A stretch of DNA of 64,000 nt from the NCBI GenBank assembly GCA_011390575.1, contig JAABSE010000002.1, forward strand, positions 1 through 64,000. Direction: 5' to 3'. Position 1 is the stretch's first letter, and each line of letters starts with the position of its first letter. The position numbers and the translations under genes are program-made. Source of the DNA: Sphingobacteriia bacterium (GTDB lineage Bacteria > Bacteroidota > Bacteroidia > Bacteroidales > UBA7960). Shown one piece after another: positions 1 through 64,000 of the stretch. A model generated the notes under the pieces. That model made no database searches, was not told the origin of the DNA, and saw only the letters and a list, made by a program, of their open reading frames with translations.

Positions 1-859
1 CCAGTTCGATGCTTTGATCGGGTGTTCCTGAACGTTCTTCCTGAATTACCTCGGTGGCATCCAGATTGGCAATAAAGCCTTTGATGCGAAAGTGGTCTTG
101 TGTAACCTGTGTAAAACATCCGATGGGAACCTGGCAACCTCCTTCGAGCATACGCAAAAAGGTTCTTTCGGCACTTACTGCCTGCAGCGTGGGCTGATGG
201 GTAATGGATTGCAACACGCCAAGAACCCTTTGATCGTCTTCTCTGGTTTCCATAGCAATGGCACCCTGGCTCACGGCAGGAATAAAGGTTTCGGGTTCCA
301 GGATTTCTGTAATCAGATGGCCCAGCTCCAGGCGCTGAAGGCCGGCTGCTGCCATGATCATGGCCGTACAATGACCGTCCTGCATTTTTTGAAGTCGTGT
401 ATTTACATTTCCGCGTATGTCTATAATTTTCAGACTTGGGTTTTGCCTGAGCAGCTGCGCTCTGCGCCGAAGGCTCGAAGTGGCTATAACATCGGTATCG
501 TCCAGTTCCTTAAACTTTTTACCGTTTTTGTGGACCAAAGCATCTCTGAATTCGCCCCTTTCCAGCACTCCACCCAGGGTAAGCCCTTCAGGAAAATGGG
601 TAGGCAAATCCTTGAGGCTGTGCACAGCCAGATCTATGGTGCCGTTGATGAGCTCAACCTCCAGTTCTTTGGTGAAAAGACCTTTGTCGCCGATTTTAGA
701 CAAAGCGACGTCAAGAATTTTGTCTCCCTTGGTTTTGATGATTTTTATTTCTGCATTCAGGTGGGGGTGCCCGTTTTTAATGGCATCTCTTACGCGGTAA
801 GCCTGGTATAATGCCAGCTGGCTTCCGCGCGTTCCTATGATAATGGTGTCGTTATCCAT
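1..859 (-). CDS. hemC: Hydroxymethylbilane synthase (porphobilinogen deaminase), C-terminus truncated by window edge
   Basis: Reverse-strand reading from ATG at 859: MDNDTIIIGTRGSQLALYQAYRVRDAIKNGHP...KGLFTKELEVELINGTIDLAVHSLKDLPT...ATSSLRRRAQLL...; canonical HemC motifs. Missing from the ORF track because it runs off the window. Confidence 0.95.
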   Translation of the reverse strand, partial: MDNDTIIIGTRGSQLALYQAYRVRDAIKNGHPHLNAEIKIIKTKGDKILDVALSKIGDKGLFTKELEVELINGTIDLAVHSLKDLPTHFPEGLTLGGVLERGEFRDALVHKNGKKFKELDDTDVIATSSLRRRAQLLRQNPSLKIIDIRGNVNTRLQKMQDGHCTAMIMAAAGLQRLELGHLITEILEPETFIPAVSQGAIAMETREDDQRVLGVLQSITHQPTLQAVSAERTFLRMLEGGCQVPIGCFTQVTQDHFRIKGFIANLDATEVIQEERSGTPDQSIEL

Positions 860-2114
860 TTTTTTCGTTCAGTTCAAAAAGCCGGTTTACCACATTTATG
901 TATTCACGTTGTTTTCCGTTCTCTGTAACATGTTTCAGGTTGCGAATAAAAAGGCGTGCATACTTGTTGGAAATATGATCGGCATAGCGCGAAATCATTT
1001 CGTTGTCGGTAATTCCGTTAATTTTCAGGAAACCTTCCAGTTCTCCTGCATTTATATCGTGAATGTTCTTTTTAATATTGAGGATGGCAGGGGTTAGTTC
1101 AAGTGCACAAAGCCAGTCGTTAAATTCATGTTTTACCAGCCTGATAATTTCCATGGCTTCTGAAACGGCTTCTTTTCGCTTGCTCTGGGTTTCCTTCACA
1201 ATCTCTTGTAAATCATCAACAGCAAACAATTCAACATGGGAAAAACCGGCCACCGTTGTGCTGATATTGCGTGGAACAGATAAATCCACGTAAACTTGTT
1301 TTTCCTTGCGCTCATGAATGAAGGGTTCCAGCATTTCAGCTGTAATGATATGGTTCTGGGCTCCTGTGGCTACCATCACTACATCGCTCTGGGGGAGAAA
1401 CTCTTCCAGTTTTTCTATTTCGAAAGCTGTTACAGCATGCTTTGAGGCCATCTCCTGCGCTTTGTTATAAGTGCGGTTGGTGATATAGAGCGACTTACAG
1501 TCTTTCTTTACAAGGTTTACGGCTGCCAGCTCTCCCATTACGCCTGTTCCAATCAGTGTGATGGTTTTTTGCTGAATATCCGGAACATGTTTAAACAGCA
1601 ATTCCACCGCTGCGGAGCTTATGGATGCCGAACCCTGATTGATGGCTGTTTCGGTGCGTACGCGCTTTCCGGCCTCAAAAGCTTTGTTGAACATACGGGT
1701 TAATACCGAACTGCTCAAATCATTATCAAGGCTGACTTTAAAACATCCCTTTACCTGGGTTACAATCTGATCTTCTCCCAATACCAGTGATTCCAACCCC
1801 GAAACCACCCTGAAAAGATGCCCGGTAGCCTCGTCTCCTTCATATTTGTAAAAATACTTTCTCTCTTCAGCATCGGTTTTTTTATAAAATTCCAGATTGC
1901 GGAAAATGGCATCGAAAGCTTTGTCGGAACTGCACTTTTCAAAATGAAAATAAACTTCGATCCTGTTGCAGGTAGACAATACTACTGCCCCGAGCAAATC
2001 GGGATCTATTTGTAACTGGCGCAAAAACTGAAGATTGCTCTCTTCAGTAAATGAATATTTTTCCCTGATTTCTAAAGGTGCTGATTTATAACTGATACCA
2101 ATAAGTCCTAACAT
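852..2114 (-). CDS. hemA: Glutamyl-tRNA reductase
   Basis: MLGLIGISYKSAPLEIREKYSF...VLSTCNRIEVYFH...GEDQIVTQVK...; HemA signature; overlaps the hemC start by 8 bp. Confidence 0.95.
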   Translation of the reverse strand: MLGLIGISYKSAPLEIREKYSFTEESNLQFLRQLQIDPDLLGAVVLSTCNRIEVYFHFEKCSSDKAFDAIFRNLEFYKKTDAEERKYFYKYEGDEATGHLFRVVSGLESLVLGEDQIVTQVKGCFKVSLDNDLSSSVLTRMFNKAFEAGKRVRTETAINQGSASISSAAVELLFKHVPDIQQKTITLIGTGVMGELAAVNLVKKDCKSLYITNRTYNKAQEMASKHAVTAFEIEKLEEFLPQSDVVMVATGAQNHIITAEMLEPFIHERKEKQVYVDLSVPRNISTTVAGFSHVELFAVDDLQEIVKETQSKRKEAVSEAMEIIRLVKHEFNDWLCALELTPAILNIKKNIHDINAGELEGFLKINGITDNEMISRYADHISNKYARLFIRNLKHVTENGKQREYINVVNRLFELNEKNG

Positions 2115-2599
2115 ATAAATCGGATAAAAAAGCTAATAAGTATTGTTTTGCCTAATAATCAACAGGTTATTACATTTTTTTGGATGTTAATCCTGTATAT
2201 CCCTTTAAAATGGATGGTTTGGGCTATACGGCCAACGAAGATAAGCATAATTTTTTTTGATGGTAATGCGAAATCCTGAATTTATACAGATTAGAATGAT
2301 TATAAATTAGAAGGAGGTATGTGCAGACTAAATCTGCTTCTTTTTATTTTCATTATTGGTTTTTGGGTATCTCAAGATATTTGCTTTGCTGCTACTTTGT
2401 GGTCTCTCTTTGTTCCCAAAGATAAATTAGGTAATTTGCTGATAATGATTCCTGGTTGTTCTGACTTTGGAGTATGTTTTTTAGCCAGGATTTTTTCGGT
2501 AAGTATGCAACATAAGTGGTTTTTTGAATCATGTTTGTTTTCCGGAACCGGTTTTCTGCATGATACCATAAACTACTTTCGGAAATTATGAATCCCGGA

Positions 2600-2968
2600 T
2601 TATTCAAATAAAAGCAAATCTAACTCCTTTACTTTTTTAAAATCTGTATCTGCTGTTATTATCGGAGAATTAAGATATAATGAAGTTGCCATTATTATGC
2701 TGTCCGGAAGTTTTAAGGAGTATTTACGTCTTAAATTAATCGTAAAATCTTTGATTACCGCGTTTACATCAACAATAACGCATTCTTTTAAAAACGATTT
2801 TATATGAATCGCTTCATCTTTACTTATCCCTTTATAACCAAGGACTTCAAGTTGAGTAATAAAAGAAACATAAAGTTGTTTATCTGTAAGCAAAGGAAGT
2901 AAGGTCTGTTCTCCATTAAGAAGATAAAGTACTATGTTTGAGTCTAGCAGAATGTTATTCCCACTCAT
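2600..2968 (-). CDS. PIN-domain toxin-like protein (VapC-like)
   Basis: ILLDSNIVLYLLNG...LPDSIIMATSLYLNSPIITADTDF: PIN-domain acidic residue pattern; overlaps a small upstream ORF like a TA operon. Confidence 0.75.
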   Translation of the reverse strand: MSGNNILLDSNIVLYLLNGEQTLLPLLTDKQLYVSFITQLEVLGYKGISKDEAIHIKSFLKECVIVDVNAVIKDFTINLRRKYSLKLPDSIIMATSLYLNSPIITADTDFKKVKELDLLLFE

Positions 2969-3128
2969 TGCGCCATTTTTTTTGAAGTTTCAAAGGATCT
3001 TCTTTAAGGTTTATTGAACCAAGATATTTACTTAATTCAATTCCCTTCTTTTTTCTTTTCTTGTCGTGACGGTCCAGTTCGGCTTTTATCTGCTCATTTG
3101 TTGAACCTCTTTTAATAACAGTAACCAT
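2955..3128 (-). CDS. Small VapB-like putative antitoxin (57 aa)
   Basis: Reverse-strand ORF MVTVIKRGSTNEQIKAELDRHDKKRKKKGIELSKYLGSINLKEDPLKLQKKWRNEWE*, 14-bp overlap with the downstream PIN ORF; too short for the ORF track. C-terminal 'DPLKLQKKWRNEWE' is typical of antitoxins paired with PIN proteins. Confidence 0.7.
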   Translation of the reverse strand: MVTVIKRGSTNEQIKAELDRHDKKRKKKGIELSKYLGSINLKEDPLKLQKKWRNEWE

Positions 3129-3409
3129 ATCTTTCTGTTTAAAATTTACTTTTTACCGGTCAAATGCCTGTCCCCACATATGCGGGGGCACATCCTTTAT
3201 TATACTCCTGTGAGTCAGTAACTATTGTAATGCGTGGTTTATTCTTTTACAAATTTAACGAATTTTGACCAGTTTTAGTTTTTTTCTATCGGATGGACTA
3301 TCTCCAACTCAACTGGAAATTTCGTTCAGAATTATCTAACTTATGAGTGCTTTAATATCCCCGACTTTTTTTTACTATTTTAGCCCGTCAAAATTTAAAC
3401 CCATACAAT

Positions 3410-6400
3410 ATGAACATGAAATATACTTTAACGGTGATAGCCTTTCTGGCCATCACTGCATTTACAACCATTGCCCGGGACAAGGCTTTTTTTGTTTCAC
3501 AGCCAACGGCATCGCCCGATGGACAAACTATTGTTTTTGTTTACGAAAATGACCTGTGGCAGGTGCCTGCTTCGGGAGGGACAGCCTACCGGCTCACCTC
3601 GCTGGACGGGATAGTTTCTGCTCCACGCTTTTCGCCCGATGGTGAGTGGATTGCTTTCACCTCTACCCGGGACCGCAATGCCAATGTATACGTTATGCCT
3701 GCCGGTGGCGGCGAAATACAGCAACTTACCTGGCACCAGGGGAGCGATCAGGTCAATTCCTGGTCGTGGGACTCGCAATCCATCTACTTTCATTCCACCA
3801 GGGAGAATATGAGTTCGGTTTTCAGCGTATCCCTCGAGGGAGGCACTCCTAAGCGGCTCTTTGAGCATTATTTTAATATCGAACACCAATTGAGTGAGCA
3901 TCCGCAAACGGGGGCTTATATCTTTACCGAAAGCTGGGAAAGTTTGATGTTTCCGCAACGCAAACGGTATAAGGGAGAACATCGTCCCGATATTTTGTCC
4001 TATAATGCAGAAACAGACGAATTCATCAACCTTACCAATTACGAAGGGCAGGATTTGTGGCCTTCCATTGATCGCAACGGAAACATCTTTTTCGCCTCAG
4101 ATGAATTCAATGGCGAATACAATCTTTACACCTTCCGCGATGGCGTAAAAACGCAACTGACGAGCTTTCCGCGTTCTATCCGCACACCACAGGTCAGTGC
4201 CGATGGGAGTATTGTTGCATTTGAAAAAGATTATCAGTTGTATGTGTATGAGGTGGCTACAGGCGAAGTTTTGACTCCGGAGGTGCGGTTGTTCCAGGCG
4301 CCCAACCTTGCTGTAGATCAAAGCTTCCAGGTAAAGGGAAATATCACCTGGTTTGATGTGTCGCCCGATGAGAAAAAACTCGCTTTTGTTTCCCGCGGAG
4401 AACTGTTTGTTTCCGACATGGAAGGCAAGTTTGTGCGGCAGATGCCCGTCAACGCTGATGAACGTGTGATTGAAGTCAAATGGCTTGCCGACAACAAAAC
4501 CCTATTGTATACCCGCACCCATAATGGCTGGGCCAATCTATTCACCATTGCTGCCGATGGCAAGGGAGGTGAAAAGCAAGTTGAAAATACCGCCCAAACC
4601 TCCAGAGCCCTGGCAATAAGTCAGGACAGAGAAAAGGCTGTTTATCTATCGGGGCGCAATGAAGTGAAACTGGTGGACCTTGAATCTTTCGCCACGCAGG
4701 TGCTTGTAACCGACGAATTATGGGGCTTCCAGAATTCGAACCCCACCTTTTCTCCCAACGGTGAATATGTTCTTTTTACTGCCTTCCGTAAGTTTGAGCA
4801 GGATGTTATGATACATCATATTGCTTCAGGAGAGACATTTAACCTCACCCAGTCAGGAGTTACACAGCGACAGCCCTGCTGGTCGCCCTGTGGAAGGTAT
4901 ATCTATTTTTCTTCTGACCGGGTTAATCCAAATTACCCCACAGGTAACACCGAAAACAGTATTTACAGAATTGCCCTGCACAAATTTGCTGACCCCTTCC
5001 GTCAGGGGGCATTTGAGAAGCTCTTTGAAGAAAAAGATGAAAATGATACCCTTCCTGCCGCTGTTTCTGTTGAAATTGATAGAGATAGAATGGAAGAACG
5101 ATGGGAGCAAATACGGGTTAGGGGAGGAGCCCAATGGTCTCCCCAGGTTTACAAGGCAAAAGAAGGACAAGTTATGTTCTTTATCTCCAACCATGACAAA
5201 GGAGAAATGGCTTTGTGGAAAACAGAAATGAAGCCTTTTGAGGAGAATAAGACGGAGCGGATTCAAGGGGCCAATCCGGGAATGAGCCCTCTTATCGTGA
5301 ACCTGAAAGATAACTACTGGGTGCTGGCAGGGGGCCATATTCAGAAACTGGACGTAAAAGGCAACAAAATGGAACCCGTTGACTTTGACTATACATTCAG
5401 CAGAAACCTGGCGAAAGAATTCACACAGGTATTCTACGAAACATGGACCACTTTGGAAGAGAATTTCTACGATGATGATTTCCATGGTATTAACTGGAAA
5501 GCAACCCTTGATCACTATGAGCAGTTTTTGCCTCACATGCGCAGCCGCGACAATCTCAGGACTTTGCTCAATGATATGCTGGGCGAGCTCAATGCCTCTC
5601 ACATGGGATTTTCCGGCTCGGGAAAGGAAGAGGAGCCTTTTTTCAAAGGTGAAACGGCAGAAACAGGTCTTGTGTTTGAGGAAGTCAATCCCTGGACTGT
5701 GAAACGCATCATTACCGGCTCTCATCTTGATTTAACCGACAAACCCATATTACCGGGGGATGTATTACTGGCCGTTAATGGTGTGAGAGTAGAAAATTCC
5801 GGAAATCGTAACCGGTACTTTTATTTCGCTTCACGCCCGGAAGAACTGGAGTTGACTTTCAGAAGAGGGAACAGTGAAGTAAAGGTGCTTACACGTTCAC
5901 ACACACCCGGACAAATCAGTAACCTGCTCTACGACGAGTGGATAAGGGATAACCGACAATATGTGCGGGATAAGTCAGAAAACCGCATTGCTTACGTGCA
6001 TATGAAAAACATGTCGGAAGGTGCCCTGGAACAATTTCTCATTGACATGACCACTTACGCTGAGCGCAAAGATGCTTTGTTGTTTGATATTCGCTTCAAC
6101 AGGGGAGGAAATGTGCACAATGATGTTCTTCAGTTTTTATCCCAACGACCCTACCTGGCCTGGAAGTACCGGGGCGGAGAAATGGCTCCTCAGCCCAATT
6201 TTGCCCCTGCAGCCAAACCTATGGTTTTAACCATCAACGAAAGAAGTCTTAGTGATGCTGAAATGACTGCTGAAGGGTTCAGGCAACTGGAACTGGGCAA
6301 GATAATTGGCGTTGAAACGTATCGCTGGATCATTTTTACGTCCGGAAAATCTTTTGTAGATGGTTCTTTTTGCCGGTTGCCGAGCTGGGGCTGCTATACA

Positions 6401-6532
6401 CTGGATGGTGAAAACCTGGAGTTTACCGGTGTGGCACCAGATATTGTAGTGCCGGAAACTTTCCATGATCGCCTGCACAACCGGAAACCGCAACTCGATA
6501 GTGCCATTGATGAGCTGCTGAAACAGCTATAA
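3410..6532 (+). CDS. Tricorn-like S41 family peptidase (TolB-type beta-propeller + PDZ + S41 domain), secreted
   Basis: Signal peptide, repeated SPDG..I.F.S propeller motifs, PDZ-like segment, C-terminal ERSLSDAEMTAEGFRQLELGKIIG S41 nucleophile region. Confidence 0.85.
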   Translation: MNMKYTLTVIAFLAITAFTTIARDKAFFVSQPTASPDGQTIVFVYENDLWQVPASGGTAYRLTSLDGIVSAPRFSPDGEWIAFTSTRDRNANVYVMPAGGGEIQQLTWHQGSDQVNSWSWDSQSIYFHSTRENMSSVFSVSLEGGTPKRLFEHYFNIEHQLSEHPQTGAYIFTESWESLMFPQRKRYKGEHRPDILSYNAETDEFINLTNYEGQDLWPSIDRNGNIFFASDEFNGEYNLYTFRDGVKTQLTSFPRSIRTPQVSADGSIVAFEKDYQLYVYEVATGEVLTPEVRLFQAPNLAVDQSFQVKGNITWFDVSPDEKKLAFVSRGELFVSDMEGKFVRQMPVNADERVIEVKWLADNKTLLYTRTHNGWANLFTIAADGKGGEKQVENTAQTSRALAISQDREKAVYLSGRNEVKLVDLESFATQVLVTDELWGFQNSNPTFSPNGEYVLFTAFRKFEQDVMIHHIASGETFNLTQSGVTQRQPCWSPCGRYIYFSSDRVNPNYPTGNTENSIYRIALHKFADPFRQGAFEKLFEEKDENDTLPAAVSVEIDRDRMEERWEQIRVRGGAQWSPQVYKAKEGQVMFFISNHDKGEMALWKTEMKPFEENKTERIQGANPGMSPLIVNLKDNYWVLAGGHIQKLDVKGNKMEPVDFDYTFSRNLAKEFTQVFYETWTTLEENFYDDDFHGINWKATLDHYEQFLPHMRSRDNLRTLLNDMLGELNASHMGFSGSGKEEEPFFKGETAETGLVFEEVNPWTVKRIITGSHLDLTDKPILPGDVLLAVNGVRVENSGNRNRYFYFASRPEELELTFRRGNSEVKVLTRSHTPGQISNLLYDEWIRDNRQYVRDKSENRIAYVHMKNMSEGALEQFLIDMTTYAERKDALLFDIRFNRGGNVHNDVLQFLSQRPYLAWKYRGGEMAPQPNFAPAAKPMVLTINERSLSDAEMTAEGFRQLELGKIIGVETYRWIIFTSGKSFVDGSFCRLPSWGCYTLDGENLEFTGVAPDIVVPETFHDRLHNRKPQLDSAIDELLKQL

Positions 6533-7030
6533 TATCTTTTCCCGGGGGAATTCCACCACTTCCATATCTTTGATGTGGGGTCCCTCGATAGTAAATCGAA
6601 GCATGCTCATCACCTTGTGAAAACCATGTCTGCCTGCAGCTCCCGGATTGAGGTGCAGGCAGTTGTGTTTTTTGTCGAAAATGATTTTCAAAATATGCGA
6701 ATGGCCGCTGATAAATAGTTTAGGAGGGTGGGTTTTCATAATGGAACGCACAGCAGGAGCATAATTGCCGGGATATCCCCCGATATGTGTCATCAAAACA
6801 TCTACTCCTTCGCAATCAAAACGGAGCATTTCAGGGAATTCCGATCTTATATCAGTTCCGTCAATATTGCCGTAAACCCCCCTGAGGGGCTTTAGTTTTC
6901 TGAGTTCTTCGATGATGGGCAGATCTCCGAAATCTCCGGCATGCCAGATCTCATCACAATCCTTAAAAATCCGGGGTAACTCGGGATGGAAATAACTGTG
7001 GGTATCTGAGAGAAGTCCTATTTTTTGCAT
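6527..7030 (-). CDS. YfcE/MJ0936-type metallophosphoesterase
   Basis: From internal Met at 7030: MQKIGLLSDTHSYFHPELP...DEIWHAGDFGD...GNIDGTDIR...THIGGYPG...FISGHSHILK...LNPGAAGRHG; all Calcineurin-like metal-binding motifs. 6-bp convergent overlap with the S41 gene. Confidence 0.9.
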   Translation of the reverse strand: MQKIGLLSDTHSYFHPELPRIFKDCDEIWHAGDFGDLPIIEELRKLKPLRGVYGNIDGTDIRSEFPEMLRFDCEGVDVLMTHIGGYPGNYAPAVRSIMKTHPPKLFISGHSHILKIIFDKKHNCLHLNPGAAGRHGFHKVMSMLRFTIEGPHIKDMEVVEFPREKIL

Positions 7031-7348
7031 GAAATATTTTTGTGCAAAAGTAAGTAAATCTGAAAACTGACTGCTCAGATGCAATCCTGTAAAACTGCCC
7101 TGGAATTTTCCGGGTGCTGGCAGCATTTTTTGTTATTCCCTTTGAATAAGATAACCCATTGTTTTTTTTATGGGTTAGAAATAGTTTATGAAGAATTTGA
7201 TAATTTGTTATTATGTTGGTATTTAGTGTGTTGTGCTAATATGTTCCTGATAACTTCACTAAATGTTAATATTTTTCATAAAATATTCAATTAGCCCCTT
7301 TGGCAAAAGCTTAATTTTGTACTTTAGTAGTTTGAAAAAAACAGTAAA

Positions 7349-7906
7349 ATGACATATCAGACACAAACACCCCACCGTATTAAAGTGCATGACAAATTCT
7401 TTGTCAAATACATTGACAGAGAGAATATTCTGAAAGCTGTCAGAAATATTGCAGAAGCCATTTACAAGGATTTTGCCGAAGAGAAGCCATTATTTTTGTG
7501 TGTTCTTAATGGCTCTTTTATGTTTTCATCTGATTTGATGAAAGTATATGAAGGGCTGTGTGAAATTAGTTTTATCCGGTTATCATCCTATAAAGGAACC
7601 CAAACAACCGAAGAGGTGAAAACCCTTATTGGGTTGAATGAAGATATTGAAGGCAGAAGTGTGGTGATTCTTGAAGACATCATTGACAGTGGAATAACGG
7701 TGAAACATTTACTGGAAGATCTTAAACAATACAAGCCCAGTCATCTGAAAGTGGCTTCCCTGCTGTTTAAGCCAGAAGCGCTCCGAACCGATATCCACCC
7801 CGATTATATCGGGATTGAACTGCCCCGAAATTTCATCGTGGGTTATGGGCTGGATTATGACGGGTTAGGACGCAATCTTGCTGATATATACAAAATTGAG
7901 GAGTAG
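7349..7906 (+). CDS. hpt: Hypoxanthine phosphoribosyltransferase
   Basis: PRPP-binding loop VVILEDIIDSGITVKHL; FLCVLNGSFMFSSDL; C-terminal GYGLDYDGLGRNL. Confidence 0.93.
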   Translation: MTYQTQTPHRIKVHDKFFVKYIDRENILKAVRNIAEAIYKDFAEEKPLFLCVLNGSFMFSSDLMKVYEGLCEISFIRLSSYKGTQTTEEVKTLIGLNEDIEGRSVVILEDIIDSGITVKHLLEDLKQYKPSHLKVASLLFKPEALRTDIHPDYIGIELPRNFIVGYGLDYDGLGRNLADIYKIEE

Positions 7907-7944
7907 GAAAACTCCTCTTTTTATTGCATGTAAATATTTTTGCT

Positions 7945-8550
7945 ATGCTCAACCTGATATTGTTCGGTCCTCCAGGAAGTGGAAAAGGCACACAGTCTTC
8001 CAGGGTTGCCTGCCGTTATAACCTGGTGCATTTATCTTCAGGTGAGCTTTTTCGTGAAGAAGTAAGAAAAGGGACAAAACTTGGTTATCAGCTTGCCAGT
8101 TATATGCTCAAAGGGTTGTTGGTGCCTGACAATATGGTGTTGAAAAAAATCTATAAAGCCGCAATACACCATGAGGATACGACAGGTATTGTGTTTGATG
8201 GTTTCCCGCGTACCGTAAATCAGGCCGTGCTATTGGACAGGTTTTTAAATAAAAAAAACATCCCCGTCAGTATCGTTTTTTTTATGATGGTAGATGAAAA
8301 GGAGCTTATCAGCCGCATGATGGGCAGGGCAGAGGATTCGGGACGACTGGATGATAATGAAGAGGTTATTTTGAGGCGCATGGATGTATATGAGAAACAG
8401 ACCCGCCCGTTGAGAGATTATTATCAGAAACAAAACAAGCTATCATGCATTAGTGGCATGGCCCCCGTAAAGGTGGTAGCAGAAAGAATTTCAAGTGTCA
8501 TAGACAATTACCTGATGAAAAAGGAAATAATAAAGTTGGTGGCAGAATAA
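7945..8550 (+). CDS. adk: Adenylate kinase
   Basis: MLNLILFGPPGSGKGTQSS...HLSSGELFREE...VFDGFPRTVNQA...; more likely start at 7945 than the TTG at 7924. Confidence 0.95.
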   Translation: MLNLILFGPPGSGKGTQSSRVACRYNLVHLSSGELFREEVRKGTKLGYQLASYMLKGLLVPDNMVLKKIYKAAIHHEDTTGIVFDGFPRTVNQAVLLDRFLNKKNIPVSIVFFMMVDEKELISRMMGRAEDSGRLDDNEEVILRRMDVYEKQTRPLRDYYQKQNKLSCISGMAPVKVVAERISSVIDNYLMKKEIIKLVAE

Positions 8551-8572
8551 ATCATTGTAAATACCCAAAACA

Positions 8573-9571
8573 TTGGCTTCAAATTTTGTAGATTATATAA
8601 AGATATATTGCCGTTCAGGTAAAGGCGGAGCGGGTTCCATGCACTTTCTGCGTGCCAAATATGTGCCCAAAGGAGGTCCTGATGGCGGCGACGGAGGTCG
8701 TGGCGGACATGTCATTTTAAGAGGCAACAGCCATTTGTGGACTTTGCTGCATTTGCGCTATACGCGGCACGTAATTGCCGAGTCGGGAACCGGAGGAAAA
8801 GGACAGGGAAAAACCGGAGGCCAGGGCAATGATTCGGTTATTGAGGTACCCCTGGGTACCCTTGCCAGAGATGCAGAAACAGGAGAGGTGGTTGCCGAAA
8901 TAACAGAACACGACCAGGAAATAGTACTACTGGAAGGAGGCAGAGGCGGATTGGGAAATATTCATTTCAAATCCTCTACCAATCAAACTCCAAGGTATGC
9001 TCAACCCGGTGAGCCTGAAAAGGAAATGAGCGTTATCATGGAGCTGAAAATCCTCGCGGACGTAGGATTGGTAGGTTTTCCCAATGCGGGTAAATCCACC
9101 TTGCTTTCAGTGGTTTCAGCTGCCAGGCCCGAAATTGCCGATTACCCTTTTACTACCCTCGTGCCCAACCTGGGTATGGTGCCTTACTATGACCAGAAGT
9201 CTTTTGTAATGGCTGACATCCCGGGAATTATTGAAGGTGCGCATGAAGGGCGTGGGTTGGGACACAGGTTTTTGCGCCATATTGAAAGAAACTCGGTGCT
9301 TTTGTTTATGATTCCCATTGACAGCGATGACGTGAAAAAAGAATATGAAGTACTGCTCAATGAACTGAAAATGTTTAACCCCGAATTGCTGGATAAGCAA
9401 AGAGTGCTCGCTGTTACCAAATGCGATATGGCCGACGAGCAAATGATGGATGAATTGAAGGAAGATCTGCCGGATCTGCCCTACGTTATGATTTCATCCC
9501 ATACCCAAAAGGGGATAAAAGAACTGAAAGATCTTCTCTGGAAAACGCTCAACCAGAATCCTGAAGAATAA
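8573..9571 (+). CDS. obg: GTPase Obg/CgtA
   Basis: [40 protein letters not shown] Obg fold plus [29 protein letters not shown] motifs; TTG start. Confidence 0.95.
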
Positions 9572-9623
9572 TCTGCAGTGGCAAAATCAATGAAAGGCAA
9601 ATAATAACTGAACTACATAAAAT

Positions 9624-10223
9624 ATGCTTGAGTTTTTAATGCAATTAGACCGCGACCTTTTTCTTTTTCTAAATGGTTTGCATGCTGGCTGGCTCGATCC
9701 GGTAATGTATTATATCAGTGAGAAATTTTTCTGGATTCCGTTTTACATGGTTTTGATGGGTTTTTGTATTAAATATTATGGATGGAGAACCATTATGATT
9801 GTTATATTTATCGCCCTGTTGATAACGGTAACTGATCAGTTTACCAATTTGATGAAGGATTCATTTCAGCGATTAAGACCTTCAAGAGATGAAAGCCTGG
9901 AGGGATTGGTACATATTGTTTATGGCAAAAGAGGGGGGAAGTTCGGCTTTGTTTCCGGGCATGCCTCCAATTCTTTTGCATTGGCAGTTTTCATTATATA
10001 CCTGTTAAAAAATAATCTGAAATATATTGCACCGGTAATGCTTGTTTGGGCTGGTCTGAAAGCTTACAGCCGGATTTATCTGGGTGTACACTACCCTGGC
10101 GATGTTATTGGGGGTGCCATTACCGGTATTCTTATCGCACTTCTTTTTATTGAACTCTGGAAAGTGGCCAGTAAAAGAATTTATCCACCACCGCTTAATA
10201 AATTTGAACCCAACAAGGATTGA
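9624..10223 (+). CDS. PAP2-family phosphatase (membrane)
   Basis: Multiple TM segments, KDSFQRLRPSRDE, SGHASNSFA, SRIYLGVHYPGDVIGG: the three PAP2 motifs. Confidence 0.92.
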   Translation: MLEFLMQLDRDLFLFLNGLHAGWLDPVMYYISEKFFWIPFYMVLMGFCIKYYGWRTIMIVIFIALLITVTDQFTNLMKDSFQRLRPSRDESLEGLVHIVYGKRGGKFGFVSGHASNSFALAVFIIYLLKNNLKYIAPVMLVWAGLKAYSRIYLGVHYPGDVIGGAITGILIALLFIELWKVASKRIYPPPLNKFEPNKD

Positions 10224-10243
10224 ACTTCCTGCTAATTCGGTTT

Positions 10244-10705
10244 TTAATAATTGGAGATTTTAGTTTCAATTTTTTCAACCGCTACCTTGTAAATTGCCAC
10301 GTTATTAATGGCTGGTGCGTTGTACGGAAAATCCCTGCCCGTATATTTGCGCATGATGATATTCATGATTTCAACTTTCTCATCGAAATCTTCAACAAAT
10401 TCAATCTTTCCAAAAGCAAGCACGCTTCTGTATCGCATTCCATAGCTGCAGGCTACCTGCTCATGGCGGTGGAATAACTTATGGTCGGTGCTGAAAGTAA
10501 CGCAAACATTGGGATTGTTTTTCATAATATCTATCTTCCTGCCCAAAGGCGCTGAATGCAGATAAATGGTTTCATTTTCATATCCAAAGTTAAATGGAAG
10601 TACATAAGGCATGTTGTTTTCATCAATCATGCCCATATAACATGCGTCGCACTTGTCAATTACCTGTTTTGCGTTTTTGTGATCAGTATAGAGGGTATTA
10701 GCCAT
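10244..10705 (-). CDS. Pyridoxamine 5'-phosphate oxidase-like / NimA-like flavin-binding protein
   Basis: DACYMGMIDENNMPYVLPFNFGYENETIYLHSAPLGRKIDIMKNNPNVCVTF; typical PPOX/NimA family. Confidence 0.85.
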   Translation of the reverse strand: MANTLYTDHKNAKQVIDKCDACYMGMIDENNMPYVLPFNFGYENETIYLHSAPLGRKIDIMKNNPNVCVTFSTDHKLFHRHEQVACSYGMRYRSVLAFGKIEFVEDFDEKVEIMNIIMRKYTGRDFPYNAPAINNVAIYKVAVEKIETKISNY

Positions 10706-10813
10706 CGGTTTTGAATTTTTAGGTTTTTACTATGACAAAACTAAGGATTTTTTGCCTTGTATGAGCGATTGGATGGAAGTACAAGTGGAGAAGCAGGTAT
10801 TATGCAAAAAAAT

Positions 10814-10867
10814 CTTTGGTCTGATTTAAAAAACTGCTATTATTGCAGTCTGTAAATCAGACCAAAG
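10814..10867. promoter_or_regulatory. Strong stem-loop / dyad directly upstream of the parA-like gene
   Basis: CTTTGGTCTGATTTA (10814-10828) pairs perfectly with TAAATCAGACCAAAG (10853-10867); inner ACTGC/GCAGT stem within the loop; 17 nt before ATG. Confidence 0.7.
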
Positions 10868-10884
10868 GATAAAATTCGTTTTAT

Positions 10885-11634
10885 ATGGGAAAAATTATTG
10901 CCATCAGCAACCATAAAGGAGGTGTTGGAAAAACCACATCAGCCATCAATATTGGGGCAGGACTTGCCCTGAAAGGTAAAAAAGTTTTGCTCATCGATAT
11001 GGATCCCCAGGCCAACATGAGTCAGAGTCTTGGCGTGCCTGAGACCGAAGCAGGGATATACGAGGCCATGAAAGGAAATTCTGCATTACAAGGGCTAAAA
11101 ATCAGGAAAAACCTGTTCCTTGTACCTGCCTCTCCAGGACTTGGCGGTGCTGAGCTTGAGCTTGCCCCGGAAGCAGGACGGGAGTTTATTCTTAAAGAGT
11201 TGCTGGCACCCGTACAAAACGAATACGACTTTATATTGATTGATTGCCCTCCCTCGCTGGGGTTGCTGACCATCAATGCTTTTACCGCTGCCCATGAAAT
11301 CTATATTCCCATGCAGGCCCAGTTTCTGGCCCTTCAGGGTATTGGCAAGCTACTGGGGTTGGTAGATAAAATCAAAAGCCGCCTGAATGCCAACCTGGAA
11401 ATTACCGGAATCTTTATTACGCAGTTCGACCGGCGAAAAGTCCTCAACCGGTATGTTATGGAAACTTTGGAATCTCATTTCGGAGAGAAGGTATTCAAAA
11501 CACGCATAAGAAACAACGTAGCTCTTGCCGAAGCTCCCAATGAGGGAAATGATATTTTTAGTTATCAACCCTCCAGCAACGGGGCATTTGATTACCAGCA
11601 GCTGGTGAAAGAGGTTTTGAAACGGAACAAATAG
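10885..11634 (+). CDS. ParA/Soj-family ATPase
   Basis: MGKIIAISNHKGGVGKTTSAINIGAGLALKGKKVLLIDMDPQANMSQSLG; YDFILIDCPPSLGLLTINA. Deviant Walker A present. Confidence 0.92.
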   Translation: MGKIIAISNHKGGVGKTTSAINIGAGLALKGKKVLLIDMDPQANMSQSLGVPETEAGIYEAMKGNSALQGLKIRKNLFLVPASPGLGGAELELAPEAGREFILKELLAPVQNEYDFILIDCPPSLGLLTINAFTAAHEIYIPMQAQFLALQGIGKLLGLVDKIKSRLNANLEITGIFITQFDRRKVLNRYVMETLESHFGEKVFKTRIRNNVALAEAPNEGNDIFSYQPSSNGAFDYQQLVKEVLKRNK

Positions 11635-11688
11635 TGCCGCAAGAAAACGCCAGTTGTTGTGTTATGCTTGTATTCAAAACAACTTCAC

Positions 11689-13797
11689 TTACCGGCCGTT
11701 CTTTTTTCTTTCCATTATTCCCAAATCCAGAAGCTCTGAAGTAAGTTTGTCGAGTGTAAGAGGTTTGGTAATATAGGCATCAAACCCTTCTTTGATGTAT
11801 TTTTCTTTGTCCCCGGCCATGGCATTGGCTGTAATGGCAATTATGGGAGGCAGGTTGTCGTGTTTCTTTCTCAACTCTTTCATGGCTGTTATGCCATCCA
11901 TTAATGGCATCATGATGTCCATCAATACCACTTCATGTTTTTCGGGCTTGAACTTCTCCAGTGCGTCAATGCCGTTAAATGCCGTATCAATTTTGCAGCT
12001 GGCTGTTTGCAGCATTAAAGAAATTACCTGCAGATTAACCCTTTTATCATCTACCAGCAAAACATTTAAACCCAGCTGTACCTCTGTGTCACCATTGATT
12101 TCGAGTATAACTTCAGTTTCAACATCTGTTTCCTGGTAAGGAATGCTAAACCAGAAGTTACTTCCCTTGCCGGGACTGCTCTCCACTCCAATAGTTCCAT
12201 CCATCAATGCAATCAGCTGCCTGCAAATATAAAGCCCCAACCCTGAGCCATCAGCAGGTCGCGAAACAGAAGTGTCTATTTGCTGGTACTTCTGAAAGAG
12301 TCTTTCCTGGTCTGAGCTCGATATTCCGATGCCTGTATCAGAAACCGTTATCTTAAGCCGGTTATTATGGGTCTCTTTTTCTGCTTTAATGGTAATTAAA
12401 CCATTCCGGGTAAATTTGATGGCATTGTTGAGCAGGTTCATCAGTACCTGTTCCAGGCGGATTTTGTCGGTATGGATCCATTGTGGCAAGGCAGGGTCTA
12501 CTTCAATTTCAATTTTGTTGTTGTTATTGAGCAGTCCGGGGTGGGCCAGTGTCCTGATTTTATCAATGAGTTCATCAACTCTGAAGCTCACATTTTTCAA
12601 CACAAGCTTGCCGGCTTCAATTTTGGAAATATCCAGTATGTCATTGATTAGCGCCAGAAGGATTTTTGATGAGTCTTTTATGATGCGCAGATATTCAAAT
12701 TGTTCCCGGTTAAGTTCTGTTTTAGAAAGTATTTCGCTCATTCCCATTATGCCTGTTACGGGAGTTCTGATTTCATGGCTCATGTTGGCCAGGAACAGGT
12801 TTTTGGATTCAGATGCTTTGCTTGCTATTTCTGCCTGCTGTTTGAGCAATATGGTTTTTTTATGCTCGGTGATATCGCGGTACAGGCTTACCCGGTAGGT
12901 TTTTTGTCTGATTTTAATGGCTTGGGAAGTGATATCAAAATACTTCAATTCTTTATTTTTGCATATCAGCGGGATGTCGTCTGCAATGGTTCTTACACCA
13001 TCGGCTTCTTCCGTGATTCGTTGCATGGATGCTTCCTGGTCTTCAGCCGGCAACAAATGGGTTATCCAGAGTTGCTCCATTTCTTCTTTCGAATAGCCAA
13101 GAATATAACACATTCGCTGGTTGATCATGAAGAACTCTTTTTTGTCCCAGTCGGCTACAATAATTCCATCACTGGCTTTCTCGAAGATGGTTTCAAAACG
13201 TTGTTTTATTTCACTGATCTCTTTATTGGCTTCAGAGAGTTCAATATTGAGCTGACACAATTCACGGGTCCTTTTGTTGACAAGTTTTTCCAGGGTAGCA
13301 TTTTTCTCGTTAATTTCAGTGAGAGGGAAAGACTCTCCGGTTTTGAGAGATGCTTCGCCCCTTGAAAGATGAATATGAGAAATTAACCAGCCCTGATTTG
13401 TTTTTTCCCAAAACGTAGAGAATCTGTATCCCGTCATTTGGTGAGGCATATTGTTGATTATGGTATTGGAGTCGAAACTTGAAATCAGAATGCCATGATT
13501 GGGTGTCAATACGTTCACTTTCAGCTGTTTCTCGGTATAGGAGAGGGGGCAGGGGCATTGTTCTATATCCCTTCTGAAAATCTCAACAACGGAATCATAG
13601 TCAAGAGTAAGTTCATCTTCACCGGAGCCAATATTGGTGATGTTGGGAGAAAACATCTGAATTACTGAGGTAATATCCCGTTTCCGGGTGTAATTTTCAA
13701 TAAAAGTATGATACGAATCAATGATTTCCTGTTTTGTATTCGACATACTGAATGGGTCCTGCATGGTGTTTGGGTTGAATGGGTTTGCTAATGTCAC
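11689..13797 (-). CDS. Hybrid histidine kinase (N-terminal SnoaL/NTF2-like domain, PAS, HisKA, HATPase, REC)
   Basis: LFLANMSHEIRTPVTGIMGM H-box; NLLNNAIKFT; DTGIGIS; GSGLGLYICRQL; REC VLLVDDKRVN...VVLMDIMMPLMDG. Confidence 0.93.
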   Translation of the reverse strand: MTLANPFNPNTMQDPFSMSNTKQEIIDSYHTFIENYTRKRDITSVIQMFSPNITNIGSGEDELTLDYDSVVEIFRRDIEQCPCPLSYTEKQLKVNVLTPNHGILISSFDSNTIINNMPHQMTGYRFSTFWEKTNQGWLISHIHLSRGEASLKTGESFPLTEINEKNATLEKLVNKRTRELCQLNIELSEANKEISEIKQRFETIFEKASDGIIVADWDKKEFFMINQRMCYILGYSKEEMEQLWITHLLPAEDQEASMQRITEEADGVRTIADDIPLICKNKELKYFDITSQAIKIRQKTYRVSLYRDITEHKKTILLKQQAEIASKASESKNLFLANMSHEIRTPVTGIMGMSEILSKTELNREQFEYLRIIKDSSKILLALINDILDISKIEAGKLVLKNVSFRVDELIDKIRTLAHPGLLNNNNKIEIEVDPALPQWIHTDKIRLEQVLMNLLNNAIKFTRNGLITIKAEKETHNNRLKITVSDTGIGISSSDQERLFQKYQQIDTSVSRPADGSGLGLYICRQLIALMDGTIGVESSPGKGSNFWFSIPYQETDVETEVILEINGDTEVQLGLNVLLVDDKRVNLQVISLMLQTASCKIDTAFNGIDALEKFKPEKHEVVLMDIMMPLMDGITAMKELRKKHDNLPPIIAITANAMAGDKEKYIKEGFDAYITKPLTLDKLTSELLDLGIMERKKNGR

Positions 13798-14176
13798 TGA
13801 TTTATAGCATGTTCTTTACAATGTTTCTCACTTTTTAATCCTCAACCTGCAATAATAGTGGTTTTTTTGAATAGTTCGCACAGGTTTTTTGTAATTTTAA
13901 GTTAATTTGCATATGGGATGTTAAATATACCGCGATAGTCGTGGTGCTTTGTTAAAATCTATGTGTTATCAGGACGTTTAAGTTGCTTGTAATTTTTCCT
14001 GTTAACCTGATTCTTCATAACCCATATAGATGATTGATTAGCCTTAGAACGGAATCCCTGGTGAAAATATCCAAACAAATTGTACCCTGCTCTTATGGGT
14101 TAAGATTCTTTCCATTATCTTTATAATCTTTATATTCGATTGTCATGCCCTGTAAATATTAATGTGAATTTTTTAA

Positions 14177-16762
14177 ATGACTTTAAATATGCCAATTTCT
14201 ACTGCCTACTTAAGAATGATGATATCCATGGTTTTGGTTTTGTTGTTAACACGCCTGCATGCCGATTGCGGTCCTGATAATCCCATTCCTTTCAGTACCA
14301 ACGAAACCCATCTTACCATCTGGAACGGACAGGATTATGAGTCCATTTTTTTAAAAGGAATGAACCTTGGAGTTTCTTTGCCCGGGAAATTTCCCGGTCA
14401 GCTTGAAGTAAGCCGCGAGCAATACGGCAATTGGTTTCAATTGATTAATGATGCCGGTTTTAACTCCGTGAGGCTATATACATTGCATTATCCTGACTTT
14501 TATGAAGTGCTGGATTCGTTCAATCTGGCCAATAAGCACAATCCTTTGTTCTTTTTTCAGGGCGTTTGGCTGGAGGAGGAAATGGAAGGCTACGAGGGAG
14601 ATTTGTATTTTCTGACAGAACCCTTTTTACAGGAGATCGAAGAAAACGTGGACTGTGTTCATGGCAACCGTATCATAGAACCACGCTTGGGGAAGGCATG
14701 GGGCGAGTATAATACTGATGTTTCCCGCTGGAATATGGGTTATATTATTGGCCGGGAGGTGCATCCCGGGGAAGTATTGTATACAAATCAACTTCATCCC
14801 GGAAACACATCTTTTTTTGGTGATCACTTTGGTGTTGAAGATGCTTCTCCCACGGAAACCTGGATAGTCTCTAAACTAGACCATCTGGTAAGCTATGAAT
14901 TTTACAATTACGCTACCCAACGTCCCATTAGTTTCAGCAGCTGGCCTACCCTTGACCCCCTTGATCACCCTGAAGAATGGAACCCCTGGGAAGATACTAC
15001 TTCTGTTGATTTGCGTAACCTGCAATTACTTGATGCGCCGGCAGGATATTTTGCCAGTTATCATGCCTATCCCTATTATCCGGACTTTATCAGCTATGAC
15101 GATAATTATACCGGTTTTTCCGACGATTATGGTCCCAACAGCTATCTGGGCTACCTTACTTTTCTGAAAGAACACTACAATCAATTTCCCTTGATTATTG
15201 CTGAGTATGGTGTGCCCTCCAGCTGGGGAAAAGCACATTACTCAACCAGCGGCATGCATCATGGTGGTTTTGACCATTATGGGCAGGGCGAAACCAATAT
15301 CAGGATGCTGAAAACCATAGAATCTGCCCTTTGCGGGGGAGGGATGCAGTTTGCCTGGATGGATGAATGGTTCAAACGGACATGGGTGACTGACCATATT
15401 GATTACCTTATGAACAGGAGGATTCTTTGGCATAACGTTACCGCAGCTGAACAAAATTATGGCCTGATTGGCTTTCAGCGACCCTTAGCCCTGAACCTGC
15501 TGGATGAATTTTGTGAAGATTGTTTTATCCAAAGCATAGAAGCGGCTGCAGATTTTGACTTTTTTCATATACACCTGCATCTGAAAGAAATGCTGGGCCC
15601 CCTCGAAGAATTATGGATACCGCTTGATACGTACGATGCATCACTGGGAGAATCTATACTTCCTTCGGGGCACGTGGTTGAAAACAGGGCTGAGTTTGTT
15701 CTTCATATTACCAATCATTCGGCAAAATTGTATGTTACCGAGGCTTATGATCTGTTTGGTATTTTCCACGAGGTTTCTGAGCCGGAGCAGTTGTACCATT
15801 CCATTGCTACCGATGGCGCTCCATGGAACCTTGTAAGGTGGAAGATTAATGAATTTGAGCAGGATATACAATACATAGGCAATTTGCAGGTAAACTATGG
15901 CTTTTTGCCTGAAAACTCCAAAGATGCCGTAACCATTTTTGCAGACCAGATTCACATCCGGATACCATGGTCATTGTTGCACTTTGTCGATCCCAGCGAA
16001 TATGTAGTTTTCCATGAATTCAGAGATGTTCCCGGCTGGCAGGATACCATATCTGATGGGATAGCCCTTTCAGTTTTTTACCAGGATGAAGAGTTTGCTC
16101 CAACAGAAAGATTTTTATGGGAAAACTGGAATCATGCCCTGGAAGCCGAAGAATATATCAAAGGCAGCTACTGGGTAATGAAGGACCGCTTGCATGAGTT
16201 TAATAACAAGGCTATTGCTGTATGTGATTCCTTCTTACTGTCCATTGAGGGTGAGCCGGTTTGGGTAGATGTGGCAGAAGGAGTGCTGGCCAATGATTTT
16301 GATCTGGATGGAAATTTTTTGCAGGCCCTTGTGCTGGATCCGCCTGCGCACGGGAATGTGCAGTTAAATGTTGATGGCTCTTTTGCCTATAGTTTTAACG
16401 GAGGGAGCCAGCTTTATGATAGTTTTACCTATACAGTTTTTGATGGGTATAGTTTATCTGCTCCTGCCACAGCGCACCTGTATCTTGATCTGGGAACATC
16501 TGTTGCTGAAATACCCACCCTGACATTTACTGAAGAGCAAGTAAAAGTATATCCTAATCCTGCCCGTGATAATATCACCATAAGTATGGAAACGTCAATG
16601 GATTATATTTACCTTTTTGATTCCGGTGGACAGATGATGCTGCGTGAAACCGCCTCAGGTAATGAGCATAAACTCAATGTGTCGGGTTTTACACCCGGAA
16701 CCTATCTGTTGAAAATACAGGCCGGACAACACAAAGAGGTTCGAAAAATCAACATTTTATAA
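14177..16762 (+). CDS. Secreted glycoside-hydrolase-like (TIM-barrel) protein with Ig/cadherin-like domain and T9SS type A C-terminal sorting domain
   Basis: FLKGMNLGVSLPGKFPG...GFNSVRLYTLHYPDFYEVL...PLIIAEYGVPSSWGKAHY: GH-A-like fold; VANDFDLDGNFLQALVLDPPAHGNVQLNVDGSFAY cadherin-like; C-term VKVYPNPARDNITIS...GTYLLKIQAG..KEVRKINIL. Confidence 0.8.
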   Translation: MTLNMPISTAYLRMMISMVLVLLLTRLHADCGPDNPIPFSTNETHLTIWNGQDYESIFLKGMNLGVSLPGKFPGQLEVSREQYGNWFQLINDAGFNSVRLYTLHYPDFYEVLDSFNLANKHNPLFFFQGVWLEEEMEGYEGDLYFLTEPFLQEIEENVDCVHGNRIIEPRLGKAWGEYNTDVSRWNMGYIIGREVHPGEVLYTNQLHPGNTSFFGDHFGVEDASPTETWIVSKLDHLVSYEFYNYATQRPISFSSWPTLDPLDHPEEWNPWEDTTSVDLRNLQLLDAPAGYFASYHAYPYYPDFISYDDNYTGFSDDYGPNSYLGYLTFLKEHYNQFPLIIAEYGVPSSWGKAHYSTSGMHHGGFDHYGQGETNIRMLKTIESALCGGGMQFAWMDEWFKRTWVTDHIDYLMNRRILWHNVTAAEQNYGLIGFQRPLALNLLDEFCEDCFIQSIEAAADFDFFHIHLHLKEMLGPLEELWIPLDTYDASLGESILPSGHVVENRAEFVLHITNHSAKLYVTEAYDLFGIFHEVSEPEQLYHSIATDGAPWNLVRWKINEFEQDIQYIGNLQVNYGFLPENSKDAVTIFADQIHIRIPWSLLHFVDPSEYVVFHEFRDVPGWQDTISDGIALSVFYQDEEFAPTERFLWENWNHALEAEEYIKGSYWVMKDRLHEFNNKAIAVCDSFLLSIEGEPVWVDVAEGVLANDFDLDGNFLQALVLDPPAHGNVQLNVDGSFAYSFNGGSQLYDSFTYTVFDGYSLSAPATAHLYLDLGTSVAEIPTLTFTEEQVKVYPNPARDNITISMETSMDYIYLFDSGGQMMLRETASGNEHKLNVSGFTPGTYLLKIQAGQHKEVRKINIL

Positions 16763-16773
16763 GAAATACGATT

Positions 16774-19700
16774 TTATGCTTTTTTTATCGTGTGCACATA
16801 GTTCTGAATGGCTTCCCTGAGAAATTCAAGGAGTTTGTCTGTTGGGATATCCGGATTTTGATCGTTCTCTGCCAGGGCTTCACAGGTTTTTGCAACTTGC
16901 TTGGCTCCCATACTTTGAGCCATGTTTTGCAGGGTTTTCAGGTAATCCATCCTCTTGCTGGTATCATGCAGCGGCACAGATTCAATGCTGCTGACCAGTT
17001 CCTGTGCATCATTGTAAAAAGAGGAAAACAACTCCTGAAGAACCATCGTGTTATTTTCTGCCTGTGATTTGATAATTTCAAGGCTGTGTTTTTCGAATAC
17101 CAGCTCCCTGTTCAGCGATTCTAATAATTGCAGCAAAGGTTCGTGAGCGGGCAGTGTGTCGGGTTCCTTTTTTTTAGACCAAAACAGCAGCTTTTTGTAA
17201 AGCTCTTCAGAGCGTGCAGGTTTTACAATGTAATCGTCGAGTCCGCTGCGCAGAAAACCCTCTACCTCGGAGGTAAACACATTGGCGCTCAATCCAATAA
17301 TTACTTTATATTCAGGATGATTGCTGCGGATAATTTTGGTGGCCGCTATACCATCCATAACTGGCATCTGGATATCCATAAGAATAATCTGGAACGCTGC
17401 TGTCTTACCATTGGATTCTTTTTGGTGAGACTCAATGATATCTATTGCCTGCTGACCATCAGAAGCAATGGTGACCTTGCACCCCATGGATTCGAGCATG
17501 AGTTTGAAAACCTTTTGGTTTACCAGTTTGTCCTCTACAAGCAGAACGCTGATATCCAGATGCTTTCGTTTGTCTGCCTGATGGCTTTGGGTGAAGTTTT
17601 TAATCTTTTCATTTTCGGTAACCCCTACTGGAATCGTAAACCAAAACAAAGCCCCTTCACCTTTTTTGCTCACAACGCCTATTTCGCCGCCCATAAGCTC
17701 CACAATCCTGTAACTTATGGTAAGTCCAAGGCCGGTTCCTTCCTGGGAACGGGTAAGTGAAGAATCTATCTGGGTAAAGGGGGTAAAAAGTTTTTTTTGT
17801 TCCTCTTCCGGTATTCCAATACCCGTATCCTGCACTTCAAATCTGAGATTCACTTCTTCAGAGGTAATTTTATCGGGGAGTAATTTAAGGGTGACCTTGC
17901 CGTAAGTGGTAAATTTGATGGCATTGGATATGAGGTTGGATAATACCTGGTTGAGCCTGATAGAATCGATATTGATGTATTCGGGAAGAGAGTTGTCTAT
18001 AAAAAGATCAAATTCCAGTTTTTTTTGCTTTACCAGTGCTGCGAAAATTTTGGGAGCTTCTCCTGCAAATTTCCTTATGTTTACCGGTGTTGGATTAATA
18101 GATAGTTTCCCGGCTTCAATTTTGGAAAAATCAAGAATGTCGTTGATGATATTAAGCAGCGAATCAGCTGAGGATTTAATGGTTTGCACATAATCCTGCT
18201 GGGTGTCATTCAAAGGAGTTTTTATCAAAAATTCTATCATACCTACGATTCCGTTCATAGGTGTTCGGATTTCATGGCTCATATTGGCCAGAAACTGTTG
18301 TTTTATCTCTGCGGATTTTTGGGCAATAGAGATGTTCTTTTTCAACTCGCGGCTTTGATATTCCAGTGATACATCTCTGCTGGTCAGCACAAAGGCATTG
18401 ATAAGCGGATTATGGAGGTGGTTGGTGGCAATGGTTTCTATGTTTTTATACCCTGCTTCAGGGTGCCTGAACCGATGATGAATAAGAACCGGTTCGCTAT
18501 CTTCATGAGCCAGTTTCTCAAGCTTCTGTAGAAACGACGATCTGTCTTCCGGATGTAAAAGCCTGGATACAGGTTCGCCCATTACCTCATGGTTTTTTAA
18601 GCCTGTAAGGCCGGTGATGGCATCAGTACAATAGCTTATTATCCCGTCTTTGTCCATCAGGGTTATTAAGTCGTAGCTATTCTCCAGCAAGGTTTTGAAC
18701 CGTTGTTCATTTTTTTGCACCTGTTGCTCAATTATTCGCTGCTGTGTAATGTCCCTGCTAAAAGCTCCAAGACCTATTTGCTTGTTATCGTAAAATACCG
18801 GAAATTTTCTTGTTTCAAAAATTTTTCCCATAAATTCCCTTTCGTACAGAACAGATTTGTTTTCCCTTATAACTTTTAAATCCATTTGTTGTTCTGCAAG
18901 GGCAAGAGCCTCAGGTACAATTTCCTGATCGGTTTTGCCAATCATTTGTTCAGGTTCCATCTGGTAGAAGCCAGCAAAAGCTTTATTAACCAACAAGTAC
19001 CTTAAATTCTGGTCTTTGAGAAGGGCAAAATCAGAGGTGCCATCAATAAAACTCAGGAACTGCTTTTGGTTTTCTTCAAGCTTTTCTTTCAGGTTTACTG
19101 TTTGCAGCAAGGTCTGGCGCACTTCTTCCTCACTTGAGCGAAGCTCTTCGTTCATGGTTTGCTCATTTTGCAGCATGCGGGCAATCTTGTTCTCCTGCTT
19201 TTTTCGCTGTGTGATATCCTGAAGGTTAATGATATAGTATTGTAATTCGTCCCGGTTGTTTTTTGCGGCTGTAATATCGATCATTACCGGAAACAAAGTG
19301 TTATCCTTGCGTGCATGGACAGATTCCAGTACATAGTGTCCCTGTTGGTCTGCCCTGCGAAATATACTGTCAATTTTGTCTTTCGCCTCTGGAGCGCAAA
19401 CATCAGCCAGGGTTTTGCCTTGCAGTTCTTCGGGCTGGTATCCGTGTATATGGGCAAAAACAGGGTTCATTAGCTCAATTTCCCTGCTGTCATGATTAAC
19501 CGCTACAACACCCATCAGGGTACTTCTGAATATCTCTTCCCATTTCAACAAGGAAAGCTCAGTATCTTTTCTTTGCTGAATATTGCTGATGGAGCCTACC
19601 TGTCTGCAGATGTCATTATTCTTATCTCTGAGGGCAAAGGTCTTGAGTTCAGTCCAGAAATATTCACCCTCTTTGCCTTTCATTCTCATTTCCATGCTAC

Positions 19701-21423
19701 AGGAGTCTTTTACTCCCTGATGCATCAAGTTCATCTGGTGATTAAAGATATTCAGATCTTCAGGGTGAATCCAAAAATGCATATTTTCTGCTGCAAAGGA
19801 CTTATCAGAAGACCCAATATTCAGCATTTCTTTCAGGTTCTCTGATACGAATACATTCCCTTTGTCCAGGTCCCAATCCCATATCCCATCTTTGGTTGCT
19901 TTGGTGGCCAGAGCGTATCGTTCTTCACTGATACGTATTCTCTCGGTTGTGTTTTTTTTGTCTGTTATGTCAATGATGGTTTCAATAATCCCATGTTTTT
20001 TTGTGCGTGTGTTAAATAAAACAGACTTGTAACAAATAACCTCACGAATATTGTTGTCTCTTCCGATTATCTGCCCCTCGTAAGTTGCAGGCCGGTTTGT
20101 TTGCAGGATTTCTTTGTTGATGGACTGGTGCAAATCAGTTTGTCCGGGTATGTACAGGGATTCCAGCTCATTCTTGCTTTCAGATTTCATGCATAGTCCT
20201 GTCAGCTTTTCAAATGCCTGGTTACAGCCTTCGATGTATTTGTTGTCGAAAGTGTAAAATACGGGATTGGGAAGAGCATTGATAAGGGTTTGCTGAAAAG
20301 CCAGTTCATTTTTCAGCAGTTTGCGGATATTTCTGCTATGAATCATGTAAATGATATAAATGACAGCAAAAATCAGCATCGCAATAAAAAATCCGAGAAG
20401 AACATTTTTGTTTTGGCTGTAAAAGCTCTCGGGAACGTTAATGACAATACTGTTTTCAGGCAGAATGTCAGGGTTTACCCCAAAAGCTTTCAGCCGCTGA
20501 TGATCAAAATAAAACCTGTTGGGCAGGGATTCCTTAACGGGGATATTTTCAGCAGGTTCGCCACGGAGCACTCTTACGGCAATTTCCGCAGCTGTTTGTC
20601 CCTGTGAGTATCCATTAACAAGTTTTCCGCCGGTAATGCCATGGTTGAGCATAAAGTGCCAGAAACCAAAAACAGGTACTTTGCTGTTTTCGGATATAAA
20701 ATGTGTGGCTTTATCAACTTCTATTAACTGGTTTTCTTTTTGCTGAAGGAATGGCCATAACATCACCAGGCTTTCTGAGGGTATTTCATTCAATATATTG
20801 CGAAGATCCAGTAGTCGGTTTTTGTGAATGTATTCGAAACTTATATCAGGGAAACGGCTTTCGTGTTTTTCTCTGAAAATATCCGAGAGATCCAGTGCGG
20901 TAGTGGATTTATCGCCGATGAAATAAACCTGCTTTGTTTCGGGGAATAATTCAAGGGCCGTGGCAACGGTCTCCGGTTTATCAAGTTCTTCCAGTACGCC
21001 TGTAAAATGGGGATAGCTTTCGCGATAGTGGGGCTGGTAATTGTTGATACCGCAAAATACTACAGGTACCGAAGGGAACAGCTCTTCGCCGTATGCAAAC
21101 AAAAACTGCATGGCATCGTCATCACTGACGATGATTGCATCAAATGTGGTTTTACTGTATTTGTGTTTGTACAACTCCTGAAGCTTTTCCTGATGGGTTG
21201 GATCAAAAATTCTTTTCGAATCCATATACTCCATTACAATATCGTAGTCAGAAAGCTCTTTTTCCAGCACATCGTTAACTCCCTGGTTTATTTCAATATT
21301 CCATTGAAAGGAGGAGTGATAGCTATGCAACACGAGAATGTTGTTATCTTCAGCCAGGGCAGCTAAAACATTGCTGATTCCCACCAGAATGAGCAATGCA
21401 AAAAGGTAGACTTTTTTTATCAT
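16774..21423 (-). CDS. Large hybrid histidine kinase: ABC-substrate-binding-like sensor, TM, about 5 PAS, HisKA, HATPase, REC, degenerate C-terminal Hpt-like region
   Basis: ILVLHSYHSSFQWNIEINQGVNDVLE (periplasmic ABC_sub_bind type); FLANMSHEIRTPMNGIVGM; GTGLGLTISYRIVELMGG; REC ILMDIQMPVMDG. Confidence 0.92.
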   Translation of the reverse strand: MIKKVYLFALLILVGISNVLAALAEDNNILVLHSYHSSFQWNIEINQGVNDVLEKELSDYDIVMEYMDSKRIFDPTHQEKLQELYKHKYSKTTFDAIIVSDDDAMQFLFAYGEELFPSVPVVFCGINNYQPHYRESYPHFTGVLEELDKPETVATALELFPETKQVYFIGDKSTTALDLSDIFREKHESRFPDISFEYIHKNRLLDLRNILNEIPSESLVMLWPFLQQKENQLIEVDKATHFISENSKVPVFGFWHFMLNHGITGGKLVNGYSQGQTAAEIAVRVLRGEPAENIPVKESLPNRFYFDHQRLKAFGVNPDILPENSIVINVPESFYSQNKNVLLGFFIAMLIFAVIYIIYMIHSRNIRKLLKNELAFQQTLINALPNPVFYTFDNKYIEGCNQAFEKLTGLCMKSESKNELESLYIPGQTDLHQSINKEILQTNRPATYEGQIIGRDNNIREVICYKSVLFNTRTKKHGIIETIIDITDKKNTTERIRISEERYALATKATKDGIWDWDLDKGNVFVSENLKEMLNIGSSDKSFAAENMHFWIHPEDLNIFNHQMNLMHQGVKDSCSMEMRMKGKEGEYFWTELKTFALRDKNNDICRQVGSISNIQQRKDTELSLLKWEEIFRSTLMGVVAVNHDSREIELMNPVFAHIHGYQPEELQGKTLADVCAPEAKDKIDSIFRRADQQGHYVLESVHARKDNTLFPVMIDITAAKNNRDELQYYIINLQDITQRKKQENKIARMLQNEQTMNEELRSSEEEVRQTLLQTVNLKEKLEENQKQFLSFIDGTSDFALLKDQNLRYLLVNKAFAGFYQMEPEQMIGKTDQEIVPEALALAEQQMDLKVIRENKSVLYEREFMGKIFETRKFPVFYDNKQIGLGAFSRDITQQRIIEQQVQKNEQRFKTLLENSYDLITLMDKDGIISYCTDAITGLTGLKNHEVMGEPVSRLLHPEDRSSFLQKLEKLAHEDSEPVLIHHRFRHPEAGYKNIETIATNHLHNPLINAFVLTSRDVSLEYQSRELKKNISIAQKSAEIKQQFLANMSHEIRTPMNGIVGMIEFLIKTPLNDTQQDYVQTIKSSADSLLNIINDILDFSKIEAGKLSINPTPVNIRKFAGEAPKIFAALVKQKKLEFDLFIDNSLPEYINIDSIRLNQVLSNLISNAIKFTTYGKVTLKLLPDKITSEEVNLRFEVQDTGIGIPEEEQKKLFTPFTQIDSSLTRSQEGTGLGLTISYRIVELMGGEIGVVSKKGEGALFWFTIPVGVTENEKIKNFTQSHQADKRKHLDISVLLVEDKLVNQKVFKLMLESMGCKVTIASDGQQAIDIIESHQKESNGKTAAFQIILMDIQMPVMDGIAATKIIRSNHPEYKVIIGLSANVFTSEVEGFLRSGLDDYIVKPARSEELYKKLLFWSKKKEPDTLPAHEPLLQLLESLNRELVFEKHSLEIIKSQAENNTMVLQELFSSFYNDAQELVSSIESVPLHDTSKRMDYLKTLQNMAQSMGAKQVAKTCEALAENDQNPDIPTDKLLEFLREAIQNYVHTIKKA

Positions 21424-21491
21424 GTGTATTTTCAGTGAATGGTTTTTTTTACAGCTGTAATGTGGTTTTGGGATTTCTGCTGGCAGAAATT

Positions 21492-23927
21492 CTATGCATT
21501 GTGGTTAAGCACCTCTTTTTCGATGATGGTTTTAAGCTTATTGTAATATCGTGATAAGATAACGAACAATGCTTCACTTTTAGAAAAGGTGCTTTTCTTA
21601 TGCAGACAGTCCATTTCTGAGCAAATATGATACACCTTCATGGCTCCGATGGTTGCACTAAGTCCTTTAAGCGAATGGGTGCTTTCTTTTAATAATACGG
21701 TATCATTATCTGACAATGCATTTTTTATGTTCATCATCATTACATCCCCTTCCTCGATGAATGTGCTGTACAAATCCTTAATGATGCTTTCGTCGTTGTT
21801 GGTTTGCTCTTTAAGTATTTTTAGTGTTTCGCTGTCAAGGTCTGCCTTACCTGCGATGTTTTCCTCTGCTACAGGTATGTATTCTGTTTCTGTAGCCGAT
21901 TCATTTGTTTCTTCTTTTTCCAGAACCCATTCTGTTATTTTCTGATACAGAAGGGAGGCCTTTACCGGTTTGGAAATATAATCATCCAACCCCTGATCAA
22001 TGTAATGCTGAGCATCGGCTTTAAGAGCATTGGCGCTAATCCCGATAATGGGAGGCAGGTCGGCATATCTTTTCCGTAGTTCCCGGGTTGCAGTTATCCC
22101 GTCCATCACCGGCATCTGGATATCCATCAGGATGATGTCATATTCTGCCTTTTCAAACCTTTCAAGAGCCTCTTGTCCATTTTCTGCAATATCAACTTTG
22201 CAGCCTGCATTCTGCAGCATAATGGAAATGATTTTCTGATTCACTTCTTTATCTTCTGCATACAGCACATGTAAGCCCAATTGTGGCACAGTGCTTTGTG
22301 TTTTTGCCGGCTTGTCTTTATCATCTTTCGCAACGGGAAAAATGAATGAGAAGGAACTGCCTTTTCCTTCTTCGCTTTCAACCTCTATAACCCCTTGCAT
22401 TAACACGGCTATCCTTTGGCATATGGTCAGTCCCACACCAAGGCCTTCATAGGAGCGTGCATCTGAATCATCCTGTTGCGAGAATAATACAAAAATTTTA
22501 TCCAGGTAATCCTCCCTGATGCCCTTTCCGGTATCAGTAATTTTCAGGATTATATTTTGCTGGCTTTCGTCAATATTTTCTTGTGAAACTTCTGCAATGA
22601 TTTCCCCCTTTTCCGTAAATTTCAAAGCATTGGAAAGCAATTGTTCTGCTACCTGGCGCAATCTTACAGGATCAGTCGTAATAACTTCAGGCAGTGAATT
22701 ATCCATTTTCAGCGTTAGCTTTATTCCTCTGGATGTGATTTGCTTTTCATGTTTGTCTATAACCTCCTCAAAAAACTCTCGTGTTCGAATGGGCTGAAGA
22801 TTGGGTTTTACCTGTGTGGTCTCCAGTTCGTGCATATCCAGCAGAGAGTTTGTAATTTCAAGCATGTCTTCTCCTGCTTCTTTTATGGTAGAAAGATACT
22901 GGCGTTGTTCATCGTCAAGTGTGGTATTGGCAAGAATATCGCTCATAGCAAAAATACCATTGAGAGGAGTGCGCATTTCATGACTAACATTGGCCAAAAG
23001 GCGATGTTTGATTCGGGCTGTTTCCTGCGCAACCAGCAAATCTTTCTGCATGGTTTCTTTCTCAATCTTCCAGCTTATGTCACTCAACATGCAGATTCTT
23101 CTCTGATTCTTCTCTTTCTCGTGTTCGATAAATACATCTCGATACCAGATGTTTTTGATCTGTCCTGACGGGGTTTTTATCCTGAATTCTGTACCTATGC
23201 TTCCTTTTCTATGGGTTTCATGCTCCTGAAGGAGTAAAAGAAACTGGGCCTTATCTTCTTCATGAATAAATTCTTTGAAAACTTCAGGATTGTCAAATAT
23301 ATCAGAAGAATCTATCTCAAAAACACTTTCAAAAGCCTTGTTAACGAACAAAACCTTCTGGTTGTCTGCCAGCCAGAACGCATCCAGAATGTTCTCTGCA
23401 ACTTTTCGAAAATTCTCTTCGCTTTTGCCAATGATTTCTTTCAGGGCAATGGTTTTTTGCAGGATTTCTCTGAGCTCACGCTCCTGACGGGTTAATTTCT
23501 CATTGTTTTCTTTAAGTTTCTGGTTTTGTTTTTCAATTTTCCGCTCCATCATCACTTGTTCCTTGCAACTATCGATTGCTGCATAAAGTTTTTCTCTGTC
23601 GATGGGCTTGAGAATATATTGATTAATGCCTATGTCGATACTTTGTATGAAATACTCCATATCGCTGTGGGCCGTGGTGAGAATTATCTGAGCTTTGGGA
23701 TTGGATTCCTTGATTCTACCGCTCATGGACAGACCATCCATTACAGGCATTTTAATGTCCGAGATTACAATGTCAGGCTTGTGTTGATGGTAAAGTTCAA
23801 GCCCTGTTTTACCGTTTTCAGCTAAAATGATATTTGAATAGTGACGGGAAAGTATCTTGGACAGAAAAAGTCTTACGTCATCCTGATCTTCGACATAGAG
23901 TATAGAAATCGTGTCGTTTTTTTCCAT
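21492..23927 (-). CDS. Hybrid histidine kinase: REC-PAS-HisKA-HATPase-REC-Hpt
   Basis: N-terminal REC ISILYVEDQDDVRLFLS..VISDIKMPVMDG; LLANVSHEMRTPLNGIFAM; second REC ILMDIQMPVMDG; Hpt STHSLKGLSATIGA. Start taken at Met 23927 (ORF track 23960). Confidence 0.92.
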   Translation of the reverse strand: MEKNDTISILYVEDQDDVRLFLSKILSRHYSNIILAENGKTGLELYHQHKPDIVISDIKMPVMDGLSMSGRIKESNPKAQIILTTAHSDMEYFIQSIDIGINQYILKPIDREKLYAAIDSCKEQVMMERKIEKQNQKLKENNEKLTRQERELREILQKTIALKEIIGKSEENFRKVAENILDAFWLADNQKVLFVNKAFESVFEIDSSDIFDNPEVFKEFIHEEDKAQFLLLLQEHETHRKGSIGTEFRIKTPSGQIKNIWYRDVFIEHEKEKNQRRICMLSDISWKIEKETMQKDLLVAQETARIKHRLLANVSHEMRTPLNGIFAMSDILANTTLDDEQRQYLSTIKEAGEDMLEITNSLLDMHELETTQVKPNLQPIRTREFFEEVIDKHEKQITSRGIKLTLKMDNSLPEVITTDPVRLRQVAEQLLSNALKFTEKGEIIAEVSQENIDESQQNIILKITDTGKGIREDYLDKIFVLFSQQDDSDARSYEGLGVGLTICQRIAVLMQGVIEVESEEGKGSSFSFIFPVAKDDKDKPAKTQSTVPQLGLHVLYAEDKEVNQKIISIMLQNAGCKVDIAENGQEALERFEKAEYDIILMDIQMPVMDGITATRELRKRYADLPPIIGISANALKADAQHYIDQGLDDYISKPVKASLLYQKITEWVLEKEETNESATETEYIPVAEENIAGKADLDSETLKILKEQTNNDESIIKDLYSTFIEEGDVMMMNIKNALSDNDTVLLKESTHSLKGLSATIGAMKVYHICSEMDCLHKKSTFSKSEALFVILSRYYNKLKTIIEKEVLNHNA

Positions 23928-24058
23928 TGCGCTTGTTAGGGAGTTTAGATTGTAGGTCAAATGTAGGAATTATTCCGTAAAACGTGAAATCAATCCACAA
24001 TCGTTAAATATATTTCTTTTTATGCTTTGTTTTGTCGTATGAGATTTTTTTTAAGGAT

Positions 24059-25972
24059 TTAATTTTCTGTCCATCTTAAGGTGTCATCTTCAGGGTTTAA
24101 GTAAATTTTGTTGTTGTCAATCAGCCACTGGGTCACTTTGATGATTCTTTTTTCCGGGATATTGGTTTTGAGGTTGTCTACCAGTGATTTTAGATCCATG
24201 GCTTTTTGGATCAGGATGGGTTTAACAAGCTCAACCACCTGATCAAATTCCAGCTTGCTAACGTCGAGTTTGTTGCGCTCCAGGCAAACATCGCATTTGC
24301 CGCATCTTTCGGTGTTTTCTTCTCCGAAATACTCCAGCAGCATACTACTCCTGCATTTGTTTTCTGCTGTAACGTATTGTTTCATTGCCACAACCCTATG
24401 TCCGGCAAATCGTTTTCTTTCCGAATAATTTTCAGGAGAAAGTCTGATGGAGGTGGCATCCTCCCTGCCGCCCACAAAGGTAATCCTGGGTTTTGCGTTT
24501 TGAGGTTCATAGTGCAAAACACGCATCTGATGGAGTTTTTTTAGCTGTGTTGCAACATCATCTCTTCCCCGGTTAAGCCGGGAAGCAATTTCATTTTCGT
24601 CAATCCTGGTAAATTCTGTAAACAGGCCGGTATAAGATCGCAGGATGGTTTTTATCAGGCTGTCGTAAGCAGGGTTGGCCACCATAAAGCGATAGAGCTC
24701 CTCCTTATTGAGCATTACCAGTACTTTGGAAGGATTGGCCATAGCTTCGGAAAGGAGGATAAAACCCTCCTTTTCCAGAATCTTTAATGCATTGAAAGTG
24801 GTGATGCGCTCAAGGTTAAAATGGGAGCAAAAATCAGCGAGAACAAAATTGTATCTTTTATCTTTTCCACTGCCTGTGGCGAGTTGGTAGTAATTTCCCA
24901 GCGCATTGTATACATTCTTTATGAACTCAAGGGGAGGGTAAGAGTTTTCGAAAAACCTGTCTAAATCAATAATATCCGATTTATTGTACATCAATACTGC
25001 GTAGGCCTTTTTTTCATCTCTTCCTGCTCTTCCTGCTTCCTGAAAATAGGCTTCGGGCGAATCGGGCAAATCCATATGAACCACAAATCTTACATTGGGT
25101 TTGTCGATTCCCATGCCAAAAGCATTGGTGGATACAATTATACGTGTTGTTTCACGGGTCCAGTTGAGTTGCTTTTTATCCCTGGTTACCGGGTCCAGTC
25201 CGGCATGGTAAAAATCGGCCTGTATGCGGTTTTTTTGCAAATACTGAGCTATTTCTTTGGTTTTACGCCGGTTTCTCACATAAACTATTCCTGTCCCCGG
25301 TACTTTATTACAAATTTTTATCAACCTCTCCAGCTTGTTTTCTTCCTTCAAAACCGCATAGGTCAGGTTTTTCCTTTCAAAGCTTTTGATGAAAACCTTC
25401 TCGTTTTGAAATTCCAGTCTTTTACAAATATCGCTCATCACTTCACGGGTAGCCGTTGCTGTTAGCGCCATTACGGGTGTTTTGGGGAGCAATTCCCGAA
25501 TTTCGGCAATTTTCAGGTAGGGAGGTCTGAAATCGTATCCCCACTGAGAAATACAATGAGCCTCATCGATGGCCAGCAGGTTTACCTTCATTTTAGGAAT
25601 CCGCATTCGGATAATATCCGTGGTCAGCCTTTCGGGCGAAAGATACAGGAACTTAACATCTCCATAAATACAATTGTCGATGGCTACGTCAATTTCCGAA
25701 GGACTTTGACCAGAGAATATAGCTACCGCTTTGATATTTCTTTTTACCAGGTTGGCCACCTGGTCTTTCATCAGGGCTATCAGGGGCGAAACCACAATGC
25801 AAATCCCCTCCCTGGCCAGGGCCGGTACCTGGAAGCACAGAGATTTCCCTCCTCCGGTTGGAAGCAATGCAAGGGTATCGTGCCCGGCCAGCACAGATTC
25901 TATGATCTCCTCCTGTAAGGGTCGAAAAGAATCAAATCCCCAGTATTTCGCTAATATTTGCCTGGATTCCAA
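24059..25972 (-). CDS. recQ: ATP-dependent DNA helicase RecQ
   Basis: FRPLQEEIIESVLAGHDTLALLPTGGGKSLCFQVPAL; AIDEAHCISQWGYDFRPPYLKI; GRAGRDEKKAYAVL; zinc-binding CRSSMLLEYFGEENTERCGKCDVC. Confidence 0.93.
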   Translation of the reverse strand: MESRQILAKYWGFDSFRPLQEEIIESVLAGHDTLALLPTGGGKSLCFQVPALAREGICIVVSPLIALMKDQVANLVKRNIKAVAIFSGQSPSEIDVAIDNCIYGDVKFLYLSPERLTTDIIRMRIPKMKVNLLAIDEAHCISQWGYDFRPPYLKIAEIRELLPKTPVMALTATATREVMSDICKRLEFQNEKVFIKSFERKNLTYAVLKEENKLERLIKICNKVPGTGIVYVRNRRKTKEIAQYLQKNRIQADFYHAGLDPVTRDKKQLNWTRETTRIIVSTNAFGMGIDKPNVRFVVHMDLPDSPEAYFQEAGRAGRDEKKAYAVLMYNKSDIIDLDRFFENSYPPLEFIKNVYNALGNYYQLATGSGKDKRYNFVLADFCSHFNLERITTFNALKILEKEGFILLSEAMANPSKVLVMLNKEELYRFMVANPAYDSLIKTILRSYTGLFTEFTRIDENEIASRLNRGRDDVATQLKKLHQMRVLHYEPQNAKPRITFVGGREDATSIRLSPENYSERKRFAGHRVVAMKQYVTAENKCRSSMLLEYFGEENTERCGKCDVCLERNKLDVSKLEFDQVVELVKPILIQKAMDLKSLVDNLKTNIPEKRIIKVTQWLIDNNKIYLNPEDDTLRWTEN

Positions 25973-26091
25973 AATGGCAGCATTTTATTAATTACTCCTG
26001 CAATTTTACTAATTTTAAGCCGCCTATTTTATAAAAATTATTTAATTATTTGGTTTTTATTCCTTAATGGATTGAAAAATAGTTACTTGAA

Positions 26092-27588
26092 ATGAAAAAT
26101 CCGACATTATCAATAATTATCTTTTTGTTTTTAGGGGTCTCAGCTTTTCAGGCCCATGCACTCAGGATTGATGATAGCAAGCAGGAACAACTGGACATGG
26201 AGCTTTTAATGGCTGTTTATCAGGAAAATCTTGAAAAAGTAAAGTTGCATATCGATAGTGGTGCCAATGTGAATGCAAGAGATTACCTGGGTTTAACAGC
26301 CCTTATGTATGGCCTTTATGGAAATAGTGATGAGATTGTTTCTTACCTGATTGACCAGGGAGCCTACCTGAATGCTATCGACTATTCCGGAAACAGTATT
26401 CTTATGCATGCGCTAATGGCTGGTCGCGAGGAGTTTGTTATGGTAAATTTACCAGCTTTCGGATTCATAAACAACGCAAATAATGAGGGATTTACTGCAC
26501 TAATCCTGGCGGCTCAGTCGTTTGAGCTGGAAATGCTGGAAAAGCTTTATTACAGGGGAGCCAACATCCATCATAAGGCCAACGATGGCACCACAGCACT
26601 TATGCATGCAGCTGCTTTCGGGAAGTTTTATAATGTTGATTTTCTTGCATTTAAAGGCGCCCGGATTAATCAGCAGGCAGATGACGGGACAACTGCTTTG
26701 CATCTTGCAGCCTGGTATGGTCAAAACGAGATTGCAGGATTGTTGCTTGACTGGGGAGCAGACCCCGAAATAACAGACGAAAATGGCAATACACCGCTTT
26801 TGAGTGCTATTTATGGCAGGCAGCTGGAAACTACCTGGTATCTTATCGAAAGTGGTGTTTCATTATCTGTAAAAAACCAACAGGGGTTTACTCCCCTTAG
26901 CCTGGCAACATCACTGGAAGATTATGAAATTACGGAATTGATTGTGCAATATGATTTCCGTGAGCCTGAAAAAGCCGATAAAAGAACTACTGCGCTGGCC
27001 TATGCCTATTATTACCGCAATGTAAAACTGCAGAAAAACCTGATCAGGCTGGGTCTTCAGCCCACAGGATTGTACTTTTCTGAATTTGGAATTTACCAGG
27101 GTCTTGATTTTAACGGAACAGATATGATGTACCATGGCGGAGTAAGTGTTTTTGAATCGAGATACAAAATGCTGCTGCGTCTCAATTATCTGGTAAGATT
27201 CAGGGCTCAGAAATTGCTGGTTCCCCGTCAGCCAAACAGTTTTTATCAGTTTCATGAAAGCAGAAATTTATTGTCGCTTGGGCTTTACAGAGAATTTCTT
27301 ATTGGTGATAAAGCCGGAGGGTTAAAATTCGGCGTCAGACCCGGAATTGAAGGGGGCTACTCTTTTGCTTCCTACCGGGGTACTTCATTGGAAGCCCCTT
27401 CAGGGTTCCGGATTCTTCCTGTTGCAGATGTCTTTTTTCATTACAAAAGTTTTTCCTTTTATTTGGGCTACAATTATCATAATACAAGGCAAAATGATGT
27501 TTCACCCCACCGCATAAGAACCGGAGTTGAATGGAGATTTTCATTTTTGAAAAAGCCCGATACCCGATACGCACCAGCCATCAGGTAA
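26092..27588 (+). CDS. Exported ankyrin-repeat protein with beta-rich (outer-membrane barrel-like) C-terminal half
   Basis: Signal peptide; repeats such as GANVNARDYLGLTALMYGLYG, GTTALMHAAAFG, GTTALHLAAWYGQNEIAGLLLDWGADPEITDENGNTPL; C-terminus with alternating aromatic strands ending IRTGVEWRFSF. Confidence 0.8.
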   Translation: MKNPTLSIIIFLFLGVSAFQAHALRIDDSKQEQLDMELLMAVYQENLEKVKLHIDSGANVNARDYLGLTALMYGLYGNSDEIVSYLIDQGAYLNAIDYSGNSILMHALMAGREEFVMVNLPAFGFINNANNEGFTALILAAQSFELEMLEKLYYRGANIHHKANDGTTALMHAAAFGKFYNVDFLAFKGARINQQADDGTTALHLAAWYGQNEIAGLLLDWGADPEITDENGNTPLLSAIYGRQLETTWYLIESGVSLSVKNQQGFTPLSLATSLEDYEITELIVQYDFREPEKADKRTTALAYAYYYRNVKLQKNLIRLGLQPTGLYFSEFGIYQGLDFNGTDMMYHGGVSVFESRYKMLLRLNYLVRFRAQKLLVPRQPNSFYQFHESRNLLSLGLYREFLIGDKAGGLKFGVRPGIEGGYSFASYRGTSLEAPSGFRILPVADVFFHYKSFSFYLGYNYHNTRQNDVSPHRIRTGVEWRFSFLKKPDTRYAPAIR

Positions 27589-27703
27589 ATGAACGGGAGC
27601 GAATATTCTCTCAAGCCGGCGAATAAGGATGAGGTATTCCAAACTGACAATTATTAACTGAATAAAAATATGGAAAACCAAACGATAATAAAGCAAGTAA
27701 TTG

Positions 27704-27720
27704 AAGGCGCGTAGCGCTGA
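27704..27720 (+). repeat. REP-like unit AAGGCGCGTAGCGCTGA, copy 1
   Basis: Exact 17-bp match with 27756-27772; GGCGC-GTA-GCGCT can form a small hairpin. Confidence 0.75.
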
Positions 27721-27755
27721 AATTATGGTAGAAATCCAATGTATCCAAAAAAACA

Positions 27756-27772
27756 AAGGCGCGTAGCGCTGA
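27756..27772 (+). repeat. REP-like unit AAGGCGCGTAGCGCTGA, copy 2
   Basis: Exact 17-bp match with copy 1, 52 bp apart; flanked by an AAATCCAAT/ATTGGATTT inverted pair (27732-27740/27777-27785). Confidence 0.75.
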
Positions 27773-27838
27773 CATTATTGGATTTTCATGATAAAGCATA
27801 GTAAGCATAATATCAGGTGATTATAAAATTATGAACAG

Positions 27839-28267
27839 ATGAATATGAGATTTGAATTTTCCTGGAAAATTTTTCTGCTGGTTTTTATAATGTTTTTCCC
27901 GGGATGCAAAGACAAATATGAAGATTGCACCGAAGAGGATTACAACAATTGCAATACCTTCCGACCCGAAACCGGTATAGCCGAAATTCTGTTAACCATC
28001 AACAATCAGAATCCACAGGTTACTGTGTCGCTCTTTGAGGGAGATTTTGAGGATGGCAATCTTATATGGGAAAAGGATGTAAAAACCCAGCAATTTACAG
28101 AAGTACTTGACGTTGAGAAGAGCTACTCTTTCACGGCAAGTTACCAGAGAGATGGCACATCAATTATGGCAGTTGACGGGGGTAAGATAAAAGTGGTGAG
28201 TTACACCATGTGCGAGTATACCTGCTATGAAACCAAGGACCTGACTATTGACCTGGAATTGAAGTGA
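27839..28267 (+). CDS. Hypothetical lipoprotein
   Basis: Signal sequence with lipobox FIMFFPGCKDKYEDC; 142 aa; no recognised domain. Confidence 0.65.
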   Translation: MNMRFEFSWKIFLLVFIMFFPGCKDKYEDCTEEDYNNCNTFRPETGIAEILLTINNQNPQVTVSLFEGDFEDGNLIWEKDVKTQQFTEVLDVEKSYSFTASYQRDGTSIMAVDGGKIKVVSYTMCEYTCYETKDLTIDLELK

Positions 28268-28271
28268 TGCA

Positions 28272-28493
28272 TCAGGATTTATTTTTTGAGCGAAGAGGGT
28301 CTCTGTGCTCAGGGTTCACAGCCTTGTTGATTTGCCCGGCCTGCTCCATCAGCGGGCAATTTGAGCAATCCGACGAACAGGAGTTGCAATCCGGATCTTT
28401 TTGCGGTTTTTTTCTGAAACGGTTGTAAATACGGTATCCCGCGTATGTTATGGCCGCAACAACGATAAATATGGTGATAATCCATTGTATCAT
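28272..28493 (-). CDS. FeoB-associated Cys-rich membrane protein
   Basis: MIQWIITIFIVVAAITYAGYRIYNRFRKKPQKDPDCNSCSSDCSNCPL; one TM plus C-x2-C-x3-C-x2-C cluster, directly downstream of feoB. Start corrected to 28493. Confidence 0.85.
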   Translation of the reverse strand: MIQWIITIFIVVAAITYAGYRIYNRFRKKPQKDPDCNSCSSDCSNCPLMEQAGQINKAVNPEHRDPLRSKNKS

Positions 28494-28510
28494 AGCAAGA
28501 TTGTAATATT

Positions 28511-31033
28511 TTAAAATCCCAGCAGAGAACCCACCTGGAAAACAATGAATGCTACCAGCCAGGCAACGCCGGTGGTGTAAAAAACTGTAAAGGCACCCCA
28601 TTTCCAGTGCCCGGACTCTTTAATGATGGCCGCCAGCACTCCGATACAAGGGAAATAGAGTAAAACAAATAACATAAAGGATAGCGCTACCAGCGGGGTA
28701 AAGACTTTCTGCCCTTCACGTTTGCCTTCGGAATACGTCTGATTTTGAAGTTTTTCAGTGAGTGAAGCGCTTTGCGCCTGCACATTTTCATCTGCCTGGT
28801 AAAGGACCCCAAGGGTGCTGACAACAATTTCCTTGGCCGCAAGCCCCGACAACAGGCTGATGCTCATTTTCCAGTCAAAACCCAGAGGAGCCATTGCCGG
28901 CTCTATAAATCTTCCCAGCTGACCGATAAGGCTTTTTTCCTGTCGTTGTTGCAGGAAATTCACTTCCATGTTTTCAATTTCTCTTTCCTTTTCCTCCTCC
29001 AGCTGCAGGGCTGCATTATCTTCAACCGATTCTGCTGCAATCGCCACATCATACTGTACACTGATTTGTTCTCTCTGCTCTTCTATTTTCTTGCCATACT
29101 CCATGCCATAAGGGAAATAGCCCAACACCCAGATGATGATTGAGGCAACCAGGATAATTCCGCTGATTTTCTTCAGGTAATGTACAGCTTTGCTCCACAT
29201 GTGTATTACAATCGCCTTAAAGGTAGGTACCCTGTAGGGTGGCAGTTCCATTACAAAAGGAACTTCTTCTCCCTTGAAAATGGTTTTTTTGAAGGTGATG
29301 GCAGCAAGTACTGCCATAAGAATTCCTATGGCATAAATGAGAAATAAAAGCGTACCCTGGTAATTAGGAAAAAACGCCGTGATAAACAGCACATATACCG
29401 GCAACCGGGCACTGCATGAAATAAAAGGATTGATAATCATGGTCAGCAGACGGTCGTTGCGATTGGCCAGTGTGCGGGTGGCCATAATTGCAGGTACGTT
29501 GCACCCAAATCCCATCAGCAGGGGAATAAAGGATTTGCCGTGCAGTCCAATCCTGTGCATGAGTTTATCCATAATAAATACTGCTCTCGACATGTAGCCC
29601 GTATCTTCCATCAGACTGATAAAAAAGAAAAGCAGAACAATGTTGGGAAGAAAAACAATCACTCCTCCCACACCACTTATCACTCCGTTGATAAGTAAAT
29701 CTTTCAGGGGGCCGGGCTGCATGGCATTGTCAAGACCGGCACTCAGCAGCTCTACGCCTTCTTCAATCCATTCCATGGGATAACTTCCAAGCATGAAAGT
29801 AGCCGAAAACATTACCCACATGAAAAACAAAAAAACAGGAAACCCAAGTATTTTATCGGTTAGTAAGGTGTCGATGATCTCACTTTTTCTTCTCCGCTGA
29901 TTTTTTGCGGGGATAATGGTCTCTTTGAGTGCTCCGTTGATAAAGCCATATTTAAGGTCGGTTATCAGGGTGTCGGTAGTATCGTTGAAGACACTTTCAA
30001 GTTTTTCAATTTCTTTGGCTGCCGAATCAATAATGTCTTTTTGGTTGTGGCAGTTCTCAATAATATGCTGGGCAATGACATTGTCTTTTTCCAGTAATTT
30101 GAGGGCCAGATAGCGGGAAGAAATCCTGTCGGTGAGATGCTGGTTGCCCGGGGCATTGATTTTGTCCTGTAATATTTTTATGGATTTTTCAAAAGGCTCA
30201 CCATAGTTGATGTGAATGTGGCGCTGGGTTTGGTCCTTGTCTTCAAAAACCTCAATCACTTTGTCAAAAACTTCCGATATACCGGTGCCTTTAGAGCTCA
30301 CTGCTGGAATCATCGGTATACCAATCATTTTTCCCAGTGATTCATAATCGAGTTTGTCACCTTTTTTCTCAAACTCATCAAACATGTTCAAAACCATTAC
30401 CACCTTGATATCCATATCGATAAGCTGCGTGGTAAGGTAAAGGTTTCTTTCGAAGTTGGATGCATCTACAATATTGATGACCACGTCGGGTAAATGCTCG
30501 GTGATAAACTCACGCACAAATATTTCTTCGGGAGTGTAGGCTGAAATGGAATAAGTGCCTGGAAGATCGGTGATATTGAACCGGTAACCCTTTTGTTTAA
30601 ACCATGCCTGCTTGGCATCAACCGTCACACCACTGTAATTTCCCACGCGCTCGCGCGAACCTGAGGCATGATTGAAGAAGCTGGTTTTTCCGCTATTGGG
30701 GTTGCCCACCAGGGCTACGTTGATGTTTTTACCGTTTTGGCGGGTAATTTTAAATCCTTCGCTGATAATGATGCCTTCATATTCAGGGCTGGTATATTCA
30801 GTAGTGCCATCAAGGGGCAGCACCTCTATAAGCTGGGCCTCGCTGCTGCGGAGCGATACATTGTAACCCATTATGTTGTATTCAATAGGATCCTTTAGCG
30901 GGGCTTTCTTTATTACTTCAACGGACTGTCCCGCCACAAAACCCATCTCGATTATTCTTCTGCGAAACGCACCACGACCCTTTACTTTTTGAATGATTCC
31001 TTTTTCTCCATTTTGCAAATCCAGTAAGGTCAT
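28511..31033 (-). CDS. feoB: Fe(II) transporter, FeoA-FeoB fusion
   Basis: N-terminal FeoA-like SH3 (LLDLQNGEKGIIQKVKGRGAFRRRIIEMGF) followed by G-domain VALVGNPNSGKTSFFNHASG, DLPGTYSIS and FeoB Gate/TM motifs. Confidence 0.95.
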   Translation of the reverse strand: MTLLDLQNGEKGIIQKVKGRGAFRRRIIEMGFVAGQSVEVIKKAPLKDPIEYNIMGYNVSLRSSEAQLIEVLPLDGTTEYTSPEYEGIIISEGFKITRQNGKNINVALVGNPNSGKTSFFNHASGSRERVGNYSGVTVDAKQAWFKQKGYRFNITDLPGTYSISAYTPEEIFVREFITEHLPDVVINIVDASNFERNLYLTTQLIDMDIKVVMVLNMFDEFEKKGDKLDYESLGKMIGIPMIPAVSSKGTGISEVFDKVIEVFEDKDQTQRHIHINYGEPFEKSIKILQDKINAPGNQHLTDRISSRYLALKLLEKDNVIAQHIIENCHNQKDIIDSAAKEIEKLESVFNDTTDTLITDLKYGFINGALKETIIPAKNQRRRKSEIIDTLLTDKILGFPVFLFFMWVMFSATFMLGSYPMEWIEEGVELLSAGLDNAMQPGPLKDLLINGVISGVGGVIVFLPNIVLLFFFISLMEDTGYMSRAVFIMDKLMHRIGLHGKSFIPLLMGFGCNVPAIMATRTLANRNDRLLTMIINPFISCSARLPVYVLFITAFFPNYQGTLLFLIYAIGILMAVLAAITFKKTIFKGEEVPFVMELPPYRVPTFKAIVIHMWSKAVHYLKKISGIILVASIIIWVLGYFPYGMEYGKKIEEQREQISVQYDVAIAAESVEDNAALQLEEEKEREIENMEVNFLQQRQEKSLIGQLGRFIEPAMAPLGFDWKMSISLLSGLAAKEIVVSTLGVLYQADENVQAQSASLTEKLQNQTYSEGKREGQKVFTPLVALSFMLFVLLYFPCIGVLAAIIKESGHWKWGAFTVFYTTGVAWLVAFIVFQVGSLLGF

Positions 31034-31371
31034 AGCGGGAATTATATAATTTATCGGCCTCGTTTTTGTTTCTTATCAAACCCAGCGGATGATACAAGGC
31101 GGCTGTTATAAGTATGTATTTTAATTTCCGAAAAAAGTTTTATCGGTTTTCCAGGGGTGAAGGCCCCGGAAAAAACTTCAATATCAATTGTTATTTAGAC
31201 TTATTCCGGATAAGTCTGCAAATTTATAGAAAAAAAGCTGTTAACTCTAATTCCCGGGTTTAAAATCCCTACTTTTAGGGATACGTGGGTAAACGTATTT
31301 TTACGATTAGTTTTCTGATTCACAGCAACCAGTGCCAATATTTACTTCTTTTATAAAAGCCGGGTTATGGT

Positions 31372-31393
31372 ATAGAATTTTGACAAATTCTAT
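31372..31393. promoter_or_regulatory. Operator-like interrupted palindrome ATAGAATTT-TGAC-AAATTCTAT
   Basis: 9-bp perfect inverted arms with 4-nt spacer in the feoAB/dxs divergent intergenic region. Confidence 0.45.
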
Positions 31394-31466
31394 GCTATCT
31401 CTATCACAATCTTTACAATTATTGTTTTCAACAGATAGAGTGTTTTAAAAAGACTTTTTTATTTCA

Positions 31467-31474
31467 TACTTTTG
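31467..31474 (+). promoter_or_regulatory. Candidate Bacteroidota -7 element (TACTTTTG) upstream of dxs
   Basis: Matches TAnnTTTG, 35 bp before the dxs ATG. Confidence 0.4.
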
Positions 31475-31508
31475 TAGTCAAATTAAGGTTTTTCAAAGGA
31501 TAACGATA

Positions 31509-33437
31509 ATGACATTACAGGCAGGAGACTTGTTGTCAAAGATTAATTCATCAGCTGACCTCAAGGGGCTTAACCTGGAGCAACTTCAAGTTCTTAGTGA
31601 AGAGCTCCGAGAGTTTATTATAGATGCTGCCTGTATTAATCCCGGGCACTTTGGTGCCAGTCTTGGGGTTGTAGAGCTTACTGTAGCGCTGCATCATGTT
31701 TTCAATACCCCTTACGACAAGTTGATTTGGGATGTAGGCCATCAGGCATATGCCCACAAAATTCTTACGGGCAGAAAAGATGATTTTCATACCAACCGGA
31801 AATACAAGGGGGTGAGTGGTTTTCCCAAAATGAGCGAAAGTCCTTATGATGCTTTTGGAACGGGACATTCAAGTACCAGCATTTCTGCAGCATTAGGTAT
31901 GGCCATTGCTTCTGGCTTACAGAACGATAATGACCGGCAACACATAGCCGTTATTGGAGATGGAAGTATGACAGCCGGTATGGCTTTTGAAGCCATGAAT
32001 CATGCCGGTGTTGCCAATGCCAACCTATTGGTGATTCTCAACGACAATGGGATTGCTATTGACAAAAATGTGGGTGCACTCAAAGAATACCTCACTGATA
32101 TTACCACTTCCAGAACCTATAACAAACTCAAGGATGAAGTTTGGAACATATTGGGTTCTATTAGTCGATACGGCCCCAACACCCGTAGTTTGATACAAAA
32201 ACTGGAGAATGCCATCAAAACTTCTTTGCTCAAACAAAGCAATTTCTTTGAGTCTTTGAATTTTCGATATTTCGGACCGGTTGACGGACACGATATTCAT
32301 CATTTGACCAAAGTGCTCAATGATTTAAAACATATTAAAGGGCCTAAGTTGCTGCATGTTCTTACGGTAAAAGGGAAAGGTTATCCTCATGCTGAAAAGG
32401 AACAAACCAAATTCCACGCTCCGGGTCTCTTTAACAAGAAAACCGGGGAGTTGAAAATTGCGCCCTGCGAAAAGGATAAACCCCCGAAGTTTCAGGTTGT
32501 TTTTGGACAAACCGTTCTTGAACTGGCACGCAAGAATCCTGATATAGTAGGAATAACTCCCGCGATGCCTTCTGGTTGTTCGCTCAATATTATGATGAGT
32601 GAAATGCCCGGCAAAACTTTTGATGTGGGCATTGCAGAACAGCATGCCGTTACTTTTGCTGCCGGACTGGCAGCCCAGGGGCTGATACCTTTTTGCAATA
32701 TTTACTCCTCTTTTTTTCAGCGTGCCTACGACCAGGCCATACATGATGTTGCCCTGCAAAACCTGCCGGTTATCTTTTGTCTTGACAGGGCAGGGCTGGT
32801 TGGAGAGGATGGTCCCACCCATCATGGAGCGTATGATCTTTCTTTTTTACGATGTATTCCTGGTCTAACCATTGCCTCACCCATGAACGAGCAGGAGCTC
32901 AGAAATCTCATGTATACAGCACAGCTTAAGCCCCGGGGGCCATGGATTATAAGGTATCCCAGAGGAAATGGTGTGATGAGGGATTGGAAAACTCCTTTTG
33001 AGGAAGTTACTCCCGGGACAGGCAGAAAGCTGAAGGATGGGAAGGATATTGCTGTGATAACCGTAGGGCCGGTTGGGAATGTTGCCTTAAAGGTTTGTGA
33101 ACAGCTGGAAAAGAAAAGCAATATAAAAGCTGCTATGTATGATCTTAGGTTTGTAAAACCCCTTGACCATGAATTGCTGCATGATGTTTTTGCTCATTTT
33201 AGTAAAATCATTACTATTGAGGATAACGCTGTTACCGGAGGAATGGGAAGTGCTGTTCTTGAATTTATGGCCGACAATAACTACCATGCAAAAGTCAAAA
33301 GATTAGGTATTCCCGATGCTTTTATTCAGCATGGTTCGCTTAATGAACTTCATAAGGAGTGTGGATATGATTACGATTCCATACTTAAAGAAGTAACGGC
33401 CATTTGCCAGGCAGATTTTGCATTGTCTGCCGGCTAA
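31509..33437 (+). CDS. dxs: 1-deoxy-D-xylulose-5-phosphate synthase
   Basis: LIWDVGHQAYAHKILTGR; AVIGDGSMTAGMAFEAMNHAG; FDVGIAEQHAVTFAAGLAAQG; YSSFFQRAYDQ. Confidence 0.95.
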   Translation: MTLQAGDLLSKINSSADLKGLNLEQLQVLSEELREFIIDAACINPGHFGASLGVVELTVALHHVFNTPYDKLIWDVGHQAYAHKILTGRKDDFHTNRKYKGVSGFPKMSESPYDAFGTGHSSTSISAALGMAIASGLQNDNDRQHIAVIGDGSMTAGMAFEAMNHAGVANANLLVILNDNGIAIDKNVGALKEYLTDITTSRTYNKLKDEVWNILGSISRYGPNTRSLIQKLENAIKTSLLKQSNFFESLNFRYFGPVDGHDIHHLTKVLNDLKHIKGPKLLHVLTVKGKGYPHAEKEQTKFHAPGLFNKKTGELKIAPCEKDKPPKFQVVFGQTVLELARKNPDIVGITPAMPSGCSLNIMMSEMPGKTFDVGIAEQHAVTFAAGLAAQGLIPFCNIYSSFFQRAYDQAIHDVALQNLPVIFCLDRAGLVGEDGPTHHGAYDLSFLRCIPGLTIASPMNEQELRNLMYTAQLKPRGPWIIRYPRGNGVMRDWKTPFEEVTPGTGRKLKDGKDIAVITVGPVGNVALKVCEQLEKKSNIKAAMYDLRFVKPLDHELLHDVFAHFSKIITIEDNAVTGGMGSAVLEFMADNNYHAKVKRLGIPDAFIQHGSLNELHKECGYDYDSILKEVTAICQADFALSAG

Positions 33438-33482
33438 TCAGTTAATAATTATAGTGTAGAATTAATTAGTGATATAAATATT

Positions 33483-34319
33483 TTGGACGATATACTGGAT
33501 TTAGTGTACAATAACCAAACGGTTATTTTTGCTTTTGGATTAACACTTTTCGCGGGTCTTTCTACAGGTATAGGAAGTGCCATTGCATTTTTTACCAAAA
33601 CCACCAATACGAAGTTTCTTTCTGTCTCCCTTGGTTTTTCTGCCGGGGTTATGATTTATGTTTCCTTTATGGAAATCCTGCCAAAAAGCATAGACATCAT
33701 GACGGGTGATGCCGGACTGAAGACAGGGCATTTTTTAGCTGTTGTAGGCTTTTTTACCGGAATGATAGTTATTGCAATCATCGATAAACTTGTCCCCTCC
33801 TTTGAAAACCCTCACGAAATAAAAAAGGTAGAAGCTTTGGAGGAAAACCTGGAAACCGAAAAGAGAAGAAAACTTTACCGCATGGGTATGATGTCAGCTC
33901 TCGCCATTGCTATTCACAATTTCCCCGAAGGTCTTGCTACATTTATCGTGGCTTTGCAGGATATAAAGCTGGGTTTACCCATCGCCATTGCTATTGCTAT
34001 ACATAATATTCCTGAAGGAATTGCGGTGTCCGTTCCCATTTTTTACGCTACCAAAAGCAGGACGAAAGCATTCAAATACAGCTTTTTGTCAGGTCTCGCA
34101 GAACCCGTAGGGGCAATTTTTGGCTTTCTCATCCTGATGCCTTTTTTGAATGACATCCTTTTTGGATTTATTTTTGCCTCCGTGGCAGGTATCATGATTT
34201 TTATCTCCATAGATGAACTGCTGCCCGCTGCCCGTGAATATGGTGAGCCTCATCTCTCCCTCTATGGTCTTATGGGAGGCATGGCGGTAATGGCCGTTAG
34301 CCTTGTTTTGTTTGTCTGA
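33483..34319 (+). CDS. zupT: ZIP-family metal transporter (ZupT-like)
   Basis: SALAIAIHNFPEGLATF and IAIAIHNIPEGIAVSVPI signature pair; TTG start. Confidence 0.9.
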   Translation: MDDILDLVYNNQTVIFAFGLTLFAGLSTGIGSAIAFFTKTTNTKFLSVSLGFSAGVMIYVSFMEILPKSIDIMTGDAGLKTGHFLAVVGFFTGMIVIAIIDKLVPSFENPHEIKKVEALEENLETEKRRKLYRMGMMSALAIAIHNFPEGLATFIVALQDIKLGLPIAIAIAIHNIPEGIAVSVPIFYATKSRTKAFKYSFLSGLAEPVGAIFGFLILMPFLNDILFGFIFASVAGIMIFISIDELLPAAREYGEPHLSLYGLMGGMAVMAVSLVLFV

Positions 34320-34427
34320 CATAGATAATAAGTTTTTTATTTGTATTCTGTTGTTTTTAGTCGGCAAACAAGATGATTACAAAGAGAAAAATATTTCTTT
34401 TGTCATGAAAAAGTAACAAGATTGTTT

Positions 34428-34456
34428 TTTGTGTCAAAGATTATTTATTACATTTG
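34428..34456 (+). promoter_or_regulatory. Candidate sigma-ABfr-type promoter (TTTG...TACATTTG)
   Basis: TTTG at 34428-34431 and TACATTTG at 34449-34456, about 17-nt spacing (slightly short). Confidence 0.4.
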
Positions 34457-34682
34457 CAGAACCTGAACAGGTAAACGAACTATTCCAGGGCGTGTGGCAA
34501 TCCGATACTTTCCTTTTGCTTTCCACCCAATCAAACTTAAAGCGTATGTAATGATTATGAAAAGATTCTTTTCAGTTGGAATTGATCATTTTGCACAATA
34601 TTAGAACATGCAATTCAAAAAATTGTCTTGCCTGTTGCAATCAACAAGTTAACTAATTCATCCATTTCAAAAAAATTATGTA

Positions 34683-35093
34683 ATGAAGAAAATTGTACTT
34701 GGGATTTGGCTGTTATCAGCCACACTGGCATTTGCCCAGACCCCACCCGCTGAAAACAAAGCAGAGGCAGAAGAACTTCCTCACATTGAATTCAAGGAAA
34801 CTACTCATGATTTTGGTCAGATACCTCTTCAGGCTGATGCCACACATGAATTTACTTTCAGCAACACGGGTAAAGTACCTTTGGTGTTAAGCAATGTAAG
34901 AGCTTCATGTGGTTGCACTGTGCCTGAGTGGCCCAAAGAACCTGTTTTGCCAGGTGAGGAAGGGGTTATCAAAATAAAGTATACCACCGTCAACCGGCCC
35001 AATGTTATCAATAAAGCCGTGATTGTGCATTCCAATGCTGATAATAAACAGGTAATCCTGCGTATCAAAGGTGAAGTCGTAAAAGAGGGATAA
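34683..35093 (+). CDS. DUF1573-domain secreted protein
   Basis: Signal peptide; HDFGQIPLQADATHEFTFSNTGKVPLVLSNVRASCGCTVPEWPKEPVLPGEEG. Confidence 0.9.
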   Translation: MKKIVLGIWLLSATLAFAQTPPAENKAEAEELPHIEFKETTHDFGQIPLQADATHEFTFSNTGKVPLVLSNVRASCGCTVPEWPKEPVLPGEEGVIKIKYTTVNRPNVINKAVIVHSNADNKQVILRIKGEVVKEG

Positions 35094-35121
35094 AAATCCT
35101 TCAAATCAAATTGTTGAGACT

Positions 35122-35169
35122 ACCCAAATTCTTCCTGGAATCCGGAAGGATTCGGGTATTCTTTTTTTT
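35122..35169 (+). terminator. Rho-independent terminator downstream of DUF1573 gene
   Basis: ACCCAAATTCTTCC-TGGAATCC-GGAAGGATTCGGGT stem (with G-U wobbles) followed by ATTCTTTTTTTT. Confidence 0.75.
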
Positions 35170-35217
35170 ACCAGGTTTTTTTTGGAAAATTTCGTTAGGT
35201 TTGCATAAAAATTCCTT

Positions 35218-35637
35218 ATGTACGTAAGTGAAACGAGGATCAGGGTTCGATATTCTGAAACCGACCAAATGGGATATGTGTATTATGGAAATTATCCCTC
35301 TTATTATGAAGTGGGCAGGGCAGAGGCCATGCGTGAACTGGGGATGACCTACCGGGAAATGGAAGCGGAAGGTGTGATGATGCCCATCGCATCTATGCAG
35401 CTAAAATATATAAGACCCGCTTTTTACGACGATCTCCTAACCATACGCACCACAGTAAAAGAATTACCTGTTTCGCGTATGCATTTCTATTATGAGGTTT
35501 TCAATGAAAAGGAAAAGCTACTCAACACAGGCGAAACCATTCTTGCCTTCGTGAATATGAAAACAGGCAGACCCTGTGCTGCCCCCGGATGGTTTTTAAA
35601 AGCGCTGAAAGAGAAATGGGGAACAAATGGTGATTAA
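35218..35637 (+). CDS. Acyl-CoA thioesterase (YbgC/4HBT hot-dog family)
   Basis: RVRYSETDQMGYVYYGNYPSYYEVGRAEAMRELG. Confidence 0.92.
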   Translation: MYVSETRIRVRYSETDQMGYVYYGNYPSYYEVGRAEAMRELGMTYREMEAEGVMMPIASMQLKYIRPAFYDDLLTIRTTVKELPVSRMHFYYEVFNEKEKLLNTGETILAFVNMKTGRPCAAPGWFLKALKEKWGTNGD

Positions 35638-35751
35638 ACCAAAAATCCTCTCACCTGTTAGCATTATGTAAATAAAAGATTCATCAGAACAAATCCAGAC
35701 TTCGACCCGCTCTGCTGGATTTGTGGTAATAACTTTTTAAACAATAAGAAA

Positions 35752-36138
35752 ATGGAAATTATATTAGGTGAAAAACAAATTGTAAAAGCTCGTTACAAGG
35801 GATTCGAAATGATAACTGATCAACCCGAAAAAGCCGGAGGAGACAACTCCGCATTGTCTCCTTTTGATTTGTTTATGGTAAGCATCGGCACCTGCGCCGG
35901 TTGGTATGTAAAATCCTTTTGCCAGCAGCGCAATCTTTCTGAAGAGGGAATCAGGCTTGAACAAAAAACGCGATTCAATCCCGAAAAAAAACTCATCGAT
36001 AAAATAGAAATTGAAATCCATTTACCGGCCGATTTTCCTGAAAAATACAGAGATGCTCTCATCAAGGCAGCCGGTGCCTGTACCGTAAAAAAACACGTTT
36101 TGGATGCCCCCGAATTTTCTATTGTTACCATCAAATAA
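35752..36138 (+). CDS. OsmC-family protein
   Basis: ALSPFDLFMVSIGTCAGWYVKSFCQQR...GACTVKKHVLDAPEF; Cys-based OsmC motifs. Confidence 0.88.
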   Translation: MEIILGEKQIVKARYKGFEMITDQPEKAGGDNSALSPFDLFMVSIGTCAGWYVKSFCQQRNLSEEGIRLEQKTRFNPEKKLIDKIEIEIHLPADFPEKYRDALIKAAGACTVKKHVLDAPEFSIVTIK

Positions 36139-36158
36139 AATGCTAATTTTGCAACCCT

Positions 36159-36521
36159 ATGAGTAAGAAAACACTAGTGCTGGGAGCCAGTCCCACCCCT
36201 GTAAGGTATGCTTACAAAGCAGTCAAGAGACTTCTGTCATACGGGCATGAGGTTGTGGCGATAGGCAAAGTAGAAGCCGAAATTGATTCAGTGAAAATCA
36301 TTAAAGAAATGATTGATATTCCTGACGTTCACACCGTTACCATGTACCTGAATCCCGAGAAACAAGAACCCTACCTTGAATACATCATCGACCTTGAACC
36401 CCAGAGAATCATTTTTAACCCCGGCAGTTATAATCCTAAACTGGAAAAACTTGCCAAAGCTGCAGGTATTGAGGTTCTGGAGGATTGCACCCTTGTGATG
36501 CTCGACACTGATGATTATTAA
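36159..36521 (+). CDS. CoA-binding (Rossmann) protein
   Basis: MSKKTLVLGASPTPVRYAYKAVKRLLSYGHEVVAIG...RIIFNPGSYNPKLEKLAKAAGIEVLEDCTLVML. Confidence 0.88.
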   Translation: MSKKTLVLGASPTPVRYAYKAVKRLLSYGHEVVAIGKVEAEIDSVKIIKEMIDIPDVHTVTMYLNPEKQEPYLEYIIDLEPQRIIFNPGSYNPKLEKLAKAAGIEVLEDCTLVMLDTDDY

Positions 36522-36566
36522 TCCAGGAGGTTTTATTAGTTATACATTGAAAAACACTACTAAATA

Positions 36567-37748
36567 ATGAAAACAAAAAACTTAGGTTTTAATTCTAAAC
36601 TCATTCATGCCGGTACATTTGAAGATCAGTTTGGCAGTGCCACTGTGCCTATCTACCAGACATCAACCTTCAAATTTAAAAACGCCGACCATGGTGCTGC
36701 CTGTTTTGCCGGAGAGGAAGATGGTTATATTTATACACGTATCAACAACCCCACCATCGACTCCCTGGAAAACCTTGTGGCTGAGCTGGAAAACGGGTAT
36801 CGTGGCATTGCCTGCAGTTCGGGGATGGGAGCTGTAAACACCATTTATATGGCATTGCTTGATCAGGGAGCCCATATGATTAGTACTGCTGCCGTTTATG
36901 GCCCTTCGCGGGTTGTGATGGAAAAGCACTACTCGCGTTTTGGTGTGGAAGCCACCTATCTTGATACCTGTAATCCTGAAAGTATAAGAGAGGCAATCAA
37001 ACCCAACACCAAAGTGATTTATATTGAAACTCCGGCCAACCCCACCATGGATATTACAGACCTTGAGGCGGTGGTGAAAATTGCCAGAGAACATAACCTG
37101 ATAACCGTTTGCGACAATACCTTCTGTAGTCCCTACCTGCAAAAACCACTTGACTTTGGATTTGATGTTGTTTTCCATTCTGTTACCAAGTTTTTGAATG
37201 GCCATGCCGACATTGTGGGAGGGATTATTATTACAAGGGAAAAAGAAATCTACAACACCTTACGTCCTATGATGGTCACCCTTGGATGCAATATGGATCC
37301 GCATCAGGCCTATATGGTCATCAGGGGGTTAAAAACCCTTTCCATCAGGATGGATCGTTCGCAGGAAAATGCCATCAAGATTGCTGAGTACCTTGAGAAT
37401 CATCCCAAAGTAAAGTGGGTTAGATTCCCTGGATTGAAATCACACCCTCAATACGAGCTGGGTCAAAAGCAAATGAAAGGCCCCGGTGGAATGATAAGTT
37501 TTGAACTTAAAGGAGGTCTTGAAGCAGGGAAAGTGTTGATGAATTCAGTAAAACTAGCCATGCTCGCCGTTTCCTTGGGAGGTGTGGAAACCTTGATTCA
37601 GCACCCGGCATCCATGACCCATTCCAAAATGGATAAACAATCCCGAATCAACTCAGGTATCACCGATGGTTTGGTCAGATTCTCAGTAGGAATTGAAAAT
37701 ATCGAGGATATTCTTGGCGATTTGGATCAGGGATTGGCTCAAATCTGA
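36567..37748 (+). CDS. PLP-dependent trans-sulfuration enzyme, methionine gamma-lyase-like
   Basis: Cys/Met metabolism PLP signature DVVFHSVTKFLNGHADIVGG; IYTRINNPTIDSLE; ACSSGMGAVNTIYMALLDQG. Confidence 0.9.
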   Translation: MKTKNLGFNSKLIHAGTFEDQFGSATVPIYQTSTFKFKNADHGAACFAGEEDGYIYTRINNPTIDSLENLVAELENGYRGIACSSGMGAVNTIYMALLDQGAHMISTAAVYGPSRVVMEKHYSRFGVEATYLDTCNPESIREAIKPNTKVIYIETPANPTMDITDLEAVVKIAREHNLITVCDNTFCSPYLQKPLDFGFDVVFHSVTKFLNGHADIVGGIIITREKEIYNTLRPMMVTLGCNMDPHQAYMVIRGLKTLSIRMDRSQENAIKIAEYLENHPKVKWVRFPGLKSHPQYELGQKQMKGPGGMISFELKGGLEAGKVLMNSVKLAMLAVSLGGVETLIQHPASMTHSKMDKQSRINSGITDGLVRFSVGIENIEDILGDLDQGLAQI

Positions 37749-37803
37749 TGGTAAGGTGCTTTTTGCCCCAAATTTACTGACAATCTGCATTCTGCATTGA
37801 AAT

Positions 37804-37811
37804 TATATTTG
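37804..37811 (+). promoter_or_regulatory. Candidate Bacteroidota -7 element (TATATTTG) upstream of the DUF349 gene
   Basis: Matches TAnnTTTG; a second match TACTTTTG follows at 37812. Confidence 0.35.
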
Positions 37812-37942
37812 TACTTTTGTGCGCATTTTTTAATCAATACATTTATCTGGTAAATAGTTCAGGCTGATACGACTGTTATGCAAAGCTTTTTACCGCGTAT
37901 TTCTTCCTTAACAATTACAGTTAATAACGTTTAATTTTTACT

Positions 37943-40174
37943 TTGATGGAAAACCAAGAGCTGCTTAACCCCGAATCTGACAAAAATAAAAAGACAGAAG
38001 GGGTAGAGAATCTGAATCCTGAACAGGAACAACAAAAGCCGGAAGAGACCCAAAACCAGGAGTCTCCTCAAACCGAAAGTGAATCTACTGCAACGGAGAA
38101 AAAAGAAGTACAAGAGACTTCGGAAGTCGCTGGCGACAAAGAAATTCCGGAGGCTGCTGAAGACAAAGAAACATTGGAACCTGTTGAAAGCAATGAAACT
38201 TCTGAAGCAATAGAAGAGAAAGAAACCCCGGAAGCTGTTGAGGAAAAAGAAAAATCCGAACCTGAAGTAATTGCTGAAAAGGAAGAAAGACCTGATGTTG
38301 AGCAGCAAGCTGAGAAGAAAACGGAGTCCGGAAAAACAGAAGCAGAACCCGTTAGGGACGCATCAGTAGAAGATGATGAAGACAATAATGAGGATGCGGA
38401 AGATCATACAGCACATGATGCTGACGAAAGCAGTGAAGCCGAAGATTTAACGGCAAAATACAACAGCTTATCCAAAGCTGAACTGGTAGAAGCAGTAGAA
38501 GCATTGGTAGAGAGTGATGATATCAATTATATCCGCAAGCATATTGGCTACATTAAGGTAGCTTTCAGGAATTATCTGAAGGAGGAAAGTGTAAGCGATT
38601 ACGAAAAAAATCTGAGTAAAACAGATCAGGGTGAAGATGAAGGCCAGGGTGAAAAACCTGTGGATGAACTCGCTGTTCGTTTTGATAAAGCTTTTGGTGT
38701 TTACAAGCACAAAAAGAGCATTTATGACCAGGCCGCAGAAAAACAGAAGCAGGACAATCTGAAAGAGAAAGAAGCCATCCTGGAAGAATTGCGCAGCCTG
38801 ATTGAGTCGGAGGAAGAGCTTAAAAAGACCTATGATGTTTTCAAGGAACTTCAGGACAAATGGCGCGAATTGGGGCCTGTTCCTCAGGGTGCAAAGAACA
38901 CACTGTGGAACAATTACCATTTCCTGGTTGAGAAGTTTTTCGACAAAGTAAAAATCAATAAAGAGCTAAGGGATCTGGATTTAAAAAAGAACCTTGAAGC
39001 CAAAACAGAGCTTTGCGAAAAGGCCGAAGAACTATTGCTGGAAACGTCCGTGAATAAGTCTTTCCAGAAATTACAAAAACTTCATGAAGCCTGGAAAGAA
39101 ACCGGCCCTGTCCCCAAAGACAAAAAGGATGAAATATGGGATCGGTTTAAAGCAGCCTCTGACACCTTGAACGATAGAAGACAAGCTTATTACGATTCTC
39201 TGAGAGAAGAACAGAACAAAAACTATTCAGCCAAGGTGCTTCTTTGCGAACAGGCCGAAGCGCTGTCTGAGTTTACCTCTGATTCACCCCGCAAATGGCA
39301 GGAAGCCACCGATAAAGTAAACGAGATTTTTAAAGTATGGAAAACCATTGGCTTTGCCCCCAAAAAAGTAAATGACGAGGTTTGGGTGAGGTTTCGTTCT
39401 GCTTTGGATTCTTTTTTCAAAAAGAAAAAAGACTTCTTCTTCCGTTACAAAGAAGATCAGACTGAGAATTATAATCAAAAGCTGAATTTGTGCGTGCAGG
39501 CTGAAGCCCTTAAAGACAGCGAGGATTGGAAACAAACCACCGATGAGCTGATTGCTCTTCAACAGCAATGGAAAAAGATAGGGCCGGTACCCAAAAAGTT
39601 CTCAGACAAAGTATGGAAACGATTCAGAGCAGCATGTGATGAATTTTTCCACAGAAAAGCAGATTATTTCTCCAATATTGGAGAGAAGCAGGAAGAAAAC
39701 CTCCGCAAGAAAAAGGAACTTATTGAAACGGTTAAATCATACGAGTACTCCCAGGACAACACAGAGAATCTCAATGTATTGAAGGATTTCCAGCGACAGT
39801 TTATGGAAATTGGTCATGTTCCTATTAAAGAAAAGGACAAAATACAAAATGAGTTCAGAAAGGTTGTCAATGAGCAGTTCGATAAACTTAATATCAGCCG
39901 CAAAGCCAAGTCAGCCATCGGATTTAAGAATAAAATAGAGAATCTGAAGAATTCACCCAATGCAGATAATATTATTTACAAGGAAAGAAACTTCCTTGTA
40001 AACAAAATCAATGGTTTGCAGAATGATATCAAATTGTGGGAAAATAATATCGGCTTCTTTGCTTCATCCAAAAAGGCCGATGTACTGAAGGCTGAGTTTG
40101 AGAAAAAGATTTCTGATGCCAGGGCAGATATTGCCATTTTGGAGGAAAAACTTAAAATACTCAATGCCTCCTGA
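37943..40174 (+). CDS. DUF349-repeat protein with long acidic N-terminal low-complexity region
   Basis: Repeated W(R/K)E(L/T)GPVP....LW..F modules (e.g. LQDKWRELGPVPQGAKNTLWNNYHFLVEKFFDK); N-term E/K/P repeats. Confidence 0.9.
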   Translation: MMENQELLNPESDKNKKTEGVENLNPEQEQQKPEETQNQESPQTESESTATEKKEVQETSEVAGDKEIPEAAEDKETLEPVESNETSEAIEEKETPEAVEEKEKSEPEVIAEKEERPDVEQQAEKKTESGKTEAEPVRDASVEDDEDNNEDAEDHTAHDADESSEAEDLTAKYNSLSKAELVEAVEALVESDDINYIRKHIGYIKVAFRNYLKEESVSDYEKNLSKTDQGEDEGQGEKPVDELAVRFDKAFGVYKHKKSIYDQAAEKQKQDNLKEKEAILEELRSLIESEEELKKTYDVFKELQDKWRELGPVPQGAKNTLWNNYHFLVEKFFDKVKINKELRDLDLKKNLEAKTELCEKAEELLLETSVNKSFQKLQKLHEAWKETGPVPKDKKDEIWDRFKAASDTLNDRRQAYYDSLREEQNKNYSAKVLLCEQAEALSEFTSDSPRKWQEATDKVNEIFKVWKTIGFAPKKVNDEVWVRFRSALDSFFKKKKDFFFRYKEDQTENYNQKLNLCVQAEALKDSEDWKQTTDELIALQQQWKKIGPVPKKFSDKVWKRFRAACDEFFHRKADYFSNIGEKQEENLRKKKELIETVKSYEYSQDNTENLNVLKDFQRQFMEIGHVPIKEKDKIQNEFRKVVNEQFDKLNISRKAKSAIGFKNKIENLKNSPNADNIIYKERNFLVNKINGLQNDIKLWENNIGFFASSKKADVLKAEFEKKISDARADIAILEEKLKILNAS

Positions 40175-40224
40175 GCCTGATTCTTTTTTTGTGGTACGGT
40201 TTATGGTTAAATAAAACTGATTAA

Positions 40225-40371
40225 ACAAAATTAGCCAAATATGAACCGAGCCATGACAATTATATTGACAAACACGCGGATGGTTATAATGCACACCGAG
40301 CTAAAAAAATTATGACTACTGGTTGTTGGCGAGCTCTATCTGACCGAATTAATAAAATTATAAACAGATGA
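40225..40371 (+). pseudogene. Possible gene remnant: open 48-codon tract without start
   Basis: Frame reads TKLAKYEPSHDNYIDKHADGYNAHRAKKIMTTGCWRALSDRINKIINR*; protein-like composition, no start codon, in an otherwise intergenic region. Confidence 0.25.
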
Positions 40372-40433
40372 AATATCCACGATAATAGTTTTCGCAACAG
40401 ATACTTTTATTCGTGGATATTTCGTTTTTTTTT
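40370..40433 (+). terminator. Terminator-like hairpin with T-tract just upstream of the next ORF
   Basis: GAAATATCCACGA (40370-40382) / TCGTGGATATTTC (40411-40423) perfect 13-bp stem, 28-nt loop, then GTTTTTTTTT. Confidence 0.6.
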
Positions 40434-40456
40434 CAGTAAGAATTAAATTCAAAAAA

Positions 40457-41077
40457 ATGAAAAAGACATTCTTGTTTTTCTTATTGCTGGGAGTGATGCA
40501 TGTATCACAGGCTCAGTTTTCCTTTGGTTTGCGTGGAGGTATGAATTTCAGCCGATTACCCTCCAATACTTATGAGCTGGGTAACGCACAAACCCGTATC
40601 AAAACCATCAATGAGTCCTATACCGGTTTTCATGCAGGAGTCATGGCGCAGATTTCTCTTATGGGAGTATTTATAATGCCGGAACTTTTGTTTGTATCCA
40701 CAGGGCATGATTTGGTTCTTGAGCGTGAGGGAGAACCTGACAGTTTTTTCCAGCAGAAGTTTTCGCACCTCGACATTCCGGTAATAGTAGGGGCAAAAAT
40801 CGGCCCACTGAGAGCAGGACTTGGGCCTGTGGCCAGTATTTTGCTTGATAGCTCCTCGGGTTTATCTTCTGAAGAGTCTGGTTTCAGGGAGCGTTTTAAA
40901 CCTGCCACCTATGGTTTTCAATTAGGAGCCGGAATGAATCTTGGCAATATTGCCCTGGATCTGAAATATCAGTTCGGACTCAGTGACCTGGGAGATGGAA
41001 TCGAAATTGGCGAGACTACTTATAACTTTGATTCCCGCCCCCGACAAATCATATTCAGCATTGGGTTGTTGTTTTGA
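40457..41077 (+). CDS. PorT-like outer-membrane beta-barrel protein
   Basis: Signal peptide, FSFGLRGGMNFSRLP..., GFHAGVMAQISL, QIIFSIGLLF C-terminal strand. Confidence 0.85.
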   Translation: MKKTFLFFLLLGVMHVSQAQFSFGLRGGMNFSRLPSNTYELGNAQTRIKTINESYTGFHAGVMAQISLMGVFIMPELLFVSTGHDLVLEREGEPDSFFQQKFSHLDIPVIVGAKIGPLRAGLGPVASILLDSSSGLSSEESGFRERFKPATYGFQLGAGMNLGNIALDLKYQFGLSDLGDGIEIGETTYNFDSRPRQIIFSIGLLF

Positions 41078-41150
41078 TTTTTTGCGCTCCCGGTAGTAAT
41101 CTTTAGAAAACACATTAAGTCGTTTCCTGCTTTGGGAGACGGCTTTTTCT

Positions 41151-41290
41151 ATAGGGCCTGCTGAAAACTAACGAAAAGAACGTGCAAAGTTTTGAATAAA
41201 GAATCATTAAAATCCTTGCATATAAACCCTATCTTGTATATTGTATAGAATTGGTATACCTTCAATTAAGTGTTTTTCAGCAGGCCCTAT
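41151..41290. mobile_element. MITE-like element (140 bp)
   Basis: 17-bp perfect terminal inverted repeats ATAGGGCCTGCTGAAAA (41151-41167) / TTTTCAGCAGGCCCTAT (41274-41290), AT-rich non-coding interior, flanking TA compatible with a TA target duplication. Confidence 0.65.
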
Positions 41291-42501
41291 CTGAAGGTAA
41301 TTGCTTTAACAGGCGATATTCTTGCTATGATGTAACTGGGCATAATCAGCATGGTCATGCAAATGGCAAAAGTACCGGCATTTAATAGCAAAATATAGAG
41401 GAGATTCAGTTCGATGGGCACAACATTTACAAAGTAAGATTCCTGCGAAAGGGTTATAAACCCGAATTGTTGTTGCAATAATCCCAGCCCTATTCCCAGC
41501 AAATTCCCCAAAATCATCCCTCTTGCAATCAAAAAACCTGCATGATACAGGAATACTCTCTGTATTACCTTATTACTGGCCCCCAGGGCTTTGAGTATCC
41601 CTATCAGATTGGTCTTTTCCAGCACTGAGATAAGAAGGGTGGTAATCATATTTATACCTGCTACCAATACCACAATAATTATAATAACGTATACATTCAT
41701 ATCCAGCAAAGCCAGCCAGTCGAAGATTTGTGGATAGATTTCACCAATGGTTCTGGAGTTAAGTGTATAAGGAATGATGTCCTGAACTTTCTCATTGAAT
41801 TGATCGAGTTTCCGGAAATTTTCGAGTACAATACCAAATCCCCCCACCTGGTCTGCTTCCCAGTTGTTAAGCCTTTGGGCATGCTGAATATCGCCCAGCA
41901 CAAAGATTTTATCTAACTCTTCCAGTCCCGTTTCGTATATGCCCGATATGGTAAACCTGCGCACACGGGGAGGATCCTGGATGAAGTACAATAAGATGTC
42001 ATCGCCGGTGGTAAGGTTCAGCAAACGGGAAACATATGCTGAAATGATGATATCGTCACTTCTTATGCTATCATGGTAAAGGGTAATGATTCCATCTATC
42101 ATCCGGTTACTGAAAAAATCCCAGTCGTAATCACTGCCTACCCCTTTAAATATAACACCATGAATTTCATCTTCGGTTTTTATGATGCCGGGTTTGGTAG
42201 AGAATGCATGGATATTTTTTATGCCTGGGGTTTGGGCCAGATCTTCATAGAAGGGCTGATCTTTGCTTACAGGTTGGATCTCATAAGAAATGTTGTAGTC
42301 GAAATTGTTAATCTGAATATGGGAGCCAAACCCGATGGCTTTACTCTTGATTTCATTCTGGAAACCAGTCACCACAGCTACTGCAAGAATCATTACTGTA
42401 AGGCCCAGGGAAATAGAGAGTATGGCAATCAATTTTACCAGCCCGGTAAGGTTTTTCTTTTCGGCACCCATCCTGCGGGCTATAAAAAACGGGGTGTTCA
42501 A
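41287..42501 (-). CDS. FtsX-family ABC transporter permease (LolE/LolC-like)
   Basis: MNTPFFIARRMGAEKKNLTGLVKLIAILSISLGLTVMILAVAVVTGFQNEI; C-term ARISPVKAITFR. Confidence 0.88.
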   Translation of the reverse strand: MNTPFFIARRMGAEKKNLTGLVKLIAILSISLGLTVMILAVAVVTGFQNEIKSKAIGFGSHIQINNFDYNISYEIQPVSKDQPFYEDLAQTPGIKNIHAFSTKPGIIKTEDEIHGVIFKGVGSDYDWDFFSNRMIDGIITLYHDSIRSDDIIISAYVSRLLNLTTGDDILLYFIQDPPRVRRFTISGIYETGLEELDKIFVLGDIQHAQRLNNWEADQVGGFGIVLENFRKLDQFNEKVQDIIPYTLNSRTIGEIYPQIFDWLALLDMNVYVIIIIVVLVAGINMITTLLISVLEKTNLIGILKALGASNKVIQRVFLYHAGFLIARGMILGNLLGIGLGLLQQQFGFITLSQESYFVNVVPIELNLLYILLLNAGTFAICMTMLIMPSYIIARISPVKAITFR

Positions 42502-42805
42502 TGCAAAAGGAGTTTTAGGTTCTTATCCGGGTTTCTATTATTGTTGTGCAAAAATAGGAATTATTCTGTTGGTTTTTTGGGCAACCCAGCATTATACAAA
42601 TTCTCTTTTATAAAACACCTGCAACCTTTGATTCTGAATCAACTGGCAAAATATTAAAAATGTATTAAAAATTCAGTATGTATAACTTCAGAATATTATG
42701 TATCAGCCAGGTTTATCGGTGGCACAATAACTCTTAAAACATTTGATTTTCAGGGGTTAATTCGTTATATTCGTCAGGTGATTTTTAATTTTAAAATACA
42801 AAAAT

Positions 42806-43876
42806 ATGGACAAGCAATTATTGAACAGCTTGATGCAGGTGAAAGAGTATCCTTGTGTCTCAATTCTTTTTCCCACCCATCGAACAGCACCGGATAACCA
42901 GAAGAATGCCATTCGGTTAAAAAAGATGGTGCGGGAAGCCAGTGACAGACTGGAACAGGAGCTTGGGAAAAAAGAAGCCAAAGACTGGATTGATAAAATA
43001 CAAACTCTTGCTGCCAGGGTAGATATCAGCAGAACGCTGGACGGACTGGCCCTTTTTGTCAGTAAAGAGGTGTCGCAGCAGGTAGATATTCCATTCAGAG
43101 TAAGAGAACGATTGATTATTGACAAAACTTTTGCTACCCGTGATTTAATCAGAGGAGTAAACAGGGCAACCCATTATTATATTCTTGATTTAAGTTTGTT
43201 CAGGGCCCGGTTGATCTCGTGTTTCAGGGATCAGGCCACCGAAGTTACCGAAAACGGGTTTCCGGTTCAAAGCGAGTTTACGGAGCTGGAACTTAATCCC
43301 ACTGACTTTGCCAAAGAAAAGGAAAAGCAAATAAAAGAGTTCTTCAACAAGGTTGACAAGGTGTTTCTGAGCAAATATCATGTTGAACCTACCCGGCTGG
43401 TCTTGGCGGGTGTGCAGAAAAACCTGGCTCTTTACCGTGATGTAACCGATGCAAAGGACATAATATTCGGCCAACTCGAAGGAAACTACGAGGCCATGTC
43501 GGCCCATGATCTTGGGAAAAAAGTCTGGGAGATAGTGCGTGAAAAAACCAAAAAAGAGAGGCACTCGGCATTGAATGAGATGCAGAGAGCAATAAGTGCA
43601 AATAAGCTGGCTTCTGGTATATCGGAGGTATGGCGTCTGGCCAATGAAGGTCGTATAAGCACGCTGGTTGCCGAACAGGAGTTTCACATCCCTGCCGGAC
43701 TGGAAGAAAATAATACCCTGGTGCTGGATACGAGCAATCTGCCGGAAAATAAAATTATGCCCGATGCAGTAGACGAGGTAGCAGAAATTGTGATGGAAAA
43801 AGGAGGAAAGATTGTGTTTGTAGATGATGGTACCCTGGGCAACCACCACAAGATTGCTGCTATTTTAAGGTATTGA
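42806..43876 (+). CDS. baeRF-type (bacterial eRF1-like) protein, possible ribosome-associated/hibernation factor
   Basis: YPCVSILFPTHRTAPDNQKNAIRLKKMVREASDRL...LDGLALFVSKEVSQQVDIPF...LVLAGVQKNLALYRDVT...GKIVFVDDGTLGNHHKIAAILRY; resembles baeRF3-type domains. Confidence 0.65.
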   Translation: MDKQLLNSLMQVKEYPCVSILFPTHRTAPDNQKNAIRLKKMVREASDRLEQELGKKEAKDWIDKIQTLAARVDISRTLDGLALFVSKEVSQQVDIPFRVRERLIIDKTFATRDLIRGVNRATHYYILDLSLFRARLISCFRDQATEVTENGFPVQSEFTELELNPTDFAKEKEKQIKEFFNKVDKVFLSKYHVEPTRLVLAGVQKNLALYRDVTDAKDIIFGQLEGNYEAMSAHDLGKKVWEIVREKTKKERHSALNEMQRAISANKLASGISEVWRLANEGRISTLVAEQEFHIPAGLEENNTLVLDTSNLPENKIMPDAVDEVAEIVMEKGGKIVFVDDGTLGNHHKIAAILRY

Positions 43877-43911
43877 TAGCATTGCATGATAACGAAGTTT
43901 TAGTTTAGCGC

Positions 43912-43970
43912 AAAGGGATAAAACAGACCGGTTTCAGTTGTAACGACGGCTTTGTTTTATCCCTTTTTTT
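43912..43970. terminator. Bidirectional terminator between convergent genes
   Basis: AAAGGGATAAAACA / TGTTTTATCCCTTT 14-bp stem, T-tract after; lies between 43876(+) and clpB(-). Confidence 0.8.
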
Positions 43971-43992
43971 GTTTCAGTTTTTGTACCCTCTT

Positions 43993-46590
43993 CTAGGTTT
44001 CATTTACAAATTCCAGTTCATCATCCTTAACGCGAATGTTGATAACAGAATCCCGCATGATACTACCTGCCAGAATTTCTTTGGAAAGTCTGTTAAGGAT
44101 GGTTTTCTGAATAGCTCTTTTCAGTGGTCTTGCCCCATATTGTGGGTCGAAACCTGTCTTTGCTATCCAGGCAAGGGCAGGTTCTGACGTTTTTAGGGTA
44201 ATACCATTGTCAGCCAGCATTTCTGCCACCTTTTCCATCTGTAACCTTACTATTTCTTTCAATTCATCAAAAACCAGAGGCTTGAACATGATTATCTCAT
44301 CAATTCGGTTGAGAAATTCCGGGCGGATGGTTTTCTTGAGAATCATGGATACCTCTTTGCGGGTTTGCTCAATGATTTCTTCATAATTACTATCATTCGT
44401 TTTTTCGAAGTTCTCCTGTATCAATGATGACCCAATATTGGAGGTCATGATGATAATTGTATTTTTGAAGTCAGCCGTGCGTCCCTTGTTATCCGTAAGT
44501 CGTCCCTCATCAAGAACCTGAAGCAGGATATTGAACACATCGGGGTGGGCCTTCTCAATTTCATCTAGCAATACCACCGAATATGGTTTCCTTCTCACCG
44601 CTTCGGTGAGTTGACCGCTTTCTTCGTACCCAACATATCCGGGAGGTGCACCAATGAGCCGGCTTACCGTATGCCTTTCCTGGTATTCAGACATGTCAAT
44701 GCGCACCATGGCATTTTCATCATTAAAAAGAAACTCAGCCAGGGCTCTTGCCAGTTCGGTTTTTCCCACTCCTGTAGTTCCCAGAAAGATAAAGGAACCA
44801 ATGGGACGTTTATAATCCTGCAGGCCCGCACGACTGCGCCTGATGGCATCGGACACGGCCCCGATAGCTTCCTGCTGACCCACTACTCTCTTGTGAAGCT
44901 CATCTTCCAGGCTCAGTAATTTTTCTCTTTCGCTCTGCAGCATGCGGCTTACAGGTATTCTCGTCCATCTCGATACCACATCGGCAATATCTTCCGAAGT
45001 AACTTCTTCCTTGATCATGGGATTGTCGGATTGCATTTCCTGAAGTTTCTCTTTCAGCTTTTCGAGTTTCTCTTCGGTGGCTTTCATATGGCCGTAACGA
45101 ATCTCGGCTACCTTACCAAAATCCCCGTTTCTTTCGGCCTGTTCGGCTTCGAGCTTCAGTTGCTCAATGGCTTTTTTCTGGCTCTGGATACCTTCTACAA
45201 CTTCTTTTTCGCTTTCCCAACGCGCTTTCAACAGGTTTTTTTCTTCGTAAAGATTGGCCAGTATTTCGTTGAGTTCCTTAAGTTTCAGTTCATCCTTTTC
45301 TCTCTTGATGGCTTCTTTTTCAATTTCCAGTTGACGGATCTTTCTTTCCGCTTCATCAAGCTCTTCGGGAACAGAATTCATCTCCAGCCTCATCTTCGAT
45401 GCGGCTTCATCAATGAGGTCAATGGCTTTGTCCGGTAGGAAGCGATCCGTGATGTAGCGTTGTGAGAGGTCTACGGCAGCCACAATGGCTTCATCCTTGA
45501 TTCTTACCTGGTGATGGGTTTCATAGCGTTCTTTGAGCCCCCTGAGAATAGAAATTGCATCCGGACGGTTCGGTTCATCTACCGACACCGTTTGGAAACG
45601 TCTTTCCAGTGCTTTGTCTTTTTCAAAATATCGCTGGTATTCTTTAAGGGTGGTTGCCCCTATGGCACGCAATTCTCCACGGGCCAGTGCCGGTTTCAGG
45701 ATGTTGGCGGCATCCATGGCACCTTCGCCACTGCCTCCGGCACCCACCAGGGTATGAATCTCGTCGATAAACAAAACAACCTCGCCTTCAGATGAAACTA
45801 CCTCTTTGATTACTCCCTTCAGACGCTCTTCGAACTCGCCTTTATACTTGGCTCCGGCTATCAGGGCTCCCATATCAAGGCTGAAAATCTTTTTGGATTT
45901 AAGATTCTCGGGTACATCGCCGTTAACAATCCGATGGGCAAGGCCTTCTGCAATAGCCGTTTTGCCTACACCTGGTTCGCCAATCAAAATGGGGTTGTTT
46001 TTGGTACGTCGGGAAAGAATCTGAAGAATCCGTCGGATTTCTTCGTCACGGCCTATTACAGGGTCCAGTTTCCCGGAAATGGCGTCCTGATTTAAATCTC
46101 TGGCATATTTGCCAAGGGCATTAAAGCTTTCTTCTGCTGACTGGCTGGTTACTTTTGAACCTTTTCGCAGCTCCTGGATGGCTTGTTTGAGATCCTTCTC
46201 GTTCAATCCACTGTCTTTCATAAGGGTAGAGGTATTGTCTTTCCCTTTTAGCAATGCCAGCAGCAGGTGTTCGATGCTGATAAATTCATCGCCCAGGTCT
46301 TTTGACTGGCGCAATGCATTTTGCAGGGTTTGGTTGGTTTCCTGAGAAAGGTAAACGTTTCCGCCAGTAACTTTGGGGTAGGATTCCAGAACCCTGTCGA
46401 TAACCTGGATGAGCGTCTGCACGTTTACATTGCATTTTTTCAGAAGAAATGGGCTTACGCTATTATCGGCTGTAAGAATACCTTTGAGCAAGTGGCTGTT
46501 TTCCACTGCCTGGTGCTGAAATCCCATGGCAATTTCCTGTGCCTTCTGAAGGGCTTCCTGTGATTTTAATGTGAAATTGTCTGTGGTCAT
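43993..46590 (-). CDS. clpB: ATP-dependent chaperone ClpB
   Basis: [71 protein letters not shown]; middle coiled-coil domain. Start corrected to 46590. Confidence 0.95.
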
Positions 46591-46703
46591 ATTATCTTGG
46601 CGTTTAGTATTATTATAGTTTTTTAAGAAAAAGTCTTTTTTATTATCAACACCCACTTTACATCAAAATATAAACCATTGATGAAGCCGGAAGATTTTAA
46701 GTC

Positions 46704-46739
46704 AAAATGGCATTTTCGTCTATTTACAAATGCCATTTT
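46704..46739. promoter_or_regulatory. Dyad AAAATGGCATTT-N12-AAATGCCATTTT in the clpB/symporter divergent region
   Basis: 12-bp perfect arms, 114 bp upstream of the clpB start. Confidence 0.45.
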
Positions 46740-46933
46740 TTCAGTATTTGAGAAAAGCAAAAATTATTGCTTTGTCAAAGAGATAGTTTTTGTATTATTG
46801 CCGATTGTTCTTTGCAACAATGAGAACTAAAAAAGGTAAACCTTGTTTGAAAACCATATAGTAAAGTGGCAGTAAAGGTTTGACAAAAAAATATTTGGGC
46901 TTTGTCCATTTTAAACCTTAATTTAACGAGCTT

Positions 46934-48151
46934 ATGTTGAGTAAAATACAATTACACTGGCAAATTTTTATCGCCCTTTTACTGGCAATTGTTTTCGGAA
47001 TTTTATTGCCGGATCAGGTGGGCTACGTTACCTGGATGGGAGATGTATTCCTCAGGGCGTTGCGAATGATTATCATTCCCCTGATTTTCGCATCGATTGT
47101 TTCCGGAGTAACCGGCATTGGGAGCAGTGAGAATTTAGGACGAATGAGTTTAAAAACCATTTCTTATTATATGCTTACCAGCTTGTTTGCTATCGTAACC
47201 GGTCTTATTCTGGTAAATCTGATCAAACCGGGAGTAGGGGCAGATCTGGGGTTAAGCCAGGTGGTAATGGAACTGGACGCTACGACAGATAGCTTTGGAC
47301 AAACCCTGATAAAAATTATACCAACCAATATCATTGATGCCATGGCCAGGGGCGATTTGCCGGCAATTATTTTCTTTGCTATTTTCTTTGGCTTTTTTAC
47401 CACCAAAGTAGATAAAAGATACAGTGCTCCCATCATTGACTTCTTTAATGCAGTCTTTGAAATAATGATGAGCATTACCATGTTTGTGATCAAGTTTACT
47501 CCCTTGGGGGTATTTGCTATTGTAGCCGGTCTGATTGCCGAACAATCAGATAACCTGCTTGCTGTATTCGGAAGGTTGGGCATATATATGTTGACCGTGA
47601 TTGGAGCATTATCCATCCATGCTTTTATCACTCTGCCTTTACTGCTGAGGATTCTGGGGCGTTCCAATCCGGTAAAACATGCACGGGGCATGTCGGTGCC
47701 ACTGCTTACTGCTTTTTCTACTTCCAGCAGCAGCGCCACCTTGCCTTTAACCATGGAAGCTGTAGAATTTAAAAGTGGTGTTTCCAATAAGACTACCAGC
47801 TTTGTTTTGCCCCTTGGAGCCACCATCAATATGGATGGCACTGCTTTGTATCAGTGTGTTGCGGTATTATTTATTGCGCAGGCTTATGGTATTGAGATGG
47901 GCATACTTCAGCAGATTATTATTGTCATTACAGCTTTGTTGGCATCCATCGGGGCGGCCGGAATTCCTATGGCCGGGTTGGTGATTATGACTATCATACT
48001 TTCAGCGGTGGGGTTACCGCTGGAAGGTATCGGTTTGATTCTGGCAGTAGATCGTATCCTGGATATGTTCAGGACTGCCGTAAATGTATGGAGTGATAGC
48101 TGCGGTGCAGTGATTATTGCCAAAAGTGAGGGGGAAGTGACGAACGTGTAA
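46934..48151 (+). CDS. Dicarboxylate/amino-acid:cation (Na+ or H+) symporter family protein (DAACS)
   Basis: FLRALRMIIIPLIFASIVSGVTGIGS; AFSTSSSSATLPLTMEAV; LPLGATINMDGTALYQCVAVLFIAQ. Confidence 0.93.
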   Translation: MLSKIQLHWQIFIALLLAIVFGILLPDQVGYVTWMGDVFLRALRMIIIPLIFASIVSGVTGIGSSENLGRMSLKTISYYMLTSLFAIVTGLILVNLIKPGVGADLGLSQVVMELDATTDSFGQTLIKIIPTNIIDAMARGDLPAIIFFAIFFGFFTTKVDKRYSAPIIDFFNAVFEIMMSITMFVIKFTPLGVFAIVAGLIAEQSDNLLAVFGRLGIYMLTVIGALSIHAFITLPLLLRILGRSNPVKHARGMSVPLLTAFSTSSSSATLPLTMEAVEFKSGVSNKTTSFVLPLGATINMDGTALYQCVAVLFIAQAYGIEMGILQQIIIVITALLASIGAAGIPMAGLVIMTIILSAVGLPLEGIGLILAVDRILDMFRTAVNVWSDSCGAVIIAKSEGEVTNV

Positions 48152-48200
48152 GAGATAGAATATTAAGTGATTGTGAATAATCAATAGAATTGAAAATGTA

Positions 48201-48248
48201 TAACAAACAAAAAAGGCTGCCTGATCAGGCAGCCTTTTTTGTTTGTTA
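48201..48248. terminator. Perfect 48-bp palindromic bidirectional terminator
   Basis: TAACAAACAAAAAAGGCTGCCTGATCAGGCAGCCTTTTTTGTTTGTTA, between convergent genes; GC-rich core with A/T tracts on both sides. Confidence 0.92.
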
Positions 48249-48258
48249 TGGGTAAAGT

Positions 48259-48858
48259 TTAATCAAATGTAGATGTTCCAACGAAGGTTTCGCCGTTATC
48301 TACAATGTTGTAGTTTATAACAAGAATTTTTCTTGTTTCACCATCATAAGAACCTGTTCCCTCTATTGTAACAGTATTGTCAAAGAAGGTTTGCTCAGGA
48401 ATGGTAATAAATCCACCATTTACTTCTGCATTTATAAAAATATCAGGGTAAAATAATTCACTAAAACGAAGCGTGTTATATTCTGATCCTTTGGAAACGG
48501 TAACAAGATAGGGCTCGTATGAAGTGCCATCATCATCTTCATCGGTTACTTCGTATATGCCCAAAAGCTCATCAACCTGGATAAAAACATTTCTGTCCGC
48601 AACCTGATCGCCGGCTGTATAGGTAAATACATAATGATTGACTTCATAAATATTCCATTCAGGAACTGCATTCCAGGTTACATCTTCAATGTCCATGCCA
48701 TCAACAGATACTCCGTCCATAGGGTTAAACTCAGCTCCCAGGTCGAGCGTTGTGTCGGCAGGTGCAGAAAGGATAACATCATCATCCTCACAGGCAGTAA
48801 AAACAAATGCTCCAATAACCAGAGCTGCTGCAAATTTCATCAAATTTTTCATTTTCAT
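48259..48858 (-). CDS. Lipoprotein resembling Bacteroidota BT_2262-type surface proteins
   Basis: Lipobox GAFVFTACEDDD; DLGAEFNPMDGVSVDGMDIEDVTWNAVPE. Confidence 0.65.
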   Translation of the reverse strand: MKMKNLMKFAAALVIGAFVFTACEDDDVILSAPADTTLDLGAEFNPMDGVSVDGMDIEDVTWNAVPEWNIYEVNHYVFTYTAGDQVADRNVFIQVDELLGIYEVTDEDDDGTSYEPYLVTVSKGSEYNTLRFSELFYPDIFINAEVNGGFITIPEQTFFDNTVTIEGTGSYDGETRKILVINYNIVDNGETFVGTSTFD

Positions 48859-48958
48859 AGGTTTTCGTTACTAAATAATTAATTGGTTGTTGTTTTTTAT
48901 GGACTGCAAAATTAAGCATTTTTTCCAAATGAATTTTTTCAGCCATCTAAAAAAATCA

Positions 48959-48966
48959 TATCTTTG
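48959..48966 (+). promoter_or_regulatory. Candidate Bacteroidota -7 element (TATCTTTG)
   Basis: Matches TAnnTTTG, about 40 bp before the lipoprotein start at 49006. Confidence 0.4.
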
Positions 48967-49005
48967 CTGTCCAATTTGCTTACTAACTATAAAAACAAAC
49001 CAACT

Positions 49006-49368
49006 ATGAGAAAGATTTTCGGAGTACTATTAATGGCTACAGCATTCTTTTTTGTTTCATGTGGTGGTGGTTCAAAACCTGCCGGACAAGAACAAGAGGA
49101 AGAAACTGTAATTGAACAAGATGAGGCTGTCGTTCCTGCCCCAACCACTCCTCCCGCAACAACCCCGCAAGCATTACAGGATGAAAGAGCAGCAACTGAC
49201 TCCCTCAAGGATGACGCAGCTGCTGAGGAGGGTCAGACAACTTCACCCAGCAGAAGAGGAACAACCGAAAGTGAAACTGAGGCACCTGCTCGCAGGGGAT
49301 CTACCCAGGAAACCAAAGAAGATAACGACTCAACTGAAACTACAACTCCCAAAAGAAGAGGGTCCTGA
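49006..49368 (+). CDS. Small low-complexity lipoprotein with RRG(S/T) repeats
   Basis: MRKIFGVLLMATAFFFVSCGGGSKPAGQEQEEET; C-terminal SRRGTTESETEAPARRGSTQETKEDNDSTETTTPKRRGS. Confidence 0.7.
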   Translation: MRKIFGVLLMATAFFFVSCGGGSKPAGQEQEEETVIEQDEAVVPAPTTPPATTPQALQDERAATDSLKDDAAAEEGQTTSPSRRGTTESETEAPARRGSTQETKEDNDSTETTTPKRRGS

Positions 49369-49399
49369 TAGAAGCTAAATCGTATAGTTTATTTTCCCA

Positions 49400-49431
49400 A
49401 CAAGGTTGTTTCTTAGCAGAAGCAACCTTGT
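49400..49431. terminator. Bidirectional terminator between convergent genes
   Basis: ACAAGGTTG...CAACCTTGT stem with additional inner pairing. Confidence 0.75.
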
Positions 49432-49437
49432 TTGTTA

Positions 49438-49800
49438 TTAGGAAAGGCTGGTTAAAATTGCTTTCAGCTTTTCTTCTGTAATGGGTTTGCTGATAAGTCC
49501 ACTAAACCCTTTTTCTGTATAGTTATCAAAAAAATCTCCCGGATTGTGCGCTGTAATGGCAACGATGGGGGTTTTTTTCTTAATGCCCCTGAAATGCTTA
49601 CGAATATATTTTGTGGTCTCCAGTCCGTTTCTTACCGGCATTTCAATATCCATCAAAATAAGGTCATAAGAATTATTGCTTAGTTTTTCTATGGCCTGCT
49701 CTCCGTTTACCGCCTCGTCATAGGTATATCCCAAACTCCTGATAACGATTCCAGCCTGGAGACGGTTGGTATACAAATCATCTGTAACGAGTATATGCAT
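49438..49800 (-). CDS. Stand-alone response regulator receiver protein
   Basis: MHILVTDDLYTNRLQAGIVIRSLGYTYDEAVNGEQAIEKLSNNSYDLILMDIEMPVRNGLETTKYIRK...TPIVAITAH. Start corrected to 49800. Confidence 0.9.
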   Translation of the reverse strand: MHILVTDDLYTNRLQAGIVIRSLGYTYDEAVNGEQAIEKLSNNSYDLILMDIEMPVRNGLETTKYIRKHFRGIKKKTPIVAITAHNPGDFFDNYTEKGFSGLISKPITEEKLKAILTSLS

Positions 49801-50130
49801 CTGTATTTTTAGTGAAAGCAACCGGGTTAAAGAGTTGCCTGTTTCGATATCGTAACTTCCTTTTGTTTTCAGGGAAAACTGAAGATACTTACACCCTAAA
49901 ATTACTCGAATGTGGGTACAATCTCTTCTGCCCTGCAAAGAAAAGTAAAATTACAATTTTTTGCTACTCCTGCAGTAAACTATTCAGAAATCAGAGAAAC
50001 TCGTAAAAATGCCCCTGAAATTTGCAGTAGTTCTACTGTTTTATTCACTCCTCACACTGTTTAATTTTACCCATCGAAAGTATGATTGGAATGGTTAAGA
50101 ATAAAAGGTTTCAGTTTTAATATAACAGCT

Positions 50131-50313
50131 ATGGAAACAAAAGAGAATTCTTATCAAATGTGGGTTAAACAAATATGTCCCCGAATATTCAGGCTTCAGC
50201 TGGTGAAAAAGGACTATCGGAAAGAGAATGTAGTTTTTGAAACCATATCTTCTACCATTCCCTCAACGCTTGAATTGATATTTTATTATAACCAGACAGA
50301 ACCCACGGCATAA
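50131..50313 (+). CDS. Small hypothetical protein at head of chemosensory locus
   Basis: METKENSYQMWVKQICPRIFRLQLVKKDYRKENVVFETISSTIPSTLELIFYYNQTEPTA; no family recognised. Confidence 0.4.
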   Translation: METKENSYQMWVKQICPRIFRLQLVKKDYRKENVVFETISSTIPSTLELIFYYNQTEPTA

Positions 50314-50392
50314 CATAATACCGGTACGAAAAGATATCAGCACGACCGTTGTAGTTACGAATTACAATTGCGGGCCGAAAATATTTCAGTGT

Positions 50393-52240
50393 ATGAGCGC
50401 AAACGAAAAACAGAATAAGAACGCAGATCTGAATGTCCTTGAGCAGGTGCTAAGGGTTTTTTTTACTATAGACAAAAAGATCCTTGAGTTGCACAAATGT
50501 TCTTCAGATGATTTTTTATCGCTGAACAAAACCCTCAAGCACAATCACGAACGGGCAAAATATATTACCCGCAATGTTACACTGGGCTTTGAAAAGATCG
50601 GTCCCGAAGGGAATCTGAAAAGCCTGGAAGTACTTAAAAACAGTTTTTATGAGTTGCGACAGGAAATACTCTCATTTGAAGGGGAACTGAATACCAACCT
50701 TGAAATTCTTGAACGTATTCAGTCGAACTTTAGTTTGATGTTTGTGCCTATCAACAATTTCAGACAAAATCTTACTTCTCTTAAACTTCTGCTCTCCAAT
50801 ATTAAACTGACCAACAATCTTTATGACCGGAGTGTGAAGAATTTTTCAGAAAATGAAACCCACCGCATTGAAGGTGTAATCAATAAAGTAAAGGAAAGCT
50901 GCCCTGTATTTGAGGAGAATATTTATGTAATCCAAAACCACCTTAAAATACTTTACCAGGATTTGGTCGGTATTAAGGATTTAATTTTTAACGATGTTCT
51001 GAAAAAGCTTGATGTCCTTGGTAGTGAGATCGATGTTATTGAAAAGCATAATATTGAAGCGGCAAAATTAAGGTCGAAAACCGATAGTATTGCCAAAAAC
51101 TGTACCAGTAGTGTTGGCAGTATCATTACCAATCTGCAGTATCACGATATTATCAGGCAGAAAATGGAACATATTCAGCAAACCCATAAACTTATTATTG
51201 CAGAGCTTAATAATAATGGCAACAAGGAGGGTATGGCTGCAGAAAAAGTATCCAATCCTTTCTTTCTGCAGATTCCGCAAATTATAGAAATACAGACTGC
51301 CCAACTGCTTCATACCAATAAGGAGTACCAGAATGCCATTGACCATATAAGCAAGAAGATGACAGAGATTGGTCAGGATATGTCAGCCCTTGCCAGGATA
51401 TTCAAATCTATATCTGTTTTTGAATACCAGGGCAGACAGGTATCCAGCGAGAGTATCAGCGAAACATTCAGCAAACTCATCAAAGACAAGCGACAGTATA
51501 TTGAAAAGTTTAAAATTCTTTCAGAAGATGTAAACCTGGTTCAGCGGATAGTCAGCAATTTGTTTGAAAAGTTTCAGGATTTGGAAATGATTGAAAACTC
51601 CCTGGAGCAAACCATTATTGACAAAATCAGTTTTGGCAATTTACTGGTGAGCGAAGAGGGAGAAACCGCTTCACAGGCCCAGCAAATATTAAAGCTTTAT
51701 GCAGACAATCATTTCGAAAAAAGTAAAATAAGAACCCTTTTCCAGAATACAGGCACCCAGTTGAAAGACTTTGTTAAGTGCAACAATACCTATGTTTATA
51801 ACAAGAAAGGAATGGAGAAGATCAATGAAAATCTCGATCTGGCGGAGCAAAACTTTGCTGCCGTGATGGAGAATCTTGATTTTCTGGAAGAGTTGCAACC
51901 CGAAATCCTGGATAAGAGCCAGGAGATAGAAACTGCAGGCAAAGAGGTGGTAAATAATGTTATGTACTATGAATTTTTTGAAAAAACCATTGATGATTTG
52001 ATTGGAAAATTTGAATCCATCAATAATTTACTCGTTGGACATGGCCACGGTTATATGGATAGTGCTGACCAGAAAAAGGGCCTTGAGCAAATACAGAAGT
52101 ATTATACCATGAAGTCTGAAAGGATTATTCATGATCACAGCATCCTGAACAGCAATAAGTCTAAAGGAGCAACCTTGGTTTTTGAAACGCCGGAGAAGTC
52201 AAATAATTATGACGAGGGTAATGATGTCGAATTTTTCTAG
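50393..52240 (+). CDS. Coiled-coil chemotaxis-associated protein with CheZ-like DxxxQ motif
   Basis: 615 aa, no TM segment apparent; NLQYHDIIRQKMEHIQQTHKLI at codons 247-268; second related motif VMYYEFFEKTIDDLIGKFESI near the C-terminus. Confidence 0.6.
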   Translation: MSANEKQNKNADLNVLEQVLRVFFTIDKKILELHKCSSDDFLSLNKTLKHNHERAKYITRNVTLGFEKIGPEGNLKSLEVLKNSFYELRQEILSFEGELNTNLEILERIQSNFSLMFVPINNFRQNLTSLKLLLSNIKLTNNLYDRSVKNFSENETHRIEGVINKVKESCPVFEENIYVIQNHLKILYQDLVGIKDLIFNDVLKKLDVLGSEIDVIEKHNIEAAKLRSKTDSIAKNCTSSVGSIITNLQYHDIIRQKMEHIQQTHKLIIAELNNNGNKEGMAAEKVSNPFFLQIPQIIEIQTAQLLHTNKEYQNAIDHISKKMTEIGQDMSALARIFKSISVFEYQGRQVSSESISETFSKLIKDKRQYIEKFKILSEDVNLVQRIVSNLFEKFQDLEMIENSLEQTIIDKISFGNLLVSEEGETASQAQQILKLYADNHFEKSKIRTLFQNTGTQLKDFVKCNNTYVYNKKGMEKINENLDLAEQNFAAVMENLDFLEELQPEILDKSQEIETAGKEVVNNVMYYEFFEKTIDDLIGKFESINNLLVGHGHGYMDSADQKKGLEQIQKYYTMKSERIIHDHSILNSNKSKGATLVFETPEKSNNYDEGNDVEFF

Positions 52241-52299
52241 ACAACCTTCTCATACTATCATAGTGCAGATAACTTTCCAAACCTTAACGAATTAAAGAT

Positions 52300-52617
52300 A
52301 TGCAAACATTTACCTTTCAGACTGACGTATCAGAAGATGACAAAGGAAAGAAAATCAGGATGATTTTCTCAGGCTATCTTACTTTGCAAAATGCATCGCA
52401 AATAAGAACTACCCTGGAAGAACAAAACAGGGATTTCGAAAATGTGGAGCTTTGGGCAAAAGATGTTTCAGGAATTGATGTGTCTTTTCTTCAGATCCTC
52501 GAATCATACCGGCAAACCCATTCTGTAGAGGGAAAAAAAGTGAAGATACTTATGGATCTTCCCTACGATTTAAAAACACTCCTTGCCAATGCAGGTATTG
52601 TCTATCCTGTAAAGTAA
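52300..52617 (+). CDS. STAS-domain protein
   Basis: IRMIFSGYLTLQNASQIRTTLEEQ...ELWAKDVSGIDVSFLQILESYRQTHSVEGKKVKI. Confidence 0.8.
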   Translation: MQTFTFQTDVSEDDKGKKIRMIFSGYLTLQNASQIRTTLEEQNRDFENVELWAKDVSGIDVSFLQILESYRQTHSVEGKKVKILMDLPYDLKTLLANAGIVYPVK

Positions 52618-52663
52618 AACAACCGAATTTAATCAATTAAATAGTTTATATACCTTAACCACT

Positions 52664-53029
52664 ATGGAAAAAACCATTCTCATTGTCGATGATTCAGAAA
52701 GTATCAGGGAAGTTGTAATTTTTACACTGGAGAATGCCGGATATGCTGTCTTGTCAGCTGTTGATGGTGCAGATGCACTGAAGCATCTCGATGGAAAGCA
52801 CATTGATTTGGTTATTACTGATTTGCACATGCCCAATATGGATGGTATTGGATTGATCAAAGAGATACGAAAAATGGATGCTTACAAATATACTCCCATT
52901 CTTTATCTGACTACCGAGTCGCAGCACAGCATAAAAATGGAAGCCAAACAGGCAGGCGCCACAGGATGGATTGTAAAACCCTTTATGCCCGAAAAACTTA
53001 TTGCTGCCATAGGGAAAATCATTAAGTAA
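52664..53029 (+). CDS. cheY: CheY-like response regulator (copy 1)
   Basis: MEKTILIVDDSESIREVVIFTLENAGY...DLVITDLHMPNMDG...YLTTES...GWIVKPF. Confidence 0.93.
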   Translation: MEKTILIVDDSESIREVVIFTLENAGYAVLSAVDGADALKHLDGKHIDLVITDLHMPNMDGIGLIKEIRKMDAYKYTPILYLTTESQHSIKMEAKQAGATGWIVKPFMPEKLIAAIGKIIK

Positions 53030-53094
53030 CTATGAAAAAGCCTGCAGAGAATTGAACCCGGAGGCTATTGAAAAATATTAAATCACAAAGGAAA

Positions 53095-53460
53095 ATGGAA
53101 AAAACGATAGTAATTGTTGACGATTCTGAAAGCATCAGGGAAGTGGTAGGGTTTACCCTTAACAATGCAGGGCACAAAGTATTATCAGCCGTTGATGGTC
53201 AGGATGCGTTACGCTTTTTTAATGGTGAGAAAATAGACCTGGTAGTTACCGACCTGCATATGCCTGTGATGGATGGAATAGAGCTGATTAGGGAAATAAG
53301 GAATAAAGATGATTACAAATTTGTACCCATCTTGTTTCTCACCACAGAATCGCAACAGGCAAAGAAAATGGAAGCCAAAGAAGCAGGCGCAACCGGTTGG
53401 ATCGTAAAACCTTTTGTCCCTGAAAAATTACTCGCCGCAATCAGTAAAGTTGTAAGATAA
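53095..53460 (+). CDS. cheY: CheY-like response regulator (copy 2)
   Basis: MEKTIVIVDDSESIREVVGFTLNNAGHKVLSAVDG...DLVVTDLHMPVMDG...GATGWIVKPFVPEKLLAAISK. Start corrected to 53095. Confidence 0.93.
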   Translation: MEKTIVIVDDSESIREVVGFTLNNAGHKVLSAVDGQDALRFFNGEKIDLVVTDLHMPVMDGIELIREIRNKDDYKFVPILFLTTESQQAKKMEAKEAGATGWIVKPFVPEKLLAAISKVVR

Positions 53461-55595
53461 TGGAACAGTTTAAAAAGAAGTTTCTGGAAGAAGCCAATGA
53501 TCTTATCAACAGTCTGGAAGATTCCTTGCTCATTCTGGAGGAAAAACCTACTGAAAAGAAGATCATCGAAGAAGTTTTCAGGGTAATGCATTCCCTGAAA
53601 GGTGGAAGCTCAATGTTCGGGTTTGCGAAAATGGATGCTTTCACCCATGAGCTGGAAACCATTTATGATATGATTCGCAGCGGAACACTCTCGGTAACGC
53701 GCGAGATACTGGATATTACACTGGCAGCTGTTGATCACCTGAAGGTTTTGCTCGAAAACGGTGAAGAGATTTCCGAAACTCAGCAAAACAACCAGAATAT
53801 CCTGCTTTCAAGAATTCATAAGATCATCAATAAAGACGCGCAGGAAGAAATTACTGCTGATACTGCCACTTCTAATGTGGCTGCACACAAAGAAAGTGAA
53901 GATAAATCGAAGGTCTACGAGAAAGTGCCTACCTATTTTATTGCTATCAAGCCCGAAGAGGATATCTTTCGCAATGGCACCAATCCTATGCTGCTCATTG
54001 ATGAGTTGCACACACTGGGCCATTGCAAAGCTTTTGTTAAAACTTCCCGGCTACCTTCCTTTGAACAACTTGACCCTGAGAAGGCATTTTTCTACTGGGA
54101 GGTGTTTCTGGCAACCGATAAATCCATTGATGAAATAAAAGATGTTTTCATATTTGTTGAAGATGTCTGTAATGTTACGATAAGCCGCATTGCTGATGAC
54201 AATCTGCTGGCCAAAACCGTTTTTATCCGGGAGCTGGATAATTTTATTGAACCGGTAAAAGAAACAGGACAATCAGAACTGGAAGCCTTTGTGGCAAAAT
54301 TAAAGTACAATGAACCTTCACTTCAGGAAGAAGGTCTTTCCTTCAGGGCAGATGAAGCAGCTCCCATGAAGCGACTCAGCATCAACAATATCAGGGTTTC
54401 GTCGGAAAAACTCGACGATCTGATGAACCTGGTTAGTGAGCTGGTCACCGTGCAAGCCAGCCTGTCGTTATTTGCCGATAACCAGGACAACCCGGAACTG
54501 GCCGCAATTTCAGAAAGCATTGAAAAGATATCTCGTCAGTTGCGCGACAATACTTTTGAAATATGCCTTATCCCTATTGAAACCATCATGATCCGGTTTA
54601 AGAGACTGGTAAGAGATTTGTCAAACGAACTGGATAAAGAAATTCAGTTTACCACCGAGGGAACAGAAACAGAACTGGACAAAAGCATTATCGACGGGCT
54701 TAGCGAACCCCTTATGCATATTTTTAGAAATGCCATTGACCATGGTATTGAACCCGCTGAAGATCGTCTTGCCAAAGGAAAACCCAGAAAAGGTAAAATT
54801 GCCTTTAAATCCTATTACTCGGGTACCAATGTTTACATTCAGGTAAAAGATGATGGTCGTGGCATTGATGTGGAAAAGATCAGGCAAAAAGCCATTGCAC
54901 GTGGATTTATCTCCCCGGAAGCGAATCTTTCCTACAAGGAATTGCTAAATCTTGTTTTTTTGCCCGGCTTTTCTACGGCAGCCAAAGTATCAGAGGTTTC
55001 CGGCCGCGGTGTTGGGCTTGATGTAGTGGTTAAGAAAATCAATGACATCAGGGGCGATGTGGAAATTGAATCACAGCTGGGAGTAGGAACAACTTTTACC
55101 ATCAAACTGCCCCTTACCCTTTCTATCATTGACGGGCTGCTGGTAAAAATTGACAAAACTTTCTTTGTTTTGCCGCTATCGTCAGTCGACAAATGTTTCG
55201 AGGTACAGGATGACGCTCTTGTTAAATCTTTCAATAACAAAATTGTCCTGGATGGCAAGCAGGTTCCCTTTATCAATCTGCGAAAAGAATTTGATATACA
55301 CGACAATAAGCCCATACTTCACCAGATCATCCAGGTAAATCATGATGATTTTAAAATAGGCTTATCTGTTGATACCGTTATTGGTGAATACCAGGCTGTT
55401 TTAAAACCGCTGGGCCGCATGTTTAAAGACCTTGAAATTGTATCAGGTGCAACCATCCTGGGTGATGGTACCATAGCACTGGTACTTGATCCGGCAAGGG
55501 TAATCAACACCTTTGACAGGGAAACCCTGGAAAGACGCGAAAAACTGTACCGGGAAAACCATAGAAAAGATATTCAGCTGCACGCTGGATACTAA
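53460..55595 (+). CDS. cheA: Chemotaxis histidine kinase CheA
   Basis: Hpt VFRVMHSLKGGSSMFGF; dimerisation; IFRNAIDHGIEPAEDR; GRGVGLDVV; C-terminal CheW-like domain. Confidence 0.95.
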   Translation: MEQFKKKFLEEANDLINSLEDSLLILEEKPTEKKIIEEVFRVMHSLKGGSSMFGFAKMDAFTHELETIYDMIRSGTLSVTREILDITLAAVDHLKVLLENGEEISETQQNNQNILLSRIHKIINKDAQEEITADTATSNVAAHKESEDKSKVYEKVPTYFIAIKPEEDIFRNGTNPMLLIDELHTLGHCKAFVKTSRLPSFEQLDPEKAFFYWEVFLATDKSIDEIKDVFIFVEDVCNVTISRIADDNLLAKTVFIRELDNFIEPVKETGQSELEAFVAKLKYNEPSLQEEGLSFRADEAAPMKRLSINNIRVSSEKLDDLMNLVSELVTVQASLSLFADNQDNPELAAISESIEKISRQLRDNTFEICLIPIETIMIRFKRLVRDLSNELDKEIQFTTEGTETELDKSIIDGLSEPLMHIFRNAIDHGIEPAEDRLAKGKPRKGKIAFKSYYSGTNVYIQVKDDGRGIDVEKIRQKAIARGFISPEANLSYKELLNLVFLPGFSTAAKVSEVSGRGVGLDVVVKKINDIRGDVEIESQLGVGTTFTIKLPLTLSIIDGLLVKIDKTFFVLPLSSVDKCFEVQDDALVKSFNNKIVLDGKQVPFINLRKEFDIHDNKPILHQIIQVNHDDFKIGLSVDTVIGEYQAVLKPLGRMFKDLEIVSGATILGDGTIALVLDPARVINTFDRETLERREKLYRENHRKDIQLHAGY

Positions 55596-55666
55596 AATCA
55601 ATTGAATCATAAGGGCTGATGCCATGGGTAAGTTCCACCTGGATTCACCTTTAACAATACAATAAA

Positions 55667-56476
55667 ATGGATAGACCTCTACACGAAAAAAACAGGAAAA
55701 AAGGCTTAAGCAAATCCATTATTGCTACTGTGCTTTTAAGTTTTCTGGCTCAGGGTACCGGTTTGTTATATGCAACACAACCAGAGAGACTGGCTGCCGA
55801 TCGGCCAGGCTTTGCATGGGGCACCCATACAGTTACACCGGGAAACTTTTACCTGGAAACAGGTTTTATGTATTCCTTTTTTTCGGACCCCATTTCCTAC
55901 AATTACAGTACTGTGCCTGTATTCAATTTCAGAATGGGGATAGTGGATAATATTGAATTGTTTGTTTCGTGGAATGGATGGGATATTTATCATCAGCAAT
56001 CTTCCGAGGATACAAATATGAGCAGTAATGAACTCAACCTGCCTTTGCTGGGTGCCAAATACAGGCTCATTGCCGCAGAAAACTACACAATTACTCTGCT
56101 GGGACTTCTGGAAAGTAATGACATTAATAACTCTTTCAAAGTTGATCCATCGCTGGCAATGCTATGGGATTATTCGTTAACCGACAACCTTGGTCTTTTT
56201 GGCATGGCACAAGCCGGAACACTTTCGACATACAGTGGAAACGAAATGGCATATTCTTTTTCAGCCGGTATCGGCTTCCCGGTATCTGAGAAAATTGAAG
56301 CTTTTGCTGAATATTATAATCGGTATGATACATTTTCAAAGAAACTATTTCATGGTAACGAAGCAGGCATCTTGTTTTTTCTGAATGAAGATACACAACT
56401 GGATGTTTTTGGCGGATATGGACACGGAAATCATATGCCCCATTATTTGGGAGCGGGATTCTCCCGAAGGCTTTAG
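55667..56476 (+). CDS. Outer-membrane beta-barrel protein (phenol-degradation MetA/transporter-like)
   Basis: LAADRPGFAWGTHTVTPGNFYLETGFMYSF...GIVDNIELFVSWNGWD...GAGFSRRL. Confidence 0.75.
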   Translation: MDRPLHEKNRKKGLSKSIIATVLLSFLAQGTGLLYATQPERLAADRPGFAWGTHTVTPGNFYLETGFMYSFFSDPISYNYSTVPVFNFRMGIVDNIELFVSWNGWDIYHQQSSEDTNMSSNELNLPLLGAKYRLIAAENYTITLLGLLESNDINNSFKVDPSLAMLWDYSLTDNLGLFGMAQAGTLSTYSGNEMAYSFSAGIGFPVSEKIEAFAEYYNRYDTFSKKLFHGNEAGILFFLNEDTQLDVFGGYGHGNHMPHYLGAGFSRRL

Positions 56477-56564
56477 ATGCCTGGTAGTGTGTGAGTTTTT
56501 AATAATAGTGAGAGTAAAAAAATTGGATTTAAATAAATATTGTTTTAACCAAAATTCTTAAAAA

Positions 56565-57086
56565 ATGAGCGAAACGAAAACTGGCGGTACATTAACTTCT
56601 TACCTCTCCTTCCGGCTGGGTGAAGAAATGTTTGCTGCCGATGTAAGTAAAGTGCTGGAAATACTTGAAATGCGGTCCATAACCAAGGTTCCGCGCTCTC
56701 CATCTTATATGAGAGGCGTTATCAACCTGCGGGGAAGTGTTCTGCCCGTGCTTGATACCCGCATTAAATTTGGGATGCCGGCCACCGAAGATACAGTAGA
56801 TACCTGTATTGTAGTTCTCAATGTGATCATGGAGGGTGAACCCCTTACGCTGGGTGCACTGGTAGATTCAGTAGAAGAAGTACTCGAACTGACCGAAACA
56901 GATATTGAAGCACCTCCCACCATTGGCAGCAAATTCAATCCCGAATATATGCATGGCATGGTGAAGATGGACGATAATTTTATCATGGTGCTCAATGTAG
57001 ACAAAGTATTCTCAACCGATGAGCTGGTTATGGTAGCCGAAACAGCTGACAAAGCCCGGCCCGCAGTTGAAGAAGTCAAAGAATAG
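56565..57086 (+). CDS. cheW: CheW scaffold protein
   Basis: SYLSFRLGEEMFAADVSKVLEILEMRSITKVPRSPSYMRGVINLRGSVLPVLDTRIKFGM. Confidence 0.95.
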   Translation: MSETKTGGTLTSYLSFRLGEEMFAADVSKVLEILEMRSITKVPRSPSYMRGVINLRGSVLPVLDTRIKFGMPATEDTVDTCIVVLNVIMEGEPLTLGALVDSVEEVLELTETDIEAPPTIGSKFNPEYMHGMVKMDDNFIMVLNVDKVFSTDELVMVAETADKARPAVEEVKE

Positions 57087-57243
57087 AGAACTTATTCTTC
57101 AAGTCAATTGCAGGGTTTTGTAATAAACTGAAGATAAAAGAGACCTGAAATTACATATTGCTGAAAAAACAGCAGGTCTGGTCTCGAAAGGGAAATTTTT
57201 GAAGAAAATAAACAGATTGCTAATAATTATAAAAGGAGGAAAC

Positions 57244-59337
57244 ATGAGATTTAAAGATTTAAAAACAGGAACCAAGATTCTTTCCGGTTTTATGCTGGTG
57301 GTATTGATAGCAGTAATTATCGGGGTAATAGGCCTGATGGGACTAAGAAGCGTTAATAACGCAGCCCATGTGGTGTCAGATGTCAGAATGCCCAGCATTC
57401 AATACCTGGGTGAAATGGCCGAAAACCTTGAAAGAGTGCAGGCCGGGTACAAACAATTGCTCGATAACCAGCTCACACGTGCTGACAGAGAGGCTATCCT
57501 CGCAGATATTACCAGTTCAAGGGCTTCTTACATTCAGGCCAATGAATTGTTTGCACCCCTGGACCAAACAGAGGAAGAAGCAAGGATATACGAGCAATTG
57601 TTGAAAGATATTGAAACATGGCGAAACATCAACGTCCAGCAGGTTGACCGATTGCACAATGATTTACTGGCAACGGATCTGCTCAATCCCATGCAGGTGA
57701 ACCGCAATCTGGAGCAATTTATGAAAGATCACTACGCCTTGCAGGTGCAAACCGTTAATGCCATCCGAACAATGAGTGCCTTTACCGGTGGAGACGATGC
57801 CACAACCTGTAACTTTGGTCAATGGCTACCTGATTTTAAGACCAATAATGCCGAAATCAACCGCAATATGCGCGATATGATGAGCCATCACGATGATTTT
57901 CATGCTGCAGTACACCGCATCAAACAGCTTATTCAGCAGGGTAATCGTGATGCGGCTTACCGGCACTACGAAAATGTAATGCTACCTGCTGCAGAAAATG
58001 TTTTCAACTATTTTGCCATTATCAATCGTGAGGCGCAGGAAGCTGTGAATGCTTATGAGGAAATGAGCCATGTTATTGCAACAGTTTCCAATCCTGCGCA
58101 TGTAGCAACCATGGCAAACTTTAATCAATTGCAGCAAATCAATGTTGCCGAAGCTGAGAAGGCTGTTCAATCGGGTGATGCTGCCAACACAGCCAGCAAT
58201 GCAATGATGCTTGCAGGTATCCTTGTTGGAGTTGTTATTGCCCTAATCCTTGGTTTTGCCATTACCCGTATGATAACCACCGGCGTTAACAAAGGGGTGG
58301 CTATTGCCGGCACCATTGCAGATGGCGATCTTACCATCAATGTGGATAATGATCTTCTTTCACAGAAAGATGAAATAGGGCAGCTGGCCAATGCCATGCA
58401 GCGAATGGTAGAGAAACTGCGCGATGTGATTGGCAGTGTTGTGTCTGGTTCTGACAATATTGCTTCTGCCAGCCAGCAAATGTCGGGCACGGCGCAGGAA
58501 ATGAGCCAGGGCAGCACCGAACAGGCTTCTTCAGCCGAAGAGGTCAGTTCTTCTATGGAGGAAATGGCCGCCAATATCCAGCAAAATACCGACAATTCGC
58601 GTGAAACGGAAAAGATAGCCCGCCAGGCAGAAGTTGGTATTGTTGAAAGCAGTAAGGCTTCTGAGCAGGCCGTCGGTGCCATGAGAGATATTGCTGAAAA
58701 AATAACCATCATTGGTGAAATTTCAAGACAAACCAACATTCTTGCTCTTAATGCTGCGGTAGAAGCCGCCAGGGCAGGAGAACACGGACGTGGATTCGCA
58801 GTAGTAGCAGCGGAAGTAAGAAAGCTTGCAGAACGTTCACAGGTTGCTGCTGCAGAAATTGATAAATTATCCAAATTTGGGGTAAGCATATCAGAAGAAG
58901 CAGGACAGAAACTGGCAGCTATCGTGCCTGAGATACAAAAGACTGCCAGCCTGGTGCAGGAAATCGCTGCAGCCAGCGTTGAGCAAAACTCAGGAGCTGA
59001 TCAGGTGAATTCTGCCATTCAGCAACTCAACCAGGTTACACAACAAAATGCTGCCGCCAGTGAAGAAATGGCAACCAGTAGTGAAGAACTTGCCAGCCAG
59101 GCCGATCAGTTGTTGGAAATGGTTTCTTATTTCAAACTTGACAAGCAGGCTACTGCTAAGAAAAAGCAGGCAAATGCTCAAAAATCGTTTGTAAAACCCG
59201 CCCAAAATTTTACTCCCAACAACCCCCAGACTCCCAAAATTTCCGGAAACGGAAATGGAAATGGGAGCAAAGGCACGAAGGAAGGCATTAAGCTTGATAT
59301 GGGCACTGTAAAAGATGATGAATACGAAAAATTCTGA
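57244..59337 (+). CDS. Methyl-accepting chemotaxis protein with CZB-like domain between the two TM segments
   Basis: TM1 [21 protein letters not shown]2 [26 protein letters not shown] hairpin tip [48 protein letters not shown]...[10 protein letters not shown]. Start at 57244 behind AGGAGG. Confidence 0.93.
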
Positions 59338-59351
59338 TTTTTATGATCCTA

Positions 59352-59387
59352 TTCCCGGGAGAGCTTTACCCTAGGCTTTCCCGGGAT
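59352..59387. terminator. Hairpin after the MCP gene (structure without a strong T-tract)
   Basis: TCCCGGGAGAGC...GCTTTCCCGGGA near-perfect stem. Confidence 0.45.
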
Positions 59388-59516
59388 TGATTTCCTGAAA
59401 AGGTTGATAAATATCTGGATTAGGCCTACATTTACCGTTGCAGAATTTTTGAAAAACAAAACAAAACATTATAATACAAACCAAACAACTGAATACGTTC
59501 TCCAAAACTAAAATGT

Positions 59517-59897
59517 ATGAATTACCAAACCGAACAGTTTCTGAAAAAGTATGATGCTGTAAAATTGCTCGACGAAGAAACATTAAATATGCTGAATGAA
59601 TATGCCAGTGGCAGTCCTGAAATTGTGCAGGATATTCTTGATTCTTTTGAACCTGAGGCTGTAAAACTTATGGATGAGATCAGAATTGCCCGGGAAAATG
59701 AAGATGCCCAACTGCTAAAAACGGCGGCTCATTCATTGGCGGGGATCTCCGGCTCCATTGGCGCAACCAGATTAAGGCAGGTAGCTTCTGATACGGAAAA
59801 TGCCATCAAAGCAGAGAATATAAAAGAAGCTTTGGACTTATCTGAGATCCTTATCAAAACCTATGACGAGCTTATAGCTCTGCTCAAAAAGATGTAG
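59517..59897 (+). CDS. Hpt-domain phosphotransfer protein
   Basis: LLKTAAHSLAGISGSIGATRLRQVA: Hpt motif with active His. Confidence 0.88.
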   Translation: MNYQTEQFLKKYDAVKLLDEETLNMLNEYASGSPEIVQDILDSFEPEAVKLMDEIRIARENEDAQLLKTAAHSLAGISGSIGATRLRQVASDTENAIKAENIKEALDLSEILIKTYDELIALLKKM

Positions 59898-59938
59898 CCC
59901 TCCTGATTCCGGAGGGTATAATTAGAAAAGGGGAAAAT

Positions 59939-62707
59939 ATGTTGAAAAAAAATGTACTAATAGTAGAAGATGATGCCATTATTGCCAATTTCATTCAGTT
60001 GAAACTGGAAGAAATGGGCTATCATGTGCCCTCCAAAGCACGAAATGCAAAACAGGCCATCGAAATGGCTGAACAGTTTCAGCCTGATCTTATTTTGATG
60101 GATGTGATGCTGGAAGGAGAGATGGATGGGATACAGGCAGTGGAGGAAATTACCAAAACCCTTGATATACCCGTTATTTATCTCACTGCAAGTTCTGATG
60201 AAAATACCATCGGAAGGTTGATGAAAACAGAACCCCATGGTTTTCTCATCAAGCCTTTTGATGACAGAATTCTCTCGTCTGCAGTGCATATCGCTGTATA
60301 CAGACATAAGACCAAAAAAGAATTGTTTGATACCAAAGAAATGCTTCGAACCACCATCGAATCTATTGATGATATGGTTTTTAGTATTGATAACAAAGGG
60401 ATGTTTACCCATTATCACTCAGGAAACAAACACCAGCTAAACCGTTTTCAATCCGAAAATGTAGTAGGAAAAAGCATTGTGGAAGTATTTCCGGCTGAAG
60501 TAGCTGAAAAAATCCAGGAATCATTTCAATGGGTGAAAGATTTCAAAGAACCACATTCTGTTGAATTCAAAATTGAAGAGAAAGACAACATATGGTGGTT
60601 CAGGACAAAACTAACTTTGCGTAAGGATCTGAATGGAAACGTGCCGGGCATTACCATGGTGATGTCTGATATTACCCAAAACAAAAATATGCACCAGGAG
60701 TTGCGGGTAAGCCAGGATAAACTCAATGAGGCACAAAATATTGCCGGACTGGGTTCATGCGATATTTTCTACCGCGAGAATAAGGTTGTGTGCAACGACA
60801 TGTATTTCAAACTCCTGGATATTGATGATAAAATCAGAATGAATAATTTCACGGAAGAAAATCTACTTGAAATTATCCATCCGGAAGACAGATCACGCTA
60901 CAAGATGCTTAAGAAGCGCGTCATGGAAGAAGAAATGAATGAATTTTCCATCAATTTCAGGGTTCTGGACAGAAAGGCCAATGTCAGGTATGTTCATATG
61001 GCTGGTCAAATCAGGTATGACAAAAACGGGGAGCCGGAAAGAATGACCAATACCCTGCAGGATGTTACCTGGCAGAAAAATAGTGAAAAGCTGAGACAGG
61101 ATGTGGAGCTGGCCAGGAAAACTGCCGAGATGAAACAAAGGTTTTTTGCCAGGCTCAGTCACGAAATCCGCAACCCGGTCAATGGTATAACAGGTCTTTT
61201 GCAACTTTTGGAAAGAACCCGGCTCGACGAGGAACAAAAAAGTTACACCCAGGCGCTTCAGGTAGCATCTGATACCCTTTTGAATTTACTCAACGATGTA
61301 CTGGATTATTCTAAAATAGAATCAGGCATGATGAAAATTAAACCATGCGATTTTAGTGTTAGAAAATCTCTGAAAAACCTTCAAACCTATTTTACTCCTA
61401 TTGCATTGGAGAAAAATCTCGAATTCAGATATAAAGTCCCGGATGATATACCTCAAAATATTGTAGCTGATGAAAGCAAAATATTGCAGGTGTTGAATAA
61501 CCTTATTTCCAATGCCCTCAAATTTACCCGGAGAGGATTTGTAGAAGTGCGTCTGTCAACTCAAAGCAGAGTAAATGAGGAGTTGAATTTGCTGGTAGAG
61601 GTTGAGGACTCCGGATCAGGAATAAAATCAGAAGACCAGAAAGAATTGTTTAAGGATTTCTCGCAACTGGAGAACGAGACTTCAATTAAAGTTAAAGGCA
61701 GTGGACTTGGACTATCCATCTGCAGGCAGTTGGTTACATTGATGGGTGGAGAAATTGGAGTGCGAAGTGATGAAAGTAAAAAAGGAACTACCTTCTGGTT
61801 TACCCTTCCGGTTTTGATAGCAGCAGATCAGACTCATAATGATGAAAAAACAACAGAGGGAAAGGAAACCGAAAGGAAGAACCTTAATTGCTCTGTATTG
61901 CTGGTAGAGGATATGATTGTCAACCAGAAAGTCATAAAACTCATCCTGGAAGCTATGGGCTGCAATGTGGCTGTTGCTTCCAACGGGCAGCAGGCAGTAG
62001 AAATGTTCAGAGAAACGGCTATAAATGCTTTCAATATATTTGGACGTATACATTATGATATCATCCTCATGGATCAGATGATGCCGGTTCTGGATGGATT
62101 AACTGCCCTTCAAATCTTAAAGAAAGAACATGAAAAGCTACCTCCGGTTATTGTGTTGACTGCCGATGAGTCTTTTGCTCAAAACAATAAGTACCTGGAA
62201 TCCGGTTTTGATGATTGCATCATAAAACCCGTAAAAACAGATGATCTGTATCAAAAGATAAAAAATCTTACAGGCCAGATACAGACCCTCACAAATGAAG
62301 AGAAACTGGAAGTATTTTCTCTCGAAAGTGTTGAAGAAAAACCTGTAATCAATAATACAACTCTGGATTTGATCATTAAAAATGCCAGACAAAATAACTT
62401 TGATATAGGGTTGCTCTTCGAGTCCTTTTTTGAAGATATGGAAGGGATCTATCAACAATCACTTACAGCCATTGAAATGAACGATCACAATGCACTACGT
62501 TTGATTGTAATGACCGTAAAAGGACTCTCAGGAAATATGGGTGCCTCTCAGTTGCACCTGGTGGCCAAACTCATGGATCGGTATATCAGAAATGATCAGT
62601 TTGAGGAAGCAACCGCTCTGTTGCCTCTTTTGACAGAAAAATATTCTGTTTTTAAAAGTACCCTCGAAACACAATACCTGAAAGCTCCGGCAGAAACAGA
62701 AAGGTAA
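59939..62707 (+). CDS. Hybrid histidine kinase REC-PAS-PAS-HisKA-HATPase-REC with degenerate Hpt
   Basis: NVLIVEDDAIIANFIQLKLEEMGY..LILMDVMLEGEMDG; FFARLSHEIRNPVNGITGL; GSGLGLSICRQLVTLMGG; REC IILMDQMMPVLDG. Confidence 0.92.
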   Translation: MLKKNVLIVEDDAIIANFIQLKLEEMGYHVPSKARNAKQAIEMAEQFQPDLILMDVMLEGEMDGIQAVEEITKTLDIPVIYLTASSDENTIGRLMKTEPHGFLIKPFDDRILSSAVHIAVYRHKTKKELFDTKEMLRTTIESIDDMVFSIDNKGMFTHYHSGNKHQLNRFQSENVVGKSIVEVFPAEVAEKIQESFQWVKDFKEPHSVEFKIEEKDNIWWFRTKLTLRKDLNGNVPGITMVMSDITQNKNMHQELRVSQDKLNEAQNIAGLGSCDIFYRENKVVCNDMYFKLLDIDDKIRMNNFTEENLLEIIHPEDRSRYKMLKKRVMEEEMNEFSINFRVLDRKANVRYVHMAGQIRYDKNGEPERMTNTLQDVTWQKNSEKLRQDVELARKTAEMKQRFFARLSHEIRNPVNGITGLLQLLERTRLDEEQKSYTQALQVASDTLLNLLNDVLDYSKIESGMMKIKPCDFSVRKSLKNLQTYFTPIALEKNLEFRYKVPDDIPQNIVADESKILQVLNNLISNALKFTRRGFVEVRLSTQSRVNEELNLLVEVEDSGSGIKSEDQKELFKDFSQLENETSIKVKGSGLGLSICRQLVTLMGGEIGVRSDESKKGTTFWFTLPVLIAADQTHNDEKTTEGKETERKNLNCSVLLVEDMIVNQKVIKLILEAMGCNVAVASNGQQAVEMFRETAINAFNIFGRIHYDIILMDQMMPVLDGLTALQILKKEHEKLPPVIVLTADESFAQNNKYLESGFDDCIIKPVKTDDLYQKIKNLTGQIQTLTNEEKLEVFSLESVEEKPVINNTTLDLIIKNARQNNFDIGLLFESFFEDMEGIYQQSLTAIEMNDHNALRLIVMTVKGLSGNMGASQLHLVAKLMDRYIRNDQFEEATALLPLLTEKYSVFKSTLETQYLKAPAETER

Positions 62708-62744
62708 AAAAAGTAACTAATCTTCAAAATATCTCATATAATAT

Positions 62745-63635
62745 ATGTCTGAAGTTTTTTCAACTCAACCTGAGAAGGAGACATTGAATTCAATGTCTGC
62801 AGTATATAAGCTGCAAATGTCCGACGAAATCTTTGATAAACTAAGTCAGTTTATATATTCTGAGTATGGCATAAAAATGCCGAAAGCAAAAAAGGTGATG
62901 CTTCAGAGTCGCCTGCAAAGGCGTCTTCGCGATATGAAAATGAACTCTTATGAGCAATACTGCGATTTTGTTTTCAGCAAAGAAGGGGAGGCCATGGAGC
63001 TGGTACACATGATTGATGTGGTTACTACCAACAAGACAGACTTTTTCAGGGAGCCCACCCATTTTGACTTTATAAGACATACTGTTTTGCCGGAGTTTAT
63101 TGCCCGTAACAGGCAAAAAACCACCATGAAATTCTGGAGTGCAGGCTGCTCAAGTGGTGAAGAGGTTTACACCCTGGCCATGGTGGTGTCCGAATTTATG
63201 GATAATAACCGGAATATGGATTATTCCATCCTCGGAACAGATATTTCTTCTCGCATTCTTCAGAAGGCTTACGATGCTGTTTATACTGAAGAAAGGGTTA
63301 TTAACATTCCGTTGGAACTTAAGAGAAAATATTTTCTTCGCTCCAAAGACAGGGTAAAGCCAACGGTGAGGCTCATACCCGAGATTCGCAAAAAGGCTAT
63401 CTATCAGCGCTTAAACTTTATGGATGACAGCTACCCGGTGCAGGAAAAATTCGATGTGATTTTTTGCCGCAATGTACTGATTTACTTCGACCGCGAAACC
63501 CAGCAGAAAGTAATCAACCGGTTGTGCAATCATTTAAAAACCGGTGGATATTTTTTCCTGGGTCACAGTGAATCCATAACAGGAATGAATGTACCGCTGG
63601 TGCAGCTCAAACCTACCGTATTCATGAAAGTTTAA
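62745..63635 (+). CDS. cheR: Chemotaxis methyltransferase CheR
   Basis: FWSAGCSSGEEVYTLAMV; ILGTDISSRILQKA; FDVIFCRNVLIYFDRETQQKV; YFFLGHSESI. Confidence 0.95.
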   Translation: MSEVFSTQPEKETLNSMSAVYKLQMSDEIFDKLSQFIYSEYGIKMPKAKKVMLQSRLQRRLRDMKMNSYEQYCDFVFSKEGEAMELVHMIDVVTTNKTDFFREPTHFDFIRHTVLPEFIARNRQKTTMKFWSAGCSSGEEVYTLAMVVSEFMDNNRNMDYSILGTDISSRILQKAYDAVYTEERVINIPLELKRKYFLRSKDRVKPTVRLIPEIRKKAIYQRLNFMDDSYPVQEKFDVIFCRNVLIYFDRETQQKVINRLCNHLKTGGYFFLGHSESITGMNVPLVQLKPTVFMKV

Positions 63636-63679
63636 GTAGTGCAATTAAGTTGAAGTTATAATACCAATAAACCAAAAAT

Positions 63680-64000
63680 ATGATAACCGACGATCAATTA
63701 TTGAACGAACTGGAAAAGAGGTTCAGGGAAAACAAAGATTCAGTACTTCAGCTAAAGAAGATGACCAGCGAACTGAAAGAGGTCAACAAAAAGCTTGAGG
63801 AATCTGAAGCCCTCAAGACCCATTTCATTTCCAATATTACCAATGAAATTATCAACCCTTTTGCAGCTATACTGGGCTTAAGCCGAAATATCCTGGATGT
63901 AAAAAAGGAGAACTGGGACAAAGTGATTTCGATGGTGCATCTCATTCATTCAGAGGCATTTAATCTTGATTTCCAATTAAAAAATGTTTTTGCAGCTGCC
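63680..64000 (+). CDS. Histidine-kinase-like protein with H-box His replaced by Asn; truncated by window edge
   Basis: MITDDQLLNELEKRFRENKDSVLQLKKMTSELKEVNKKLEESEALKTHFISNITNEIINPFAAILGLSRNIL...; aligned with 'F(L)AN(V)SHE(I)R.P...ILG'. Confidence 0.65.
   Translation, partial: MITDDQLLNELEKRFRENKDSVLQLKKMTSELKEVNKKLEESEALKTHFISNITNEIINPFAAILGLSRNILDVKKENWDKVISMVHLIHSEAFNLDFQLKNVFAAA

Follow-up and report, generated by a model that had tools for sequence, protein, structure and literature searches.

The chemosensory locus described here belongs to Sphingobacteriia bacterium (GCA_011390575.1, contig JAABSE010000002.1), and the window, i.e., the whole stretch of DNA that was analysed, comprises positions 1 to 64,000 of the forward strand. 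The locus is preceded by a divergent gene for a single-domain response regulator (49438..49800, minus strand; Pfam Response_reg 7e-23), and all its other genes lie on the plus strand. A small ORF of about 59 aa with no Pfam match (50134..50313) is followed by genes for a 615-aa, all-helical DxxxQ protein that we term CheZL (50393..52240) and a STAS single-domain protein (52300..52617). Next come CheY1 (52664..53029; Pfam 1.5e-29), which retains the equivalents of Asp57, Thr87 and Lys109, its duplicate CheY2 (53095..53460; Pfam 1.1e-28), and CheA (53460..55595), in which Pfam and an alignment with E. coli CheA delineate a P1 domain with its histidine and the dimerisation, HATPase and CheW-like domains. 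A predicted outer-membrane beta-barrel, recognised by sequence appearance and lacking a Pfam match (55667..56476), precedes CheW (56565..57086; Pfam 9.5e-37) and a methyl-accepting chemotaxis protein (MCP; 57241..59337). The remaining genes encode an Hpt protein (59517..59897; Pfam 3e-11), a hybrid kinase with the Pfam architecture REC-PAS-PAS-HisKA-HATPase-REC-Hpt (59939..62707), CheR (62745..63635; Pfam 7e-61) and a His-less HisKA/HATPase protein, here AsnHK, whose ORF starts at 63680, crosses the end of the window at 64000 and is completed at contig position 64582 (300 aa). All the genes that an earlier note had listed are real, with intact ORFs on the same strand where it had said so, and Pfam backs both CheY proteins, CheA, CheW, the MCP, Hpt, the hybrid kinase, CheR and the HATPase domain of the last ORF. 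The note had also reported that CheB was not visible, which proved to be an artefact of the window. Directly after its end lie cheD (contig 64594-65073) and cheB (65106-66185), so that the operon is complete and the locus ends at about 66.2 kb on a contig of 106 kb. Hence, the full Che set is present, namely CheA with its P1 histidine, CheW, MCP, CheY, CheR and CheB.

The core order CheZL(DxxxQ)–STAS–CheY–CheA–CheW–(MCP)–CheR–AsnHK–CheD–CheB recurs across Bacteroidales. The STAS protein, the DxxxQ protein and the His-less kinase, previously regarded as non-standard additions, are therefore part of a core conserved throughout the order. That description does suit the barrel, the second CheY, the Hpt protein, the hybrid kinase and the small ORF, which are local to the lineage. 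Homologues that align with the small ORF and share its position are confined to the close relatives L043-L047, and the barrel occurs only in L043-L045; the Hpt protein and the hybrid kinase occupy this position only in L044 and are missing from nearly all other copies, and most relatives have a single CheY here. Because these are local additions, the proposal that the locus merges Che with phosphorelays holds for this small lineage and not for the system as a whole. The same genes bear on a different reading of the output, namely a non-motility (ACF-like) system in which gene expression, adhesion or biofilm formation would be controlled by CheA through the hybrid kinase, the Hpt protein and the divergent receiver. 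The presence of an Hpt protein and a REC-PAS-HisKA-REC-Hpt hybrid kinase inside the operon of this lineage would fit such a system, as would the divergent receiver gene found just upstream of many copies and the CZB-like region of the MCP, since a CZB sensor is elsewhere tied to adhesion and biofilm (PMC8262984). However, we regard this reading as somewhat unlikely: nearly all other copies lack the two phosphorelay genes, the full CheR/CheB/CheD set together with a probable dedicated CheY phosphatase points to fast signalling, and a named isolate with the operon glides.

The MCP has two transmembrane segments, with a sensor region of the 4HB and CZB-like type between them. In a heptad comparison with Tar, each of its arms is one heptad shorter, which places the receptor in the 34H class, and it ends in a CheR-binding tail, DEYEKF, that is conserved in the co-encoded MCPs. 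In agreement with this tail, CheR is of the pentapeptide-dependent type and its beta-subdomain aligns without gaps to that of E. coli CheR. The same combination within one cluster, a 34H receptor that ends in a pentapeptide and a CheR to match it, is linked to class F8 (PMC11253619), as in cluster II of Pseudomonas syringae. This likeness rests on the receptor and CheR, whereas CheZL, STAS and AsnHK, which form part of the core here, set the operon apart from F8 systems. The transmembrane MCP, sensing through its extracytoplasmic region, would form an array with CheW and CheA. This array would be adapted by CheR, CheD and CheB, and CheA would phosphorylate the stand-alone CheY.

The DxxxQ motif that had been noticed in the coiled-coil protein is indeed conserved in its homologues. 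Residues D252 and Q256, which make up the CheZ-type motif, as well as Q249 and H260, are invariant in 92/92 CheZL homologues, and F615 is present in every alignment row having that column (two misframed rows, L017 and L034, were excluded from the later alignments). Like E. coli CheZ (motif DFQDLTGQ, tail DDLLDSLGF), CheZL is helical, with an aromatic-x-D-x-x-x-Q motif and an acidic, DDNVEFF-like E-x-F tail ending in phenylalanine. Unlike E. coli CheZ, it is about three times longer and appears to contain an internal duplication whose second site is degenerate: its N-terminal and C-terminal halves match in hhalign with E=4e-7 and a score of 53, whereas the reversed control scores 30 and the heptad-shuffled ones do not exceed 24. 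Neither Pfam nor NCBIfam holds a family for this protein, and its hhalign comparison with E. coli CheZ is not significant (P=0.45), although the sole alignment spans the motif region. Foldseek searches with the CheZL model returned generic or SMC-type coiled coils with tiny TM-scores and no CheZ match and were set aside, and the CheZL profile, run against PDB sequences, gave coiled-coil noise (MCPs and other coiled coils). Despite the lack of a significant match to CheZ, the conserved catalytic pair leads us to consider CheZL a likely CheY~P phosphatase. The enzyme would be dedicated to this task, presenting Asp252 and Gln256 in the CheZ manner and probably docking CheY through its C-terminal tail, and with one intact and one degenerate site it would correspond, in a single chain, to the CheZ dimer. 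It is improbable that CheZL has no phosphatase activity and instead serves to organise the array as a soluble coiled coil of the receptor-like or scaffold kind. The very long helices, the matches to solved structures of MCPs and other coiled coils, and a weak MCPsignal match in 2/27 members (best E=0.004) lend this alternative some colour, but CheZL lacks the MCP hairpin and is most strongly conserved in the QYxDIIRQKxxH segment and at its final three residues, not along the coil. The proposed phosphatase is also tied to the Che system by its distribution, with CheA in 33/33 CheZL genomes versus 60/198 Bacteroidales genomes overall (p=2e-21). In some gut Bacteroidales, however, CheZL lies apart from any che cluster.

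The identity of the STAS protein is weak by sequence, with a sub-threshold Pfam match (E=0.0097), and clear by fold. Its AlphaFold model has a pLDDT of 92.5 and Foldseek groups it with TM1442/SpoIIAA, of the SpoIIAA/RsbV family (E=1e-6 to 1e-5). The gene lies between those of CheZL and CheA in 60/60 loci. A STAS fold encoded beside CheA is what characterises CheS, and by analogy the protein may bind CheA and tune phosphotransfer. The alphaproteobacterial che operon offers a precedent for this pairing, with CheS (STAS) and CheT, a DxxxQ CheZ-like phosphatase (PMC12654446). As in Sinorhizobium meliloti and Agrobacterium, the two proteins are found here with CheY, CheA, CheR, CheB and CheD; those hosts are flagellated, however, and no His-less kinase has been described in their operons. 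The likeness between CheZL and CheT is one of description, and descriptions of CheT do not present it as a duplicated protein of 600 aa.

The Asn reported in the H-box of AsnHK also holds across its homologues. The phospho-accepting His is replaced by Asn (N55) in 36/36 of them; N55, E56, N59 and the ATP-lid glycines are invariant in the same set, and the N and G boxes are intact (N174, N178, D206, G208, G210, G236, G238 and G240 invariant). In 35/35 loci, the AsnHK gene is flanked by those of CheR and CheD. In HisKA proteins, the T/N residue is the only one whose requirement is confined to phosphatase activity (PMC3510030). AsnHK resembles HisKA kinases with phosphatase activity in its HisKA-like helix, ExxN and intact ATP-binding boxes, and differs from them in the Asn and in an acidic C-terminal tail of its own that ends in F. 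Autophosphorylation on the usual His would be impossible. Since the phosphatase residue is kept and this His is lost, we read AsnHK as an accessory phosphatase regulated by ATP or as an adaptor that binds CheY, a role to which we give slightly less than an even chance. Could STAS and AsnHK instead be a partner-switching pair, that is, an HATPase Ser/Thr kinase and an anti-sigma antagonist grafted onto Che? The SpoIIAA/RsbV-like fold and a kinase with an ATP site and without His are compatible with this idea, but the position of the SpoIIAA phospho-Ser is S/T in just 33/53 STAS proteins (A/G/P in the rest), AsnHK is an HATPase_c protein with a HisKA-like helix and not of the RsbW type, and carrier L132 has STAS without AsnHK between CheR and CheD. 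Because the phospho-site is not conserved, we set this very unlikely reading aside.

Gene content, conservation and synteny are direct observations, and so is the absence of flagella. No FlhA was found in this genome, nor above cut-off in any of the 198 sampled Bacteroidales genomes (0/198), which supports the alternative, non-flagellar function that the earlier note had suggested and implies that Che serves something other than a flagellum. That flagellar genes are simply missing from an incomplete assembly (89.9% complete, 198 contigs) of a species whose flagellated relatives have the same cluster is strongly disfavoured and exceedingly unlikely, as FlhA is absent order-wide above cut-off, including from 166 high-quality genomes, 28 of them with CheZL. 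The note had further held that it would be contradicted if flagellar genes were adjacent and an identical locus had been described in many relatives; many relatives do carry the locus, but the Bacteroidales ones are flagellum-free and no report of this operon in Bacteroidetes was found in open-licence PMC text. In the CheA tree, the Bacteroidales proteins group in a single clade (SH-aLRT 100). Outside the class, FlhA occurs in 6/6 carriers versus a base rate of 89/396 (p=1e-4), although these six are not independent, three being in one family and a clear core being seen in five only. They have the same core, and AsnHK was not seen where that stretch is in view. The ancestor probably used the cluster in a flagellated cell, and Bacteroidales would have lost the flagellum, retained the cluster and gained AsnHK.

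Altogether, we consider it fairly probable that this is a conserved Bacteroidota-type chemosensory operon, kept in Bacteroidales without flagella, whose proteins have the roles proposed above. Its enzymatic roles and its gliding output are what we infer from these data. CheY~P would now act on another output, most likely gliding driven by the type IX secretion system (T9SS), which we put forward tentatively as the best candidate. The operon is present in a named isolate, Perlabentimonas gracilis (L068), which is named as gliding in a reference listed in PMC11122141. All 33 carriers of CheZL in the order, including this genome, have the T9SS motor gene gldL; this association is permissive only and otherwise uninformative, because 183/198 genomes of the order (92%) have gldL. 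The output logic proposed here, in which a receiver of the CheY type acts on the T9SS motor, is that of PorX and of T9SS/gliding control, to judge from the portions consulted of PMC5005315 and PMC10951265, whereas the operon has no PorX-type output domain and no gliding or T9SS gene. A 2025 study of rotational bias in the T9SS assigns control to GldJ and, in the part consulted, mentions CheY only as a flagellar analogue (PMC12239597). The scenario in full, in which the flagellum was lost and Che kept, AsnHK was added, CheY~P was rewired to the direction or reversals of T9SS gliding and a one-chain duplicated CheZ ends the signal, is unlikely to be right in all its parts; if true, it would fill in the chemotactic control that is missing for gliding in Bacteroidota. 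The operon bears on the question of how gliding Bacteroidota steer, and a complete, conserved Che operon in a cultured glider is a gene set open to genetics. Two of its core proteins have no function assigned so far, namely the probable CheZ-like phosphatase with its duplication and the kinase that invariably lacks the His. As for pili, PilT was not found over cut-off in this genome or in the 32 other carriers of the order. PilT-like genes are present in all six flagellated carriers outside the class, and the ancestral output may thus have been pili.

The Che operon of this Bacteroidales genome is real, complete and widely conserved, and it includes two core proteins without a described function. 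The ORFs that the earlier note had read from the window are all present and intact on a single strand, with family support. The source assembly (Bacteroidales) comprises 4.1 Mb in 198 contigs, one of which, totalling 106,471 bp, begins with the 64 kb of the window. Reading past this edge, we found that the last ORF of the window, coding for the His-less HisKA/HATPase protein AsnHK, ends at contig position 64582 and is directly followed by cheD (64594-65073), cheB (65106-66185) and a hybrid-kinase gene whose product has PAS and is hydrophobic in its N-terminal region. Hence, the operon is complete, and the apparent absence of CheB was an edge effect of the window. The CheY2 and CheA genes have one base in common (53460), which suggests translational coupling.

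CheZL, the 615-aa DxxxQ protein encoded at 50393-52240 (+), has homologues in 33 of the 198 Bacteroidales genomes sampled, at about 28% identity. CheA is found in all 33, versus 60 of the 198 genomes overall (p=2e-21, kinship ignored). A single conserved peptide from the CheZL alignment, strict enough for remoter members to escape, recovered 80 loci when scanned against 84,980 species; all are titled Bacteroidales, Salinivirgaceae, a named Bacteroidales species or Bacteroidetes/Bacteroidota. CheA lies downstream of CheZL in 60 loci, with STAS between the two in 60/60, and the order CheR-AsnHK-CheD holds in each of the 35 loci having all three. Some operon copies have no adjoining MCP. Because the barrel gene (55667-56476) was seen in only three near relatives, and Hpt (59517-59897) with the hybrid kinase (59939-62707) in only one, a comparison restricted by truncated contigs, these genes are a property of this lineage and lie outside the core. 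CheZL with the same DxxxQ and C-terminal tail also occurs apart from any che cluster in many loci titled rumen or gut Bacteroidales (L057, L058, L063, L065, L066, L070, L072, L080, L082, L083, L084, L092, L095). A CheW gene is close by in several of them, a glycosyltransferase-like gene precedes CheZL in L057, L080 and L095, and gldF/gldG-looking ABC genes adjoin it in L057.

Q249, D252, Q256 and H260 are invariant in the CheZL alignment, whose 92 sequences include five from other classes of the phylum. The CheZL motif Q[YF]xDIIRQ is similar to DFQDLTGQ in E. coli CheZ, whose DxxxQ residues are established catalytic residues (PMC3510030). The C-terminal residue is F in every row with the column filled, E occupies the second position before it in 90/92, and tails such as DDNVEFF and DDNIELF resemble DDLLDSLGF of E. 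coli CheZ. In CheZ, this tail binds CheY. The sequence match between CheZL and CheZ was not significant, and the AlphaFold model (pLDDT 78.5, pTM 0.60, almost entirely helix) had no specific match in the PDB. The two halves of CheZL can be aligned to one another (hhalign E=4e-7, score 53, compared with 30 for the reversed control and <=24 for heptad-shuffled controls), with D252/Q256 set against E527/K531. This points to a tandem duplication in which one site is still live. Motif, position and co-occurrence lead us to infer that CheZL is a phosphatase.

The STAS assignment has weak sequence support and firm fold support. D60 and Q65 are invariant in the homologues, but the usual STAS phospho-site varies. 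In alphaproteobacterial che operons, the STAS protein CheS binds CheA, and CheT is a DxxxQ CheZ-like phosphatase (PMC12654446). The STAS/CheZL pairing closely parallels CheS/CheT at the level of protein type.

AsnHK (300 aa, from 63680, +) carries the H-box SN[IV]xNE[IL][IV]NPF in 36/36 homologues; Asn replaces His, whereas Glu56, Asn59 and the ATP boxes are retained in all 36. Among the residues of HisKA proteins, it is the T/N of E/DxxT/N that is required solely for phosphatase activity (PMC3510030). Nearly all homologues end in an acidic stretch plus F. On the simplest reading, AsnHK would be a kinase-dead phosphatase or adaptor. The C-termini of CheZL (GNDVEFF, window 52237), MCP (DDEYEKF, window 59334) and AsnHK (DGDEIF, contig 64580) have in common an acidic stretch closing in an aromatic residue, and these tails may share or compete for one docking partner.

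The operon MCP is one heptad per arm shorter than Tar and, on that count, is assigned to the 34H class. It ends in DEYEKF, a type of tail present in 22 of the 27 MCP ORFs found in related loci, a set that includes truncated ORFs. With 34H and a pentapeptide-type tail, it shares the F8 pattern (PMC11253619). Two TM helices flank its sensor region, in which a CZB match falls just short of the threshold (E=2.5e-6; 28.2 bits, cut-off 29.4) and contains candidate Zn ligands; extracytoplasmic CZBs are rare, at about 4% (PMC8262984). The sole further MCP found in the source genome (L011, G000:C138:4054-4503) matches the signalling arms of the 34H receptor and lacks the CheR-binding tail. Four more CheB-type methylesterase domains lie outside the operon in this genome (L007, L008, L009 and L010, on contigs C116, C109 and C22), two of them within ORFs as long as 998 and 1247 aa.

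FlhA was absent from the source genome and gave no match above the cut-off in the 198 genomes of the order. It is present in all six CheZL carriers outside the class, versus 89/396 in the phylum sample (p=1e-4, kinship ignored). Five of the six have the same core, with CheZL, CheY and CheA in 5/5 and a detected STAS in three, whereas G247, the remaining one, matches CheZL only distantly. In both out-of-class carriers with the stretch in view, CheR directly adjoins CheD, with no AsnHK. The Bacteroidales CheAs form a single clade (SH-aLRT 100), and those of the flagellated carriers fall outside it. The simplest history is that an ancestral system was kept after loss of the flagellum and that AsnHK was gained in Bacteroidales. 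The ancestral output may have been the flagellum or, as the six out-of-class carriers also have PilT-like genes, pili. In three of these carriers, a CheR-like gene beside a metallo-beta-lactamase-looking gene just after CheA (L133:6288-7516, L134:1694-2910, L135:7420-8738) is possibly an additional sensor.

Gliding, which the earlier note had raised, is the leading candidate for the present output, although we hold it only tentatively. The source genome and 33/33 carriers in the order have gldL, which is only permissive because 92% of all genomes of the order have it. Among the carriers of the order, no PilT match exceeded the cut-off. Perlabentimonas gracilis (L068), the single cultured strain with a name that has the operon, is called a gliding anaerobe in the title of a paper cited by PMC11122141.
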